In this document: piece by piece, positions 1-53,222 of the stretch
How positions within the stretch are numbered: position 1 is the first letter of the stretch
How the letters are laid out: the number at the start of each line of letters is the position of its first letter
IMG/VR virus record: IMGVR_UViG_3300014501_000024
Coordinates: 1-53,222 of that record
Origin: a virus
Direction: 5' to 3' (one strand)
Length of the DNA: 53,222 bases
Translations under genes and position numbers: made by a program
Notes under the pieces: generated by a model
Databases searched by the model: none
What the model was told of the DNA's origin: nothing
Seen by the model: the letters and a program-made list of their open reading frames with translations, nothing else

Positions 1-258
1 GGAGCGATGCAGCATCGGGAGTATCTCGGATCGCGGCAGGCTGACATGGATCTGGTTGACGTTCGGCGCCAGATTATAGCCAGTCGCCCCCAGCTCGTGC
101 AGGAGTTTCAAATGCTCCTCGGGCATCAGCCGGTACTGCACCGTGGCCACTGTGAGCGGCCAGTCGCTCGTCGCATAGGCCACGCGGCGAGCGGTCAGCG
201 TCTTGGCCTCCTCTATGATCTGATCTTTGACGACAGATGATAGCTTGTAGTTGGGCAT
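1..258 (-). CDS. Hypothetical protein, truncated by the window edge
   Basis: The leftward reading frame from an ATG at 256-258 stays open to the first base of the window, giving at least 85 residues that begin MPNYKLSSVVKDQIIEEAK. A GAGG ribosome-binding site lies 9 bases before the start. The protein is soluble and mixed helical and I do not recognise a family. One of the phage's 17-bp palindromes (289-305) sits in its leader, so it is probably the first gene of a leftward unit that continues outside the window. The rightward frame over the same bases is a shadow. Confidence 0.7.
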   Translation of the reverse strand, partial: MPNYKLSSVVKDQIIEEAKTLTARRVAYATSDWPLTVATVQYRLMPEEHLKLLHELGATGYNLAPNVNQIHVSLPRSEILPMLHRS

Positions 259-288
259 GAGAGTGGACCTCGACAGGTGTGTATACTC

Positions 289-305
289 TTTACGACGGTA
301 GTGAA
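289..305. promoter_or_regulatory. Start-associated palindrome, copy 1
   Basis: TTTACGACGGTAGTGAA is the reverse complement of the consensus TTTACTACCGTCGTAAA with one mismatch. It lies 30 bases upstream of the leftward gene starting at 258, between that gene and the stop of the VWA gene. Confidence 0.7.
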
Positions 306-348
306 TAACTTCCCCTCTCGGCAGAGGGAGTGGGCCGCCGGGGCTTTC

Positions 349-1665
349 TCAGACGTTGATCCGCACGACTTCACCAAACGGCACATGCACGTCCGTTGTC
401 GCACACCAAACGACGGGGTACGCGGGCGGCTTGCTCGGGAAACTGCCGTAAAGATCTGTAATGTATACCAATGTCTCAGGCGCGATGTGCTCTCGCTCAA
501 GGTGCTCGAACACCGGCACGAACGATGTGCCGCCGCCACCGGGCGCACCCTTCACGCGCACGTCGGCCAGCTCGTCCAGCGAACTCACCTCGTCCACACG
601 CTGCACGCGGGCGTCGCAGAAAATCACCGTGATCTTCTTCGGCCGGATGTCGGATAGCACGCCACCCACTTCCGCGAAGAACGCGGCCAGCTCCTTGTCG
701 CCGATCGAGCCCGACGTGTCGATCGCCACCGCGACGTGCTCGGCCCCATAGCCCCGGCGGCCGGGCATAATCACCAGCGGGTTGAGCACCAGGCGCCGGC
801 GGTTCGGCCGGTTCCAGGTCTCGTGCCGAGCGCCCATGTGGCCGGTCAGGATCATGCGGATATGGTCTTGCCAGGTTACCTGCGGCTCCAGGATCTCCTC
901 GACCATGCGCTTGATGCGCTCGGGATACTTGCCCATGGCCTTGGCAGCACTCGCCGCCCGTGCGATGGCTTCCTTGAACTCGCTCTCGTCGGGCGCGTCT
1001 TCCTTACCCGTCACCGGGTCGACACCGGGCTCCATCAGCCCATCGAAGCCGCCGCCATTGCCCGCCGCCTTGGGGTCATGCTTGGCTCCCTTGGGTGCCT
1101 TGCCGGAACCTCCCAGGGTCTTATTGTCTCGTCCTTGGCCGCCGCTGGCGCCCGCGTCCTCACCGTTGTCACCTCCCTTGGGCTTCTTCTTGTAGGTGCG
1201 GCCGTACACATCCTCAGTCAGCTCGTCGCCGGTGGTCTCGGGATCGTAGAGCCAGGCCGGGTTGCACAGACCGACGCCGTCCTCCAGCAGCCCGGCATTG
1301 ATCACATAGTCCGCCGCGATGTTGAATTGCTCTTGGTCGAACGGTGTGCCGCGACACTCGCCGGCGAGCTTGTAGGACTTCATCCGCTGCGGATGCCGCG
1401 CCACGAAATGCGCCACCTCATGGGCGAACACGAACACCGCCTCGGGCGGCTTGAGCGTGGCGAGATAGGCTGGGTTGATGAACACATGGCGGCCGTCAGT
1501 GGCGGCCATCGGCACGTCCAGGGTCAAAACTTCCTTCATCTCGCTGAAAAACAGGTGCGCGTAGAACGGACAGGCGCTCATGAACCCGACACGCGCCACC
1601 TGGAGCGCACGCGCCTGATCGGCGGTTGGTGTGACATCGGCAAAGGGATGCGTTGAAGCTGACAT
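349..1665 (-). CDS. Zinc-peptidase-like / VWA domain protein (DUF2201 type)
   Basis: This 438-residue protein has an N-terminal metallopeptidase-like domain with HEVAH at residues 82-86 and a following NIAADYVIN block (116-123), as in the DUF2201 putative metallopeptidase family. A glycine- and lysine-rich linker (about 155-225) leads to a C-terminal VWA-like domain with the metal-site motif DTSGS at 316-320. In that family such proteins usually work with a MoxR-type AAA+ ATPase, and one is encoded nearby at 3173-4348. The likely role is a chaperone- or protease-like partner of that ATPase; the target is unknown. AAGG precedes the ATG by 11 bases. Palindrome 1728-1743 lies 62 bases upstream. 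Phage CobT-like annotation is an alternative, but the HExxH motif favours DUF2201. Confidence 0.85.
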   Translation of the reverse strand: MSASTHPFADVTPTADQARALQVARVGFMSACPFYAHLFFSEMKEVLTLDVPMAATDGRHVFINPAYLATLKPPEAVFVFAHEVAHFVARHPQRMKSYKLAGECRGTPFDQEQFNIAADYVINAGLLEDGVGLCNPAWLYDPETTGDELTEDVYGRTYKKKPKGGDNGEDAGASGGQGRDNKTLGGSGKAPKGAKHDPKAAGNGGGFDGLMEPGVDPVTGKEDAPDESEFKEAIARAASAAKAMGKYPERIKRMVEEILEPQVTWQDHIRMILTGHMGARHETWNRPNRRRLVLNPLVIMPGRRGYGAEHVAVAIDTSGSIGDKELAAFFAEVGGVLSDIRPKKITVIFCDARVQRVDEVSSLDELADVRVKGAPGGGGTSFVPVFEHLEREHIAPETLVYITDLYGSFPSKPPAYPVVWCATTDVHVPFGEVVRINV

Positions 1666-1727
1666 AGTAGATTGGACCTTGGTTGGAGTATGTTTGGAGT
1701 GTATTTAGTTCACGTCGGTTTCGGCTA

Positions 1728-1743
1728 AAACCTACGTAGTAAT
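1728..1743. promoter_or_regulatory. Start-associated palindrome, even-spaced variant
   Basis: AAACCTACGTAGTAAT matches the 16-bp subclass mainly over its central TACGTAGTAA. It overlaps the stop codon of the gene at 1732-1962 and lies 62 bases upstream of the leftward VWA gene. Confidence 0.5.
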
Positions 1744-1962
1744 ATTATTCAGAACTTCCACTATAATACCGGCGATCTCGCGTGATATACCACACGCAAT
1801 CGCACGGTAATTGTGCTGGCTCAGCGGGCGCTGATTATCCTCGATCTCGTAATACTGCACGAAGTCACTAGCGCCCACAAAGTCATACTGGCCGTGCGGG
1901 CGCGCTTGGGTCAGAATCACGCTGTATCGTGGGCGCGTGCTCGGCGCGATCGGCGCGTTCAT
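1732..1962 (-). CDS. Hypothetical protein, 76 aa
   Basis: The start is taken as the ATG at 1960-1962 (MNAPIAPSTRPRYSVILTQ) because GAG of a GGGTGAG purine run lies 6 bases upstream and the longer frame overlaps the previous gene. The product is a small soluble protein with an aromatic central stretch (FVQYYEIED) and a hydrophobic C-terminus. No family is recognised. It starts 8 bases after the stop of the 55-residue gene at 1970-2137 and belongs to the same leftward unit as the AAA+/VWA genes. Its leader ends in CATCGAATGAACG, nearly identical to the leader of the gene at 4640-5098. Confidence 0.65.
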   Translation of the reverse strand: MNAPIAPSTRPRYSVILTQARPHGQYDFVGASDFVQYYEIEDNQRPLSQHNYRAIACGISREIAGIIVEVLNNITT

Positions 1963-1969
1963 TCGATGC

Positions 1970-2137
1970 TCACCCTCGCTCGGTCGGATGCGGCACCTGT
2001 GGCACGTCGCGCCACTCGGTGACACCGGTGCTGGCGTTGACCCATTGCTGCTGCAAGGTAATCCCCAGCCAGCGCAGGCGGGCGTTCGGCAGCCAGCCCG
2101 CGTCGTTGCGCAGATCCTCGGGTGTCACGATCGGCAT
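1970..2137 (-). CDS. Hypothetical protein, 55 aa
   Basis: The ATG at 2135-2137 starts directly after the TAG of the preceding gene (2139-3092), giving a short protein beginning MPIVTPEDLRNDAGWLPNA. The tight spacing implies translational coupling. The sequence contains WLGITLQQQWVN and ends in a charged, proline-containing tail. I do not recognise it. Its position between the DUF3150-like gene and the VWA gene suggests it belongs to the same functional block. Confidence 0.65.
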   Translation of the reverse strand: MPIVTPEDLRNDAGWLPNARLRWLGITLQQQWVNASTGVTEWRDVPQVPHPTERG

Positions 2138-2138
2138 G

Positions 2139-3092
2139 CTACAACCCCCAGCCCGTGAGCTTGTCCGCGACGGAGCGAGCCTGGTCCGCCACGTCCCGAC
2201 GCACACCCTCGGATTTGCGCAGCGCCTTGGCATCGACACCCGCGAGCATGTCGGAGATGTCCCGCGTGATCTCGGCCGCACGCGGGTCCTGGGCGACGTT
2301 CCAGCCGGGGATCAGGATCATCAGCTCGCGCACATCCTCGACGGTGCTGGCGCGGAACGTGGCGGCGTCACCCTTGGCGTCAGTCTCGGTCAGGCGCCCA
2401 ACCATGTGGTTGACCCGCTCGCGCACCTGCTCCCACATCGCGGCCGAGGCGGTGGCCGCCATGCGGGATTGTTTGGCGGCGAGCCCCTTGGACAGCTTGC
2501 CCAGCATGGCGTCAGGCAGGCCCTGGAACTGGGTGCCGGCCGGGATCGGCTCGAAATCGAAGCTGACCCGGAAGCTGGCACGCACCTCAGTGACCGATGG
2601 ATAGTCGGCGTCAGCCAGTGCCGCGAGGTTGGTGCGCGCCTGGATCACGGCGGCTGGATACTCGTCTATAAATTTATCCAGGCTAGCGAGTGCCACCCGC
2701 TTGAGCCGCGACATCTCGCCCAGATATTTGTCGAACAGCATATTGGGCAGCAACCTGGGCCCGCGCATCCGCTCGGTCGGCGAGCCGGCGACCCATGGCA
2801 GGGTCAGCGCATAGTGCTGGTTGCGCACCGCGGCGTAGGCACCCTTGCAGTCCTTGTAGCTGCCGTCCACGCCAGCCAGCAGGTTCTTCACGGCGCGACC
2901 GACATTGCCCGTGGCGCCCGCGTCAGCCTTCACCTTGTCCATGATGGCGCGGTCCGATCGCTCGGCGCCCCAGATGGATATGCTCACGCTGGCCAGCATG
3001 GCGGTCGAGCGCACCGCCTCACTCAGATCGGCGCCCGTCAGCATCGTTGTTTGAGCGTCGGGCGGCTCGGATAGCTGATAGGCTACGTCCAT
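2139..3092 (-). CDS. Helical protein of the AAA+/VWA block (DUF3150-like)
   Basis: This 317-residue, mostly helical protein has no visible catalytic motif. The central part (about 120-250) alternates charged and hydrophobic residues and includes a conserved-looking aromatic patch near RVSFDFEPIPAGTQF. In other phages a protein of the DUF3150 type commonly lies between a MoxR/CobS-like ATPase and a VWA protein. The similarity in size, order and helical character leads me to that label, but the family assignment is not certain. A CAGGAG ribosome-binding site lies 8 bases before the ATG, and palindrome 3113-3129 lies 20 bases upstream. Confidence 0.7.
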   Translation of the reverse strand: MDVAYQLSEPPDAQTTMLTGADLSEAVRSTAMLASVSISIWGAERSDRAIMDKVKADAGATGNVGRAVKNLLAGVDGSYKDCKGAYAAVRNQHYALTLPWVAGSPTERMRGPRLLPNMLFDKYLGEMSRLKRVALASLDKFIDEYPAAVIQARTNLAALADADYPSVTEVRASFRVSFDFEPIPAGTQFQGLPDAMLGKLSKGLAAKQSRMAATASAAMWEQVRERVNHMVGRLTETDAKGDAATFRASTVEDVRELMILIPGWNVAQDPRAAEITRDISDMLAGVDAKALRKSEGVRRDVADQARSVADKLTGWGL

Positions 3093-3112
3093 GTGATTGG
3101 CTCCTGTTGAGT

Positions 3113-3129
3113 TTTACTACCGTCGTAAT
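3113..3129. promoter_or_regulatory. Start-associated palindrome, copy 2
   Basis: TTTACTACCGTCGTAAT matches the consensus at 16 of 17 positions. It lies between the stop of the AAA+ gene and the start of the gene at 3092, 20 bases upstream of that start. Confidence 0.75.
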
Positions 3130-3172
3130 TGTCGGGCAAGCCGGGGAGCTACCCCCGGCGATGCGTCACCGA

Positions 3173-4348
3173 TCACGAGTTCGAGGCAATTATCAGATCC
3201 TTGTTTTGTTGAAGCCATTGTGTAAATCCAACCGTGTTAAGCATAAACTTGGCGGTCTTCGGCTGCGCCTGGATCGCCCGTACACTCAACACCTGCATTT
3301 CGATCTTCAACCGCGAGATATACCGGATCACGTCCGGCGCGTTCTTCTCAGTCACGTTGTGTGCCAGCATGTAGCCGCACACCATTTGCGCATCGGCATT
3401 GGTGGGCAGCTTGGCCTTGGCCGGGTCGCGTTCGATGTCGGCGATCTCGGGCAACTCGTTTGCGTAGCGAAGGTGGGTAAAAAACTGCGCGGACTCGCCG
3501 CCACCGATCCAGCCTGATGCCACCTCGCGAGCGATCGGATCCAACGGCAGGCGATCCTTGGCGATATCCTCCTGCGAGCGCAAGGCCATCAGATCCCGAT
3601 CGAGCAGGCACAGGGTCCTGGGCGTGCAGAACGGATCGGAACCCGGCGGCACAGTGTCGCGGAACACCAGATGCGGCTGCTTCTGGGCGAAGCTCATGGT
3701 CAGATAGTGCGGCCGGTTGGCCGGCGCCTGCGCATTGGCCCAGTCGATCCAGCAAGCCGGGCTCGGATCCACCACCAGCTGGCAGCGCCGGTTGATGATG
3801 AACATCAGCTCACGCATGACGCCGGACCGGTCTGACATGCGGTTGCCCGCCGCGACCACCCGCCAGCCCATGGGCAGCTCGGTGGTGCCGACGATGCCGC
3901 GATAGATCAGCTCGGCCGCCGGCTTCTTGACCTCATCCTCGGCCTGGCCGAACTCGTCCAGGAACAATATGCCCACGCGCGGCACGGTGTGTTGCCAGGT
4001 GCCCGGCTTGTGCCAGGTGCCGTCGGGCTCGACCACATAGGTGGTCATCTTGGTCGGATACCAGGGCGGCGTGGAGAAGTAGGTGTCCATACCCGCCTGT
4101 CCGTCGGCGCGCTTGGCCGGCATCATGAAGCCGCGCACATCCACGGAGGAAATCGTGGCCAGCATAAAAACCACGACGCCAACGGGTTCATTCAATGTCA
4201 CCGCGAGATTGGCCGCGGTCTGCATTACGCCGTCGGACTTGCCGATGCCCGGCCCCGACAGAAGGTATAAGCCGTTGGCGCGGTGCGAACCGCTCAGCGC
4301 CGCGACGTGGGTGCGCAGCATAACTTGTTTGGCTTGATCAAGGTTCAT
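3173..4348 (-). CDS. MoxR-type AAA+ ATPase
   Basis: The 391-residue product has a Walker A motif GPGIGKS at residues 32-38, a Walker B motif GILFLDE at 126-132 and a sensor-1-like VVAAGNR at 164-170, followed by a helical lid. This is the layout of MoxR/CobS-like AAA+ ATPases, which act as hexameric chaperone-like motors with VWA-domain partners. The VWA/zinc-peptidase protein at 349-1665 and the helical protein at 2139-3092 are the obvious partners. A GAGG lies 13 bases before the ATG. The leader is 120 bases long and contains palindrome 4427-4443. The substrate is unknown. Confidence 0.88.
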   Translation of the reverse strand: MNLDQAKQVMLRTHVAALSGSHRANGLYLLSGPGIGKSDGVMQTAANLAVTLNEPVGVVVFMLATISSVDVRGFMMPAKRADGQAGMDTYFSTPPWYPTKMTTYVVEPDGTWHKPGTWQHTVPRVGILFLDEFGQAEDEVKKPAAELIYRGIVGTTELPMGWRVVAAGNRMSDRSGVMRELMFIINRRCQLVVDPSPACWIDWANAQAPANRPHYLTMSFAQKQPHLVFRDTVPPGSDPFCTPRTLCLLDRDLMALRSQEDIAKDRLPLDPIAREVASGWIGGGESAQFFTHLRYANELPEIADIERDPAKAKLPTNADAQMVCGYMLAHNVTEKNAPDVIRYISRLKIEMQVLSVRAIQAQPKTAKFMLNTVGFTQWLQQNKDLIIASNS

Positions 4349-4426
4349 AAGATTTGGTTGACCTCGGTTTTAGTTGTGATTGTTCACAGCCGCACTCGGC
4401 ATGCGGTCCGTGTAGGTGTTTGGTTT

Positions 4427-4443
4427 TTTACGACGGTAGTGTT
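4427..4443. promoter_or_regulatory. Start-associated palindrome, copy 3
   Basis: TTTACGACGGTAGTGTT, read on the other strand, keeps the ACTACCGTCGTAAA part of the consensus. It lies 78 bases upstream of the AAA+ gene start. Confidence 0.7.
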
Positions 4444-4469
4444 TATTCAGGATGAAGGTAAGGACAATT

Positions 4470-4643
4470 TTACCTCCTACTCAACCCCAGAGCTTCGCGC
4501 CGGTCGGCTTCGGTCAGGACCTTGTTGACTTCGGCCAGCCGGTCCCATGGACCTTGTGTTGGCACCGCAGCAGCTGTCCAGCGCAAACCGTAGCGGGCAA
4601 TCAGGGCGCGGAACTCGATCATGGCTTCATCGCGGGTCATCAT
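4470..4643 (-). CDS. Hypothetical protein, 57 aa
   Basis: The start is the ATG at 4641-4643, which overlaps the TGA of the upstream gene as ATGA, so the two are translationally coupled. The product begins MMTRDEAMIEFRALIARYG and is helical, charged and probably soluble. No family is recognised. The longer frame reaching to 4724 lies wholly inside the upstream gene and is not supported. Confidence 0.65.
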   Translation of the reverse strand: MMTRDEAMIEFRALIARYGLRWTAAAVPTQGPWDRLAEVNKVLTEADRREALGLSRR

Positions 4644-5098
4644 GGTGTCTCGCCCACCGGCGCACCCGTGATGTCCAGCTCGACACTCTCGTCCGCGCAG
4701 TAGGACTTGCCGCAGCTCGAACATTCATCGTCGCAGGCGCAGGACCAGTTCATGGTCCATTCCTGCCCACAGTCATCACATTGGTAGTGGTTCTCGAACA
4801 GGCATGGCTCGCCGTCGGAGTCCACGTCGCCCTTCCAGACGTCGCTGTCCGCGACCCACACCCACGCCATCACGTAGGCTCCCTGATCGTCGCTCAGCGA
4901 CACCACGGCCGAGCTGTCGATCTCCAGCTCGCCATCGCGCTGCTTGTCGCGGGCGGCCTCGACGTAGGCTTCCTCGACGCGGCCCTTCGCTTGGAACGCC
5001 ACAGTGCAGGATGCGAACGTCAAGCCCTTAGAGATCAGCGTGCGTAGCGCCGCTTGCAATTCGTCGCCGGTCAGCGTGGGTGAATTTTGTTCGTTCAT
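4640..5098 (-). CDS. Cysteine-rich (zinc-ribbon-like) hypothetical protein
   Basis: The start is set at the ATG at 5096-5098 (MNEQNSPTLTGDELQAALR), just downstream of palindrome 5111-5127 and a GAAGAA purine stretch. The longer frame would translate through the palindrome. The 152-residue protein has an acidic N-terminal two thirds and a cluster CDDCGQ...CACDDECSSCGKSYC near residues 105-132. Those paired CxxC motifs look like a zinc-binding ribbon. This could be a DNA- or protein-binding adaptor, but no specific family is recognised. Confidence 0.7.
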   Translation of the reverse strand: MNEQNSPTLTGDELQAALRTLISKGLTFASCTVAFQAKGRVEEAYVEAARDKQRDGELEIDSSAVVSLSDDQGAYVMAWVWVADSDVWKGDVDSDGEPCLFENHYQCDDCGQEWTMNWSCACDDECSSCGKSYCADESVELDITGAPVGETP

Positions 5099-5110
5099 TC
5101 GATGTTCTTC

Positions 5111-5127
5111 TTTACTTCCGTAGTAAA
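5111..5127. promoter_or_regulatory. Start-associated palindrome, CGGAAG variant
   Basis: TTTACTTCCGTAGTAAA is identical to the copy at 7885-7901. On the leftward strand its centre reads CGGAAG. It lies 12 bases upstream of the start at 5098. Confidence 0.78.
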
Positions 5128-5153
5128 TGTTAGGGTGAATCAAGCAAACCCAC

Positions 5154-5507
5154 TCATCCCTTGGGGTGCGCGAGCCCGCGAGCCAGTAACTCAAGGGGAC
5201 CACATAGTGGGTTCGCAGCGTAGACATCGGTCGGTCGCTCGTTATACCAAAGTCCACCCACGTCGATGTGGTACGGTTGGCCGAAACCGAGCGCCTTGCA
5301 GATCGCGTTGACGCTATTCCTGGTGATGACCATGTTAGATCCGCACAAGCTTGTATAGATCATGCCCGTGTCGTCACCGCGCCAGGCGATGCGCCAGCGA
5401 TGGTAAACCACTTCGTCGCCCGTGCAGAAGGTGTCATACTTTGTAATAGTGGTGACACGCCTATCCTTCAGCGCTTCGGCCATGGTGGTGAAGACCGACA
5501 AGCTCAC
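5154..5507 (-). CDS. Hypothetical protein, 117 aa
   Basis: Translation starts at a GTG (5505-5507) that overlaps the TGA of the upstream gene as GTGA. The protein begins MSLSVFTTMAEALKDRR when GTG is read as Met. It is soluble with an aromatic middle part (VVYHRWRIAWRGDD) and no visible active-site motif. It forms a coupled pair with the gene at 5504-5779. No family is recognised. Confidence 0.7.
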   Translation of the reverse strand: MSLSVFTTMAEALKDRRVTTITKYDTFCTGDEVVYHRWRIAWRGDDTGMIYTSLCGSNMVITRNSVNAICKALGFGQPYHIDVGGLWYNERPTDVYAANPLCGPLELLARGLAHPKG

Positions 5508-5779
5508 CTAAAAATCTCCACACATAGCGTCTTATCCTGGTTGACAATCGTCGCGACTGGCACACGCGCACCGCGGCCGGCGATCATATTCCAGGCGCGA
5601 TCGAGCATGGTGGCCAGCTCCAGCGCGTCGATCGAGCCCGGCACGGTGTGCTTGCCGTCGGTCAGATAGTCCGTGGTGGCGTTCTTGACCGCGACGTGAA
5701 GCTGCTCGCTCTCGCCTTTGACCTGGAAGAAACCGTCTTTGTGGACATTGGTGTGGGTCAGATAGACGCGAAAGGCCAT
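5504..5779 (-). CDS. Hypothetical protein, 91 aa
   Basis: The start is the ATG at 5777-5779 (MAFRVYLTHTNVHKDGFFQ). It is decided by an AGGAG ribosome-binding site 8 bases upstream that lies inside palindrome 5783-5799. The small soluble protein has beta-like N- and C-terminal segments flanking a helix (IDALELATMLDRAWNM). No family is recognised. Its stop overlaps the GTG start of the next gene. Confidence 0.72.
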   Translation of the reverse strand: MAFRVYLTHTNVHKDGFFQVKGESEQLHVAVKNATTDYLTDGKHTVPGSIDALELATMLDRAWNMIAGRGARVPVATIVNQDKTLCVEIFR

Positions 5780-5782
5780 GGT

Positions 5783-5799
5783 GTTTACTCCTGTAGTAA
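5783..5799. promoter_or_regulatory. Start-associated palindrome containing the ribosome-binding site
   Basis: TTTACTCCTGTAGTAAG is a divergent copy 3 bases upstream of the start at 5779. On the leftward strand its centre is CAGGAG, which serves as the Shine-Dalgarno sequence of that gene. Confidence 0.68.
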
Positions 5800-5808
5800 G
5801 TGTTAACG

Positions 5809-6240
5809 CTATTTGGACAAGCCAGCGCGATACGCGAGCACGCCCAAGGGACCGCACACAATAAAGGGCTCGCCAATGTGGGTCAGTTGATCGCCAAAGA
5901 ACCACGCACTCGATTGGCCGTCGCGCCGTTCGCGCGTGATTATTCTGGGCGCACTCGTGAGCGGATCAATGGCGCGCGTTATATGCTCGATCACGCGACG
6001 CGAATACTGTGTGCTTGGCCCTGTCGGGAGAACCGCGACTAAGCTGCCCGAGGTTTCGTCGAACCACGCTATCTTTGCATCGCTTAATTTGAGCACGCCG
6101 CCATGTGTGGTCAGGTTCGCGAGCTTGTTGATGTAGATCTTGCGACCCGCGAGGAACGCCGCGATCACGAGCTGGTCGTCATTATAGGGGAATAGGTGCC
6201 GCTCGCCGTCCGCGTCCGGGTCGTGATTTTTATCGTTCAT
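5809..6240 (-). CDS. Hypothetical protein, 143 aa
   Basis: The product begins MNDKNHDPDADGERHLFPY and has an acidic N-terminus followed by a predicted alpha/beta body with hydrophobic strands such as LVIAAFLAGRKIYI and GEPFIVCGPLGVLAY. I do not recognise a family. Its ATG overlaps the TGA of the small membrane protein gene at 6237-6404, which implies coupled translation. The unit is led by palindrome 6417-6432. Confidence 0.72.
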   Translation of the reverse strand: MNDKNHDPDADGERHLFPYNDDQLVIAAFLAGRKIYINKLANLTTHGGVLKLSDAKIAWFDETSGSLVAVLPTGPSTQYSRRVIEHITRAIDPLTSAPRIITRERRDGQSSAWFFGDQLTHIGEPFIVCGPLGVLAYRAGLSK

Positions 6241-6404
6241 CGGTCCTGGCTTTCGGGTTGCATGGGTGGGTTCTCATAGTCGGAGATCGCTTGGTTCATA
6301 TCGCTGATCGCCGCCGCTCGCGGGTTATAAAATTGCCCGCGGATCAGGCCAATCACCAAAATGGCCGCGATCACCCACAGAATAAGTTTCGTGCTATTTT
6401 CCAT
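6237..6404 (-). CDS. Small single-pass membrane protein, 55 aa
   Basis: This gene begins at the ATG at 6402-6404 after a GGGAG ribosome-binding site. The product has one N-terminal membrane segment (residues 6-21, KLILWVIAAILVIGLI) and a short polar tail, consistent with an N-out or N-in single-pass protein. The stop overlaps the next start as ATGA. The function is unknown. Confidence 0.7.
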   Translation of the reverse strand: MENSTKLILWVIAAILVIGLIRGQFYNPRAAAISDMNQAISDYENPPMQPESQDR

Positions 6405-6416
6405 GCTCTCCCAGCC

Positions 6417-6432
6417 CTCACTACGTAATAAC
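6417..6432. promoter_or_regulatory. Start-associated palindrome, even-spaced variant
   Basis: CTCACTACGTAATAAC keeps the central ACTACGTAATAA of the 16-bp subclass. It lies 12 bases upstream of the leftward membrane-protein gene. Confidence 0.6.
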
Positions 6433-6887
6433 TTTCGGACTAGACAAAAGTTATAAGGGTCGCGGGCTGAAAAGACTGAAATTAGGCATATCAGTCACTT
6501 ACGAATTGTAGCTATCGTATCCAGGAAAATCACGTTAAGAAGGCGATTGAAGCTGTTGAAAAGACTGGTTAAAGCTATCAAAGCTATTAAAACGTCCAAA
6601 ATCTTGTATAGACACCTACAGAGATGTTCCCTATGCGCGTAACGAAAAAAGTTCATTCAATAATTTCGTGCGTAGCGCAATTTTATTTACGCCCTATAGG
6701 AAAGCCAAAAACCCGCGTATATATAAAAAAACCATAGATATAATAGTTATAATGGATATAATAATTAAAAACTCCAGCTTGCTCTAGGGCTTCCACGAAA
6801 TCGACCATAACCAAAGCCTAGCTTTTGACTAGGCTATGGTTGCTATGGTTCGCGGCTTTGGTCCAGCTAATTCTTCGCGTGTTAAAA
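6433..6887. other. AT-rich non-coding island with repeats and an inverted repeat
   Basis: No credible gene is seen in these 455 bases. The stretch from about 6640 to 6775 is very AT-rich for this genome and contains two TATAAT-like boxes near 6740-6765. Short direct repeats such as AAAGCTAT occur near 6570-6590, and CTATGGTT occurs twice at 6834-6850. An inverted repeat AGCCTAG/CTAGGCT (6815-6821 and 6829-6835, loop of 7) has outer arms ACCATA/TATGGT. It lies directly downstream of the leftward gene at 6888-7877. It could be an origin, a promoter region or a terminator; the sequence does not decide which. Confidence 0.5.
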
Positions 6888-7877
6888 TTAAGCCGCCGCA
6901 AGCTCCAGATTGTCGCCCAAAAGGCTATCTACGTCCATCGCGTCGAGCACATCGTCACCCAAAACATCGGCGATCACGTCTACCTTAATAATCTTGGGTG
7001 AGTTCGTTACGGGTATAGGGAGCATCTTGGGGGTCGGCTGAAGGCCCGGCTTCGCGACCGTGACGAACGGCGAGGGCTTGTTTACTACGGAAGTGTTAAT
7101 GTTGGTCGTAACCACGGGCGTGTGCGCCTGGATGTCCTTAACATCCTCCTCAGTGAGCGCATTTTTACGTGCCTGCGCTGCGGTAACATGTTCAACGGTA
7201 ACGCGCTGCAAACTTTCGATCGCCACGCCGATGTCATCCACAGGAAAATCTGTGTGAAACTCCTGTAGCTTAGACAGAAGGTTTTCCAGCTTGGTGAACA
7301 CCTTGCCCACGTTGTGATCCGGGTCGTTCTCAATCGCGTAGTCTATCAGCGTGGCTTCTTCCTGGATAAGAATTCCATCGTTGATCGCAGCTTTCATCGC
7401 GCCGGTAATCGCGTGGTACTTGCGCTTCGCCCACTTAGCGATGGGTCGTGGCGCGCCGTCGTTCAGCTCGACCTGTTGGGCTTCATTTTCCCAAGCAAGA
7501 TTTACCACGTCGACCAACGTGCGAAAGTTATCCCGCACGGCTGGATGTGCGGCGTAGCAAATTTCATACAGGAAAGTCTTAACCGAGCTTTCTGCTTTTG
7601 GTCCGCCGTTACCCTTGACGACATCCTTGACGGCACTCTTGACTTCCTCGGGATGCCAGTTATTTTTCTCTGCGAGATCAGCAACCACAAACATAATGTC
7701 CACGCGCTTGGAATTGACCACCTCGCCCGCGGCTTTCGCAGCGTCTTTGGCGTCATTGTGAAGGCTTACATCTACGTTGATATCGGCCGCGTTGACGCGC
7801 AGCGCGCTTGCAATCTCATCAACGCGCTTTTGGTTCAGATTAAACGTCGCGCCAGTAACCTTGGTTTTCTTTGCCAT
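6888..7877 (-). CDS. Hypothetical protein, 329 aa, lower GC than its neighbours
   Basis: The product begins MAKKTKVTGATFNLNQKRV. Residues 1-240 look helical and charged, and residues 250-300 are a proline- and valine-rich linker that includes AHTPVVTTNINTSVVNK. The C-terminus is acidic (DVLDAMDVDSLLGDNLEL). No enzyme motif is visible. By eye its codon choice is less GC-rich than that of the surrounding genes, which suggests a separate origin. It is a strongly placed early-gene candidate because it heads the leftward unit facing the divergent control region, with a GGAAG-containing palindrome 7 bases upstream. A DNA-binding or host-takeover role is possible but unsupported. Confidence 0.75.
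   Translation of the reverse strand: MAKKTKVTGATFNLNQKRVDEIASALRVNAADINVDVSLHNDAKDAAKAAGEVVNSKRVDIMFVVADLAEKNNWHPEEVKSAVKDVVKGNGGPKAESSVKTFLYEICYAAHPAVRDNFRTLVDVVNLAWENEAQQVELNDGAPRPIAKWAKRKYHAITGAMKAAINDGILIQEEATLIDYAIENDPDHNVGKVFTKLENLLSKLQEFHTDFPVDDIGVAIESLQRVTVEHVTAAQARKNALTEEDVKDIQAHTPVVTTNINTSVVNKPSPFVTVAKPGLQPTPKMLPIPVTNSPKIIKVDVIADVLGDDVLDAMDVDSLLGDNLELAAA
7081..7097. repeat. Degenerate palindrome copy inside a gene
   Basis: TTTACTACGGAAGTGTT lies inside the gene at 6888-7877 and resembles the CGGAAG variant. It encodes the NTSVVNK stretch on the leftward strand. Confidence 0.45.
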
Positions 7878-7884
7878 AGTGTTG

Positions 7885-7901
7885 TTTACTTCCGTAGTAA
7901 A
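7885..7901. promoter_or_regulatory. Start-associated palindrome, CGGAAG variant
   Basis: TTTACTTCCGTAGTAAA is identical to the copy at 5111-5127. It lies 7 bases upstream of the start at 7877, and its leftward-strand GGAAG is the only ribosome-binding-site candidate of that gene. Confidence 0.8.
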
Positions 7902-8394
7902 TGTTAAGGATGCTCGATAAACACAGGGAAAACTCCCTATGCTTGTGGAGCATCCTTGCGTGTAGGTGTGACTACACGCGCGGAAATATTAAGCTCTTGC
8001 GAGTCGCTTGCTAGGCGACTCAACAAGTTTGGGCTTTTAGTTGATACACGGGCTGCGGCTAAAGAGAACCGAGACTGTTCCGTGGCGGCATATCAGGTAT
8101 AACCGAGGGGGTGATACCCCTGCCTCCTGACTGTTTCATCCTTTGTATCGCTGTTCGGAAGGGATACTTCCTGCGACCCGGTTAGCTTGGTCCGGGCTTG
8201 GCACGTTACTTAGGCTGGTAATACGCTAAATCCGTTTTTATTACGTAGTAACTGGACAGGGGGTATGCCCCCGGCACCAGGGGGGCCATCTGGACAAGGG
8301 GTGGGTGGCCAGGCCCGCCCAGGTAAGTCGCTCACACAAAAATCCCAAATTTTCCAAAGCCTTATAACCACCCCTAGTGTATTCTTGTTGATCT
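7902..8394. ncRNA. Hairpin-rich divergent intergenic region, candidate structured RNA or control region
   Basis: There is no gene in this roughly 490-base region between divergent genes, but it is dense in hairpins. AAGGATGCTC (7906-7915) pairs with GAGCATCCTT (7948-7957) around an inner AGGGA/TCCCT stem. GCGTGTAG (7958-7965) pairs with CTACACGC (7972-7979) across a 6-base loop. GAGTCGC/GCGACTC pairs just after 8000. GGGG/CCCC with a TGATA-type loop occurs near 8108-8122, GGAAG/CTTCC near 8158-8172, and GGGGG/CCCCC across TATG near 8259-8272. Such density is unusual for a plain promoter region. It may be a structured RNA, a set of attenuators or a regulator-binding region. No known RNA family was recognised and the strand is undecided. 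Confidence 0.4.
8237..8252. promoter_or_regulatory. Start-associated palindrome, even-spaced copy in the control region
   Basis: TTTATTACGTAGTAAC is one of three copies within the divergent region 7885-8411. It is not adjacent to a start codon. Confidence 0.65.
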
Positions 8395-8411
8395 CTCACT
8401 ATCGTCGTAAA
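8395..8411. promoter_or_regulatory. Start-associated palindrome
   Basis: CTCACTATCGTCGTAAA has a perfect right half-site (GTCGTAAA) and three mismatches on the left. It lies 29 bases upstream of the rightward start at 8441. Confidence 0.65.
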
Positions 8412-8440
8412 TGTTCCTGACCTCAAACCCAGGACGCACC

Positions 8441-8908
8441 ATGAGCGATACAATCCAGCCGACCGATGAGACCGCCCTCGACAGTCGTCGCGACGATGAC
8501 GGCGACACCATGGCCGTCGAGATCAGCATTCCGCCCACGCCCGATGAGGTCGCCAGGGCCGCGGCAATCCGCGCCGCGTCGGATCCTACCAAGCCGAACG
8601 CCCCGGAGGCGCCGAGCACGGCCGCGCTGGACTACGTGCCGCCTGCGCCCGATCCGAGTGCCGCGACCGAGGACGCCGCGCACGCGGCGACGAACGAGCA
8701 GGCCGAGGACGGTATACATAAGGAGAGCGGCCTCGACGCCCGGCTGCACATGGCGCACGGGCTGGCCAGGCGGGGGCTGGCCTTCGCGTCGATCAACGAT
8801 CTGGCTAAGGCGGTGTTGCTTATGCTGGACATGCACCGGACGCCGAAACCCGCCGATAGCCCGGTCGCGATCGCGGCTGCGAGAGGTGAGGGACCCCCTT
8901 TGCTCTGA
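8441..8908 (+). CDS. Acidic hypothetical protein, 155 aa
   Basis: The start is the ATG at 8441 (MSDTIQPTDETALDSRRDD), preceded by AGGACG. The frame is open 30 bases further upstream but that would start inside the palindrome. The N-terminal 95 residues are acidic, alanine- and proline-rich and probably disordered. The C-terminal part (LDARLHMAHGLARRGLAFASINDLAKAVLLML split into helices) looks like a small helical domain. No family is recognised. It heads the rightward unit facing the control region, so an early role is likely. Confidence 0.68.
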   Translation: MSDTIQPTDETALDSRRDDDGDTMAVEISIPPTPDEVARAAAIRAASDPTKPNAPEAPSTAALDYVPPAPDPSAATEDAAHAATNEQAEDGIHKESGLDARLHMAHGLARRGLAFASINDLAKAVLLMLDMHRTPKPADSPVAIAAARGEGPPLL

Positions 8909-9156
8909 ACGCTTTATATTGAGAGTCTTTATATAGAGGTTGCGCCCGCACCTGGAAACCGTACTAGGTGCGGCGCGATCTTATGCGAGTGTACTCGTAA
9001 GGGACCCTAAAGAACTCCTATAGGACTCCGACAGGGCCATATGATTTGCTACCGACTCGGGTTATAGTGCGTTCGCACAATCGCTAGGGTGCTGATAAAA
9101 TACGAGTTTAGCAAATATACGGCGAGGGTGCCGTGTTGGGGTAACCAGGGATCGAG
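8909..9156. other. Non-coding region with hairpins and an AT-rich repeat
   Basis: No gene is seen. CTTTATAT occurs twice near 8920 and 8934. CCGCACCT (8946-8953) pairs with AGGTGCGG (8966-8973) over a 12-base loop. Short perfect palindromes follow: CGAGTGTACTCG near 8986, CCTATAGG near 9018 and GTGCGTTCGCAC near 9069. The first hairpin may terminate the gene at 8441-8908. The rest may hold the promoter of the next gene. Confidence 0.4.
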
Positions 9157-9615
9157 TTGCATATGCCGGTAGCGAATAGGAAAAAGCTTTCATCGACCGT
9201 GGTGCAAGAGAAGAAAGTTTGGCCGCCGTTACCAAAATTGTCGCTGAGCATGGTCATGGCGATCGAGGAATATCTTATAGAGAAGTTCAAGTCTAAGCGA
9301 CCGCCTGAAGTTAGTGCGAAAGTCTTAGCTCTGGTGATCGAACTTCATCGACGTGGCGAACCATTTCCGTTGCGCGCGCACGTCGCGCATGATTTGAACT
9401 GCTCAAAGTTTGGCGTGGACGCGGCGCTCAACATGGCGATGGCGCGCGATCTGGTTGTGCTCAAGGTGACCATTCAGGAGAGCCTGACGATTTCACACCG
9501 GCCGGCGGTCACGCAGCACCGGTTTTTCATCCCGAGCCGCCGCTTGATCGCGGCATCGGGTCAGGCGCAGTCACCGTCGCCATCATCGTCGACGCGGCGT
9601 GCCGCAGCGCAGTAG
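9157..9615 (+). CDS. Winged-helix-like hypothetical protein
   Basis: The frame opens with TTG at 9157 and has an ATG at 9163. AGGGA lies 5-6 bases before the TTG and 12 before the ATG, so the TTG is slightly favoured. The central part (about 45-110) alternates short helices in a way that resembles a winged-helix DNA-binding fold, with KVLALVIELHRRGEPFPLR followed by AHDLNCSKFGVDAALNMAM. The C-terminus is serine- and arginine-rich and probably disordered. A transcriptional regulator is a reasonable guess, but no family is recognised. Confidence 0.62.
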   Translation: MHMPVANRKKLSSTVVQEKKVWPPLPKLSLSMVMAIEEYLIEKFKSKRPPEVSAKVLALVIELHRRGEPFPLRAHVAHDLNCSKFGVDAALNMAMARDLVVLKVTIQESLTISHRPAVTQHRFFIPSRRLIAASGQAQSPSPSSSTRRAAAQ

Positions 9616-9708
9616 CGGCGCAATAACAAAACTTTTGTATTACGTTAACGGTTGCGTTGGTCCGCGCGCCCGCCGATAGTCGTTCGGCGAAAACGCGGAG
9701 TTGATACT

Positions 9709-10080
9709 GTGAACGAGGTATATTATCTAAAGCAGATGGGTGACTCCACGCACATTGACGCTGGATCCAATCAGGTTAGCGGCTTCGAGCCCGGCCCTGG
9801 GGATGAGGCGCACCCCAACCACTTCCGGCTGCCGTCGCGGCCGGTGCTCAAGCGCGGGCCCCGCCTTGGGACGCCGAAGGCGGTTCGCCTGGAGCTGCCG
9901 CTCGATGACGATGACCAGCTTGAGCGCGACCTGACGGTTCTGGTTGACGCGGTGCAGCGTGCCCGCGATTTGTGCAGAAACAAGGCGCTATTGGCGCAGC
10001 CGGGCGCTCTCGGGGTCATGGTCAGGAAGCAGCTGGAGGGCGCCAACCATGTCCTGCGGCGCCGACTTCATTTACGATAA
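9709..10080 (+). CDS. Hypothetical protein, 123 aa
   Basis: The start is taken as the GTG at 9709 because GGAG lies 8 bases upstream. An ATG at 9736 is the alternative, and the longer frame from 9652 has no ribosome-binding site. The N-terminal half is proline- and glycine-rich. The C-terminal half is helical and basic, with a DDDDQLERDLTVLVDAVQRA helix and a basic end. No family is recognised. A 9-bp hairpin follows the stop. Confidence 0.6.
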   Translation: MNEVYYLKQMGDSTHIDAGSNQVSGFEPGPGDEAHPNHFRLPSRPVLKRGPRLGTPKAVRLELPLDDDDQLERDLTVLVDAVQRARDLCRNKALLAQPGALGVMVRKQLEGANHVLRRRLHLR

Positions 10081-10089
10081 CCGCGTTTA

Positions 10090-10114
10090 ATCAGCGCATT
10101 GGCCGTGCGCTGAT
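10090..10114. terminator. Perfect 9-bp hairpin after the gene ending at 10080
   Basis: ATCAGCGCA (10090-10098) pairs perfectly with TGCGCTGAT (10106-10114) over a 7-base loop, 10 bases after a stop codon. There is no T-run, so it is either a factor-dependent terminator or another structured element. Confidence 0.45.
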
Positions 10115-10173
10115 CATGGCAGATTAAATACGACGCGCTTGTGCGCAGACCCGGCTAGGAATGGGGGCGAATA

Positions 10174-10190
10174 AATACTACTGTCGTAAG
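10174..10190. promoter_or_regulatory. Start-associated palindrome upstream of the lysis cassette
   Basis: AATACTACTGTCGTAAG matches the consensus at 13 of 17 positions. It lies 21 bases upstream of the first lysis-cassette gene. Confidence 0.6.
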
Positions 10191-10211
10191 ATACGGCGAA
10201 GGCGCCCGGCC

Positions 10212-10556
10212 ATGTCCGAGATCACCAAGCGGTTCAGCGTTGTCGAGATCATCGGCGTGATCGTGTTTGTCGGCGGGGTTGTCGGGAGCGTCTACACGCT
10301 CGGCGTCTACATGCAGACGCAGAAATCAATGGTGGCGCAGATGGTCCAGAATAGCGCCGACTCCAAGGCTGCCACCGCCGCCGAGATGGAAGATCTCAAG
10401 CGTGACATTACCAGCCGCTCGCAGGCGGCCGACAGCGCCCGCGACGAGATGACCCACTCGCTCAACGATCTGAGCGGCAAGGCTGCGCAGAACACCGCAG
10501 TGCAAGCCTTCATGATCGAGGAATTGAAAGAGTTGAGGATGGGATCACACCGATGA
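10212..10556 (+). CDS. Membrane-anchored coiled-coil protein of the lysis cassette (i-spanin-like)
   Basis: The start is the ATG at 10212 (MSEITKRFSVVEIIG) with GAAGG 9 bases upstream. The longer frame would run through the palindrome. The 114-residue protein has one membrane segment (about residues 9-33) followed by a charged helical region rich in Ala, Glu and Lys, probably periplasmic coiled coil. Its stop overlaps the start of a lipoprotein gene as ATGA. A membrane coiled-coil protein coupled to a lipoprotein next to an endolysin is the usual context of an i-spanin/o-spanin pair. The sequence itself does not prove that role. Confidence 0.65.
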   Translation: MSEITKRFSVVEIIGVIVFVGGVVGSVYTLGVYMQTQKSMVAQMVQNSADSKAATAAEMEDLKRDITSRSQAADSARDEMTHSLNDLSGKAAQNTAVQAFMIEELKELRMGSHR

Positions 10557-10969
10557 ATGTGTGCGTGTATGTGCTGCTGTTCGTGCTGGTGGGATGTGGC
10601 GACCACCGAGCCGCCATGGTGCCGGTGGCCGACGTTATACCAGAGCCCGCCGCGATCGTGGTGCCGCGCGTGCGTCATCCTGCGGCACCCCCGGCAGCGG
10701 AGGCTGGCCCGGCCGCTCCAGCGTCGCCGGCGAGCGTCGCCGCGGTGATCCGTGACAGCAACTCGCTCATCGACAAAACCTATCGGTATGTCGAGTTCAA
10801 GGACGCCAGGGCCGACAATGTCCGCACGCTGATCCAGCTCAAGCACGCCGTCGACCGCGCCAATGATGCCGTTATCAACCACCACCATCCGACCACTGAG
10901 GAAGTCGCGGCGGCACGTCACGCGGCGGACGACCTCGCGCACTTTTTCGCCACCAAGGATGACGACTGA
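10553..10969 (+). CDS. Lipoprotein of the lysis cassette (o-spanin candidate)
   Basis: The N-terminus MNVCVYVLLFVLVGC is a short signal peptide ending in the lipobox LVGC, with Cys15 as the expected lipidation site. A proline/alanine-rich linker (about 30-65) leads to a helical C-terminal domain. It overlaps the upstream membrane protein by ATGA and the downstream endolysin by TGATG. Its position suggests an outer-membrane spanin component or another lysis accessory. It is longer than a typical o-spanin, so the call is tentative. Confidence 0.68.
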   Translation: MNVCVYVLLFVLVGCGDHRAAMVPVADVIPEPAAIVVPRVRHPAAPPAAEAGPAAPASPASVAAVIRDSNSLIDKTYRYVEFKDARADNVRTLIQLKHAVDRANDAVINHHHPTTEEVAAARHAADDLAHFFATKDDD

Positions 10970-11484
10970 TGGACCTTTTCCAGACTTGCTACGCCTTCAC
11001 GAAAGGCGCCGAGGGTGGTGTGGTCAACAACCCCGACGATCCTGGCGGCTTGACCAATACCGGCCTCACGCTGCCCGACTTGCGGCGATTTTCGCGCACG
11101 GCGACTGCATCCGATCTGATGACGCTGACCGACGGCGAGATCCAGGCGATCTACCTGGCACTTTACTTCTTGCCCGTCGCGGGCTGGCAACTTCCCAAGC
11201 CGCTTGCACTGATGGTGTTCGACCATGGCGTGGCGGCGGGAGTGGGTGACAGCGCCATGCTGCTGCAGGGGCTGCTGCTGGTCGAGGTTGATGGCTATAT
11301 CGGATCGCAGACGCTGGCCGCAGCGGACGCCGTCACGGCCGCCGAGATGCCGGGCTTCGTGACCGCTCTGTCCGCCGCACAGGGTGCCGATTATGCCCGC
11401 AAGGCCGACGCGCGGTTTTTCCTCAAGGGTTGGGACCTTCGGCTCGACGCGCGCACCACAGCCGCAAAGGCGCTCATCACATGA
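10969..11484 (+). CDS. Endolysin, glycoside hydrolase family 108 with peptidoglycan-binding C-terminus
   Basis: The 171-residue protein carries the GH108 signature EGGVVNNPDDPGGLTNTG at residues 15-32, where the Glu is the expected catalytic acid. The C-terminal part (VDGYIGSQTLAAADAV) fits the peptidoglycan-binding domain normally fused to this family. It would hydrolyse peptidoglycan glycan strands at lysis. I see no signal peptide, so release presumably depends on a holin. It is coupled to the upstream lipoprotein (TGATG) and to the downstream membrane protein (ATGA). Confidence 0.92.
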   Translation: MDLFQTCYAFTKGAEGGVVNNPDDPGGLTNTGLTLPDLRRFSRTATASDLMTLTDGEIQAIYLALYFLPVAGWQLPKPLALMVFDHGVAAGVGDSAMLLQGLLLVEVDGYIGSQTLAAADAVTAAEMPGFVTALSAAQGADYARKADARFFLKGWDLRLDARTTAAKALIT

Positions 11485-11936
11485 ACACCACCGCGATCAT
11501 TGGTCTTTCCGTTGTGCTGTGGGCGCCGCTCGCCGGCATGGCCGCGTGGGGCCTGCGCAAACTGGCCGTCTATATGCAGGCCAGAGGTTATAACGACTCC
11601 CTGGTGAAGATCGCCGGCGGCGCCGCGACGCAAGCAGGGCTGATTTCACTCGACCTGCAAAGGCTGCCGCCTGGCGCCAGCCTCGATGCCGCCAAGACGA
11701 TGCTGCTGACGGACGGCGTCACCGCCATGAAGACCGTGTTCGCGGAGTCCATCGCGACAACCGGCTACAGCGACACCCAGCTGCTGGACAAGCTGGCGGG
11801 CGCGCTCGGCAACAACCCGCTCCACGCTGCCCTGGTGGCGCCGGCCGTGGTGGCGCCGGCCGTGGTGGCAGTGCCAGCAACCCAACTCGCCTCTGTTCTC
11901 GGTCTCACACCTGGACTCGGAAAGGTTTCACCATGA
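11481..11936 (+). CDS. Membrane protein of the lysis cassette, holin candidate
   Basis: The start is the ATG at 11481, overlapping the endolysin stop as ATGA. The 151-residue protein has one N-terminal membrane segment (about residues 4-24), a basic stretch and a long helical region. This resembles LLH-type holins in layout (one membrane helix and a long soluble tail), but I cannot confirm that family. Near the C-terminus a VVAPAVVAPAVV stretch is a small in-frame duplication of GTGGCGCCGGCC units at about 11835-11870. The stop overlaps the next lipoprotein gene. Confidence 0.6.
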   Translation: MNTTAIIGLSVVLWAPLAGMAAWGLRKLAVYMQARGYNDSLVKIAGGAATQAGLISLDLQRLPPGASLDAAKTMLLTDGVTAMKTVFAESIATTGYSDTQLLDKLAGALGNNPLHAALVAPAVVAPAVVAVPATQLASVLGLTPGLGKVSP

Positions 11937-12265
11937 CACGCCTGTACGCGATCGCGCTCGCCGCGACCGGCCTGGCTCTCACCAGTTGCAGTGGCACCGC
12001 CACGCCGCCACCGCCGGTGACACCCGTGGTGGCGGCCGAGGCCGCGCTCGCCGCCGCTGGCCATATCGTGCTCGGCTGCTACGCGGTGCCGGCCTGCGTG
12101 GCGGTCGCACCCAAGCCGGCGATCAAGAAGGCTTATGACGCGGCCTACAACGCGGTCACCGCCGCGCAGACCGTGGCTGATGCTGGCGGATCGCCGGACA
12201 TGACCGCGGCGACGGCCGCGATGTCGGGGCTCCAGAGCCTCATCGACCAGCTCCCCGCCACATAG
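11933..12265 (+). CDS. Second lipoprotein of the lysis region
   Basis: The signal peptide MTRLYAIALAATGLALTSC ends in the lipobox LTSC with Cys19 as lipidation site. A proline-rich segment follows and then an alanine-rich helical domain. The 110-residue protein overlaps the upstream gene by ATGA. A second lipoprotein in the cassette could be the real o-spanin, or it could be an outer-membrane exclusion protein. The sequence does not decide. Confidence 0.72.
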   Translation: MTRLYAIALAATGLALTSCSGTATPPPPVTPVVAAEAALAAAGHIVLGCYAVPACVAVAPKPAIKKAYDAAYNAVTAAQTVADAGGSPDMTAATAAMSGLQSLIDQLPAT

Positions 12266-12274
12266 GAGGTTCTC

Positions 12275-12460
12275 ATGCCCATCGCGCTCATCGTTGAAAT
12301 CATCCAGGCCATCGCGGCACTGGCACCCCAGGTGCCTGAAGTTGTCTCGCTCGCCGAGTCGGCCATCGGCATCGTCCAGACTGGGACCGTGACGCCGGAC
12401 CAAGAAGCGCTGATCCGCAGCCAGCTCGATGCAATCAAGGCGCAGATCGACGCCGCGTGA
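12275..12460 (+). CDS. Small helical protein, 61 aa
   Basis: The ATG at 12275 has an excellent AGGAGG ribosome-binding site 5 bases upstream. The product (MPIALIVEIIQAIAALAPQ at the start) is a short amphipathic helical protein with a hydrophobic N-terminal helix. No family is recognised. It closes the lysis operon and may be a small lysis accessory. Confidence 0.6.
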   Translation: MPIALIVEIIQAIAALAPQVPEVVSLAESAIGIVQTGTVTPDQEALIRSQLDAIKAQIDAA

Positions 12461-12559
12461 GGCGGGGCAGGTCAGGCGTTTGTTGCGCGACGCGCTGACC
12501 GCCGCTTAGTGCCGGCCCTCGGTAATCCCGTGAATGACAGCCGGGGGTCGGCACGCTCC

Positions 12560-13225
12560 ATGAACGACGTGGTCAACTTGCGGATATGGGCGTTCGCGGC
12601 CGACACCAACTCCAAGATGTATCGCGATCTGATGGCGGCGGCGCGCGTGCTCGAACGTCAGCAAGGCGACATTCGCAGACTGACCGATTTGCTTCTGCTC
12701 TACGCCAAGCCCGAGAACGTTCAGCCCGAGCACCGCGCGATGATCGAGGCGTTGAGCGAGGCGAGTGATACCGGGTTAACAACCACGGCAAACCTGTGCT
12801 ACGACAACCTGGATAACAACCAGGGAATACCCAAGATTATGGCCATTAAGCCCGAGAATATCGAGACGATCCAGCAATGGGGGATCAAGAGCATCTCCAA
12901 GCGTGTGGTCGATGAGATCATGGCGGCGGCGCCGAAGATGGAACCCAAGAAAACCAGCGGCCAGATGATCGAGATGATCTGGGAGTTCTGGAAGACCAAC
13001 GGTGTCACCGAGCAGGTCAACGTGGTGGAGGATCTGACCGCCCTGCTGACCGCCGCCGGTCCGTGGAATGAGCACAACCCGCTGCCGGCCGACGCCAGGG
13101 CGTTCATCAACACGTTCGCGCGGGCGGCGCGCAAGCAGCTTCAACCAAGTTCACAACCCGGTATCGCCATCGGGTCCAAGTCTGAGCCGAAGCAGCTTGC
13201 CAATGGGGCAGTGAACGACGGATAG
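12560..13225 (+). CDS. Hypothetical helical protein, about 221 aa
   Basis: I chose the ATG at 12560 (MNDVVNLRIWAFAADTNSK). GTG codons at 12530 and 12509 are in frame and possible, and none of the three has a clear ribosome-binding site. The protein is mostly helical and includes IPKIMAIKPENIETIQQWG near the middle, with a polar C-terminal tail. No family is recognised. It is the last rightward gene before the convergent helix-turn-helix gene. Confidence 0.65.
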   Translation: MNDVVNLRIWAFAADTNSKMYRDLMAAARVLERQQGDIRRLTDLLLLYAKPENVQPEHRAMIEALSEASDTGLTTTANLCYDNLDNNQGIPKIMAIKPENIETIQQWGIKSISKRVVDEIMAAAPKMEPKKTSGQMIEMIWEFWKTNGVTEQVNVVEDLTALLTAAGPWNEHNPLPADARAFINTFARAARKQLQPSSQPGIAIGSKSEPKQLANGAVNDG

Positions 13226-13226
13226 G

Positions 13227-13315
13227 TTCATCCGCACCACTCGGGTGCGACACTTTCGCGCTAACCTCGGGCGGGCGCTTTTGAGGGTTCATCCGCACCC
13301 ACTTGGATGCGACTC
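13227..13315. repeat. Pair of direct repeats with hairpins between convergent genes
   Basis: Two copies of a unit of about 26 bases starting GTTCATCCGCACC and ending TGCGAC lie at about 13227-13252 and 13289-13315. In the first copy CGCACC pairs with GGTGCG over a 5-base loop; the second pairs less perfectly. They sit between the convergent stops at 13225 and 13323, so a bidirectional terminator is plausible. A stretch between the copies, read on the other strand, resembles 9297-9325. Confidence 0.55.
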
Positions 13316-13322
13316 GATCCAA

Positions 13323-13841
13323 TCATAACTGGTGCGCACCTGTCCAGGGCTGCCCCGGTCGCCACCCTGCGTCCAATCGCCGCCTGATCTCCGTCTGCCG
13401 CGCCGCCAACAGGTCGATGCAGGCGCGGGGCTGCGCTGGTTGGGGCCGCTCCTCTCTCGTTAAGCCTTTCTCTTTCTTCTCTTGCTTCCTTTGTTGGCCA
13501 TTCTGTCCACCTGGACAGACCAGCTCGGTCGGCACCTGGATGGTGTAGCGGTTCGGCCCTTGCCGCCAGCTTCCGTTGACCAGCTTGCGGGTCGGCCGCC
13601 ACGACAGCATCCCTAGATTTTTCGCATCCACCCGCGCCCGGCGCACGGTGCGGGCGCTGGTGCCGGCCAGCTCGGCCACGGCAGCGTCCGATGGGTACAG
13701 CCCATCCTCGCCATGGAACGCCAGCAAGGCACGCAAGGCATCGCGTCGGGCCGGGGTCAGGTGGCCGGCGCGGCGTTCCAGTTCCAGCCGGCGACGCCAG
13801 ACAGGGAACTCGTCGGGCTCAAGCCATTGTAAAGCAGACAT
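13323..13841 (-). CDS. Helix-turn-helix protein
   Basis: The 172-residue protein begins MSALQWLEPDEFPVWRRRL. It has a clear helix-turn-helix at about residues 55-85 (AVAELAGTSARTVRRARVD), followed by LGMLSWRPTRK, which fits the wing of a winged helix. The C-terminal third is basic and glutamine-rich and probably disordered. This architecture occurs in phage and plasmid replication-initiation or regulatory proteins. It runs opposite to the XRE gene at 14223, and together they flank a hairpin-rich region, as in a regulatory switch. It is one candidate for the protein that binds the genome-wide palindromes. Confidence 0.75.
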   Translation of the reverse strand: MSALQWLEPDEFPVWRRRLELERRAGHLTPARRDALRALLAFHGEDGLYPSDAAVAELAGTSARTVRRARVDAKNLGMLSWRPTRKLVNGSWRQGPNRYTIQVPTELVCPGGQNGQQRKQEKKEKGLTREERPQPAQPRACIDLLAARQTEIRRRLDAGWRPGQPWTGAHQL

Positions 13842-13907
13842 AGTTCGGGTGTTCCTCGGTTAAGGCCGAGGCGCAGCGAGGCTGCCGACAGGACGCAGTT
13901 TCCCCAC

Positions 13908-13928
13908 AGCAAGGGGGCTTGCTTTTTT
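13908..13928 (+). terminator. Rho-independent terminator
   Basis: AGCAAG (13908-13913), a GGGG loop and CTTGCT (13918-13923) are followed by a run of T to 13928. This is a classical intrinsic terminator for rightward transcription, although the nearest rightward gene upstream ends 680 bases away. Confidence 0.75.
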
Positions 13929-13935
13929 CGCTGAC

Positions 13936-13980
13936 ACCGATGAAACTGGGGTTCTCACACGCTCCAGTTTCGTCGGTTTT
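13936..13980 (+). terminator. Second long hairpin followed by T-run
   Basis: ACCGATGAAACTGG (13936-13949) pairs with CCAGTTTCGTCGGT (13964-13977) through 14 pairs including one wobble. The loop is 14 bases and TTTT follows. It is a second rightward terminator or attenuator directly behind the first. Confidence 0.65.
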
Positions 13981-13991
13981 GGCTAGTCCTG

Positions 13992-14011
13992 CGGCGCCCC
14001 AACGGGCGCCG
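13992..14011. repeat. Perfect 8-bp GC-rich hairpin
   Basis: CGGCGCCC (13992-13999) pairs with GGGCGCCG (14004-14011) over a CAAC loop. It is the third hairpin in 105 bases and lacks a T-run. Confidence 0.6.
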
Positions 14012-14222
14012 TTGGCATTTCTAGCTCATCTCAATCTCCAGCGGTTCCCCGCAACCTACTGGCAACGGGGCAGGTAAATTGGCGCACTATCCGAGTCGGC
14101 GCTATAGCTGACGGCCACGCTAAGTTTTTGTGTCCGCAAAAGTCAACGTCGCGTGGTTTCGACCTTAGTTGCGTGGTTGGTGGAATCGGTGACGTTCCTT
14201 ACCCCGAACAAGGGGTGCAACA

Positions 14223-14609
14223 TTGCCAAAACCGCGGACCCGTCTGGAGGAGATCATGCGGGCGCGAGCATTGACCCAAGCCGAATTAGGCCGTCTGGCT
14301 GACATCGACACCGCGCACCTGAGCCGGTTGGCGATTGGCAAGCAGGATCTCGGCCCCAAGACGCGGCGGAACTTGGCCGGCGCCTTGCGTGTCGGCGAGG
14401 CTGACCTGCTTCAGCCGATTGGCACCGAGATTCCGCCGGAACCTATCGGTGACGTACGACTACCGGGCTTTGACGAACGACTTCAGGCTATTCTTATCGT
14501 GCTCGGCGTCGAGCGCCTCGTCGATCTAACCCGGTTCTTGGCCACTGGGGATTATAGCGGATTGCCGCCGGCACTGGCGCAGCGGGTGCGTCAGATCTTG
14601 TCGTTGTAG
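14223..14609 (+). CDS. XRE-family helix-turn-helix repressor-like protein
   Basis: Translation probably starts at the TTG at 14223, with AGGGG 7 bases upstream. An ATG at 14256 preceded by GGAGGAG is possible but would remove the first helix. Residues 5-60 form a typical XRE (Cro/CI) DNA-binding domain: LEEIMRARALTQAELGRLA and ADIDTAHLSRLAIGKQDL cover the helix-turn-helix. The C-terminal part is helical and could mediate dimerisation. It would bind operator DNA, and the dispersed palindromes are the obvious candidate sites. That link is inference. It is followed within 9 bases by the small frameshifted gene. Confidence 0.85.
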   Translation: MPKPRTRLEEIMRARALTQAELGRLADIDTAHLSRLAIGKQDLGPKTRRNLAGALRVGEADLLQPIGTEIPPEPIGDVRLPGFDERLQAILIVLGVERLVDLTRFLATGDYSGLPPALAQRVRQILSL

Positions 14610-14617
14610 GGGTGAGT

Positions 14618-14816
14618 ATGACCGATCCTTAGACCTATCCACGTCGCCCTCGACGATGCTGACTTCACCACCCTCATCACCGGTGGCATCGTTGAGAAGC
14701 CAGGGGTTCGGATTATCCTGTCCGACATCGGCTATGGCGCGATGGTCAAAATCTTGTCCGACGCGATGCTCAAGGCCGTGCAAGCCACCAAGGCTGCGGA
14801 AGATCTTATTACGTAA
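14618..14816 (+). CDS. Small protein apparently requiring a +1 frameshift
   Basis: AGGGGTG precedes an ATG at 14618, but this frame stops after four codons (ATG ACC GAT CCT TAG, stop at 14630-14632). Skipping T14630 joins it to a 61-codon open frame from AGA at 14631 to TAA at 14814-14816. That frame encodes PIHVALDDADFTTLITGG and LSDIGYGAMVKILSDAM, a well-formed small alpha/beta protein. The CCT TAG A slip site recalls the prfB-type CTT TGA C arrangement, in which a stop codon promotes +1 slippage. A sequencing error or a recent inactivating mutation would look the same. The downstream frame has no start codon of its own with a ribosome-binding site. Confidence 0.5.
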
Positions 14817-14820
14817 TAAA
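14805..14820. promoter_or_regulatory. Palindrome, even-spaced subclass, between convergent gene ends
   Basis: CTTATTACGTAATAAA contains the perfect palindrome TTATTACGTAATAA. It overlaps the stop of the small rightward gene and abuts the terL stop at 14821, so this copy is not start-associated. Confidence 0.7.
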
Positions 14821-16251
14821 TCAGGTCCAACCCCCCGCATTGACGGGCGCGCGGTTCACTATCCTGGGCCGGTCCCTGAGTATGACCCGCCCTGTGATGT
14901 TCGCGCTCACTCCCAGACACAGATATTCCAGGGCGTCCGCTAGATCGCTCCAAGGGTGTAATTTCTCGGGTGTGTCCTCAAGCTGGCCGTTCCTGAGTTT
15001 GCGGTAGCGATACTTGTTGCCCATCGCGTGGATCAGCGTGGGGCACCCGGTGCGCGAGATCTGGAGCGCGGGCTCGCCCATCACATTGGACCGCAGCTGT
15101 TTCTCCACCGCGGCGATGCGCGGCGCGATCGCGTTGGTGTTCGCCGGGTAGGCAAGCAACCCCGCCTCTTTGAGCGCGTCGAACGCATTGCGCTCGCTGA
15201 GCTGGGACCGCTGGTTGCCGGCCGGGTCCGCCACCACGAACGAGCGCTTGCCGGCGTAGGGCTCGCCCAAGAGCTTGGGCTTGAGGTACTCGACCAGGAA
15301 CTGATCCAGTCCCACATCCTCGCCGCAGACTTCTTCGAACACCAGCAGGCGCCCGAGGCTGTCCACCTGGCCGATCAGCGCCGTGGGCGTGCGTCCCAGA
15401 TCCAGGCCGACCATGATCGGCCGCATCGGGTTCACCACCACCTCCATGTCGCGGACGTGGGTGGGCACGTGGAAGCTGCGCCTGAACACCGCTTGACCTG
15501 CGTTGGAGGTGCCCCATTGGCTCTCCACATGCACGGCCGACCACTCCTCATCATGTACGGTCGACCGATCCTCATCGCCGCCGTTCATGAGGTTTTCGTA
15601 GTAGTTGGGTGGCAGGTTCGCGAGGTTCTCGGCGTCTGGGCCGACCGCCGAGGGTTGGTGAAACAGCTTCCAGTTTGCACGAGGGTTCAGCACGAAGCGT
15701 TCGTGGTAAGGGCTGTCAGTGTCCCACGGGTTGGTATCTGCGATCAGACCAAACCACGACGGACCGCCCTGGAGCTTGGACGGATAGCGTCCAAGCCGTC
15801 CGATCAACGGCGGGATGATGCCGATCGGCACCTCGCGGATCTCGTTCACCCAGGCGCCGGTGAGCTGCATGGAGAGCAACCGGCGTTGATCCTCGACGGT
15901 GTCCAGCGGGATCATCACCCAGTCGCTATGCACGATCGAGCCGTCGCTCAAAGGGGCGCGTATGCGTATGGTGCTGTCGGTTACGAAGTAGCTGATCATT
16001 GGCTGGAGATATTGCTGCACGTCTGTCAGCACGGTGGTGCGCAGTTGCTGGAGCGTGTTCCTGACGATAGTAAATCGGGAGTAGCGGATGTTGGTGCCCG
16101 TGGCGGGCGCTTGCTGGGTGGACCGGCGGAAGATCTCCATGATGGAGCCCATGGATTTTCCCGACCCGACCGGTCCGACCAGACATCGGACCAGGCTGTC
16201 GTCCATCATGAAAAGTTCTATTGTCGGAGGGGGGCGGTACACTAAAGTCAT
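14821..16251 (-). CDS. terL: Terminase large subunit
   Basis: The 476-residue protein has the Walker A motif GPVGSGKS (26-33) and a Walker B-like segment ending in Glu137 ([10 protein letters not shown], 131-140). A C-terminal RNase H-like nuclease follows, with candidate metal ligands Asp284 ([10 protein letters not shown]), Asp342 (VVADPAGNQ) and Asp436/Asp439 ([11 protein letters not shown]). It is the ATP-driven DNA packaging motor and headful or cos nuclease. Its ATG overlaps the stop of the endonuclease VII gene (ATGA). It is transcribed away from the portal gene, a less common arrangement. Confidence 0.95.
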
Positions 16252-16778
16252 ATTACAGCCTCAATATAAACTGCCGCTGCCCGTAGCAATTCAGGATCGT
16301 CCTTAAATCTACCTAAACCGTTATTGCAATTATTGCACAGTAACCCACGCACTATCTTATGAGCGTGACAATGATCTATGGCTAACCGACGCTTTGCGGC
16401 GGAAGGTTTCTTGCAGATAGCACAAACACCTCCTTGAGCTGTGAGCACGGCGTCATACTCGGCGACGGTCAGACCATAAACGCCTACGGCGTGTCGCCGG
16501 CGCGCGGCTGCGAGCATTGTCGGGTCTGCTCTTGCACGCCAGATTTTCCGTGTGGCTTTCACTTTTTGCGGATTAGCCTGCTGCCATTTCTGCGTTGCTG
16601 CTAGAGACTTTTCGCGGTTGGCTCTCTGCCACGCTAGGCGTTTGACACTCACCCGTTCTTTGTTAGCGGCATACCAGCGTACTGCGATGGCGTTCTTCTT
16701 TAGTCGCTGTTCTTCAGTAAGGATTTTCATTTGTTGACTATAGCCAATAAGACAAGACTGGTAAATCGAAATGGTCAT
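16248..16778 (-). CDS. Recombination endonuclease VII-like (HNH) nuclease
   Basis: The C-terminal part contains CAIC (119-122), DHCH (135-138) and LLCNNCN (147-152). This is the zinc-stapled HNH/beta-beta-alpha fold of the T4 endonuclease VII family, which resolves branched DNA. The N-terminal 100 residues are basic and helical. I list the first ATG (16776-16778), 9 bases after the previous stop. The ATG at 16728-16730 (MKILTEEQR) is equally plausible, since neither has a clear ribosome-binding site. Coupling to terL by ATGA suggests a role in clearing branched DNA during packaging. The gene looks less GC-rich than its neighbours. Confidence 0.88.
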
Positions 16779-16787
16779 ACCGGGTTG

Positions 16788-16943
16788 CTAACCCGGGGGG
16801 ACCGTGAACAACCGTAGCGTCTCGCTGTATAAAATCAGCTCGTCTTTTAATTGACCCAGCGCATTTAGCAGTTCTCGGAGCGCATCCTCTAAGATCAGCT
16901 TGGCGAGGGCTTCGTCTGATAGGTCTAGGTTTAGGTCTACCAT
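16788..16943 (-). CDS. Small helical protein, 51 aa
   Basis: The start is the ATG at 16941-16943 (MVDLNLDLSDEALAKLILE), which overlaps the end of the DUF3309-like gene. The product is acidic and amphipathic helical, with leucine spacing that would suit a coiled coil. A longer upstream frame on this strand is a shadow of the neighbouring genes. The function is unknown. The bases just after it (16782-16797) form a CCGGGTT/AACCCGG hairpin. Confidence 0.6.
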   Translation of the reverse strand: MVDLNLDLSDEALAKLILEDALRELLNALGQLKDELILYSETLRLFTVPPG

Positions 16944-17116
16944 CGTGCGTAGCCGCCGTAGTAGCCATACCCGCCGCCGGCTAGCAGCACGACGACAACG
17001 ACGATGAGGATGATTACCAGCGGGTTGTTCAGCTGGATCGCGCCGGTTCGGTGGCCGATATAGCCACCGCCGCCGAACAGCACGAACACCACCAGGATGA
17101 TGAGGAGCAGGCTCAC
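16937..17116 (-). CDS. Small two-segment membrane protein (DUF3309-like)
   Basis: The start is taken as the GTG at 17114-17116, which overlaps the upstream TGA as GTGA. The 59-residue product begins with a hydrophobic segment (SLLLIILVVFVLFGGGGYIG), has a short polar turn, then a second segment (VIILIVVVVVLLAGGG) and a Gly/Tyr-rich tail. The first half resembles the short DUF3309 proteins common in alphaproteobacteria. The role in the packaging operon is unknown; a small holin-like or virion-associated membrane protein is possible. Confidence 0.65.
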   Translation of the reverse strand: MSLLLIILVVFVLFGGGGYIGHRTGAIQLNNPLVIILIVVVVVLLAGGGYGYYGGYARW

Positions 17117-17457
17117 GGGCCCGCACTCTTGCTCTGGAAGATGCGCTCGCGCAGGGCGTAGCCTTCCAGCGGCCATAGCTGGCGGATGGCGTCTTCCCAG
17201 GCGAACCTTGAGCCGAGTGCCGCATCGAAATTTTCCGGCGAGGCAGGTGCCGACTTGCTGATCACGGTGAAGCCGTTCTCCATCACACAGATGCAGATTG
17301 TCAGAATTTTGAGTTCCGGCTGGTGCGGGCCGCCAGGGACTTGGTCAGCGGTGAAAACATGCTGGGCTTTAATTTTCGCCTTCATGTCGTCGAGCGTGAC
17401 ACGCGGCGCCACGGCGACCGCAGCGGCTTCCTGGTCCGAGATTTCCAAGCTGCTCAT
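17113..17457 (-). CDS. N4 gp49 / Sf6 gp66 family protein
   Basis: The 114-residue protein matches the pattern of the phage N4 Gp49/Sf6 gene 66 family. Its features are RVTLDDMKAKIKAQHVFTAD near residues 19-38, LTICICVMENGFTV in the middle, SPENFDAALG, and a C-terminal WPLEGYALRER. The family is widespread in phages and its biochemical role is not known. Its ATG overlaps the upstream gene's stop and its TGA overlaps the next GTG, so it is embedded in the terminase operon. Confidence 0.85.
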   Translation of the reverse strand: MSSLEISDQEAAAVAVAPRVTLDDMKAKIKAQHVFTADQVPGGPHQPELKILTICICVMENGFTVISKSAPASPENFDAALGSRFAWEDAIRQLWPLEGYALRERIFQSKSAGP

Positions 17458-18023
17458 GGTATAGGTTCTCCGTCGATGGTTGGGGTTTGTTGAATTACGT
17501 TGATCGACTCGGTTTTGCCGGTGCCCGAGAACACGAACTGCACGCTGAACATGGGCCCGGTGACCGCGTCCGCGTTGTTCGCGCCGCCGGTGCGGTTGTC
17601 GGCGCCGCCGAACCGGCCGCTGACTTCGAGCATCTTCACCCGCAATGCCGCCGGCGTGAGCGGATCGGCGATCATCTTATGGGCGACGCCGGCCGACTCC
17701 AGCGTGAGCTGCCCATACATGCGCCTGATGCGTTCGGGTTGGTTGTCATCTGACTCCCAGATCGCCTTGCGCACCTTGATGCGCCGCCGCACCTCGGGGA
17801 TTTTCAGGAACTCCAGCAGCTGGGCGGCTGACAATCCATAGCGGGCCGCGATCACATGCGGCCTGACCATGTTGATGCCCAAATCGTTGATCAAGTTTTG
17901 CGTCGTAAGATCGTCCGGGTCGAACTCCCGCAGTGTCGCCACAGGTGTTGCGTCGACCAGCGAGTAGACGTGCTTTTCGAACTGCGCTTCTTCGCTCTCG
18001 GCCTCTACCATTAAACTATCCAT
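17454..18023 (-). CDS. Putative terminase small subunit
   Basis: The 189-residue product begins MDSLMVEAESEEAQFEKHV and is mainly helical. A helix-turn-helix-like segment (VIAARYGLSAAQLLEFLKI) is followed by the helical MIADPLTPAALRVKMLEVSG region and a polar C-terminal tail. Size, helix-turn-helix and place at the head of the terL operon fit a small terminase subunit that recognises the packaging site. I infer the role from context and layout rather than a diagnostic motif. It diverges from the portal gene, sharing a 70-base region that contains palindrome 18065-18081. Confidence 0.65.
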   Translation of the reverse strand: MDSLMVEAESEEAQFEKHVYSLVDATPVATLREFDPDDLTTQNLINDLGINMVRPHVIAARYGLSAAQLLEFLKIPEVRRRIKVRKAIWESDDNQPERIRRMYGQLTLESAGVAHKMIADPLTPAALRVKMLEVSGRFGGADNRTGGANNADAVTGPMFSVQFVFSGTGKTESINVIQQTPTIDGEPIP

Positions 18024-18064
18024 ACGGCGTCCTTGCCATCGGGGCGTTACAGGTCTAACGATTA

Positions 18065-18081
18065 TTTACGACCGTAGTAAA
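18065..18081. promoter_or_regulatory. Palindrome between the divergent terminase and portal units
   Basis: TTTACGACCGTAGTAAA matches the consensus with both outer halves intact. It lies 41 bases upstream of the leftward terminase operon and 12 bases upstream of the portal start, so one site could control packaging and head genes together. Confidence 0.8.
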
Positions 18082-18093
18082 TAGGTTGCCGGT

Positions 18094-20349
18094 TTGCCGC
18101 AAGCGATCCCAGGTGCAAGCGTCAGTACGCCGCCCGCCACAAGTCCGTTTGGCGGGTCACGCCCGAACTCGGGCGCCGTCAGCTCGGGCCATGGCTTGCT
18201 ACGGGTGGTCTCCAACGCGCAGCTCAACGAACATCACCGCAACCTCAAGGCGCAACAGGCCGACGCGGCCGCCAAAACCTTACCGACCACGGATCTCGGA
18301 AGTTTTATCCGCAGGCGTTGGGAGGCTTTCCGCAATCATCGCAACCAGGGGACCGACCCTCTGAACGAGCGCCTGTTGCGGGCGCAGCGCATGTTTGAGG
18401 GGCGCTACGATGAGAATAAACTGGCGGAAATCGCCAAGTTCGGCGGCAGCAGGGTCTACGCGCGCACCGTTGCGGTGAAATGCCGCGGTGCCGCCAGTCT
18501 GCTGCGGGACGTCTATCTCGGCCCCGATCGCCCATGGGATATCCAGCCGCAGCCGGACCCCAAGGTGCCGCCCGAGATCCAGGCCCAGATCATGCAGCTG
18601 GTGAGCACCGAGGTCGGTACACAGAAAGCTTCTGGTGCGCCGATCCTGGAGGATCAGGTGCATATGCGCTATTTGGGCCTGATGCACGCGGCGCAGGCCG
18701 CCGCCCGGCAGAACGCGCTCAACCAGGCCAAGACCACCTCCGACAAGATCGAGGATATCCTGGTCGCGGGCGGGTTTTATGAGGCGCTGACCGAGTTCCT
18801 GACCGACCTGCCGCTGTTCCCATTCGCGTGCATCAAAGGCCCCGTCGTGCGGATGGTGCCCAATCTCACCTGGAAGAACGGCAAAGCCTCGCTGGTCAAC
18901 AAGGCGCAGATGTTTTGGGAGCGGATAAGCCCGTTCGACGTTTACTGGTCGCCTGGCGCCAGTCGCATTGCCGACGCCGAGGTCATCCAGCGCAAGCGGC
19001 TCACCCGCACCGATCTCAATGATTTGTTGGGTCTACCCGGCTACGATCAGGACGCGGTGCGTGCCTGCCTGGAGGATTACCGGCTCGGCCTGCGCGACTG
19101 GCTCGACGCGCCCGACACCGAGCAGGCGCTCAACGAGGGCCGGGAAAATCCTTGGACCAACCAGTCGCAGATGATCGACGGGCTGGAATACCACGGCAAC
19201 GTGCAGGGCCAGATGCTGCTGGATCAGGGGGTGAACCCCAAGCTGATCAAAGACCCCGATCGGGATTACGCGGTGCAGTCCTGGGTGGTCGGTCGCCACA
19301 CGCTGAAGACGATCCTCAATCCGAGCCCGCGTCAGCGGCATTCCTATTTCATGACATCGTTCGAGAAAGTGCCTGGCACTGTCTCGGGTCATGCGCTGCC
19401 TGAACTGCTTGAGGATGTGCAGGAGGTCACCAATGCTGCTTATCGAAGCCTGGTTAACAACCTGGCTATCAGTTCTGGACCCCAGGTGGTGGTCAACGAC
19501 GAGATGCTATCGCCCACCGAGTCGGGCGACGAGCTATACCCTTGGAAACGTTGGCACATCACCGGTGATCCGATGTCCAACCAACGTGAGCCCATTACGT
19601 TCTTTCAGCCGCAGAGCAACGCGCAGGAACTGCTGAGCGTCATCGCCGCGATGGATGGCCGCGCTGACGAGACCAGCGCCATCCCTAAATATCTCACCGG
19701 CAGCTCGCTCGCCGGCGGCGCTGGCCGCACCGCCTCGGGCCTCTCGATGCTCATGGGCAACGCCGAGAAGATCCTCCAGACGGTGGCGGCCAACGTCGAT
19801 ACCGACGCGATGCGGCCGTTGCTGACGGCGCTCTACGACATGATCATGCTTACTGACACCTCCGGCATGCTCACTGGCGAGGAAGAAATCCGCGTGCGGG
19901 GTGTCAATGTCGCCACGCAGAAAGAAACCGAGCGTCAGAAGCAACTACAGTTCCTCCAGATTACTGCGAACCCGATCGACGGCCCGATCATCGGCACGTT
20001 GGGCCGGGCGCGCGTGCTTCGCGCCATCGCGCAGGATCTTGGATTGCCCGACAACATCGTTCCTGATGATCAGACGCTACAGCAGCAACAGGACGAGCAG
20101 AAGCAGATGCAGGCTGCGCAGGTAGGCCAGCCGCCTCCGCCGGGCACACCGGGTGCGCCGCCGGGTGCGCCAGGCGCTCCACCACCGCCGGGGCCTGGAG
20201 GGTCAGGCACTCCCAGTCAAGCCGGACCAGGCACACCGCCCGGCAACGCGGCGCAGGGCAATCAGCCGCCGCATCCGGGGCCGGCACAGCCGGGTCCACC
20301 GCCGGTGAATGCGTTCCAGCAGGGCATTCCAGGGAGGATGGCAGCATGA
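18094..20349 (+). CDS. Portal protein
   Basis: The 751-residue product has the size and layout of large podoviral portals (P22/N4 type). A helical N-terminal part and a central alpha/beta core (residues about 200-560) include SPFDVYWSPGA and IPKYLTGSSLAGGAGRTASG, the latter typical of portal clip/stem regions. A Gln-rich helix and a Pro/Gly-rich C-terminal tail of about 75 residues follow. It would form the dodecameric DNA gate of the head. The start is a TTG (18094) with AGG 8 bases upstream; no in-frame ATG is near. It overlaps the next gene by ATGA. Confidence 0.88.
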   Translation: MPQAIPGASVSTPPATSPFGGSRPNSGAVSSGHGLLRVVSNAQLNEHHRNLKAQQADAAAKTLPTTDLGSFIRRRWEAFRNHRNQGTDPLNERLLRAQRMFEGRYDENKLAEIAKFGGSRVYARTVAVKCRGAASLLRDVYLGPDRPWDIQPQPDPKVPPEIQAQIMQLVSTEVGTQKASGAPILEDQVHMRYLGLMHAAQAAARQNALNQAKTTSDKIEDILVAGGFYEALTEFLTDLPLFPFACIKGPVVRMVPNLTWKNGKASLVNKAQMFWERISPFDVYWSPGASRIADAEVIQRKRLTRTDLNDLLGLPGYDQDAVRACLEDYRLGLRDWLDAPDTEQALNEGRENPWTNQSQMIDGLEYHGNVQGQMLLDQGVNPKLIKDPDRDYAVQSWVVGRHTLKTILNPSPRQRHSYFMTSFEKVPGTVSGHALPELLEDVQEVTNAAYRSLVNNLAISSGPQVVVNDEMLSPTESGDELYPWKRWHITGDPMSNQREPITFFQPQSNAQELLSVIAAMDGRADETSAIPKYLTGSSLAGGAGRTASGLSMLMGNAEKILQTVAANVDTDAMRPLLTALYDMIMLTDTSGMLTGEEEIRVRGVNVATQKETERQKQLQFLQITANPIDGPIIGTLGRARVLRAIAQDLGLPDNIVPDDQTLQQQQDEQKQMQAAQVGQPPPPGTPGAPPGAPGAPPPPGPGGSGTPSQAGPGTPPGNAAQGNQPPHPGPAQPGPPPVNAFQQGIPGRMAA

Positions 20350-20540
20350 GCACCAACGGTTGGCTCGGCACCACGACAGACGATGGCACGCCGGTGGTGG
20401 TCCCCATTGATGATTTGAGACCACATGAGATTGCTTCTTCTTGGTGCTGGTGCCGCCCGTTCGAGGATGAGGGTGTGATCGTCCACAACAGCATGGACCA
20501 GCGTGAGCTGTTCGAGCGTGGCGAAAGGAAAGCGTCATGA
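20346..20540 (+). CDS. Hypothetical protein, 64 aa
   Basis: It overlaps the portal stop (ATGA) and the next start (ATGA). It begins MSTNGWLGTTTDDGTPVVV and contains SSWCWCRPFEDEGVIVHN, a compact beta-like region with two Cys. No family is recognised. The coupling on both sides shows it is expressed with the head genes. Confidence 0.65.
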   Translation: MSTNGWLGTTTDDGTPVVVPIDDLRPHEIASSWCWCRPFEDEGVIVHNSMDQRELFERGERKAS

Positions 20541-20821
20541 TCGTGCGTTCGCCCGGCGACAAGCCGTGGACCGGCGACAAGACGGATGGCGCCAGCGGGC
20601 GCCAGGATCAAAATTACGGAAAGGGCAAAAACATGGCTGACGGCTCGAACAAGGAACTCGCTACGAAGTCGCTGCCCATGATCAAGGGTGGCGGCTCAGG
20701 CACCACTAAGAGCCCAACGGGCAGCTCGCAGAGCTACCCCAAGGGCTCCAAGGTGAACATGAGTGCCGACTGGAACCCGCAGAAGGGCAAGGGAAGCACG
20801 TACGGGATCGGCGGGGTCTAG
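20537..20821 (+). CDS. Lys/Gly-rich hypothetical protein, 94 aa
   Basis: It begins MIVRSPGDKPWTGDKTDGA and is dominated by Gly, Ser, Lys and Thr, so it is probably disordered. It resembles the small unstructured head-associated proteins found next to portal genes in some phages. An internal ATG at 20633 (MADGSNKELATKSL) could be an alternative start. No function can be assigned. Confidence 0.6.
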   Translation: MIVRSPGDKPWTGDKTDGASGRQDQNYGKGKNMADGSNKELATKSLPMIKGGGSGTTKSPTGSSQSYPKGSKVNMSADWNPQKGKGSTYGIGGV

Positions 20822-20822
20822 G

Positions 20823-21020
20823 GTGGGAAAGCCTTACCTCGATACGCTGGCGCGGATGGAACCCGACATTGCGATGGTCGATGCCGGGGGTGCCTATGCC
20901 AGCGTGGCGATCAGCCTCAAGCGCATCGCCGACGCTTTGGAGATCCTGACCCACGCCGACAAACTGATGCCGTTGATCAAACAGGTGGGCGAGATCGTCG
21001 AGAAGGAAAAATACCCATGA
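20823..21020 (+). CDS. Small helical protein, 65 aa
   Basis: The start is taken as the GTG at 20823, one base after the preceding stop. An ATG at 20856 (MEPDIAMVDAGGAYASVAI) is the alternative. The C-terminal half is amphipathic helix (ISLKRIADALEILTHADKL). The stop overlaps the next start by ATGA. No family is recognised. Confidence 0.6.
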   Translation: MGKPYLDTLARMEPDIAMVDAGGAYASVAISLKRIADALEILTHADKLMPLIKQVGEIVEKEKYP

Positions 21021-21385
21021 TCAAGACGGGCAAGGGTCCGGCGGGCCACGCCGGCGGCCTGTTCGCCTCCGGGGATGGCAAGGGGGCTACGGCGCAGAAC
21101 GGCGTTCTCGGCCAAAAGCTTCCACTCACCGCGGGTGATCCGATGAGCCGGGCGATGAACCAGCTCGGCAAGGGACACTCATACCTCCAGCCGGACGTGG
21201 GCGGCGGCCCTGCGTCGGGCAACCAGTCGGGTGGCGATCCGACGATGTCACCGACCAGCCCCACGGCGATGCACGCCGGGATCAGCGAGATCCGTGGCTC
21301 GGGCGATGCGATCAAGAAAAACCCACGCTCGGGTGGTCTGGCCAACGACAAAGAGTCGATGCCAACGACCGGTTTGAGCGACTGA
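21017..21385 (+). CDS. Gly/Ser-rich hypothetical protein, 122 aa
   Basis: The product begins MIKTGKGPAGHAGGLFASG and is low in hydrophobic residues throughout, so it is probably disordered. It shares the Lys/Gly/Ser character of the protein at 20537-20821, and the two may be distant relatives. It ends just before palindrome 21389-21405. No function can be assigned. Confidence 0.6.
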   Translation: MIKTGKGPAGHAGGLFASGDGKGATAQNGVLGQKLPLTAGDPMSRAMNQLGKGHSYLQPDVGGGPASGNQSGGDPTMSPTSPTAMHAGISEIRGSGDAIKKNPRSGGLANDKESMPTTGLSD

Positions 21386-21388
21386 ACT

Positions 21389-21405
21389 CTTACGACGGTA
21401 GTAAG
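21389..21405. promoter_or_regulatory. Palindrome between head genes
   Basis: CTTACGACGGTAGTAAG matches the consensus except at the two ends, which are changed symmetrically. It lies 58 bases upstream of the gene at 21464. Confidence 0.78.
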
Positions 21406-21463
21406 TAACGAGCCAGGAGGCGCCTGCGAGCAGCGGGCAAACGACGCAGCGAATGGAATTAAG

Positions 21464-21730
21464 ATGAGCATTAACCTTGGTTCGCCCGCCATCGACGCGA
21501 TCGGTCAGATCCGCAATTCGGAGTCGTGGCCGATCATCATGACCGCGATGGAGGAGTGCGCCAGAAACAAGCTCCATGCTGCGCTGGAAAGCTCGGTGTC
21601 TGACCGGGTGGATGCGACCGCTTACGCCCGTGCCGTCCATGATGTGTTCGTGGCGCTGGCGGCTGCTAGCCAGCGGGTCAATCCCCGCGCGATCGGCAAG
21701 CTCACCGCCAAGCAGCTGGCTGACGCATGA
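21464..21730 (+). CDS. Helical hypothetical protein, 88 aa
   Basis: The product begins MSINLGSPAIDAIGQIRNS and is an all-helical small protein. The ATG is preceded by GGA at 6 bases. Its stop overlaps the scaffold-like gene's start (ATGA). Position between portal and scaffold suggests a head assembly or decoration role, but no family is recognised. Confidence 0.65.
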   Translation: MSINLGSPAIDAIGQIRNSESWPIIMTAMEECARNKLHAALESSVSDRVDATAYARAVHDVFVALAAASQRVNPRAIGKLTAKQLADA

Positions 21731-22764
21731 GCCAGAGCAATCAGATCGACTTCGGGCCGTTCCTTCCCGACGCGGTGCGTCGTGCCGGCAAACTGGCCGA
21801 CGATCTGATGCGTGAGCAGCAAGAGCCACCGGTAGAACCGGGTTTACAACCGGGTGCTACCCCGGCCCCCGCTCCCGCCAACCAGGACCAGCCGCCCCAG
21901 GATCAAAGCCAGGAACAACCGCAGCTTCAGCTTGAGGCTCCGCAGGTTCAAGAGGCTCCGCAGGAAGACTGGAAGCAGCGCTACCTCTCGCTCCAGGGCA
22001 AATACAACACCGAGGTGCCGAACCTAACCGGCCAGCTGCGGGTCTTGGAGGGTCAGGTTGGGCAGCTGCAAAACCTGCTATCGCAGGTGCGTCAGCAGCC
22101 GCTACCCCAACAGCAGTCTTCACCGCGCACGGCTCCGCGTGAGGTGCCGAAGGAAGACGTCGATGCCTACGGCGAGGATCTGGTGGTTGCCGCCCGGCGT
22201 TGGGCGCGGGCCGAGATCGAGCCTGAGATCGCCCAGTTGCGCGGCGAGATCACCAATCTGAGTTCGCGCTCCCAGCAGACCGCCACCACGTTGGCGCAGC
22301 GCACGGTCGAGCAGGTGCTCGACGCCGAGGTGCCGAACTGGAATATAGTGAACAACGAGCCGGCGTTCGTGGCCTGGCTCGCGCAGCCAGACCCATTCTC
22401 TGGGCGTGTCCGTCATGACATGCTCACCGAAGCCTACTCCGGTGGCGATGGTCGCCGGACGGCCGCTTTCTTTCGCGCCTATCAGAACGAGCAGACCGTT
22501 GTAAACCAGCCCCCCAGGAACCCGCTCCATACCGAGTCTTCGGACCCGACGGATCGCATTTCCTTGGTGGATCTGGCCGCTCCCGGCCGTGGCAATATGC
22601 CATCCGGTAGTAATGGCGCTCCTGAGAAACGCATCTGGTCCACGGACCAAATCGCCGCGTTCTACAGGGACAAGCAACGAGGAAAGTTCGCCGGGCGCGA
22701 GGTGGAAGCCGCACGCCTGGAAGCTGACTTTTTCGCAGCTCAGACCGAAGGGCGCATACGCTGA
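21727..22764 (+). CDS. Putative scaffolding protein
   Basis: The 345-residue protein begins MSQSNQIDFGPFLPDAVRR. It has a Pro/Gln-rich segment (about 35-80), a Gln-rich coiled-coil region (about 85-130), then acidic and helical stretches ending in a charged C-terminus (AGREVEAARLEADFFAAQ). Location directly before the coat gene, high charge, coiled coil and disorder fit a scaffold. No catalytic motif is seen. It would guide procapsid assembly and leave before maturation. Confidence 0.72.
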   Translation: MSQSNQIDFGPFLPDAVRRAGKLADDLMREQQEPPVEPGLQPGATPAPAPANQDQPPQDQSQEQPQLQLEAPQVQEAPQEDWKQRYLSLQGKYNTEVPNLTGQLRVLEGQVGQLQNLLSQVRQQPLPQQQSSPRTAPREVPKEDVDAYGEDLVVAARRWARAEIEPEIAQLRGEITNLSSRSQQTATTLAQRTVEQVLDAEVPNWNIVNNEPAFVAWLAQPDPFSGRVRHDMLTEAYSGGDGRRTAAFFRAYQNEQTVVNQPPRNPLHTESSDPTDRISLVDLAAPGRGNMPSGSNGAPEKRIWSTDQIAAFYRDKQRGKFAGREVEAARLEADFFAAQTEGRIR

Positions 22765-22781
22765 ATTGACGTAGGCTCTGT

Positions 22782-22796
22782 CGCTGCTTCGCAGCG
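22782..22796 (+). repeat. Hairpin upstream of the coat gene
   Basis: CGCTGC (22782-22787) and GCAGCG (22791-22796) form a 6-bp stem with a TTC loop, 21 bases before the coat-protein start. It may protect the coat mRNA 5' end after processing or attenuate read-through. Confidence 0.45.
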
Positions 22797-22817
22797 CGGG
22801 CTCTAGGAACAACCTCC

Positions 22818-23765
22818 ATGCCCATTACAGTCGCTACGACCCCGTATGGTGGCGCTGGTACCAGTGCCACTCCGCCTTATAGTGGGATATTTATCCCGCA
22901 GATCTGGTCCGGCAAACTGATCGAGAAGTTCTACAACGCCACGGTCCTCGCCGCGATCGCCAACACCGACTATGAAGGTGAGATCAAGAACTTCGGCGAC
23001 ACGGTCAATATCCGCACCAAGCCCACCATCACCATTCTGCCCTATCAGGTGGATATGCCCTTGGTGGTCAACCGGCCCAGCTCGAACCTGGTGCAGCTCA
23101 CCATCAATAACGCCAACTACTTCAACGAAGTGTTGGACGACATCATGGAGATGCAGTCTGACATCAACATGTTGAGCATGTGGGCTGACGACGCCACCGA
23201 GCAGATGAAGATCACCATCGACACGGCTGTGTTGGCGACGCTGGATCCTGGCGTGGTGGCACAGAATAAGGGTCTCACCGCCGGCAGGATTTCGGGTGAC
23301 ATCAATCTCGGCACCACGGGTTCGCCGGTGGCGCTTACCTCGACGGGCGTGTTGGACACCATTGTCGACCTCGGCACGGTGCTGGACGAGCAGAATATCC
23401 CCGAGACTGGGCGTTGGCTGGTTATCCCGCCCTGGTGCGCCGGCTTGATCAAGAAGTCAGACCTGACCAATGCGAGCATCTCAGGCGACGGTGTGAGCAT
23501 GTTGCGTAATGGCCGGATCGGCATGATTGATCGGTTTACCTTGTACAGCTCGAACCTTCTGCCCACCGCCGTCGAGGGCACGCAGAACGCCTTTCGGATG
23601 TTTGCCGGCCACCCGCACGGCCTGACTTTCGCCAGTCAGATCACCAAGCTCGAAACCATCCGCTCCGAGCAGACTTTCGGCACTTTGCTCCGTGGTCTTC
23701 AGGTCTACGGCAACAAGGTGCTCGACGGCATCGCGATCGCCGAGCTTTACGCCGTCAAGGGCTAA
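22818..23765 (+). CDS. Major capsid protein (P22/HK97-fold coat)
   Basis: The 315-residue protein starts MPITVATTPYGGAGTSATP. It has the pattern of P22-type coat proteins: an N-terminal FIPQIWSGKLIEKFY helix, GDTVNIRTKPTI with alternating strands, a long acidic helix (VLDDIMEMQSDINMLSMWA), then WLVIPPWCAGLIKKS and a C-terminal LQVYGNKVLDGIAIAELYA strand pair. It would form the icosahedral shell. It follows the scaffold candidate and precedes the tail adaptor, the usual order. Palindrome 23768-23784 begins 3 bases after its stop. Confidence 0.92.
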   Translation: MPITVATTPYGGAGTSATPPYSGIFIPQIWSGKLIEKFYNATVLAAIANTDYEGEIKNFGDTVNIRTKPTITILPYQVDMPLVVNRPSSNLVQLTINNANYFNEVLDDIMEMQSDINMLSMWADDATEQMKITIDTAVLATLDPGVVAQNKGLTAGRISGDINLGTTGSPVALTSTGVLDTIVDLGTVLDEQNIPETGRWLVIPPWCAGLIKKSDLTNASISGDGVSMLRNGRIGMIDRFTLYSSNLLPTAVEGTQNAFRMFAGHPHGLTFASQITKLETIRSEQTFGTLLRGLQVYGNKVLDGIAIAELYAVKG

Positions 23766-23767
23766 CG

Positions 23768-23784
23768 TTTACTACCGTCGTAAA
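23768..23784. promoter_or_regulatory. Start-associated palindrome, exact consensus
   Basis: TTTACTACCGTCGTAAA is the consensus copy. It lies 4 bases upstream of the tail-adaptor ATG, so its final AAA forms part of the AAAGG ribosome-binding site. Confidence 0.85.
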
Positions 23785-23788
23785 GGCA

Positions 23789-24574
23789 ATGTCCGCCACT
23801 TTGAACCTCACTGGGCTTCCCACCACACGTACCATCGGTGGGGTTGTCGCCGAGGCGCGTGTGCTGCTCAGTGATATCGAACCGGATACCAGTGCAACTC
23901 CAGGGTCAAGCTGGTCCGGCACGATGGTGGCACCTGGGCATACGCTGGGCGCGCTTGTGCTGGAGGTGCGCGGTCTCATCGCCGATGTGATCGACGTCGT
24001 GGATGGCTCGCTCAGGTATGCCGACGCGGATCTGTATTTGTATGTGTCGGACGCGCTGAGCGTGATCCGTCGCACACGGCCGGATCTGTTTTTCAACCTG
24101 CCCTCAGGTGGCGTGCCGGTCTACACCGCGGCCAACGCCGCTACGCCGTTTCCGATCACGGACGGGTTCTGGCCCGCCGTGGTGAGTTTCGTGGCTGCGA
24201 CCGCCGAGATGCGCGATGACACCTGGGCGCAGGCGGGCAAGGGTCCCACGCTGCTTAAGGAGTTCGCGGCGGGATTACCGACGCCGCCGTGGCGCTACTC
24301 GGATGCGATGCTCTACGCCTATGCCAGCGATGCGCTGGTGCATGCCCGTCGGCTCAGACCGGACATGTTTCTCGGCTACGGGTTGCGCGGCATGGTCCTG
24401 CCCGCCTACCAGCCCGTCACCGACGCGCTGACATTGTTTCCGCTCGATGACCGCTACTACCCATCGTTCGTCCTCTACGTCGTGGGCATGGCCCTCGCGC
24501 GCAACTCAGAACTCAAACCCGAGGTCGGCGCGTCACTCTATCTGACGATGTTCGACCAGCAGCTCAGCACATGA
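23789..24574 (+). CDS. Tail adaptor/connector-like protein with internal duplication
   Basis: The 261-residue protein contains two similar copies of a helical module. RYADADLYLYVSDALSVIRR at about residues 70-90 is matched by RYSDAMLYAYASDALVHARR about 95 residues later. Each is followed by RPDLF or RPDMF and then strands around the second copy's ALTLFPLDDRYYPSF. Adaptor proteins of this kind bridge portal and tail in podoviruses. The assignment rests on gene order and on the helical module. The duplication is unusual. Its stop overlaps the next start (ATGA). Confidence 0.75.
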   Translation: MSATLNLTGLPTTRTIGGVVAEARVLLSDIEPDTSATPGSSWSGTMVAPGHTLGALVLEVRGLIADVIDVVDGSLRYADADLYLYVSDALSVIRRTRPDLFFNLPSGGVPVYTAANAATPFPITDGFWPAVVSFVAATAEMRDDTWAQAGKGPTLLKEFAAGLPTPPWRYSDAMLYAYASDALVHARRLRPDMFLGYGLRGMVLPAYQPVTDALTLFPLDDRYYPSFVLYVVGMALARNSELKPEVGASLYLTMFDQQLST

Positions 24575-25413
24575 GCGACGCCGCAACCACGCTACAGGCT
24601 GGCGGGCTTGATCGGATCTACGACGGGATCGAAAGCGTCCTGCCCGGCGTCATGCACACGGTCGTGCAGATGGCGCTGTTTGATACGATCGAAGAATTTT
24701 GCATGCGCTCGACCTATTGGCGCGGCCTGTTTGCGTGGTCCATGGAGCCGGGCCAGACCACGCTCGATCTCAACCCGCCCGGCGCCAGCCCGCTGGTGCG
24801 CTGGGTGCTGGAGGTGCGCGGCCTGCGCTGTCACCGGATCGCGCCCACGGCGGTGCTGATCGACACCAGCGGCACGCTTGACACCAGTGTTGCGCGTTCG
24901 GGTACGGTCTGGGCGGCTTGCACGCCCACTCAGTTGGAAAACCTGCCGGATTGGATCAACGACTGGACCGAGGGTTTGCGCGCCGGTGCGTTGTTCCGGC
25001 TCTACTCACACCCGAAGAAACCCTACTCGGATGCGCGGCAAGCGCCCTCCTACGGCAAGCTGTTTCGTTCGCAGATCCAACTCGCCAAGGTCGAGGCGCA
25101 AAAGCTCTGCTCCCGCGACGCCTGGCACTTCCCGTATTTCGCGCGGGGCCGCGAGGGGTTCTGGGGCGGCTGGGGTCGAGGCTGGGGCGATGTGTGCTGC
25201 GGGCCTGATGGCCAGGTGCTGGACACACGCAGCGGGCTCAGCGGGGCTGCCTACACGCTCAGTGCCATCACGCTGACGTTCCCAACCGTGCCCGAGGCAA
25301 CCGCCAGTGCCGACGAGACGATCACCATCACCAACACCGGCACGGTGCCCCTGGTCATTACGGGCACGATGGTGACGGGCGATTTCGCCCTGACCGGTCT
25401 GACGCTTCCCTAA
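24571..25413 (+). CDS. Tail protein with C-terminal half of an ASH-like domain
   Basis: The 280-residue protein begins MSDAATTLQAGGLDRIYDG and is coupled to the adaptor gene. Residues 1-225 look like a head-tail or tail protein and include a Trp/Gly-rich patch (EGFWGGWGRGWGDVCC). The C-terminal 45 residues (ETITITNTGTVPLVITG) match the first half of an ASH/choice-of-anchor D immunoglobulin-like domain and then stop. The second half of such a domain lies in the GH5 protein 3.4 kb downstream. The exact role in the tail is unknown. Confidence 0.7.
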   Translation: MSDAATTLQAGGLDRIYDGIESVLPGVMHTVVQMALFDTIEEFCMRSTYWRGLFAWSMEPGQTTLDLNPPGASPLVRWVLEVRGLRCHRIAPTAVLIDTSGTLDTSVARSGTVWAACTPTQLENLPDWINDWTEGLRAGALFRLYSHPKKPYSDARQAPSYGKLFRSQIQLAKVEAQKLCSRDAWHFPYFARGREGFWGGWGRGWGDVCCGPDGQVLDTRSGLSGAAYTLSAITLTFPTVPEATASADETITITNTGTVPLVITGTMVTGDFALTGLTLP

Positions 25414-25431
25414 ACCCGAAAGGTTCCGCTC

Positions 25432-25866
25432 ATGGCAAACGTCGTCTATCCGACCTATAAAACGGTCGCTATCAGTCCCGGCCTGGATCTCGTCACCGCC
25501 TCGACTCTCAAGGTGTGTCTGGTCAGCACAACCACGGGGGTGACCAACTATGTCTACCTGGCCACGCATCAGTTTTTCAGCTCGGTGCCGGCGGCGAGTA
25601 TTCTGGCTCCCGGCGTTGCGCTGACGGGCAAAGCGGCGGCCAACGGCGCACTGACCGCATCCTCGGTCGTGTTGCCATCGGTGCCCGCACCCACCGGTGC
25701 GAACGCGGCGGCTACCGGTCAGGCACTGGTGTTTTATAACGACACCGGCACCGCCGCCACGTCGCAGCTGGTCGCCTACATGGATACTGAGACCGGGCTA
25801 CCCGTCACACCGAACGGGGCGAACATCACCATAAACTTCTCGGGTGCTGTGCTGACGTTGAGCTAA
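25432..25866 (+). CDS. Beta-rich structural protein, 144 aa
   Basis: AAAGG lies 8 bases before the ATG. The protein (MANVVYPTYKTVAISPGLD at the start) is rich in Ala, Thr, Val and Ser with alternating strands and no charged helices, as in small tail or decoration proteins. No family is recognised. It sits between tail genes and is most likely a virion component. Confidence 0.68.
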   Translation: MANVVYPTYKTVAISPGLDLVTASTLKVCLVSTTTGVTNYVYLATHQFFSSVPAASILAPGVALTGKAAANGALTASSVVLPSVPAPTGANAAATGQALVFYNDTGTAATSQLVAYMDTETGLPVTPNGANITINFSGAVLTLS

Positions 25867-25882
25867 CGCTCGGGAGCCGTTC

Positions 25883-26833
25883 ATGGTCCAACAATTCGCC
25901 GACCGCGCGAAGATGACGACGCCGACGACCGGCACCGGAACAATCACGCTCGGCTCGGCGGTCACTGGGTTTCAAACTTTCGCTGCGGCTGGGATTACCA
26001 CCGGCAGCACCGTCCGCTACGTCATAGAGGATTTGCCGAACTGGGAAATCGGCCTCGGCACATACACCGCGTCTGGGACTACGCTTTCGCGTGGGCCGTT
26101 GGAGAGCAACAACGCCGGCGCTGCGATCAGCCTGTCGGGATCGGCCATTGTCTATGTCACGGCGGCGGCGGCGGATATCAATTTGGGTTCGCCGCCGCCG
26201 GTTGGTGTCAACGTGGCCGCCGCCGGCTATTTCACCACGCTGTTCGGCTATGCCAGTCTGACCGTCGGGACTCCGATCGCGGCGGGTGCCACGGCGACGC
26301 TTAATTCAGCGGCGGCTCAGTACCGGCTGATATCATATCAAACCGCCAGCTCGACGCGCTGGCAGATGGGCGTTTCCAACACCGCTGAGAGCGGCGCCAA
26401 CGTTGGGTCGGATTTCTCGATCTCGGCGTTCTCGGATGCTGGCGCCTATCTGTACGCGCCCATTAGCATCGTGCGATCGACTGGCGCGGTGACCTTCGGT
26501 GGGTCTTCGACGGCGGCTGCGGGTGCGTTCGAGACTGCGATCGTCGTGCCGGCGATGGTGATTGATCTGAACACCGGCTCGCTTTTTAGTAAGACGATTG
26601 CCGCTGCCACTACCTTCACCATCGCCAATACCCCGCCCTCGGGTGTGGCTGCTTCGTTCCTGCTGCAACTCACCAACGGCGGCGCTTTCACCACCACCTG
26701 GTGGAGCGGCATCAAATGGCCTGGCGGCACTCCGCCAACGCTCTCTACGTCCGGGGTCGATGTGCTCGGGTTCTACACGGCGAACGCTGGCACGACTTGG
26801 TATGGGTTCCTCATGGGGAAGGGGATGGCCTGA
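25883..26833 (+). CDS. Tail fibre-like protein, 316 aa
   Basis: GGGAG lies 6 bases before the ATG. Residues 1-110 include GSTVRYVIEDLPNWEIGLGT and TLSRGPLESNNAGAAISL, a module seen near the N-termini of phage tail fibre or tip proteins. The remainder is Ala/Gly/Ser/Thr-rich beta structure ending in WSGIKWPGGTPPTLS and TTWYGFLMGKGMA, typical of fibre C-termini. It likely attaches to the tail and displays the following proteins or contacts the host. Its TGA overlaps the next ATG (TGATG). Confidence 0.75.
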   Translation: MVQQFADRAKMTTPTTGTGTITLGSAVTGFQTFAAAGITTGSTVRYVIEDLPNWEIGLGTYTASGTTLSRGPLESNNAGAAISLSGSAIVYVTAAAADINLGSPPPVGVNVAAAGYFTTLFGYASLTVGTPIAAGATATLNSAAAQYRLISYQTASSTRWQMGVSNTAESGANVGSDFSISAFSDAGAYLYAPISIVRSTGAVTFGGSSTAAAGAFETAIVVPAMVIDLNTGSLFSKTIAAATTFTIANTPPSGVAASFLLQLTNGGAFTTTWWSGIKWPGGTPPTLSTSGVDVLGFYTANAGTTWYGFLMGKGMA

Positions 26834-27747
26834 TGACTGTGCGCGCGCTGGTTATGGCGGCGGCGGGTGTGAGCACAGCGGTGGTAATGCCTACCACCTG
26901 GACTGCGCGCACGCTGCCGGCCAGCCAAAACTGGTATGGTGTCGCCGGGAGCGGCAGCAACTTTGTCGCGGTGGCTGTGGGCAGCGCTACCGCGGCCTAT
27001 TCGAGTGACGGCGGCCACACCTGGGCCGCGTCGACGCTGCCGAGCAATCAAAGTTGGTTTGGTGCCGCCGGGAGCGGCAGCAACTTTGTCGCGGTGGTTG
27101 GGGGTGGCACCGCCGCGGCCTATTCGAGTGACGGCGGCCACACCTGGGCCGCGTCGACGCTGCCGAGCAGCCAGAGTTGGTATACGGCCGCCGGGAGCGG
27201 CAGCAATTTCGTCACGGTCGGTAACTCCAGTGCCGCCGCCGCCTACAGCACCAATGGCGGCCAGACGTGGAGCGCGTCGACGCTGCCGGCCAATGCGAGT
27301 TGGTATAGCGTCGCCGGATCCGGCAGCAATTTCGTCGCAGTGGCAGGAAGCACCAACGTCGCCGCCTACAGCACCAATGGCGGCCAGACGTGGAGCGCGT
27401 CGACGCTGCCGAGCAGCCAGACTTGGTATGGTGTCGCCGGGAGCGGCAGCAACTTTGTCGCGGTGGCTGAAGGTGGCACCGCCGCGGCCTATTCGAGTGA
27501 CGGCGGCCACACCTGGGCCGCGTCGACGCTGCCGAGCAGCGGGAACTGGAACGGCGTCGCCGGGAGCGGCAGCAATTTCGTGGCTGTATGTGGCGCCACC
27601 ACCGTCGCCGCCTACAGCACCAATGGCGGCCAGACGTGGAGCGCGTCGACGCTGCCGAGCAGCCAGACTTGGTACACGGCCGCCGGGAGCGGCAGCAATT
27701 TCGTCACGGTCGGTTACAACAGCGCCGTCGCGGCAACGTCGCCCTGA
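26833..27747 (+). CDS. Seven-unit Asp-box (BNR-like) beta-propeller protein
   Basis: The 304-residue protein starts at the ATG at 26833, overlapping the fibre stop. After about 20 residues it is seven repeats of about 41 residues, each with WYxxAGSGSNFVAV and, in six of them, an Asp-box variant (SSDGGHTW or STNGGQTW). The last repeat lacks the Asp-box while the N-terminus supplies an isolated TTW, consistent with ring closure by the N-terminal strand. Asp-box propellers are found in sialidases, xyloglucanases and carbohydrate-binding proteins. No catalytic residues are obvious, so glycan binding is more likely than hydrolysis. Long frames on other strands here are shadows of the repeat. Confidence 0.85.
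   Translation: MTVRALVMAAAGVSTAVVMPTTWTARTLPASQNWYGVAGSGSNFVAVAVGSATAAYSSDGGHTWAASTLPSNQSWFGAAGSGSNFVAVVGGGTAAAYSSDGGHTWAASTLPSSQSWYTAAGSGSNFVTVGNSSAAAAYSTNGGQTWSASTLPANASWYSVAGSGSNFVAVAGSTNVAAYSTNGGQTWSASTLPSSQTWYGVAGSGSNFVAVAEGGTAAAYSSDGGHTWAASTLPSSGNWNGVAGSGSNFVAVCGATTVAAYSTNGGQTWSASTLPSSQTWYTAAGSGSNFVTVGYNSAVAATSP
26900..27740 (+). repeat. Tandem repeat of about 123 bp within the propeller gene
   Basis: Seven tandem units of about 123 bases share near-identical blocks such as GCCGGGAGCGGCAGCAA and GGCGGCCACACCTGG. Two alternating subtypes (GGHTW and GGQTW) suggest recent unit-level duplication or gene conversion. Confidence 0.85.
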
Positions 27748-30245
27748 TGCTCGGTTTTTCACCACTCGCCGGAGCACCGCTCGCCGCACTTCCAGCAGCG
27801 GGAGTCGCTCAGGTAGTCACCGCAGCGCCCCTAACTGCGACGTTCGCGCTGGGCACGCTGAGCGGTGTGTTCAACCCGCAGAGCGTAGTTGCCGCGCCGC
27901 TGACTGCGACGTTCACACTGGGCACGCTGAGCGGTGTGTTCAACCCGCAGAGTGTAATTGCTGCGTCGGAAACTGCAACCTTCGCGTTGGGCACGGTGTC
28001 GGTCACGCAAGTGGCCACCAACACGATCACTGCTGCGTCTTTGGTGGCGACGTTCGCGCTGGGCACATTGTCGCTCGCCTACGATCAAAGCCTCAGTGTT
28101 TCAGGGCTGACCAGCGTGTATGCGCTGGGCAGCCTGTCCCTTACCCAAATCGCGGGTCAGACTCTCACAGTCTCGGCGCCTGGCGTCGCTGCGACCTTTG
28201 GGCTGGGCGCGATGTCGCTTGCCTACAATCAGCCGATCACTGTTGGATCGTCGGTCACTGCCACGTTTGCGCTTGGCGCGGTGTCGCTGTTCCAGGGCCA
28301 GTCCATCACCGCATCGCCTCTCATCGCGACTTTCGCGCTGGGCACGGCGGCCCTTTCTTACGTCCAGTCGGTTCTTACTACCGGAGTGTCGGCGACGTTC
28401 GCACCCGGTGCGGCTACGGTGGTCGAGCCTGTGAACCAGACCCTCACTGTCGCAGCGCCCGTGACTGCGACCTTCGCGCTGGGCGGGGCAACGATTTCCA
28501 CGTTGGGCGTGAATATTATTGCAGTGGCAGCGCCCGCAGTGGCGACGTTTGGTTTAGGTCCAATCTCGCTCAGCTACGCCCGAAGCCTCACCATATCAGC
28601 ACCCACGACCGCGACGTTCGCGCCGGGTGCAGTGTCGGTAGTAGCACTGGGCGTGATCGCGATCACGGTGGCCGCACCTGTGACCGCCATGTTCGTGCTC
28701 ACTCCGGATATCAAGCTCGGCTATAACCAAAACGTGGTCGCGGCGGGGGCTGTGGCCACCTTCGTTCCTGGACCTGGCATCACGGTTGGGTTTGGGCTGC
28801 CGCAAACGATCTCGGTGGTCACTGGGTTTGATCTCAGTTTTAGCCCGAGTTCCCAGATCGTCGTGCAGGCGAATTTCTTGGTGTGCGCGCTGACGATCCC
28901 GCCCGGCGGCTCGGCGACGTTCAATGTGGTGTTCACGCCGACGGCGCCGGGTGTACGCACGGGCGTTTTGAGTTTCACCTCGAATGCGACGCCGGGGGCA
29001 ATCGCACTATCTGGCACCGGTGCCGCGGCGGTGGTGCCGGTTGGCAATCAAATCCTCACCGTGACGGGGGCTACGGCGACTTTCGCGATCGCTCCTACCG
29101 CCGTCGGAACCCTCTTGCGTCTCAGCACGGCTGGCAACCAGATCGTGGATAGCACGGGCGCCAACGTGAGGCTCAGATCCATCAACTGGTTTGGGGCCGA
29201 GGGCACGAACTTCACGCCTGATGGCATCTGGGGGCGTGGCTACCAGAGCATCCTGAACCAGATACAGGCGCTCGGGTTTAATTGCATAAGGCTGCCTTTC
29301 GCGGATGACATCTTAACTCAGACGCCTCTCAGCATCGACTATGTGGTCAACGCGGATCTTGTCGGTCTGAACTCGTTGCAGGTGCTGGACAAGATCATCG
29401 CTTATGGTGGAAGCCTCGGGCTTTACTTCGTGCTAGATCATCACAGGTGTTCGGCCACCACCGGCTCGGGCACCGATGGCTGGCCAGCAGCGGGTTGGGT
29501 CGGCGCTTACACGCAAGCCAACTGGCTGGCCATGTGGACCACCATGGCGACTCGGTATGCTTCCAACAAAGCTGTTCTTGGTATGGACCCTCACAATGAG
29601 CCGTACAACATCGCTTGGACCGACTGGGTGTCGGGCGTCGCCACACTCGCCAATGCGATCCATGCCATTGCGCCGGATTGGCTGGTGTTCTGCGAGGGTG
29701 TCGGCCTGGTAGGCTATACCGGTGGATCACCTGGGTACTGGTGGGGTGGCAACCTTTCGGGTGTGGCGAGTATGCCGCTTGTGCTGACCACGCCGAACAA
29801 GGTGGTCTACTCGCCACACGAATATGGGCTCAGTGCGAACGCACAACCATGGCTGGAAAGCACCACCAACACCGTCGCGGGTTGGCCGAGTTCGCTCGGA
29901 CCCGTCTGGGAGTTCGCCTGGAGCTACATCTTCCGCGAAGCCATTGCGCCGATCTGGGTCGGCGAGTTCGGCGGGAAGTTTGGCTTTACGGGCAGCGGTG
30001 CGGTGGACTCGACGCAGCTCAGCGCGAGCTACGAGGTGACCTGGCTAGACACGCTGATCCAGGCACTCAACGGCGACCCTGACCTGACTGGGACCAAGGT
30101 CATCGCGGGCGCCCAGAAGGGCATGAGCTATAGCTACTGGGCGCTGAACCCGGACTCGGCTGATACAGGCGGATTGTTGGAGGATGACTGGTTGACGGTG
30201 CAGCCTGGCAAGCTTGCGCTGCTTGAGCCGTTGCTGACGGCCTAA
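27747..30245 (+). CDS. GH5 cellulase-domain protein with beta-repeat stalk
   Basis: The start is the ATG at 27747, overlapping the propeller stop (TGATG), giving 832 residues. Residues about 22-370 hold roughly 14 repeats of 22-25 residues around the motif APLTATFALGTLSL. An ASH-like domain follows (about 370-435; PPGGSATFNVVFTPTAPG). Residues about 455-832 form a GH5 TIM barrel: LRSINWFGAEG, a GFNCIRLPF strand, FVLDHHR, HNEP with acid/base Glu618, SPHEYG with His691, and WVGEFGG with nucleophile Glu740. All key residues are present, so activity on a beta-1,4-glucan is expected. Endoglucanase is favoured by the adjacent GH48 gene, but GH5 also contains mannanases and other activities. Confidence 0.9.
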   Translation: MLGFSPLAGAPLAALPAAGVAQVVTAAPLTATFALGTLSGVFNPQSVVAAPLTATFTLGTLSGVFNPQSVIAASETATFALGTVSVTQVATNTITAASLVATFALGTLSLAYDQSLSVSGLTSVYALGSLSLTQIAGQTLTVSAPGVAATFGLGAMSLAYNQPITVGSSVTATFALGAVSLFQGQSITASPLIATFALGTAALSYVQSVLTTGVSATFAPGAATVVEPVNQTLTVAAPVTATFALGGATISTLGVNIIAVAAPAVATFGLGPISLSYARSLTISAPTTATFAPGAVSVVALGVIAITVAAPVTAMFVLTPDIKLGYNQNVVAAGAVATFVPGPGITVGFGLPQTISVVTGFDLSFSPSSQIVVQANFLVCALTIPPGGSATFNVVFTPTAPGVRTGVLSFTSNATPGAIALSGTGAAAVVPVGNQILTVTGATATFAIAPTAVGTLLRLSTAGNQIVDSTGANVRLRSINWFGAEGTNFTPDGIWGRGYQSILNQIQALGFNCIRLPFADDILTQTPLSIDYVVNADLVGLNSLQVLDKIIAYGGSLGLYFVLDHHRCSATTGSGTDGWPAAGWVGAYTQANWLAMWTTMATRYASNKAVLGMDPHNEPYNIAWTDWVSGVATLANAIHAIAPDWLVFCEGVGLVGYTGGSPGYWWGGNLSGVASMPLVLTTPNKVVYSPHEYGLSANAQPWLESTTNTVAGWPSSLGPVWEFAWSYIFREAIAPIWVGEFGGKFGFTGSGAVDSTQLSASYEVTWLDTLIQALNGDPDLTGTKVIAGAQKGMSYSYWALNPDSADTGGLLEDDWLTVQPGKLALLEPLLTA

Positions 30246-30246
30246 C

Positions 30247-30262
30247 TTTATTACGTAATAAA
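30247..30262. promoter_or_regulatory. Start-associated palindrome, perfect even-spaced copy
   Basis: TTTATTACGTAATAAA is a perfect 16-bp palindrome. It lies one base after the GH5 stop and 13 bases before the GH48 start, abutting an AAGGCGAAG ribosome-binding region. Confidence 0.82.
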
Positions 30263-30275
30263 AAGGCGAAGCCCC

Positions 30276-32660
30276 ATGGCACAGTTCGCCACGTTCACGA
30301 TCACGCTGGGCACGGCGTCGGAGCAGACCTGCTCGGTGGACTATACCACGGTGAACGAAACGGCGGTGGCGCCTACAGATTTCACTGCTGAGAGCGGCAC
30401 GCTGGTGTTTCCACCCGGAACGGTTTCGCAACCCGTCGTGGTGAATATATTGGCCGATACCACATTGAACGTCGCCAAATCGTTTGAGCTGCTGCTGTCC
30501 AATCCGGTGAACTGCATCCTGCCCACGATGCCATACAATAATTGCGTGATCTCGACTGCCACGGCTGAGATACCGACTTACCTTAGCCGGTTCAACTGGA
30601 TCTACGGGCAGCTCAAAAACACTGCGAATGGTTTCTTTGGCCCGGCGACTGGACCCAAGGCGTTCCAGATGCCCTATCATTGCAAGGAGCCGCTGATTGC
30701 CGAGGCGCCCGACTGGGGTCATGAAAGTGTGTCTGAGACAATCTCTTACTGGGTGAAGCTGGAAGCTTGGGAAATTGCGATGAATGCCAACACGTCGGGC
30801 TATAGCGCCGCGTGGGCGAGCATCGAAGACAATTACATTCCGACCCCGGAGTTTCAGCCGTGGACCAGCTACACGCCGGGCAGCCCTGCCACCTACACGC
30901 CGGATGGGGCCGATCCTTCCAGCTATCCAACGCTTGCCAATGCCGCGGTTGTGTCCGGTGTTGACCCGCTTGCCACGCTCCTACAGACAACCTACGGCAC
31001 GCTGAACATATACGGGATGCACTGGCTCTGGGACGTCGATGGCGTGTTCGGGTTTCATAATGCCGACGCCACGACTGTCGCGGTGGCGATCAACAATTTT
31101 GGGAGAGGGCGTCACGAGGGATTGTTCGATACGGTCACGCATGTTGGCTGGGAGGATTGGACCCAGGGCGGTTCATCAGATGGCGGCTTCCTGCCGATCT
31201 ATCAGCAGGGACTACCGACTTATCCGGCGGCTGAATACGACTACGCGAAACAATTCTCCTACACGACCGCGCCCGATGCCGAGGTGCGAACCATCGGCGC
31301 GGCATGGCTCGCGCATAAATTCGCCGCTGCGCAAAATCTCTCGACCGCAAACCAGGACACCAAGGCGCAGAAGCTGGGTGACTATCTGCGTTATTGTCTT
31401 TACGACAAGTACTTCCGACCAATTCCGGGGTATGACGCATCGGGAGCGCACAATCTGATCTCATGGTTTAGCGCGTTCGGCGGGGCAATTCCGTCCGATA
31501 GCGCCACCAGTGATTTCGGCTTTCGTATTGGCTCGTCGGCCAGTCACTTCGGCTATAACGGCGTGGATACAGCCTACGCCTTGGGCATGTCGACGAGCGG
31601 GCTTTCGCCCACAACCGCGGGTGCGGCGGCACAATGGCAGGCCAGCCTGTCGCGTCAGTTGGAAATGCTGCGTTGGCTGCAAAGCCCGGAGGGGCCTATT
31701 GCCGGGGGCGTAACAAATTCCTGGGAAGGAATTTACGCGACCCCAACCGATGGCAGGCAAAACTTTACGTTCTACGGTCTATATTATGACTACTCACCGG
31801 TGTATGCCGAGCCGCCAAGCAATAACTGGGTTGGGTATCAGGGTTGGGGCTTGGAGCGGGTCGCTGCACTCTATCTGGCGACCGTTCTCAAGAGCGACAT
31901 TTTCAGCGTGGGCATCTGCGCCAATTGCAAGGTGATCCTGGATCACTTCGTGCCATGGCTGCTGACGAATGTCACGGTTACGGCTGGCGTGATCTCAATG
32001 CCGCTGACGCTCAACTGGGTGTCGGCCACGCAGGTGGCGGGTCAGACCACGAATGTCACCAATCTCGACGGCACGTTTGAATATCTGCCAAGCCTCAAAT
32101 GGGACAGTACGGGCAATTACACGGCGTTCTGGGCTGTCGGCGCGGTGCCGAACCCCAACCTCCATTGCTCGATCGTTGCCACGGGCATCTCAGTGGGCAT
32201 CGCCGCCAGCTTCGCTCAGCTGCTTATCGAGTACGCCGAGGCGCACCGCACCGCACCGGGCGGCGCATTGACCGACACGATCCCGAACAGCACCTACACC
32301 GTGATGCAGTGCTTCACGCTTGCCAAAGCTCTGATGGATGCAATCTGGGGCTTGGCTGATGCGGTTGGCTTCACCGTGCCGGAAACGCGCGGCGATTATG
32401 TCGGCTACAACAAAGTCACCTACATCCCGCCCGGCTTCACCGGCTCGATGCCGAACGGCAACGCGCTGGCAAACGGCACCACGACGTTCATCTCGGCCAG
32501 GACATTCATGGAAGCCGACCCGGAGTGGCCGAAGGTTTCCGCCTTCCTCGCCGGCGGCGCCGCGCCAGTGTTCAGCTATCACCGGTTCTGGGAACAGACG
32601 GAATGTGCGGCCGGCTTTGCCATGCTGCATCAATATTTCAGCGACTTGGGAACAGCCTGA
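30276..32660 (+). CDS. GH48 cellobiohydrolase with N-terminal Calx-beta-like domain
   Basis: Residues 1-85 resemble a Calx-beta domain (VDYTTVNETAVAPTDF, SGTLVFPPGTVSQPVVV, SFELLLSNPVN). Residues about 100-794 follow the GH48 family block by block. They include EPLIAEAPDWGHESVSE (138-154, with the expected catalytic acid Glu), GMHWLWDVDGVFGF (247-260), the APDAE block with Asp334 (proposed base), SASHFGYNG, GPIAGGVTNSWEG, NNWVGYQGWGLERV, and a C-terminal APVFSYHRFWEQTE. GH48 enzymes release cellobiose processively from cellulose chain ends, usually with endoglucanases. I see no secretion signal, cellulose-binding module or dockerin, so delivery as a virion part or after lysis is implied. It is full length and its key blocks look intact. 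Confidence 0.93.
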   Translation: MAQFATFTITLGTASEQTCSVDYTTVNETAVAPTDFTAESGTLVFPPGTVSQPVVVNILADTTLNVAKSFELLLSNPVNCILPTMPYNNCVISTATAEIPTYLSRFNWIYGQLKNTANGFFGPATGPKAFQMPYHCKEPLIAEAPDWGHESVSETISYWVKLEAWEIAMNANTSGYSAAWASIEDNYIPTPEFQPWTSYTPGSPATYTPDGADPSSYPTLANAAVVSGVDPLATLLQTTYGTLNIYGMHWLWDVDGVFGFHNADATTVAVAINNFGRGRHEGLFDTVTHVGWEDWTQGGSSDGGFLPIYQQGLPTYPAAEYDYAKQFSYTTAPDAEVRTIGAAWLAHKFAAAQNLSTANQDTKAQKLGDYLRYCLYDKYFRPIPGYDASGAHNLISWFSAFGGAIPSDSATSDFGFRIGSSASHFGYNGVDTAYALGMSTSGLSPTTAGAAAQWQASLSRQLEMLRWLQSPEGPIAGGVTNSWEGIYATPTDGRQNFTFYGLYYDYSPVYAEPPSNNWVGYQGWGLERVAALYLATVLKSDIFSVGICANCKVILDHFVPWLLTNVTVTAGVISMPLTLNWVSATQVAGQTTNVTNLDGTFEYLPSLKWDSTGNYTAFWAVGAVPNPNLHCSIVATGISVGIAASFAQLLIEYAEAHRTAPGGALTDTIPNSTYTVMQCFTLAKALMDAIWGLADAVGFTVPETRGDYVGYNKVTYIPPGFTGSMPNGNALANGTTTFISARTFMEADPEWPKVSAFLAGGAAPVFSYHRFWEQTECAAGFAMLHQYFSDLGTA

Positions 32661-32661
32661 T

Positions 32662-35172
32662 ATGGGCGGTTGGGCGGTCACCAATATGGGCGGGGAGATC
32701 CCGCTCAAGGACGAGCGGTTGCTGCCTGACAATCAGGCCACTGCGGCCTGGAACGTGGACCTGAACTCGGGACGCCTGGAAGGGCTACCGACGCTTGAGC
32801 TGGTCCAGGATATGACTCTGGTGCCTGGCCTGGTGAACAAAGCCTATCGGTTTCCCGGTCCGACCGTGGGTGTGGATCCTGATTATTGGCTACCCTTGCG
32901 CTCCACGTTCGCGAGCGTGGTCCGGTCGCCTCTGGCCAATGACACCCTGCATCGAATTTACTGGACCGAAAGCGACGGCACCGGCGCGTTTTGGAACACC
33001 TATGCGCGCTTCGTGGCGGGATTGCCGAATTACACGCTCGGGTTCCTGCCGGTCGAAAGTTACTGGATCCCCACGGTGGTCACCGCTGATGGCACGATCC
33101 CGATGGAGATCCCGAACTCGGTGGCGGTGTCGGCACCTGGCGCTGGCTATACACCTGGTACTGTGGTCATGGCCTCGGGGGGTGCCCTCGGGGTTGGCCA
33201 GGGTGTCACCCAGGTGCTCATCACGCAGACGCAGGTGGCGTCGATCGTGATTGCCCAAGGCGGCAGTGGCGGCACCGACGGTCAGGCGCTGATCTACGGC
33301 ACCACCGGCCAAGGTCGACGTTGGAGTGGCACCGGGACGATCTTGGGCGGCGTGCTGACCGCGGTGACCCTGACTGACCCCGGTGAGTATAATCAGAACC
33401 CGGTCTTGGGCGATGATCCGATCGCGGTGAACACTTCTACCTATCCACAGGGACCGGCAGTTACTACCAGCACGCCTACGCCTGCCTATCTGGCCAATCT
33501 GGCGGGTATTGTCTTGGAGGCCCCGACGTATTTGGGCGTCCCCATTACGACGTTAGCCCAAGCAGAGGCTGCTTACCCGGCAGTCTCATCACAGCTTATA
33601 ACCACGACCACACCGGGCAGTTTGGTCGGACCCGGTGTTGGCCTGACCGGTGCGGCGGTGAGTGTGACCATGGGCATACTCGACGTGTCGCTCCAATTCG
33701 CCGGAGCCTATCTCACCGCGCCGACCAACCCCGTTCCAGTGACCAATTACCCCGGCGGCAGCGGCAGCGGCGGATCGGTCACCCTGACCACGGCGATCAG
33801 CACCGACGTGCCCGAAGTCGAGCGGTCCTATATTTTCACCTACGTGGACGAGTATGGCGAGGAGAGTTCCCCCTCGGTCCCATCAGCCGTGGTCGCGGGG
33901 GCCTCGGACGGCACCTGGACCGTGTTCGGGTTGTCCAACGTCGCGCCGACGGCGCCGGCCGGCACGGTCTATCCGACCGTCGTAAAAATCCGCATCTATC
34001 GCACGATCACCGGCGCCACCACCGGCGGGAATTTCTACCAGGTGGCCGAGGTCGCGCTCCCGTTCGCGGCAAACCCCTCAGTGGGCTGGGTGGACACAAC
34101 CCCTGACTCGGCTATCACCGGCAACAACACGCTTCAGACCGCCTCCTGGGCCCCGCCTGTCGCGGGCCTGGACGGGCTGACCACGCTGCCAGGGGGTATG
34201 CTGGTCGGTTTCACCGGCAACACGTTGCATTTCTGCGAGCCGGACTATCCGCACACCTGGCCGGCGTCGTATGACATCTCGGCCCAATATCAAATTGTCG
34301 GTCTGGGCGTCTGGCAGTCCAATCTCGTGGTGCTCACGGCGGGATACCCGCTGACCGGTTCAGGCACCGCGCCCGCGAGCTACATCTTAACCCAGGTGCA
34401 AGTCGCTGAGCCGTGCATCGCGCGTGGCAGTATTCTCACGGACTTGCTTGGGGTTTACTATGCCAGTCCGAACGGTTTGGTGATGCTGAACTATTACGGG
34501 ATGAGCAATCAGACCCAGGCGATGATCACGCGCAATCAGTGGATCACCGAGTACAACGCCAAGGGTTTGATCGCTTGCCGGCACCGGTCGCAATATCTCG
34601 CATTGAACGGTTTGGGCACGGGTATCCTCATCGACTTCGCCGAGGGGCGCCGCGGCGTGGTCGAGCTGAACACGTTCGACAATGCCGATTGCATGTGGAA
34701 CGACGTCTACGCTGGCGACGTCTATGTCCTTGCCAACAAGATGGTCTATCGGTGGGATAGTCCAAACACTGGCCCGATGATCTGGCGTTGGCGCTCCAAG
34801 CGTTGGTCCGGCACCGAGCCGCTCTCGCTGGGCGCTTGCCAGATCACGCTGACCTCGGCGGTGACGAACCCACCCACCTACCCACCTTACGTCAATATCG
34901 GACCCGGCGTGATCAGCGATAGCGTGAGTGTGCCCGTCGTCACGACGCCCGTCGTCCCGACGATTGTTCTGCCTGCTGGGGTCAATGCCACGTTCCAGCT
35001 CTGGGCCAACGATCTATATTCTGTGATTACGCGCAATCTGCTCGAAGAAATCGAAATCTTCCGGCTGCCGTCCGGCTTCAAGAGCTTCGACTGGCAGTTT
35101 GAGCTGATTTCGTGCGTGCCCATCTTGAAGGTCGAGTTGGCGTCAACCATGGAGGAGCTGAAGAAGCTATGA
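32662..35172 (+). CDS. Large tail protein (nozzle-like, beta-propeller type)
   Basis: The start is the ATG at 32662, two bases after the GH48 stop, giving 836 residues. An N-terminal part (MGGWAVTNMGGEIPLKDER) is followed by a Gly-rich beta region (about 160-380), a fibronectin-like segment with YVDEYGEESSPSVPSAVV, and a C-terminal part with repeated beta motifs such as PGGMLVGFTGNTLHFCEPD, VLTAGYPL and GDVYVLANKMVYRWD. This layout fits podoviral tail nozzle/tubular proteins, which form the distal tail tube. The role is inferred from architecture and context. Confidence 0.75.
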   Translation: MGGWAVTNMGGEIPLKDERLLPDNQATAAWNVDLNSGRLEGLPTLELVQDMTLVPGLVNKAYRFPGPTVGVDPDYWLPLRSTFASVVRSPLANDTLHRIYWTESDGTGAFWNTYARFVAGLPNYTLGFLPVESYWIPTVVTADGTIPMEIPNSVAVSAPGAGYTPGTVVMASGGALGVGQGVTQVLITQTQVASIVIAQGGSGGTDGQALIYGTTGQGRRWSGTGTILGGVLTAVTLTDPGEYNQNPVLGDDPIAVNTSTYPQGPAVTTSTPTPAYLANLAGIVLEAPTYLGVPITTLAQAEAAYPAVSSQLITTTTPGSLVGPGVGLTGAAVSVTMGILDVSLQFAGAYLTAPTNPVPVTNYPGGSGSGGSVTLTTAISTDVPEVERSYIFTYVDEYGEESSPSVPSAVVAGASDGTWTVFGLSNVAPTAPAGTVYPTVVKIRIYRTITGATTGGNFYQVAEVALPFAANPSVGWVDTTPDSAITGNNTLQTASWAPPVAGLDGLTTLPGGMLVGFTGNTLHFCEPDYPHTWPASYDISAQYQIVGLGVWQSNLVVLTAGYPLTGSGTAPASYILTQVQVAEPCIARGSILTDLLGVYYASPNGLVMLNYYGMSNQTQAMITRNQWITEYNAKGLIACRHRSQYLALNGLGTGILIDFAEGRRGVVELNTFDNADCMWNDVYAGDVYVLANKMVYRWDSPNTGPMIWRWRSKRWSGTEPLSLGACQITLTSAVTNPPTYPPYVNIGPGVISDSVSVPVVTTPVVPTIVLPAGVNATFQLWANDLYSVITRNLLEEIEIFRLPSGFKSFDWQFELISCVPILKVELASTMEELKKL

Positions 35173-35387
35173 GCGTAGACACCTTCGTCATCAACCGCCT
35201 GTGTTCTAAGCCGGTCGAATACACGGTGAAGATCCTGCACTTTGTCTCTAACGGCGAGTGGGTTATGGGCGTCAGTATTCACGATGTCTCTGAGCCTGAC
35301 GAAGTGCAGAAGGAGCGCGTCGCCGCGGACCTAATATACGCAGCCGAGTTGCTGGAAACCGCCGAGTGGAGTGTGACCAATGGCTGA
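35169..35387 (+). CDS. Hypothetical protein, 72 aa
   Basis: The ATG at 35169 overlaps the preceding stop (ATGA). The product starts MSVDTFVINRLCSKPVEYT and has beta-strand then helix character (WVMGVSIHDVSEPDEVQKE). No family is recognised. Its end overlaps the next small gene by 8 bases. Confidence 0.65.
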   Translation: MSVDTFVINRLCSKPVEYTVKILHFVSNGEWVMGVSIHDVSEPDEVQKERVAADLIYAAELLETAEWSVTNG

Positions 35388-35517
35388 TACCCCTAACCCA
35401 AGTCTGCCCACGATCCCGCCGCCCACGCAGGATCCGGCCAGCCTGGCGTTCGTGATGACCCAGATGAAACAACGCATTGAGAACATCACCGCCTACCTGC
35501 TGGCGCTGAAAACCTGA
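35380..35517 (+). CDS. Small protein, 45 aa
   Basis: The frame from the ATG at 35380 to the TGA at 35515 encodes a proline-rich N-terminus (MADTPNPSLPTIPPPTQ) and an amphipathic helix ending TAYLLALKT. Overlap with the previous gene and good coding character support it. No family is recognised. Confidence 0.55.
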   Translation: MADTPNPSLPTIPPPTQDPASLAFVMTQMKQRIENITAYLLALKT

Positions 35518-35521
35518 TACG

Positions 35522-35538
35522 CTTACTACCGTCGTAAA
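35522..35538. promoter_or_regulatory. Start-associated palindrome
   Basis: CTTACTACCGTCGTAAA matches the consensus at 16 of 17 positions. It lies 16 bases upstream of the gene at 35555 and is followed by TTGGAG. Confidence 0.8.
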
Positions 35539-35554
35539 CATTGGAGTGCATCCC

Positions 35555-35689
35555 ATGGCGAAGAAGCCCGATTTCCTGGCCAAATTCGAGAAGTCCGACA
35601 AGGACAAGAAGGAAGACGCCAAGGGCGCCAAGGACTTAAAGGCGAAAGCTGACAAGGACAAAATGTTTGGCAAAGGCAAAAAGAAATGA
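35555..35689 (+). CDS. Very basic small protein, 44 aa
   Basis: TTGGAG precedes the ATG at 35555. The product is dominated by Lys and Asp (MAKKPDFLAKFEKSDKDKK at the start), probably disordered or a single charged helix. It overlaps the next gene by ATGA. It may be a nucleic-acid-associated head protein, but nothing diagnostic is visible. Confidence 0.6.
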   Translation: MAKKPDFLAKFEKSDKDKKEDAKGAKDLKAKADKDKMFGKGKKK

Positions 35690-35892
35690 AGGGCATCCCG
35701 GCCGGCAAGAACAAGGGCAAAAACGTCTCGGGCTACGGCAAGGCGTCCAACCCCACCAAGGTCGTCGCTGGCAACGTGGCCTCGAAGGGTGCCATGCCGC
35801 AGAGCCCGATGCCGGGGCCGACCAATCCCGGCCAGCCGATCGCGATGAAGCGAGCTTTGGCTAAAAAAAGTCCCTCAAGCAAAGGATTATAG
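35686..35892 (+). CDS. Basic hypothetical protein, 68 aa
   Basis: The gene overlaps the previous stop as ATGA. The product MKGIPAGKNKGKNVSGYGK continues as a Gly/Pro/Lys-rich, probably disordered chain. It resembles the basic tails of phage DNA-condensing or ejection proteins, but no family is recognised. Confidence 0.58.
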   Translation: MKGIPAGKNKGKNVSGYGKASNPTKVVAGNVASKGAMPQSPMPGPTNPGQPIAMKRALAKKSPSSKGL

Positions 35893-35895
35893 TCG

Positions 35896-36228
35896 ATGCG
35901 TTATATCAACCCAACGGGCAGCTTCGCCAATTTCTCATCGGGCAGCCCGATGACCATACTGTCGCCCGGCACAGGCACGGTGCTGCCGCTGCGCGGCCTG
36001 GTGCGCGACGCTTATATCGTCGGCCCGCTGGCGGCGTTGACGATTGCGCTGCCCCAAGTCAGTCGGGGCGAAAAGATCGGGTTTTATTTTTCCGGCGCGA
36101 TCACCACGCTGACCATGACTGATCGGCTGGGCGTCGCCATTGCGACCGCGCCTACCGCAGCCACGCTCGGCCAGTCAATCGAGATGCGCTACATCAACAA
36201 GACCCTCGGCTGGGTTCGCTGGCGGTAG
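35896..36228 (+). CDS. Beta-rich small structural protein, 110 aa
   Basis: The product begins MRYINPTGSFANFSSGSPM and is rich in Thr, Ala, Gly and Leu with a beta-sandwich-like alternation (GLVRDAYIVGPLAALTIAL). The motif MRYIN recurs near the C-terminus (EMRYINKTLGWVRWR). It could be a head decoration or tail protein. No family is recognised. Confidence 0.62.
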   Translation: MRYINPTGSFANFSSGSPMTILSPGTGTVLPLRGLVRDAYIVGPLAALTIALPQVSRGEKIGFYFSGAITTLTMTDRLGVAIATAPTAATLGQSIEMRYINKTLGWVRWR

Positions 36229-36229
36229 A

Positions 36230-36688
36230 ATGGCGCTGAGTGCGATCCGCATCGACCATCCCGGCGACGGCGAGTGGGTCATGCAGCTCGCCGGTGGCGG
36301 GCGGTTTGTGACCGGAGACGACCATTGCTTTCTGACCACCTGGCTGGGCGAGCGGGCCGGCGGTTTCGTGGCATGCGAATACACCGGCAACGCAATGATG
36401 ATGCACATGGGCTCGATCAACCCGCGCTGGCTGACGCGCACTTTGTTATGGATGGCGTTCGATTACCCGTTCCGCCAGTTGGGTGTGGGCAAGGTCATAG
36501 CGCCGATCCGCGCCGACAATCTGGCCGCGTTCAAGTTGGTGAGGCGGCTGGGGGCTGATTTCGAAACGCGCATCCGCGATGTCTACGCGCCGGATGTGGA
36601 CATGCTGATGTTGACCATGACGCGCGAGCGCTGTCCCTGGCTGATACCACCTCGCGTCGCGACCTGGAGGGTTGGAGCCAATGGGTAA
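36230..36688 (+). CDS. GNAT-type acetyltransferase-like protein
   Basis: The start is the ATG at 36230, one base after the preceding stop. The 152-residue product follows a GNAT fold: N-terminal strands, then WMAFDYPFRQLGVGKVIAP and ADNLAAFKLVRRLGADFET, which match the acetyl-CoA-binding and the C-terminal motif B region (Asn-x-x-Ala). Proteins of this type occur among virion genes of many podoviruses and their substrates are unknown. Its last bases overlap the small duplicated frame at 36681. Confidence 0.75.
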   Translation: MALSAIRIDHPGDGEWVMQLAGGGRFVTGDDHCFLTTWLGERAGGFVACEYTGNAMMMHMGSINPRWLTRTLLWMAFDYPFRQLGVGKVIAPIRADNLAAFKLVRRLGADFETRIRDVYAPDVDMLMLTMTRERCPWLIPPRVATWRVGANG

Positions 36689-36854
36689 ATCCTTCGCACC
36701 GAGCATACCGGATTATTCACCGATCGTCGTGGTGGCAACTCAGGATGCCACCAAAGAGGTCAATAGTCTGACTGATTGTAAAACACGCATCATCCCCGAT
36801 GCCTACGCGCCGGATGTGGCGAGCGGAACGATCGGAGCCACCGAAAATGGGTAA
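36681..36854 (+). pseudogene. Truncated duplicate of the N-terminus of the S74-domain protein
   Basis: This 57-codon frame begins MGKSFAPSIPDYSPIVVVA, nearly identical to the start of the downstream protein (MGKSSAPSTPDYSPIASAD). It then diverges and ends with DAYAPDVASGTIG, which resembles DVYAPDVDM from the end of the GNAT gene. It therefore looks like a remnant of a tandem duplication of the GNAT/S74 gene junction. It may be translated but is probably not functional. Confidence 0.6.
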
Positions 36855-37860
36855 ATCTTCGGCACCGAGCACACCGGATTATTCACCGATCGCTTCGGCT
36901 GACGCTGCGGCGGCGACGCAGGACGCCAATACCGAAGCCAGCAGCCTGGCATTCGCCAAGCAGCAATACGCCGCCGAGGAACCGACCACGCAGGCGTATG
37001 TGCAGTCGATGACGGCGAACTCGAACGCGCAGACCGCTGACGCGACGGCTGACCAGAACCGGTATACGTCGGTCTACGAGCCGATGCAGAACACGTTCAA
37101 TGCCGAAGCCTCGAACTACAACTCGCCCGCGATGGCATCACAGGCATCCGGCGCCGCCGAGGCGGACGTGGGTTCGCAGTTCAACCAGCAGCGCGCCAGC
37201 TCGTTGTCGAGCCTGGAGAGCTACGGCATCGACCCGAGCCAGACCCGCTACGGGGCGCTGGATCTGGGCACCCGCGTGAGCCAGGCGGCAGCGACCGCGG
37301 CGGCAGGCACCCAGTCACGACTCAATACCCAGCAAACCGGCATGAACTTGCAATCCCAGGCCATCGCGCAGGGCGCCAACCTGCCGGGTCAGGCGCAAGC
37401 TGCCTATAGCGGGGCCTCCAGTTCGGGCGGTGCCGGTGTCCAATCTGGCCTGAACACGTCCAACACCTACGGCAATCTCATGGGCACGGCGTCGCAGTGG
37501 GCTGGCAACCAGAGCAGTGCGCTGGGCGGCCAGACTTCGGCGTTGGGTGCTGGGTTCAACAACGCGGCCACGGCGGCCACCATCAACAACCAGAACACCT
37601 CCAATGAAATGTCGGGCGTCGGCAGTCTCATCGGCGGTGTCGGCATGCTGGCGCTTTCCGATCGCCGGTTGAAGCAAGATATCCACAAGGTGGGCGCGCT
37701 CAAATCGGGCGTGCCGCTCTACACGTTTCGCTACAAGGGTGACAATACCGGCGCGCTGCGCATGGGCGTCATGGCGCAGGAGCTGCGTAAATCCCAGCCC
37801 GGCGCGGTAGTGCAAATGCCCTCGGGCTATCTCGCGGTTGACTACGGGATGGTCAAATAA
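36847..37860 (+). CDS. Virion protein with C-terminal S74-type intramolecular chaperone domain
   Basis: The 337-residue protein has a long Ala/Gln/Ser/Asn-rich N-terminal region (residues 20-255, low complexity, probably coiled). The C-terminal peptidase S74/ICA-like domain runs from Ser271-Asp272 (LSDRRLKQDI) through VPLYTFRYKGD and GVMAQELRKSQPGAV to YLAVDYGMVK. In tail spikes this domain assists trimer folding and cleaves itself off at the Ser-Asp junction. Here it is joined to a flexible, non-enzymatic chain next to ejection-type proteins. The ATG overlaps the duplicate frame. Confidence 0.82.
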   Translation: MGKSSAPSTPDYSPIASADAAAATQDANTEASSLAFAKQQYAAEEPTTQAYVQSMTANSNAQTADATADQNRYTSVYEPMQNTFNAEASNYNSPAMASQASGAAEADVGSQFNQQRASSLSSLESYGIDPSQTRYGALDLGTRVSQAAATAAAGTQSRLNTQQTGMNLQSQAIAQGANLPGQAQAAYSGASSSGGAGVQSGLNTSNTYGNLMGTASQWAGNQSSALGGQTSALGAGFNNAATAATINNQNTSNEMSGVGSLIGGVGMLALSDRRLKQDIHKVGALKSGVPLYTFRYKGDNTGALRMGVMAQELRKSQPGAVVQMPSGYLAVDYGMVK

Positions 37861-37861
37861 A

Positions 37862-40642
37862 ATGAGCTTCATGCTCGGCAGCCTTATGGGCGGCCTGTTC
37901 GGCGGCGCACAGAGTGTTCAGGCGCTGTGGAAGGGCAACAACGACATCCAGGCGCTCCAGCGCCAGAACACGACACGCCAGGCGATCACCGCTGCTACCG
38001 ACCAGTCGGCCGGCACAGACCAGGCAGCAGCCGCGCCGACACCAATAACCGACGGCGGGGCAGCTGACCCGAGCAGCTCCAGCTCGTCGAGTGATAGCTC
38101 AAGCCCGGCGATCGGGCCGGTGTTTGACCCGAGCAAGCTCGGCGCTGGCGCGAAAACCGCCGCACCCCCAGCTGCTACCCCGGCCGCCGCTTCGGCGCCG
38201 GCGGTCCCACCGCCCGTGAAATCCGCGTTGGGCGCGGGCGTGATGACGCCGCTACAACTCCAACAGCAGCAGGCAAGCGGCGCGTCGCCTCCAGGAGCTG
38301 CGCCGCCGTCAGGCGACACCACCACGCCGCCGTCCCAGATGTATGGCGGGCCATCAGCCACCACACCGGCGCCGATGACCGGGCAACAAATGTATGGCGG
38401 TCCGGGTCCAGGCTCGCCAGCGCCCGCGTCAGCCCAGCAAATGTATGGCGGTGTGCCGGGAGCGCCCACCGGCGGGCCGCCTACGCCAGCATCGCCACAG
38501 GCTGTCGCACCCTCGCCTGCGCCCCCAACCTCACCGCCGCGTGCGGCGCAGCCTGTGATGACTGGGCAGCAAATGTACGGCGGTGCGCCCGTGCCGGCTG
38601 CCGCTAACTCAGTTGCTAACCCGGTTGCCCCCGCCCCTGCCCCCGCTCCCACATCGGCATCCGCACCTGCACCCGCTAACCCGGTTGCTAACCCGGTTGC
38701 ACCGCCGCCTGCGCCACCTGCCGCGGCACCTGCAAGCCTTGGCTCGCGCATCGCCAACGCGCTCAACCCGGTCAGTTCGGCGCAAGCCGCTGAGATGCCG
38801 CCCCGCACAGCCGTACCCGTCGCGCCCGCGCCCGCGCCAGGACTAGCACCCAATACTACGGCAGTAAAAACCCAGGGCATCGCGCCAACCACGGCTCAGG
38901 GCTCCGCCCAAGCTGCCGTCCAGCCGACACAGGTCGCGGCACAGCAGAAGTCTCAAACCCCTGCGCCCCAGGCGGGTCCGGCAGCCGTGAACATTCCCGC
39001 GTCGGCGGCGCCGGTAGCACCGGGCCAGACCACGCCGACCACGCAGTCCGAAGCCACACCCAAGATCATCAAGCCCACCGTGGACCCGCAATATTACAAC
39101 GCGCTGAACCCCTCCTACAAAGCCGTGATTGACAAGATCGCCGCCCAAGAGAGCGTCACGCCGCAGCGGTTGGCCGCGACCTGGTTTGCCGAGAGCAGCA
39201 TGAGCCTAACCGCGAAAGACGGCGCGGCCGGCGAGAAAGGCATCATGCAAATGCTGCCCGGCACGCACGACCAAGCCGACCCCGGCCACACGCTCGATCC
39301 CAACCGCTGGCAGGACAGTCTCACGGCAGCCGCTCGGCGCATCAACCAGCTCGATCGCGACTTGGGTCAGGACAGTGTAGCGTCCGTCGTCGGCTGGCAA
39401 TCCGGTCCCGGCAACATCGCCGCCGTCGCGGCTAATCCCGGCGCGCACCCCGTCGCGACCGCGTATGTGAACAAGATCTTCGGGCAGAACGTGCAGGTGA
39501 ACCAGACCAACCTACCCACCAGCAACGGACCCCGGCCCACCATGCAGGGCGTGGTCGCGGCGAACAGCAATGGCGGCCCCGATGGCGTGGTGAAATACGT
39601 GGCGCAGACCGCTGGCGGGCTCCAGATGACCGACGCCTGGCGTCGCGTCGAGACCATGATGACCGCCGAGGCTGCCTCCAAGGGTGACTGGGCCGGCGTG
39701 TCGCATGCACGCGACTTTGTCCTACAAGCCTCACAAAAGGGCATGCTGCAAAATACCATGCTGGCGGATCAGCAGTTGCGCGCGGGCAACGGGGCAGGGG
39801 CCATCGCCTACCTCGCCAAAGCCCATACGTTTGTCCCCGACGGACAGATGGGCCAGTTCGGGTTGGACGCCAAAGGCAATGTTTGGGCGCACATGGTCGA
39901 TGAGAGCGATCCCTCGCGCGTGGTCGGCAAACCGTTTCAGGTGACCTCGCAAAGCCTCCAGACGATCATGAACCAGAGTGCCGACCCGAAGGAATACGTG
40001 GCGGCTGTGAACGCACAGCAGAAAGCTGTAGCCGAAAACGCGCTCTCGGCGGCCCACACCAACTACTACAACGAAATGGGTCCTGCGAGAGTTGAAGCCG
40101 CAAAGACGGCAGAGAGATGGCATGATCAGGCGACGGCGCTATCGGCGCAATACCACGATGAAGAAGTCGCGCGGCAAACTGCACACGATAAGGCGCAAGA
40201 CACCACTGCGAACGCCAAGATCGACGCGGGTTTCTATAAGGATCCGGCGAACAAGCGCGATCTTAACAAAGAGGTAGATGGAACCTACGGAGATCAGGGT
40301 TCCTACGCGACAGGGGACACTCCCGCGCCGTTGAAACAACGCGCGCAGATGGCGCAGGTGCATATTGAGTTGCGCTCAAACGATCCGGGCACTTCCGCCG
40401 TTCACGCGCAGTACATCTCGGAAGGGCTGGCCAAGGGCAATCTCGGCGTCATACGCCAGACCGATGGCAGCTACGCCGTGCGCGATCCAAAAGACCCTAA
40501 AACCACGCTGGGTCGTCTCTCCAATGCGACCGGCGCGCAGTTTGACAAGAGCCCGGTCTCGAAGTCACCGATTGGAAGCGTGCCCATTCCGACGCAGGGC
40601 ATTCCACAAGCGAACGCGCCGACCACCACTGCGGTGAATTAA
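37862..40642 (+). CDS. Internal virion protein with lytic transglycosylase (SLT) domain
   Basis: The start is the ATG at 37862 and the product has 926 residues. Residues about 45-400 are a Pro/Ala/Thr-rich linker with four QMYGG repeats (near 38335, 38388, 38440 and 38570) and NPVAP-type repeats. Residues about 415-530 form an SLT domain with catalytic Glu444 (WFAESSMS), GEKGIMQMLPGTH and VVGWQSGPGNI. The rest is helical and charged. Such proteins are injected with the DNA and cut peptidoglycan to open a path through the cell wall. It lies directly before the giant protein, as in T7-like ejection cores. Confidence 0.88.
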   Translation: MSFMLGSLMGGLFGGAQSVQALWKGNNDIQALQRQNTTRQAITAATDQSAGTDQAAAAPTPITDGGAADPSSSSSSSDSSSPAIGPVFDPSKLGAGAKTAAPPAATPAAASAPAVPPPVKSALGAGVMTPLQLQQQQASGASPPGAAPPSGDTTTPPSQMYGGPSATTPAPMTGQQMYGGPGPGSPAPASAQQMYGGVPGAPTGGPPTPASPQAVAPSPAPPTSPPRAAQPVMTGQQMYGGAPVPAAANSVANPVAPAPAPAPTSASAPAPANPVANPVAPPPAPPAAAPASLGSRIANALNPVSSAQAAEMPPRTAVPVAPAPAPGLAPNTTAVKTQGIAPTTAQGSAQAAVQPTQVAAQQKSQTPAPQAGPAAVNIPASAAPVAPGQTTPTTQSEATPKIIKPTVDPQYYNALNPSYKAVIDKIAAQESVTPQRLAATWFAESSMSLTAKDGAAGEKGIMQMLPGTHDQADPGHTLDPNRWQDSLTAAARRINQLDRDLGQDSVASVVGWQSGPGNIAAVAANPGAHPVATAYVNKIFGQNVQVNQTNLPTSNGPRPTMQGVVAANSNGGPDGVVKYVAQTAGGLQMTDAWRRVETMMTAEAASKGDWAGVSHARDFVLQASQKGMLQNTMLADQQLRAGNGAGAIAYLAKAHTFVPDGQMGQFGLDAKGNVWAHMVDESDPSRVVGKPFQVTSQSLQTIMNQSADPKEYVAAVNAQQKAVAENALSAAHTNYYNEMGPARVEAAKTAERWHDQATALSAQYHDEEVARQTAHDKAQDTTANAKIDAGFYKDPANKRDLNKEVDGTYGDQGSYATGDTPAPLKQRAQMAQVHIELRSNDPGTSAVHAQYISEGLAKGNLGVIRQTDGSYAVRDPKDPKTTLGRLSNATGAQFDKSPVSKSPIGSVPIPTQGIPQANAPTTTAVN
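38852..38868. repeat. Degenerate palindrome copy inside the SLT gene
   Basis: AATACTACGGCAGTAAA retains the central TACTAC and AGTAAA blocks of the consensus. It is intragenic. Confidence 0.42.
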
Positions 40643-43600
40643 ATGTCGGACAGCGCCGCGGCGGACGACTACCAGGACTACATCGAGCAGAGTCAGCAAG
40701 CGGCATCAGCGCCAGTTGCGCCCGCTTTGCCGACACCCACGCAGGGCATCCCCAGCTCGCGCTGGACGCCACCCACGCCAGGCGATACCAGCCGCTGGCA
40801 ACCTCCGGGCCAAGCCGCTGCGCCGCCACCGCAGGATGCGCCGGATGCCCAGCTATCCACCATCGGGCCAGCAGAAAAACCCGCCGGCTCCAACCAGGGC
40901 ACCCTTAAGGATTTCGGCGATCAGGTCTGGACCGGCGTGCTTGGGCTTGGTCAGGACGCCGTGGGCGCCGCGCGCTTCGCCAACCAGCAGCTCGGAGCCG
41001 ACCCCACGATTGCCGCGCACCTCGACGCCGCCAATACGGCGGTCACCGACCACATCGCGGCCACCATTGGCGGCATGTCGGCGACGGCCCAGCAGGCGAT
41101 GCACGCCAGCATTTTCAATGATGGGTCCGATCCCAACGCGCCGACCTGGGGGCAAGCTGGGTATGTGCGAACCGCCGCCGCGACGATCGCGGGCTTGGTG
41201 CCGCAGATTGCGCTGGCGCTGATACCCGGCACCGTCATCGGCAAGGTCGCGGTTAAACTCGCCACGCTCGCCGGGGCCGGTGCCGATGTCGCCGGTGTGG
41301 CGGCGACCGCTGCAACCGCCACAAGCGCTGCGACCGACGCCGTGCCGGCCGTAACTGGCCTCGCCAGCAAGATCGGCACGGCCGCGAGCGCCGCCACCAC
41401 AGCCGGCTCGTTCGGCACCACCGATGCGGGGCAGGCGTGGAACCAGATCGTTGATGGGGTCGACAAGGCAACCCCCGAACAGATGGCGCAGAGCCCGGTG
41501 TACCAACACCTCCGCGATACGGGCTTGTCGGATATCGACGCCAGGAAGCAATTGCTCAGCACGCCCGGCTTGGCCGCGAACGTCGCGATGCACTTCGCGG
41601 CCGGCGCCGTCGCCGGGTCCGGCGTTGGTGGTCTGCTCAAAGAGGGTGCGCTCGGGGCGGCTGGACGCGGCGTGCTCGCGCGAACTGCGATCGGCGCGGG
41701 CGAAGGCGGCGTCGTGATGGGCGGCCAAGCGGGCGCGGACACGGCGCTCGGCCAGCAGGCGGGCACGATCACTGGGACCGGGCCAGGATACGACGCCTCC
41801 GAAACCGCCAAGGCCGTCGCCGGCGGGTTCCTTGGCGGGGCACTCATGGGCGGCGTCGCTGGCGTTATTCACGGACGTCCTGACACGGCGACCAAACTGA
41901 CGGGTCCCAACGCGGCCGGCATGAACTCCGATGTCGCGGCGGCATTGAATGAACAGCTTCCCCAGCCGACCAAGCAGGGCGAACTGGACCTGTCCCAAGT
42001 ATCGCCGGGAGCGCCAGCGGGTCAGGCGCAGGGCGATATGTTCCGCACCACTCAGCAGGCCAACCCTGGCTCTGGACCGGGCAAGCCGATGGACGCGGTG
42101 CCGGGGGCCAGACCGCAGAACCAACGAGCAGGCGATGCGCCGACGCCACCCGGCCGACTGCCGATGACCGACACTGCATCGGGTCCCGCGCCATCGCCTC
42201 CCCCGCCCCCCTCGATCGACTACGCGGCAACCCAGACCCAAGCTCGCGCGGCCGGCATGGCGCCGGGCGCCACCCAGGCCCCCAGCGATTTGCGGCCAGC
42301 AGCTCCCATCGCGGATCCGCGCACCGGTGCCACGCCAGGTTCGCAGGGTGAGCTGTTCCGCGAACGCAGTGCTGGCGACAGCCCGAGCAGTTTGCCTCTC
42401 ACCGACGGCAGACCATCGCAGCCACCGCCTGCAGCAGGGTCGCCGCCCGAACCACCACCCACGCCGCCGCCGATACCACCCGCGCCCGCCTCAACTATGC
42501 CCACCGGTGTCAAAGCTCTGCGCACCGCGCTGATCGGGCTCGGCGAAAAAGCGCCCGATGTGAACCGGCTCAAGGCGGACGATCTGCAACGACGCTGGCA
42601 GTCGCTACAACCGGCGGTAGGCGATGCTGGACAGAAGACCCCAGATTTAGTATCACCTCCAAGCGCCCGCAGCGCCGTTGCAGACACCGAACCGGGGGGT
42701 CGGACCTCCTCCACGGATCCGGTCGATACAGCGACCCCGGCGAACCAGGCGGTCTCGGCCCCGGCTGGCTCGTCGGGGTTACCCGAACCCAAAACCGCAC
42801 CCAAAAAAACTACGGTCGTAAAAGCTGATGTTCGGTCCAACCCGGATGTTAGCTCGGTCGAACCCACGCCCGAGGTTAAGTCCAACCCGGTTGTAAACCC
42901 GGTAGAACCCACGCCCGAGGTCAAGCCGCTCACCAAGGGCGAACAGCTCCGCGCCGACGCCACCGCCAAGCGCGCCCAGCAAAAAGCCAGGCTGGCCGAG
43001 CAAAGCCCGAAACCCCTTGCATCTGGCAAAGCCTATGTCGATACCGGCGAAGCGGTCACTCCCAAGGCCAGCGTTGAAACCAAGCCTGCCCCCGTCGAGG
43101 AAACTCGCACGCCGGTGCAGGTGATCTCGAAGATCCGCGACGCCGCGACCAAGGCCGCGCGCAGCCAGGGTCTATCCGAGGACATGGTAAAATCATGGAT
43201 GTCGGACGTGGCCAAGGTCATCCAGGGTACCCACTCAGAGATCGAGGCGCACGAGGCGCTGGCGAAGTGGGGTGAGGAAAAAACACCTGCCGCCGAGGGC
43301 TCGAAAATCCAACGGCCGCGAGTGGCGGACCAGATGATGCGCCTGCTGACCGGCAAGGGCTTAGACTCGCGCCGCGCATTGAACGACGAAATCAGGGGCG
43401 AGGCTGGCAAGGACCGATCCGTCTACGAAGACCAGGGCGTGGCACGCGGCGATATCACCGAGCATGACGCCCCCGCCAGCGACACCACGGCCGGTGGCGA
43501 GAAGACCCGCGCCATCGCGACCACCAACAAAGAGCGCATCCTCTCGGACCTCGAACAGAAAATCCGCGAAGGCTCGCTCGATGTTACTCAGGCCGAGGCG

Positions 43601-46600
43601 CGCTACGGCGAACAGCCCAAAGGTCCTGGGGCGCCGCGGAAATTCAAGAGTGTTGTGGAGTACCTGACCAAGCGCCTCGCTGCGCCGGCGGGAAGCGATC
43701 TGCACGAGGCCGACCCAGCGGTGCGCGACCACATCGCCACCGCACTCAGCGAGCACCAGAAGGAGACAGCTGACCCGGTGGGCTATGCGCTGGCTCGGGA
43801 AAACGCACGCACCGAAGCCGCCGAAGCCAAGGCCAGCCAAGCCGATCTTGCGCGCCAACAGGAGATCCGCTCGCGGGCGGTATCCAATGAAACCCTGGCG
43901 GCCGAACGCGAGGCCGAGCACGCGCCGGCGCCCTTGGACAATGCCGAGGCGGCCCGCAAGGCTCGCGTCGCGGCGATGCAGGCACGCATGGCGGCCGAGG
44001 GCAAACCCTTATACCGGCGCGTCGTCGATCGGCCCCGCGAGGACGCACTCACCCCGGCCAGCTCGCGTTACGCCCAGGCGGTCAATGAGCCGCGGATAAA
44101 CAACTTCCTGCGCGATCAGGTCTCGGCGCGTGAGGCGGCTGGCGGCACCTACGGATTGCACGAGGGTCTGGACGCGATCATCCAGCACGCCAGCGGACCC
44201 GATGCCGGACCAATGCGGGCCCTGGCGACCAACCTGCGCAAGTGGGCGCCCAACCTGCCGGTGCGGCACGCCGAGATGGGTGAGGGCGTCGAGGGTGCCT
44301 ACTACCGTAATACCGATGGCACGCCAGGACATATCGCGCTGAACCCGGACGGCAGCGACCATGTGCAAACGCTGTTGCACGAGGCGCTGCACACCGTCAC
44401 CGCCGACCACATCGACCATTTGCTAGACGCCGATCCGAACCACCCGGAACTCCAGGCGCTGCGCGCGATCGGCGACGAGCTGCGCGGACATGGTGGTGTG
44501 GGTGCCGACGCACCGACCAACCCCCATGAGCTGCACACCGAACTGCTCACCAACCCCGAACTGCAAAAATTCGCCGCGTCGCGTGTGGCCAGCCCTGATT
44601 TCCGCGCCAGGATGCGCGAGCTGGGGTTCCCGCCGCGCGAGCAGGGGCGCTCAGTCTGGCAATCGTTCAAAGACTGGATGCGCAACGCGGTGGGTCTGCC
44701 CAAGGTGGCGTCGGCCAGCGAGGACACGCTGCTCGACCACATCATGCGGCCCCTGCAAGATATCACTCAGCGCGCCATCGAGCACAACGCCCGCGAGGGG
44801 TTGCCCCAAGATCCCGTGCTTCGCGCGCAAGCCGAGCCCCTGTACCGCACGGTGTCTTCTACGATGGGTGACGCCGGCGACAAGATGCGCGCTGCTATCC
44901 CCAGTCGTGGCGCGATCATGGACAAATTGCGCCCCGCTTTGCTCGCGGCCAGCACGACCGACGCCATACACACCTGGAACAAAGCGCTGTTCGACAAGCT
45001 ACAAAACTTCACATTCTCCAATCCCTTGACCAGATATCGCGACGCCAACGAAGCGGTGCAGCACAGCACCAAGGCGTTTCACAACCAGTTCGGTGACAGG
45101 GCGGACGGTTTAGTCAAGCAATCCCAGGGGTTGTCCGCACCAGAACGGGCGACGCTGGGCCAACTGATGAACGAAGCCACGATCGGCAATGTGCGCTTGG
45201 GTGCCGGGCTTAAAGCCGACGCCAATGACCATCTGACCGCCAAACAACAAGCCAAGCTGCCCGGTCTGCAAGCGCGGTTCGACGCATTGAATGATAAACA
45301 GAAAACCCTCTATAGCGGGATGCGCGACTATTACCGCGAGACCGACAAGGTAGAGCGCGCGGCCGAACTCAAGGGCGTGCTCACACGCGCATTCCCCGAT
45401 GCCACCGAGGCGCAGCGCGAGGCGTTTGCCAAGGGCAGCTCCACCAACGACGGCTTCGCGAAGTTCCTGGCCGACCCGGACAATTCCGACATCGCGAAAT
45501 CCTATGGTGATGAATGGGGCGCACGGCGCTCCCTGGCGGTGAACCTGGCCAAAGCGCTGGACGTGGGTCGCGTCAAGGGGGACTACTTCCAGCTCGGCCG
45601 GTTCGGAAACTACGTCGTAAAATACGGTGAGAAGGACGCTGGCACCTACGGTGTCGAGATGTTCGAGCATCGCGGCGAGGCCGATGCACGCCGTGCTGAG
45701 TTGGCCAGCCAGGGCGTCGCCAATCTGGATCAGGTCGCGATCAAAGATCAGTCCGCGATGCGCGAGATGATGCGCGCGGACCCGTTGGCGAACGCAATCC
45801 ACGACGGCATGAAGGCCGACCCCAGCCTCAAGGCCCATGCCGACGAGGTGCAGGACATGATCAACAAGATCCTGCTCAGGGCACATACCCGCTCCGAGAC
45901 CGCGAGAGTCGCGCGCAAAGGCATCGCCGGTGCGAGTGTCGATTTTCCGCGCGTGATGGCCAGGGATTTTGTCAACACCGCCAGCCGCGTGGGCCACATG
46001 GAACATGGCGGTGAGCGCTATAAGGCGCTCTCCGATATGCGCTTGGTCGCTCGGGACCTGGAGCGCAACGGCGCCGCCGGCGAGGGGATCGCCGCGCGTC
46101 AGGTGGGTGACGAGCTGGAGAAGAAAGCCACCACCCAGGATGACGACGGCGGGATCCTCGCGGGGGCGGCGCGCACCGCGAATAGCTTTGGCTATGTCCA
46201 GTCGCTGATGTCGTTCTCGCATATGCTGACCAGCTCGATCGAGGCACACATGAACAGCACGAGCCTGCTGGGCGGGCGGCACGGGCTCGGCAACACCAGC
46301 CTCGCACTCGGCAAGGCGATGCGCGAGATCGCACCCACCATGATCAAGACGGGTGCCGTGAACACCATGAAGGCATTCGCCAAGGGGCTCAAGGCGGCCG
46401 ACTGGGATCTGGCGAACCACGCCCGTGATAGATTGATCCAGGCGAACCCCACCCAGGCGGCCGGTATAACCAAGTTGTTTACCGCGTTGGACCGGGCTGG
46501 TTTGGGGAACCACACCCAGGCGGCTGAGATGCGGCGCATCGCCAACCCAAGCGGGGTCGCCACGTCGCGGCTTGCCCAAGGGTTCCAGCGGTTTAGCAAC

Positions 46601-47770
46601 ACCATGAATGCCAGCGCCCACGCGACCGACGTGATGAACAAGAGCGTCATTGCCAAGGCCGCGTTCGATCTGGAGATGCGCAAATCTGGCGGCGACGTAG
46701 ACCATTCCGTGGCCTATGCGGTCGAGCAGCTGCGTCAGGTCACACCGAACTATAACCTCGGCAACAAGGCGCGCGTGACCACCTCTCGGGGGTTCCTCGG
46801 CCACGCCGCCGCACCCGTGACGCAGTTTAAAAACTACGGGCTGCACATGTACGGGGTGATGGGCAACCTGGTCAAAGCGTCGATGAACGGCGCCACACCA
46901 CAAGAGCGCTGGGAGGCAAAGAAACAATTCGCCGGCGTACTCGCCACCCACGCGATGATGGCGGGCAGCCTGACCCTGATCGCCGACCCACTGCGATATA
47001 TCGGCGGCCTATGGGACTACTTCACCTCGACTGACCACAAGCCGCACGACCGCGAGGCGGCGATAAGAGGTTGGATGGATGACACCTTCGGAAAGGAAGC
47101 AGGCGAGGTCCTGGCCCGTGGCGTCCCCCAGGCGCTGGGCATTGACCTGCACCGCCGTGTCGGCCTGGCCAATCTCTTGGAGATGCCGGACTTGCCCTCG
47201 TTCGACACCAAGGGCGTCGGCGCCATGATGGGCCAGGCGCTCATGGGGGCGGCCGGGCAGGACGCTGGGAACGCCATGAAAGGGTTCTCCCAGGCATTGC
47301 ACGGCGACATCCTCGGCGGGATCAAGGCCCTGGCGCCGCGCCCGGTGCGCGATGTGATCAGCGCGATCGGCCTGTCCAGCCAGGGCGTGACCGACAGCGG
47401 GGGTAAATCCGTCCTGCCTGCCAGCAGCATTACGCCGCTCGATGTCGGCGCGCAGGCGCTGGGCTTCCAGCCGTCGCGGGTGAGCGAGTTCCGCGAGGGG
47501 CGCGAGGCGGTGATCCAAGCCCAGCAGGACGCCAAGGACGAGCACGCGCAGCTTGAACAGCGCTGGCTCGCGGCTAAGGGCGGCGACAAGGCGGCGGTGA
47601 TGTCCGAGATCCGGGTGTTCAGCCAGAAACATCCCGCAATGCGCATCACGGTGGATCAGCTGATGAAGCTCCAGGCCGCCGCGAAGAAGCCGACGGGTCC
47701 GTTCGGGCTCAAGATGAACCCAGCGCAAGCCAAGGAGTTTGGCCCAGCCGGCGCGTTCGCCAACCAGTGA
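40643..47770 (+). CDS. Giant internal virion / polyvalent protein, 2375 aa
   Basis: The ATG follows the SLT gene stop directly. The N-terminal 130 residues are polar. Residues about 170-260 and 310-420 are Gly/Ala-rich and hydrophobic, possibly membrane-active. A Pro-rich linker (about 440-780) contains repeated VEPTPEVK units. Around residue 1246 a metallopeptidase-like HEALH motif (1246-1250) appears. At 1648-1659 YFQLGRFGNYVV matches the PLxRFG domain of phage large polyvalent proteins. The remaining C-terminal 700 residues are helical. It is probably ejected into the host. I see no RNA polymerase motifs, so it is not an N4-type virion RNA polymerase. Confidence 0.82.
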   Translation: MSDSAAADDYQDYIEQSQQAASAPVAPALPTPTQGIPSSRWTPPTPGDTSRWQPPGQAAAPPPQDAPDAQLSTIGPAEKPAGSNQGTLKDFGDQVWTGVLGLGQDAVGAARFANQQLGADPTIAAHLDAANTAVTDHIAATIGGMSATAQQAMHASIFNDGSDPNAPTWGQAGYVRTAAATIAGLVPQIALALIPGTVIGKVAVKLATLAGAGADVAGVAATAATATSAATDAVPAVTGLASKIGTAASAATTAGSFGTTDAGQAWNQIVDGVDKATPEQMAQSPVYQHLRDTGLSDIDARKQLLSTPGLAANVAMHFAAGAVAGSGVGGLLKEGALGAAGRGVLARTAIGAGEGGVVMGGQAGADTALGQQAGTITGTGPGYDASETAKAVAGGFLGGALMGGVAGVIHGRPDTATKLTGPNAAGMNSDVAAALNEQLPQPTKQGELDLSQVSPGAPAGQAQGDMFRTTQQANPGSGPGKPMDAVPGARPQNQRAGDAPTPPGRLPMTDTASGPAPSPPPPPSIDYAATQTQARAAGMAPGATQAPSDLRPAAPIADPRTGATPGSQGELFRERSAGDSPSSLPLTDGRPSQPPPAAGSPPEPPPTPPPIPPAPASTMPTGVKALRTALIGLGEKAPDVNRLKADDLQRRWQSLQPAVGDAGQKTPDLVSPPSARSAVADTEPGGRTSSTDPVDTATPANQAVSAPAGSSGLPEPKTAPKKTTVVKADVRSNPDVSSVEPTPEVKSNPVVNPVEPTPEVKPLTKGEQLRADATAKRAQQKARLAEQSPKPLASGKAYVDTGEAVTPKASVETKPAPVEETRTPVQVISKIRDAATKAARSQGLSEDMVKSWMSDVAKVIQGTHSEIEAHEALAKWGEEKTPAAEGSKIQRPRVADQMMRLLTGKGLDSRRALNDEIRGEAGKDRSVYEDQGVARGDITEHDAPASDTTAGGEKTRAIATTNKERILSDLEQKIREGSLDVTQAEARYGEQPKGPGAPRKFKSVVEYLTKRLAAPAGSDLHEADPAVRDHIATALSEHQKETADPVGYALARENARTEAAEAKASQADLARQQEIRSRAVSNETLAAEREAEHAPAPLDNAEAARKARVAAMQARMAAEGKPLYRRVVDRPREDALTPASSRYAQAVNEPRINNFLRDQVSAREAAGGTYGLHEGLDAIIQHASGPDAGPMRALATNLRKWAPNLPVRHAEMGEGVEGAYYRNTDGTPGHIALNPDGSDHVQTLLHEALHTVTADHIDHLLDADPNHPELQALRAIGDELRGHGGVGADAPTNPHELHTELLTNPELQKFAASRVASPDFRARMRELGFPPREQGRSVWQSFKDWMRNAVGLPKVASASEDTLLDHIMRPLQDITQRAIEHNAREGLPQDPVLRAQAEPLYRTVSSTMGDAGDKMRAAIPSRGAIMDKLRPALLAASTTDAIHTWNKALFDKLQNFTFSNPLTRYRDANEAVQHSTKAFHNQFGDRADGLVKQSQGLSAPERATLGQLMNEATIGNVRLGAGLKADANDHLTAKQQAKLPGLQARFDALNDKQKTLYSGMRDYYRETDKVERAAELKGVLTRAFPDATEAQREAFAKGSSTNDGFAKFLADPDNSDIAKSYGDEWGARRSLAVNLAKALDVGRVKGDYFQLGRFGNYVVKYGEKDAGTYGVEMFEHRGEADARRAELASQGVANLDQVAIKDQSAMREMMRADPLANAIHDGMKADPSLKAHADEVQDMINKILLRAHTRSETARVARKGIAGASVDFPRVMARDFVNTASRVGHMEHGGERYKALSDMRLVARDLERNGAAGEGIAARQVGDELEKKATTQDDDGGILAGAARTANSFGYVQSLMSFSHMLTSSIEAHMNSTSLLGGRHGLGNTSLALGKAMREIAPTMIKTGAVNTMKAFAKGLKAADWDLANHARDRLIQANPTQAAGITKLFTALDRAGLGNHTQAAEMRRIANPSGVATSRLAQGFQRFSNTMNASAHATDVMNKSVIAKAAFDLEMRKSGGDVDHSVAYAVEQLRQVTPNYNLGNKARVTTSRGFLGHAAAPVTQFKNYGLHMYGVMGNLVKASMNGATPQERWEAKKQFAGVLATHAMMAGSLTLIADPLRYIGGLWDYFTSTDHKPHDREAAIRGWMDDTFGKEAGEVLARGVPQALGIDLHRRVGLANLLEMPDLPSFDTKGVGAMMGQALMGAAGQDAGNAMKGFSQALHGDILGGIKALAPRPVRDVISAIGLSSQGVTDSGGKSVLPASSITPLDVGAQALGFQPSRVSEFREGREAVIQAQQDAKDEHAQLEQRWLAAKGGDKAAVMSEIRVFSQKHPAMRITVDQLMKLQAAAKKPTGPFGLKMNPAQAKEFGPAGAFANQ
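42806..42822. repeat. Palindrome copy inside the giant gene
   Basis: AAAACTACGGTCGTAAA matches 13 of 17 consensus positions. It encodes a Lys-Thr-Thr-Val-Val stretch in the linker region. Confidence 0.45.
45606..45621. repeat. Palindrome copy inside the giant gene
   Basis: GAAACTACGTCGTAAA matches the even-spaced subclass over its right half. It encodes the GNYVVK segment of the PLxRFG domain, so protein constraint may explain it. Confidence 0.4.
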
Positions 47771-47782
47771 ACTTTACCAGCG

Positions 47783-47799
47783 CTTACTACGGTCGTAAA
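47783..47799. promoter_or_regulatory. Start-associated palindrome
   Basis: CTTACTACGGTCGTAAA matches the consensus at 15 of 17 positions. It lies 12 bases after the giant gene and 33 bases before the HNH-like gene. Confidence 0.75.
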
Positions 47800-47832
47800 A
47801 GATGAACCAGAACCCAAGGAAGCCTGACGATC

Positions 47833-48090
47833 ATGGCGGCACCCAGCCACGCCTCCTATGTCCGCAATCGGAAACTATACCTGGACCGGGAAGCCTCACC
47901 CGAGGGGGTGAAGAAGCGCGTCCTGCGCGACCAGGCCCGCACCCAGGCGATCAAGACGGGGAAGCTGAGCGGCAAGTCGGACCCGCGCGAGGCCGATCAC
48001 AAAGTTTCGTTGAGCAAAGGCGGGGGGAATAGTCCCGCCAATATCGGGGTCAAGACGCCCACGGAGAATAGGAAGAAATTCAACCACTGA
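47833..48090 (+). CDS. Small HNH-like protein
   Basis: The start is the ATG at 47833, with AAGGAAG 10 bases upstream. The 85-residue protein is basic, with ADHKVSLSKGGGNSPANIG and a following PTENRKKFNH. This is the shape of a minimal HNH motif (Asp-His, then Asn and a final His) found in small phage HNH nucleases. The usual Cys pairs are absent. It may be a nicking or homing-type nuclease or a packaging-associated HNH. An upstream ATG at 47802 is in another frame. Confidence 0.7.
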   Translation: MAAPSHASYVRNRKLYLDREASPEGVKKRVLRDQARTQAIKTGKLSGKSDPREADHKVSLSKGGGNSPANIGVKTPTENRKKFNH

Positions 48091-48132
48091 CGCACTCTTA
48101 CAATCTCACAAGGTATTCTTAAACGGTGGTTT

Positions 48133-48351
48133 CTAGGTGTCGGCGAGGTTTGTTGGACAACTAACACGAGCCAGTTTGTAGAACATGCACGGAACATCCT
48201 GCTCGCCGTTTCCGCCCCAGCCGCATGTCGGGCACCCGCGCTCGCCAGCGTATCCCGGCTCACCCCGTGTGTTGTCGTTGCCGCACCAATGGCACTGGCG
48301 CGCAGCACTAAACGCCAGAGCAACAGCGGTTCTGGGGGCCTCGGCACTCAC
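48133..48351 (-). CDS. Zinc-ribbon-like small protein, 72 aa
   Basis: The ATG overlaps the stop of the upstream gene (ATGA). The product contains CHWCGN followed by GCPTCGWGG, two CxxC motifs about 20 residues apart that fit a zinc ribbon. The N-terminus (MSAEAPRTAVALAFSAARQ) is helical. It could bind nucleic acid or act as a small regulator. No family is recognised. Confidence 0.68.
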   Translation of the reverse strand: MSAEAPRTAVALAFSAARQCHWCGNDNTRGEPGYAGERGCPTCGWGGNGEQDVPCMFYKLARVSCPTNLADT

Positions 48352-48620
48352 TCAAAGTCCTCCAGGTCTAGGGTCTCAGCAGGCAACAGCGCCGCGCTTG
48401 CGCCTTGTCGGGAAAGGCTGAACCATGTCCCGGTCGATGTGCTAGATCCAACCGTTGCAAGCCCTCTACACACCATCTCGCGCCATACGCCTTCAAGCGG
48501 CGGGGCAGCAAGAAAGCGGTTTCGGTATGATCGCATCAGATTGTTGGGTAGGCCGAGAGCATGACGTGCAAGCTCAAGCTGTTCGGCTGTCAGGTCGGCG
48601 GTTTTGGAGGCGTCGGTCAT
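48348..48620 (-). CDS. Hypothetical protein, 90 aa
   Basis: It is coupled on both sides (ATGA overlaps with 48133-48351 and 48617-48823). The product starts MTDASKTADLTAEQLELAR and contains ALGLPNNLMRSYRNRFLAA, a helical region with aromatic and basic residues typical of small early phage proteins. The N-terminus resembles that of the upstream gene product (MTEASETADLIEQ), so the two may share a common origin. Confidence 0.66.
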   Translation of the reverse strand: MTDASKTADLTAEQLELARHALGLPNNLMRSYRNRFLAAPPLEGVWREMVCRGLATVGSSTSTGTWFSLSRQGASAALLPAETLDLEDFE

Positions 48621-48823
48621 GCGCGCTGCCCCCGGATCAGCGCCAGCACCTTTTCAGCGTGCGGCACATAAAGTTGCCATAGCGCCACTTTTGCATCTGT
48701 CTCAGGATCTCGCCGACCGTCGTCCGGACTCAGCGGTCCGATCTCTGCCGGGTAGAGTGGGTCAATGCAGATGATGCGGGCGATTTGCTCAATCAAGTCG
48801 GCAGTTTCAGAGGCTTCGGTCAC
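48617..48823 (-). CDS. Hypothetical protein, 68 aa
   Basis: The start is taken as the GTG at 48821-48823 with AGGGA 8 bases upstream. Its N-terminus (VTEASETADLIEQIARIIC) parallels that of the next gene (MTDASKTADLTAEQ). The longer frame to 48877 lacks a ribosome-binding site. The product contains LYPAEIGPLSPDDGRRD and a C-terminal helix. Short proteins like this are frequent in phage early regions. No function is assigned. Confidence 0.62.
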   Translation of the reverse strand: MTEASETADLIEQIARIICIDPLYPAEIGPLSPDDGRRDPETDAKVALWQLYVPHAEKVLALIRGQRA

Positions 48824-48981
48824 GGTCCGATCCCTAAGTTTGTTTCGCATACGATGCCGGAAAGAGCACGCCAGCAAACGGACGGTTGCAGCGATGGCCG
48901 GGGCGAGAGGCTAGTCTGCATCACTTGCGACAGTCTGCAATATCAATTAGCATTTAGCCATGGTCGAATAACAGGTGCAAA

Positions 48982-49116
48982 ATGGCAACATTGTTACGTC
49001 GTCTTGTGCTAGAGCGACGGTACTCGGTTGGTGAAATATTCGCATCAACTGCGTTTGGTTGCATAATAGGGCTGCTCTGCTCGATCATTGTTGAAGTGTT
49101 TGTGGGGCACCTATGA
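48982..49116 (+). CDS. Small membrane protein, 44 aa
   Basis: AGGTG lies 4 bases before the ATG at 48982. The product has a basic N-terminus (MATLLRRLVLERRYSVGEI) and one membrane segment (about residues 20-40, ending CSIIVEVFVGHL). Its stop overlaps the next start as ATGA, which supports the gene. The function is unknown. Confidence 0.55.
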   Translation: MATLLRRLVLERRYSVGEIFASTAFGCIIGLLCSIIVEVFVGHL

Positions 49117-49337
49117 GAGCGTCAGCCGTAAGCCGAGCACCGACCACGGATTTACCCGACGGCACCTTCGACAACTTCGCGGAGTGGCTCGCCAAGGGCT
49201 CGCGCTCGACGGCGAATGGCATGATCCGGTGCGAAGACTCGCGCGGGCGCCAGCTCGGCACCTACAGCGACTTCATGATGGCGCGCGACAATAAGACGTT
49301 CCCGGTCAGCTTCTGGAGAGTGCGACCAAGAAAATAA
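49113..49337 (+). CDS. Hypothetical protein, 74 aa
   Basis: The gene overlaps the small membrane protein gene (ATGA). The product begins MRASAVSRAPTTDLPDGTF and has NFAEWLAKGSRSTANGMIR followed by a basic C-terminus. The two genes form a short rightward island inside a leftward region. No family is recognised. Confidence 0.58.
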   Translation: MRASAVSRAPTTDLPDGTFDNFAEWLAKGSRSTANGMIRCEDSRGRQLGTYSDFMMARDNKTFPVSFWRVRPRK

Positions 49338-49367
49338 GGGTTGTTTTACCCTACTGGTTGTCTAGGG

Positions 49368-49778
49368 TTAACAGGCGTTGGCGCTCTCCCATTCGCACTC
49401 GCGGACATCCTTGCGGGCCTGCTCGATCGGATCTGGATCGCCGTCAATAAACGCTTCACCTGCGATCTCGCCGGCCCACTCGCATGCGTTGTCATCGGTC
49501 CAACCTCGGCTTAGCCCAAAGCGAACGAACTCAGTGATGTAGGCGACTTTCCAGTCAGTCTCAAACGCCTCGTTGAGCTGATCCCAGGTGTCTCCATCGA
49601 CCCCGGCCACGGCCGCACGGCGGGCTTTCCAGCATGTGGTTCTGGACACTACCTGCTGTGCCGCGTAGGTGGCCTGTTGCGCCATCTGTATCTCGATCAT
49701 CCAGGGGATGTCACACATGCTCGGGATGAGATCGTGCGGGTCTGGCCACGCCACGGTTCCAACGGGTCCGTCACTCAC
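49368..49778 (-). CDS. Acidic hypothetical protein, 136 aa
   Basis: Translation starts at a GTG (49776-49778) overlapping the end of the upstream gene. The acidic protein is helical in the middle (MIEIQMAQQATYAAQQVVS) and Trp-rich toward the C-terminus (LSRGWTDDNACEWAGEIAG). The run of acidic residues could suit a DNA mimic or inhibitor, but that is speculation. It follows the primase-helicase unit. Confidence 0.66.
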   Translation of the reverse strand: MSDGPVGTVAWPDPHDLIPSMCDIPWMIEIQMAQQATYAAQQVVSRTTCWKARRAAVAGVDGDTWDQLNEAFETDWKVAYITEFVRFGLSRGWTDDNACEWAGEIAGEAFIDGDPDPIEQARKDVRECEWESANAC

Positions 49779-50133
49779 GGTTCAGCACCGTATGGACCGC
49801 CTCGATCTCGGTTGGGTATGCAATCTGTATGGCGCGAGCGACCGCGGCGAAAGTCTCTTGCGCATCCGAGTTGCCATCTTCAGCGGCATGTAAAGCGTCA
49901 ACGCACGCCTTGATGTAGGCGTCCTGCATCTTGGTGCGGGCGACCGTCATAGCTCTGAGCGCCGCCAACATGGCTTCCGCCTCGGACATCGTCGGCTGGG
50001 CGTCTCCCTCAAGGGTTGCCACAAGTCGATCTGGATGGCCCGCTTGACGAGCCAAGATAGCGTGTGGCCTGGGTGTTGCCAGCGGCCGTTGATACAACTC
50101 ATAATGCACGGGTGGCTCATTGGTCGTGCTCAT
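49771..50133 (-). CDS. Hypothetical protein, 120 aa
   Basis: The gene lies 11 bases downstream of the primase-helicase stop and is likely cotranscribed with it. The product begins MSTTNEPPVHYELYQRPLA and is mainly helical after residue 50 (MSEAEAMLAALRAMTVART). No family is recognised. A replication-associated role is suggested only by position. Confidence 0.66.
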   Translation of the reverse strand: MSTTNEPPVHYELYQRPLATPRPHAILARQAGHPDRLVATLEGDAQPTMSEAEAMLAALRAMTVARTKMQDAYIKACVDALHAAEDGNSDAQETFAAVARAIQIAYPTEIEAVHTVLNRE

Positions 50134-50144
50134 TGCCGCTCCTC

Positions 50145-53100
50145 TTAGGGTTTGGATTTGGATGCCACACCTGGGATCAGGTTAGGATTGAGAGGCGCCG
50201 CGGTCGTGGCGCCGGCATGCTGCGCGGCCTGCTGGGCGCTGGCACTCGGGTCGACGTAGAGATACCCGGCCAGCTCGAGGATCTTCAAGGGCACGTCCAC
50301 GCAATAGATCTGCCCGCCGCCAAACCCGGTGCCGGCCGCGATCGAGCGCCGCCCGGTCGAGGCACCCCAAACATGGCCCATGCTTTCGATCACGTCGCTC
50401 GGGGGTAGGTTGCGCTTGCGGCACCACTCGTTGAGCACCGCACGGTTGATCCGAAGCACCTGCTCCTGCTGCGCCACATGCACGTCCACGCGGTTGCGAT
50501 CCTGCGGATACCACTTCACGAAATCCGCCGGCAGCTTTTTGGGGCCCGGTGCCGCGAACCATTGGGTGACCAGCTTGTGGCGCAAGCTGTCCGCCATGAA
50601 GGTGCCGAGCACCTGCTCTAGATCGTAGCCCGACGCTGACACCGTCACCGCGGTGAGCCGCACGCGGCGCATGCGCAGGAATTGATCGCAGAGGAAGTGC
50701 TTCAAACCGACGGTGTCGAATTTGGTGAGTTTTAAATGGTTGGCGATTTTCGCGCCAGCCAGTATCGTCGCCATGCCCGCGATGTAGAACCGTTCGGCTT
50801 GCTCAGCCACCAGTTCCTTGTTCAGCATGTCCTTGATCGCGCACACGACATCGTCGGTCTTGGTGTAGTTCATCGCGATCCACTTGGCGTATATCCGTCC
50901 CGCACTACCGTAGTTATTCTTGGTCAGCGCGATGATACGCGCCGCCTTGGAGGTGTCGGGCACGCTGGGCACGGTGATCGCGAACTCGAACAGCCGCACC
51001 GCGCCGGCGTCGGTGCCGTCGGTCTTGGCGACGATGTGATCCATCAACGGATAGTTGCTGGCGCTGATCAGGATCGTGTCCCACTCGCCCACTTCCTTCA
51101 TGGATGAGTCCGCGTTGAGCCGGCCCTTGCCCTTGCCCTGTGACAAACTCAGCGCGAGGTTGACCATCTTGTCGGAGTTCTCCGACCCCACCTTCATCTC
51201 GTCCCAGTAGCAAGGCATGGCGCGGGATTGGGCGATCTTCGCGAACACGAAATTGTTGGTGTCATCCACGGCATTGAGCGACACCGCCGCCGACCACACG
51301 CTCAGTCCCAGTTTGATCGAGCTGGTTTTGCCCACGGCCGATTGGCGCGACCACGCGCTGACCGCGATGCCGGCATGACCGGTGAACACCATGAGCGGTG
51401 CGCCGAAGCTGGCGGCGATGATGGTCTGGAGATCGAGCCGCCCGGCGCTCACGAAGTCGCACGCCTGCTGCCACTTGGATAACTCGCCCATCGGCCTGTA
51501 GGCATGCACCAGTTGCGCGTCGCCGCCGGGGGTGGCTTCCTCGCGGCCGTCCGCCCGGTAGAGCGTGCCGCCGACGCTGAACCCGACATGGTTGCCCTTG
51601 TGGTCGTGTGCCCAGCCGAACGGATGAATGGTTTCCGTGCGCTCGGCATGTTCCTCTCGCAGCTTGTCCATCCAGCCCAAGACGAAAGCCCTCCAGTGCA
51701 ACTCGGTGTTTGGCATTAGCGTCACGTTCTGCGGATCGAACAGGGCGTAGATCGCCGCGCTCTCGGGCTTGAGCTGCGCGCCACTCGCTCGCACGACGAA
51801 CATCTTGCTGGCGCGCGTGTAGGAAAACGTGATCGCGTAGCCACCGAACGGAAGCGCGTCCAGGATCGGCGCGCTGACATCGCCCTTGAGGATGGGGATC
51901 CAGATGGGGCCGTTCTTGGTCGGCACCTGAGCCTCGATACCACGCGGACCGCGACGGAAATAGTCGGGCAGATCGCCATCCTCGATGCCCAAATCCCACG
52001 GCGAATGCACGCGGCCGAAATGCGGGCAGGTCTGGCACACACCGGGACGCGCCACTTCGTAATGGCCGCATGAGGGGGGCCCGAAATTCTTGGCAGTATG
52101 CTCGCGCCCGATGCGAGCGAACTCGCTGTCCACCTCGTGCGCTTTGTAGCGTGGGTCGCCGTCGCTGATCGGATGAATGAACTGCGAGCCGTCGATCGTC
52201 ATCGACGCCAGGGTCAGATGTCCCAGCAGCCAGAGCGGCCTCGGGTCGCCGTTACCGTGGTTGGCCAGCGATTGCTCGACCTGCTTGCACTCGGTCGCGA
52301 TGCGCGCGAACTCGCGTGGGGCGGCGCGGGGCGGCAGGTTGGCCAGCGTGTTGGCGCCCATGTTGGCGCCCACGCCAGCGTTGCTAAAGATTGCGTGGAC
52401 GTTGGCATTGCCACTGCCGCCCAACGCCGCCGCCATGCCCGACGCCATACCCGCTTGGGCCTGCCCCTGGACCACCTGGGTGGCTTGCGCTTGGGCCTGT
52501 GCCGCTTTGGGCATCAGCCCCACGTAGGGCTGGAGCGCCGCCAGCACGAGCGTGTTGGGGTAGTCCGCCGCCGCCAGCCGGGGGATCGTCTCGACTGGAA
52601 CGCCGGCGTTCGCGCCGGCTTTGAAATTCTGCGTGCCGGGGGGTCGGAGTATGCGTGCCGCGTCGGCGCTGAGCCCGGCGTCGCCGGTGAAGCCGTGCTT
52701 GATCAGCGCGGCTTTGAGCGCGTCGGCGTACGGCTGCCAGTCAGCAACCGCGAGATCATCCTCCAACAGCCAGTACGCATGGATGCCATAGCCCGATGAC
52801 ACCGCGAGGTTGGGCCTGGGTAACCCCGACGCCGCCAGGAACCCGGCCAGCCATTTGAGCGCGTCGGGGCGGGTTGCGAATACCCGTGTGGGATCCTTCT
52901 TGTCGCCGGCCCGTTTGACATCCATGTCCAGCCAGAACGCCTTGAGCCGATGGGCATTCTCCTGCGTCCTTGGGCCTTTGAACTTGGGCTGCCCTTGTTT
53001 GTCCTGACCGTCCGCGAGGGCCTTGGAGTAGGACGCCACGGCATGGAAGGTGTCGTTGCCGAATTTCGCCATCGCGCGGACGAAACCACCTGCCCGATGG

Positions 53101-53216
53101 GCCGATGCGGCTGGGAAAAATCGGTGAGAAAAATGATTGGCGCCGGGTTTCGACCAGGCAATTACTACGTAGTTGCCCGGTGCAACAACGCGGGAAATAA
53201 ATTGATCGGTATCCAC
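50145..53216 (-). CDS. Primase-polymerase / helicase fusion protein
   Basis: The 1023-residue protein has an N-terminal archaeo-eukaryotic primase domain: metal-binding FWLDMDV (Asp97, Asp99), SSGYGIHAYWL (His146) and ADAARILRPPGTQNFK near 184-199. A Gly/Ala/Gln-rich linker (about 240-290) follows, then a Cys-bearing segment CGHYEVARPGVCQTCPHFG. The C-terminal P-loop domain has QSAVGKTSS with Lys630 and Walker B CYWDEMK, in the style of DUF927-type phage/plasmid helicases. It would unwind DNA and prime or copy it at the origin. The start at 53214-53216 lies 6 bases from the window end, so its leader is not visible. Confidence 0.9.
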   Translation of the reverse strand: MDTDQFISRVVAPGNYVVIAWSKPGANHFSHRFFPAASAHRAGGFVRAMAKFGNDTFHAVASYSKALADGQDKQGQPKFKGPRTQENAHRLKAFWLDMDVKRAGDKKDPTRVFATRPDALKWLAGFLAASGLPRPNLAVSSGYGIHAYWLLEDDLAVADWQPYADALKAALIKHGFTGDAGLSADAARILRPPGTQNFKAGANAGVPVETIPRLAAADYPNTLVLAALQPYVGLMPKAAQAQAQATQVVQGQAQAGMASGMAAALGGSGNANVHAIFSNAGVGANMGANTLANLPPRAAPREFARIATECKQVEQSLANHGNGDPRPLWLLGHLTLASMTIDGSQFIHPISDGDPRYKAHEVDSEFARIGREHTAKNFGPPSCGHYEVARPGVCQTCPHFGRVHSPWDLGIEDGDLPDYFRRGPRGIEAQVPTKNGPIWIPILKGDVSAPILDALPFGGYAITFSYTRASKMFVVRASGAQLKPESAAIYALFDPQNVTLMPNTELHWRAFVLGWMDKLREEHAERTETIHPFGWAHDHKGNHVGFSVGGTLYRADGREEATPGGDAQLVHAYRPMGELSKWQQACDFVSAGRLDLQTIIAASFGAPLMVFTGHAGIAVSAWSRQSAVGKTSSIKLGLSVWSAAVSLNAVDDTNNFVFAKIAQSRAMPCYWDEMKVGSENSDKMVNLALSLSQGKGKGRLNADSSMKEVGEWDTILISASNYPLMDHIVAKTDGTDAGAVRLFEFAITVPSVPDTSKAARIIALTKNNYGSAGRIYAKWIAMNYTKTDDVVCAIKDMLNKELVAEQAERFYIAGMATILAGAKIANHLKLTKFDTVGLKHFLCDQFLRMRRVRLTAVTVSASGYDLEQVLGTFMADSLRHKLVTQWFAAPGPKKLPADFVKWYPQDRNRVDVHVAQQEQVLRINRAVLNEWCRKRNLPPSDVIESMGHVWGASTGRRSIAAGTGFGGGQIYCVDVPLKILELAGYLYVDPSASAQQAAQHAGATTAAPLNPNLIPGVASKSKP
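53161..53176. repeat. Palindrome copy near the start of the primase gene
   Basis: ATTACTACGTAGTTGC contains the perfect core ACTACGTAGT. It lies inside the gene, 40 bases downstream of the start codon, which could still permit roadblock-type control. Confidence 0.45.
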
Positions 53217-53222
53217 TAGGTA

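Follow-up and report, generated by a model that had tools for sequence, protein, structure and literature searches.

The 53,222-bp virus record analysed here (the window) carries, between positions 7902 and about 8220, a stretch that in our estimate has roughly a two-in-three chance (0.66) of encoding a highly structured leader or non-coding RNA, read from the minus strand toward g8 and the operon with the ATPase and VWA genes. Support for it in the window itself is good but indirect. The window lacks R1, a 42-nt strongly covarying module present in about ten of its relatives, and its RNA is therefore deduced from position, fold and architecture. The relatives themselves clearly carry, on the evidence of their sequences, a real and evolution-tested RNA at this divergent locus, and part of that RNA forms a new family or module not yet in Rfam. 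The original prediction left the choice between a novel phage RNA and a complex operator region, and each half holds in part: operator or promoter palindromes occur here, very probably together with a structured minus-strand RNA.

The divergent gap and its hairpins

Positions 7878-8440 form a 563-bp non-coding gap flanked by two divergent genes of no known family. These are g8 (6888-7877, minus strand), the first leftward gene, downstream of the proposed RNA, and g9 (8441-8908, plus strand), the rightward gene, whose start at 8441 is preferred over one at 8411 because of an AGGA upstream. In relatives g8 is conserved at 23-30% identity, and as a single-sequence query against viral contigs it returned no relatives. 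A coding explanation for the gap was rejected, as a codon-usage gene finder supported no ORF within it. ARAGORN calls no tRNA or tmRNA in the gap and no Rfam family matches it credibly at either gathering or permissive E-values, in agreement with the earlier statement that no tRNA pattern is visible.

The description of the region as hairpin-dense is borne out: 7902-8394 contains nine perfect hairpins with a stem of at least 5 bp, against 3.5 ± 1.6 in dinucleotide shuffles (p=0.003). Three other gaps of the same genome (6405-6887, 13842-14255 and 18024-18204) are about equally rich in hairpins of at least 6 bp, so that hairpin density alone is not unique to 7878-8440. Fold energy over the whole gap gives z-scores of -3.1 on the plus and -4.4 on the minus strand, and over 7878-8240 it lies far below shuffles (-3.9 plus, -6.3 minus). 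The excess of structure is concentrated at 7900-8240, and 8000-8340 taken alone is not significant.

Two neighbouring hairpins singled out at the outset both exist. In the first (7906-7957, minus strand) an outer 10-bp helix (7906-7915/7948-7957) encloses an inner 11-bp helix (7919-7929/7934-7944), with a pair probability above 0.8; the second (7958-7979, minus strand) has a perfect 8-bp stem and a 6-nt loop. Two pairs of the inner helix read G-U in the minus-strand RNA but would be A-C mismatches in its plus-strand counterpart, and the long hairpin is thus intact only as a minus-strand RNA. Also on the minus strand are an extended stem-loop at 7992-8035, with a 7-bp apical stem GAGTCGC/GCGACTC (8001-8021) above lower helices of 4 and 3 bp and again a pair probability above 0.8, the 5-bp hairpins AGGGGGTGATACCCCT (8106-8121) and GGAAGGGATACTTCC (8157-8171), and a 6-bp hairpin at 8176-8197, which occupies the position where relatives have R1 and does not match it (4.3 bits). 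Stems of the kind in GGGGTGATACCCC (8106-8121) and in the hairpin at 8157-8171 had been said to recur; each was found once.

A covarying RNA in related phages

At the DNA level, positions 7000-9200 match none of 50,697 phage records. Relatives were reached with a profile of the neighbouring ATPase and terminase, which gave about 20 related records at 50-65% protein identity; the best portal/terminase relatives are about 60-72% identical in protein, too distant for the RNA body. The corresponding regions of two loci, L008 and L071, have no DNA similarity to named phages. The shared gene order is terminase - g10 - [divergent gap] - g8 - ATPase - VWA protein, and about 15 phages with this order have a non-coding gap of 0.4-1 kb at the point of divergence. 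The cultured Rhizobium phage RHph_TM3_14A, which grows on Rhizobium etli and whose terminase is 43% identical, shows this arrangement too, and nothing is annotated in its genome at 17522-18201 or 19356-20124. Nearly all relatives have a second non-coding gap directly after g8. In the window this second gap is 6405-6887, A+T-rich and with a fold z of -3.6 on the minus strand, and its equivalent in relatives and in RHph_TM3_14A measures 0.4-0.9 kb in the same place. The window has a third hairpin-rich gap between g9 and g10 (8909-9162; fold z -3.5 on the plus strand).

The four relatives L008, L057, L062 and L070 can be aligned over about 400 nt, and their consensus fold has an energy of -94.3 kcal/mol as minus-strand RNA and of -66.5 kcal/mol as plus-strand RNA. 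The minus-strand fold contains conserved G-U pairs, and 29 of its 87 predicted pairs have changed on both sides, compared with 11.9 in shuffles and at most 11 when the alignment was slid. As single sequences the relatives show a modest fold excess (mean z -1.4 minus, -0.8 plus), and among 4227 Rfam models there is no credible match to their gap RNA. Compensatory changes in related phages had been proposed as the check on a structured RNA; they are strong at the same locus in the relatives, to which this result applies. The window's own structured body has no sequence similarity to any relative and hence no alignable homologue.

What the window and its relatives have in common is the locus itself, the palindrome at 8237-8252, the G/C-run block with the sequence after it, a minus-strand structured body, and a hairpin pair just before the first leftward gene. 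Inspection of the alignment by eye indicates that the position-equivalent of hairpin 7906-7957 carries compensatory changes, with the G-U pairs holding on the minus strand, and that in three relatives the first gene has its Shine-Dalgarno sequence inside this hairpin. A GC-rich hairpin occupies the position of 7958-7979 in relatives, and the window's hairpin there is a candidate 3' end of the RNA.

Strand choice cannot be read from fold energy alone. A structured RNA on the plus strand, running rightward into g9 and g10, would agree with alignment groups A and Act, which fold slightly better on plus, and with a few loop-closing pairs of R1 that would be G-U on that strand. However, it is very improbable given that the minus consensus fold is better by 28 kcal/mol and has the conserved G-U pairs, that hairpin 7906-7957 has its G-U pairs on the minus strand only, and that promoters 5' of R1 and gene directions indicate leftward transcription. 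At R1 loci the gene on the 3' side of the minus-strand RNA usually runs the same way as the RNA, and at L068, L088, L091, L094, L095 and L096 so does the gene on the other side. In L067, L071, L074 and L082 a minus-strand TTGAC[AT]-17-TA promoter precedes R1 by 12-23 nt, and L094 has a similar one, so R1 is probably located at the very 5' end of an operon-leading RNA in these unrelated phages. The strand assigned to the relatives was settled by these promoters, by the four-sequence consensus and in part by gene context.

In the window no good -35 box for a leftward promoter was found. Comparison with L010, L012, L061 and L059 points to TATTAC (8218-8223, minus strand), a weak -10-like hexamer that follows the palindrome at 8237-8252 after about 14 nt and would place the RNA start near 8211. 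If the minus-strand RNA is real, the candidate promoter (about 8211-8252), which overlaps this operator palindrome, would be under its control. The RNA would begin there, measure about 250-330 nt and fold as a chain of hairpins, of which 7958-7979 and 7906-7957 would come directly before the ribosome-binding site of g8. This pair may make up or shield the 3' end of a short RNA that would be abundant, and read-through past it would feed the g8/ATPase operon.

Palindromes and the G/C-run block

The three palindromes reported to bracket the region are real. The first, TTTACTTCCGTAGTAAA (7885-7901), is situated 8 nt before the g8 start codon, is one of about 14 intergenic copies in the genome, and contains in its minus-strand half a Shine-Dalgarno-like GGAAG. 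The second, the operator-like TTTATTACGTAGTAAC (8237-8252), stands in the same place as in relatives: most R1-bearing relatives have a related palindrome about 33-44 nt 5' of R1, and in the window's own family the place before R1 is held by a palindrome related to TTTACT-N5-AGTAAA. The third, CTCACTATCGTCGTAAA (8395-8411), lies 38 nt before the g9 start. Palindromes of the type TTTACTNCCGNAGTAAA occupy three places here and about 14 intergenic places genome-wide, mostly 10-50 nt before gene starts. Sites of the form TTTACT-(4-5 nt)-AGTAAA were recorded at 289, 3113, 5111, 5784, 7885, 8237, 8395, 18065, 21389, 23768, 30247, 35522 and 47783; they are intergenic, often near gene starts and on either strand, and 24 occur at a match of at least 9/12 against 10.8 in block shuffles. 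The repeats look as if they formed a set of operators, or of sites tied to gene starts, that spans the genome much as the stoperators of L5 do.

Both this set and the similar hairpin richness of other gaps in the genome would suit an ordinary divergent promoter/operator region, in which the palindromes bind protein, the hairpins at 7906-7979 act as terminators or ribosome-site hairpins for g8, and the RNA has a role just as a 5' UTR. We consider this rather unlikely, as the relatives keep hundreds of covarying bases at the locus, far beyond what an operator needs, and the fold excess of 7878-8240 reaches its z of -6.3 on one strand.

Positions 8255-8340, like their counterparts in relatives, form a block in which runs of G or of C flank a TGGACA/TGTCCA core. 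The strand that bears the G runs differs between relatives, which suggests a DNA-level role for this block. The end of the block and the AGGTAAGTCGCTCACAC that follows it (8299-8337) are the only stretch with DNA similarity to relatives, at 80% over 40 bp (L009 and L160/L224). In the divergent gap of L010, four tandem copies of a 29-30-bp unit, GGGCTTTTAGTAAATTCTGTTATGCGTCA, adjoin the G/C-run block.

A replication origin, or another DNA-level element composed of the G/C-run block, an A+T-rich stretch and palindromes, would account for the conservation of the block and its core across the family, whichever strand bears the G runs, and for the A+T-rich stretch beside it, and L005 has a TTATCCACA box at its block. 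It is nevertheless improbable as an explanation of the region: the structured body does not include the block, the GC skew shows no switch here, and the strand-specific G-U covariation in relatives favours RNA.

The R1 module and known phage RNAs

R1 was noticed by inspecting the gaps of relatives and reads, on the minus strand in the orientation of the window, as GGAAAGCC, a variable hairpin, and AUGUCGCUACC. Across 19 instances it shows 32 compensatory cells, compared with 10.2 after shuffling and no more than 11 when slid. Its outermost pair varies between C-G and U-A and keeps Watson-Crick pairing in 26 of 27 instances. Members score 30-54 bits against the R1 covariance model, and R1 has no match in Rfam 15. 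The same model, run on the window with filters off, gives 4.9 bits at best, and R1 was rejected as an explanation for the window. R1 was likewise absent from the two cluster A loci tested (L138 and L139), and none was found in 36 portal-related records by a search that had no positive control. In one phage group two modules stand in tandem (L075:4904-4963 and 4978-5017; L076:1435-1494 and 1509-1548).

The module recurs in unrelated phages, including the cultured mycobacteriophage Cuke, whose copy lies in a 730-nt stretch with no annotation (28881-29610) that follows the lysis genes and precedes the right-arm operon. Scanned for the R1 pattern, viral contigs yielded 35 loci, and in most of these the variable part forms a perfect hairpin. 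In bacterial genomes the pattern turned up 41 times, almost all without a hairpin (3/41 have a stem of 3 bp or more), where chance alone would give about 47 (257 Gb x 2 strands x 25 gap lengths / 4^19). One bacterial match, in Cellulomonas sp. SG140 (L135:7920-7948), has its inner and outer pairs intact and is perhaps genuine, L135 being perhaps a prophage. In Fowlmouth, a relative of Cuke, the surroundings are kept and another sequence stands in the place of R1, which indicates that R1 is exchanged in some lineages; this is the reading given to its absence from the window. The contig of L082, which has R1, also contains a type II hammerhead ribozyme (L082:1422-1490; Rfam RF02276, 45 bits).

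A broader proposal can be put forward tentatively, at less than even odds: that a new and widespread class of phage RNA heads the early operons of otherwise unrelated tailed phages, with a structured body that varies, spans about 300-900 nt and often has an exchangeable R1 at its start, that R1 either controls the RNA polymerase of the host or makes a stable RNA that acts in trans, and that the window is a divergent member whose R1 has given way to another sequence. R1-type loci may also explain the unannotated 0.5-1 kb gaps that head early operons in many phage genomes. R1 in the relatives is in itself a new RNA module worth registering, and since it is absent from Rfam and present in Cuke, which grows on M. 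smegmatis mc2 155, the function of such an early non-coding RNA is directly testable.

The mycobacteriophages L5, D29 and StarStuff offer the nearest parallel in arrangement. Their Pleft promoter produces a non-coding RNA of about 500 nt, toxic, of unknown function and the most abundant phage transcript in infected cells; it is encoded in the interval that runs from this early promoter, which is under operator control, to the leftward operon's first gene (PMC5712189). The window resembles this in that its non-coding gap precedes the first leftward gene, g8, behind a promoter that is here a prediction, and in the repeated operator-like sites throughout the genome; moreover, the R1-bearing L067 resembles cluster A phages in its gap. 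However, 7000-9200 has no sequence similarity to the cluster A right end among the 50,697 phage records, the cluster A loci L138 and L139 lack R1, and the transcript has been seen in L5, D29 and StarStuff whereas it is predicted for the window.

A second comparison is with the put RNA of HK022, about 70 nt in two stem-loops, which binds RNA polymerase, putL modifying the polymerase in cis (PMC9378689). Both are small structured elements just downstream of an early promoter, as R1 lies 3' of TTGACA promoters in some relatives. However, R1 is by inspection a single interrupted stem-loop of about 42 nt with other conserved letters, and it is usually followed by hundreds of structured bases. The comparison is offered speculatively, as an analogy and not as a claim of membership. 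By the same analogy, our guess would be that the window's RNA acts in cis on early transcription, through RNA polymerase modification or leader stability, rather than through translation control alone.

GOLLD and ROOL, large ornate phage-associated RNAs that are likewise long, multi-hairpin and non-coding (Rfam; PMC12286853), share these general features with the RNA proposed here, but the window and its relatives fall below the gathering threshold for all 4227 Rfam models. At the right end of Mycobacterium phage Heffalump (L139, about 2680-2830, minus strand) the left end of the cluster A non-coding region looks like a tRNA-like fold with a T-arm GGTTCGATTCC and a GGGTAG/CTACCC stem, for which ARAGORN makes no call; this fold could explain the 3' end of the L5-type RNA.
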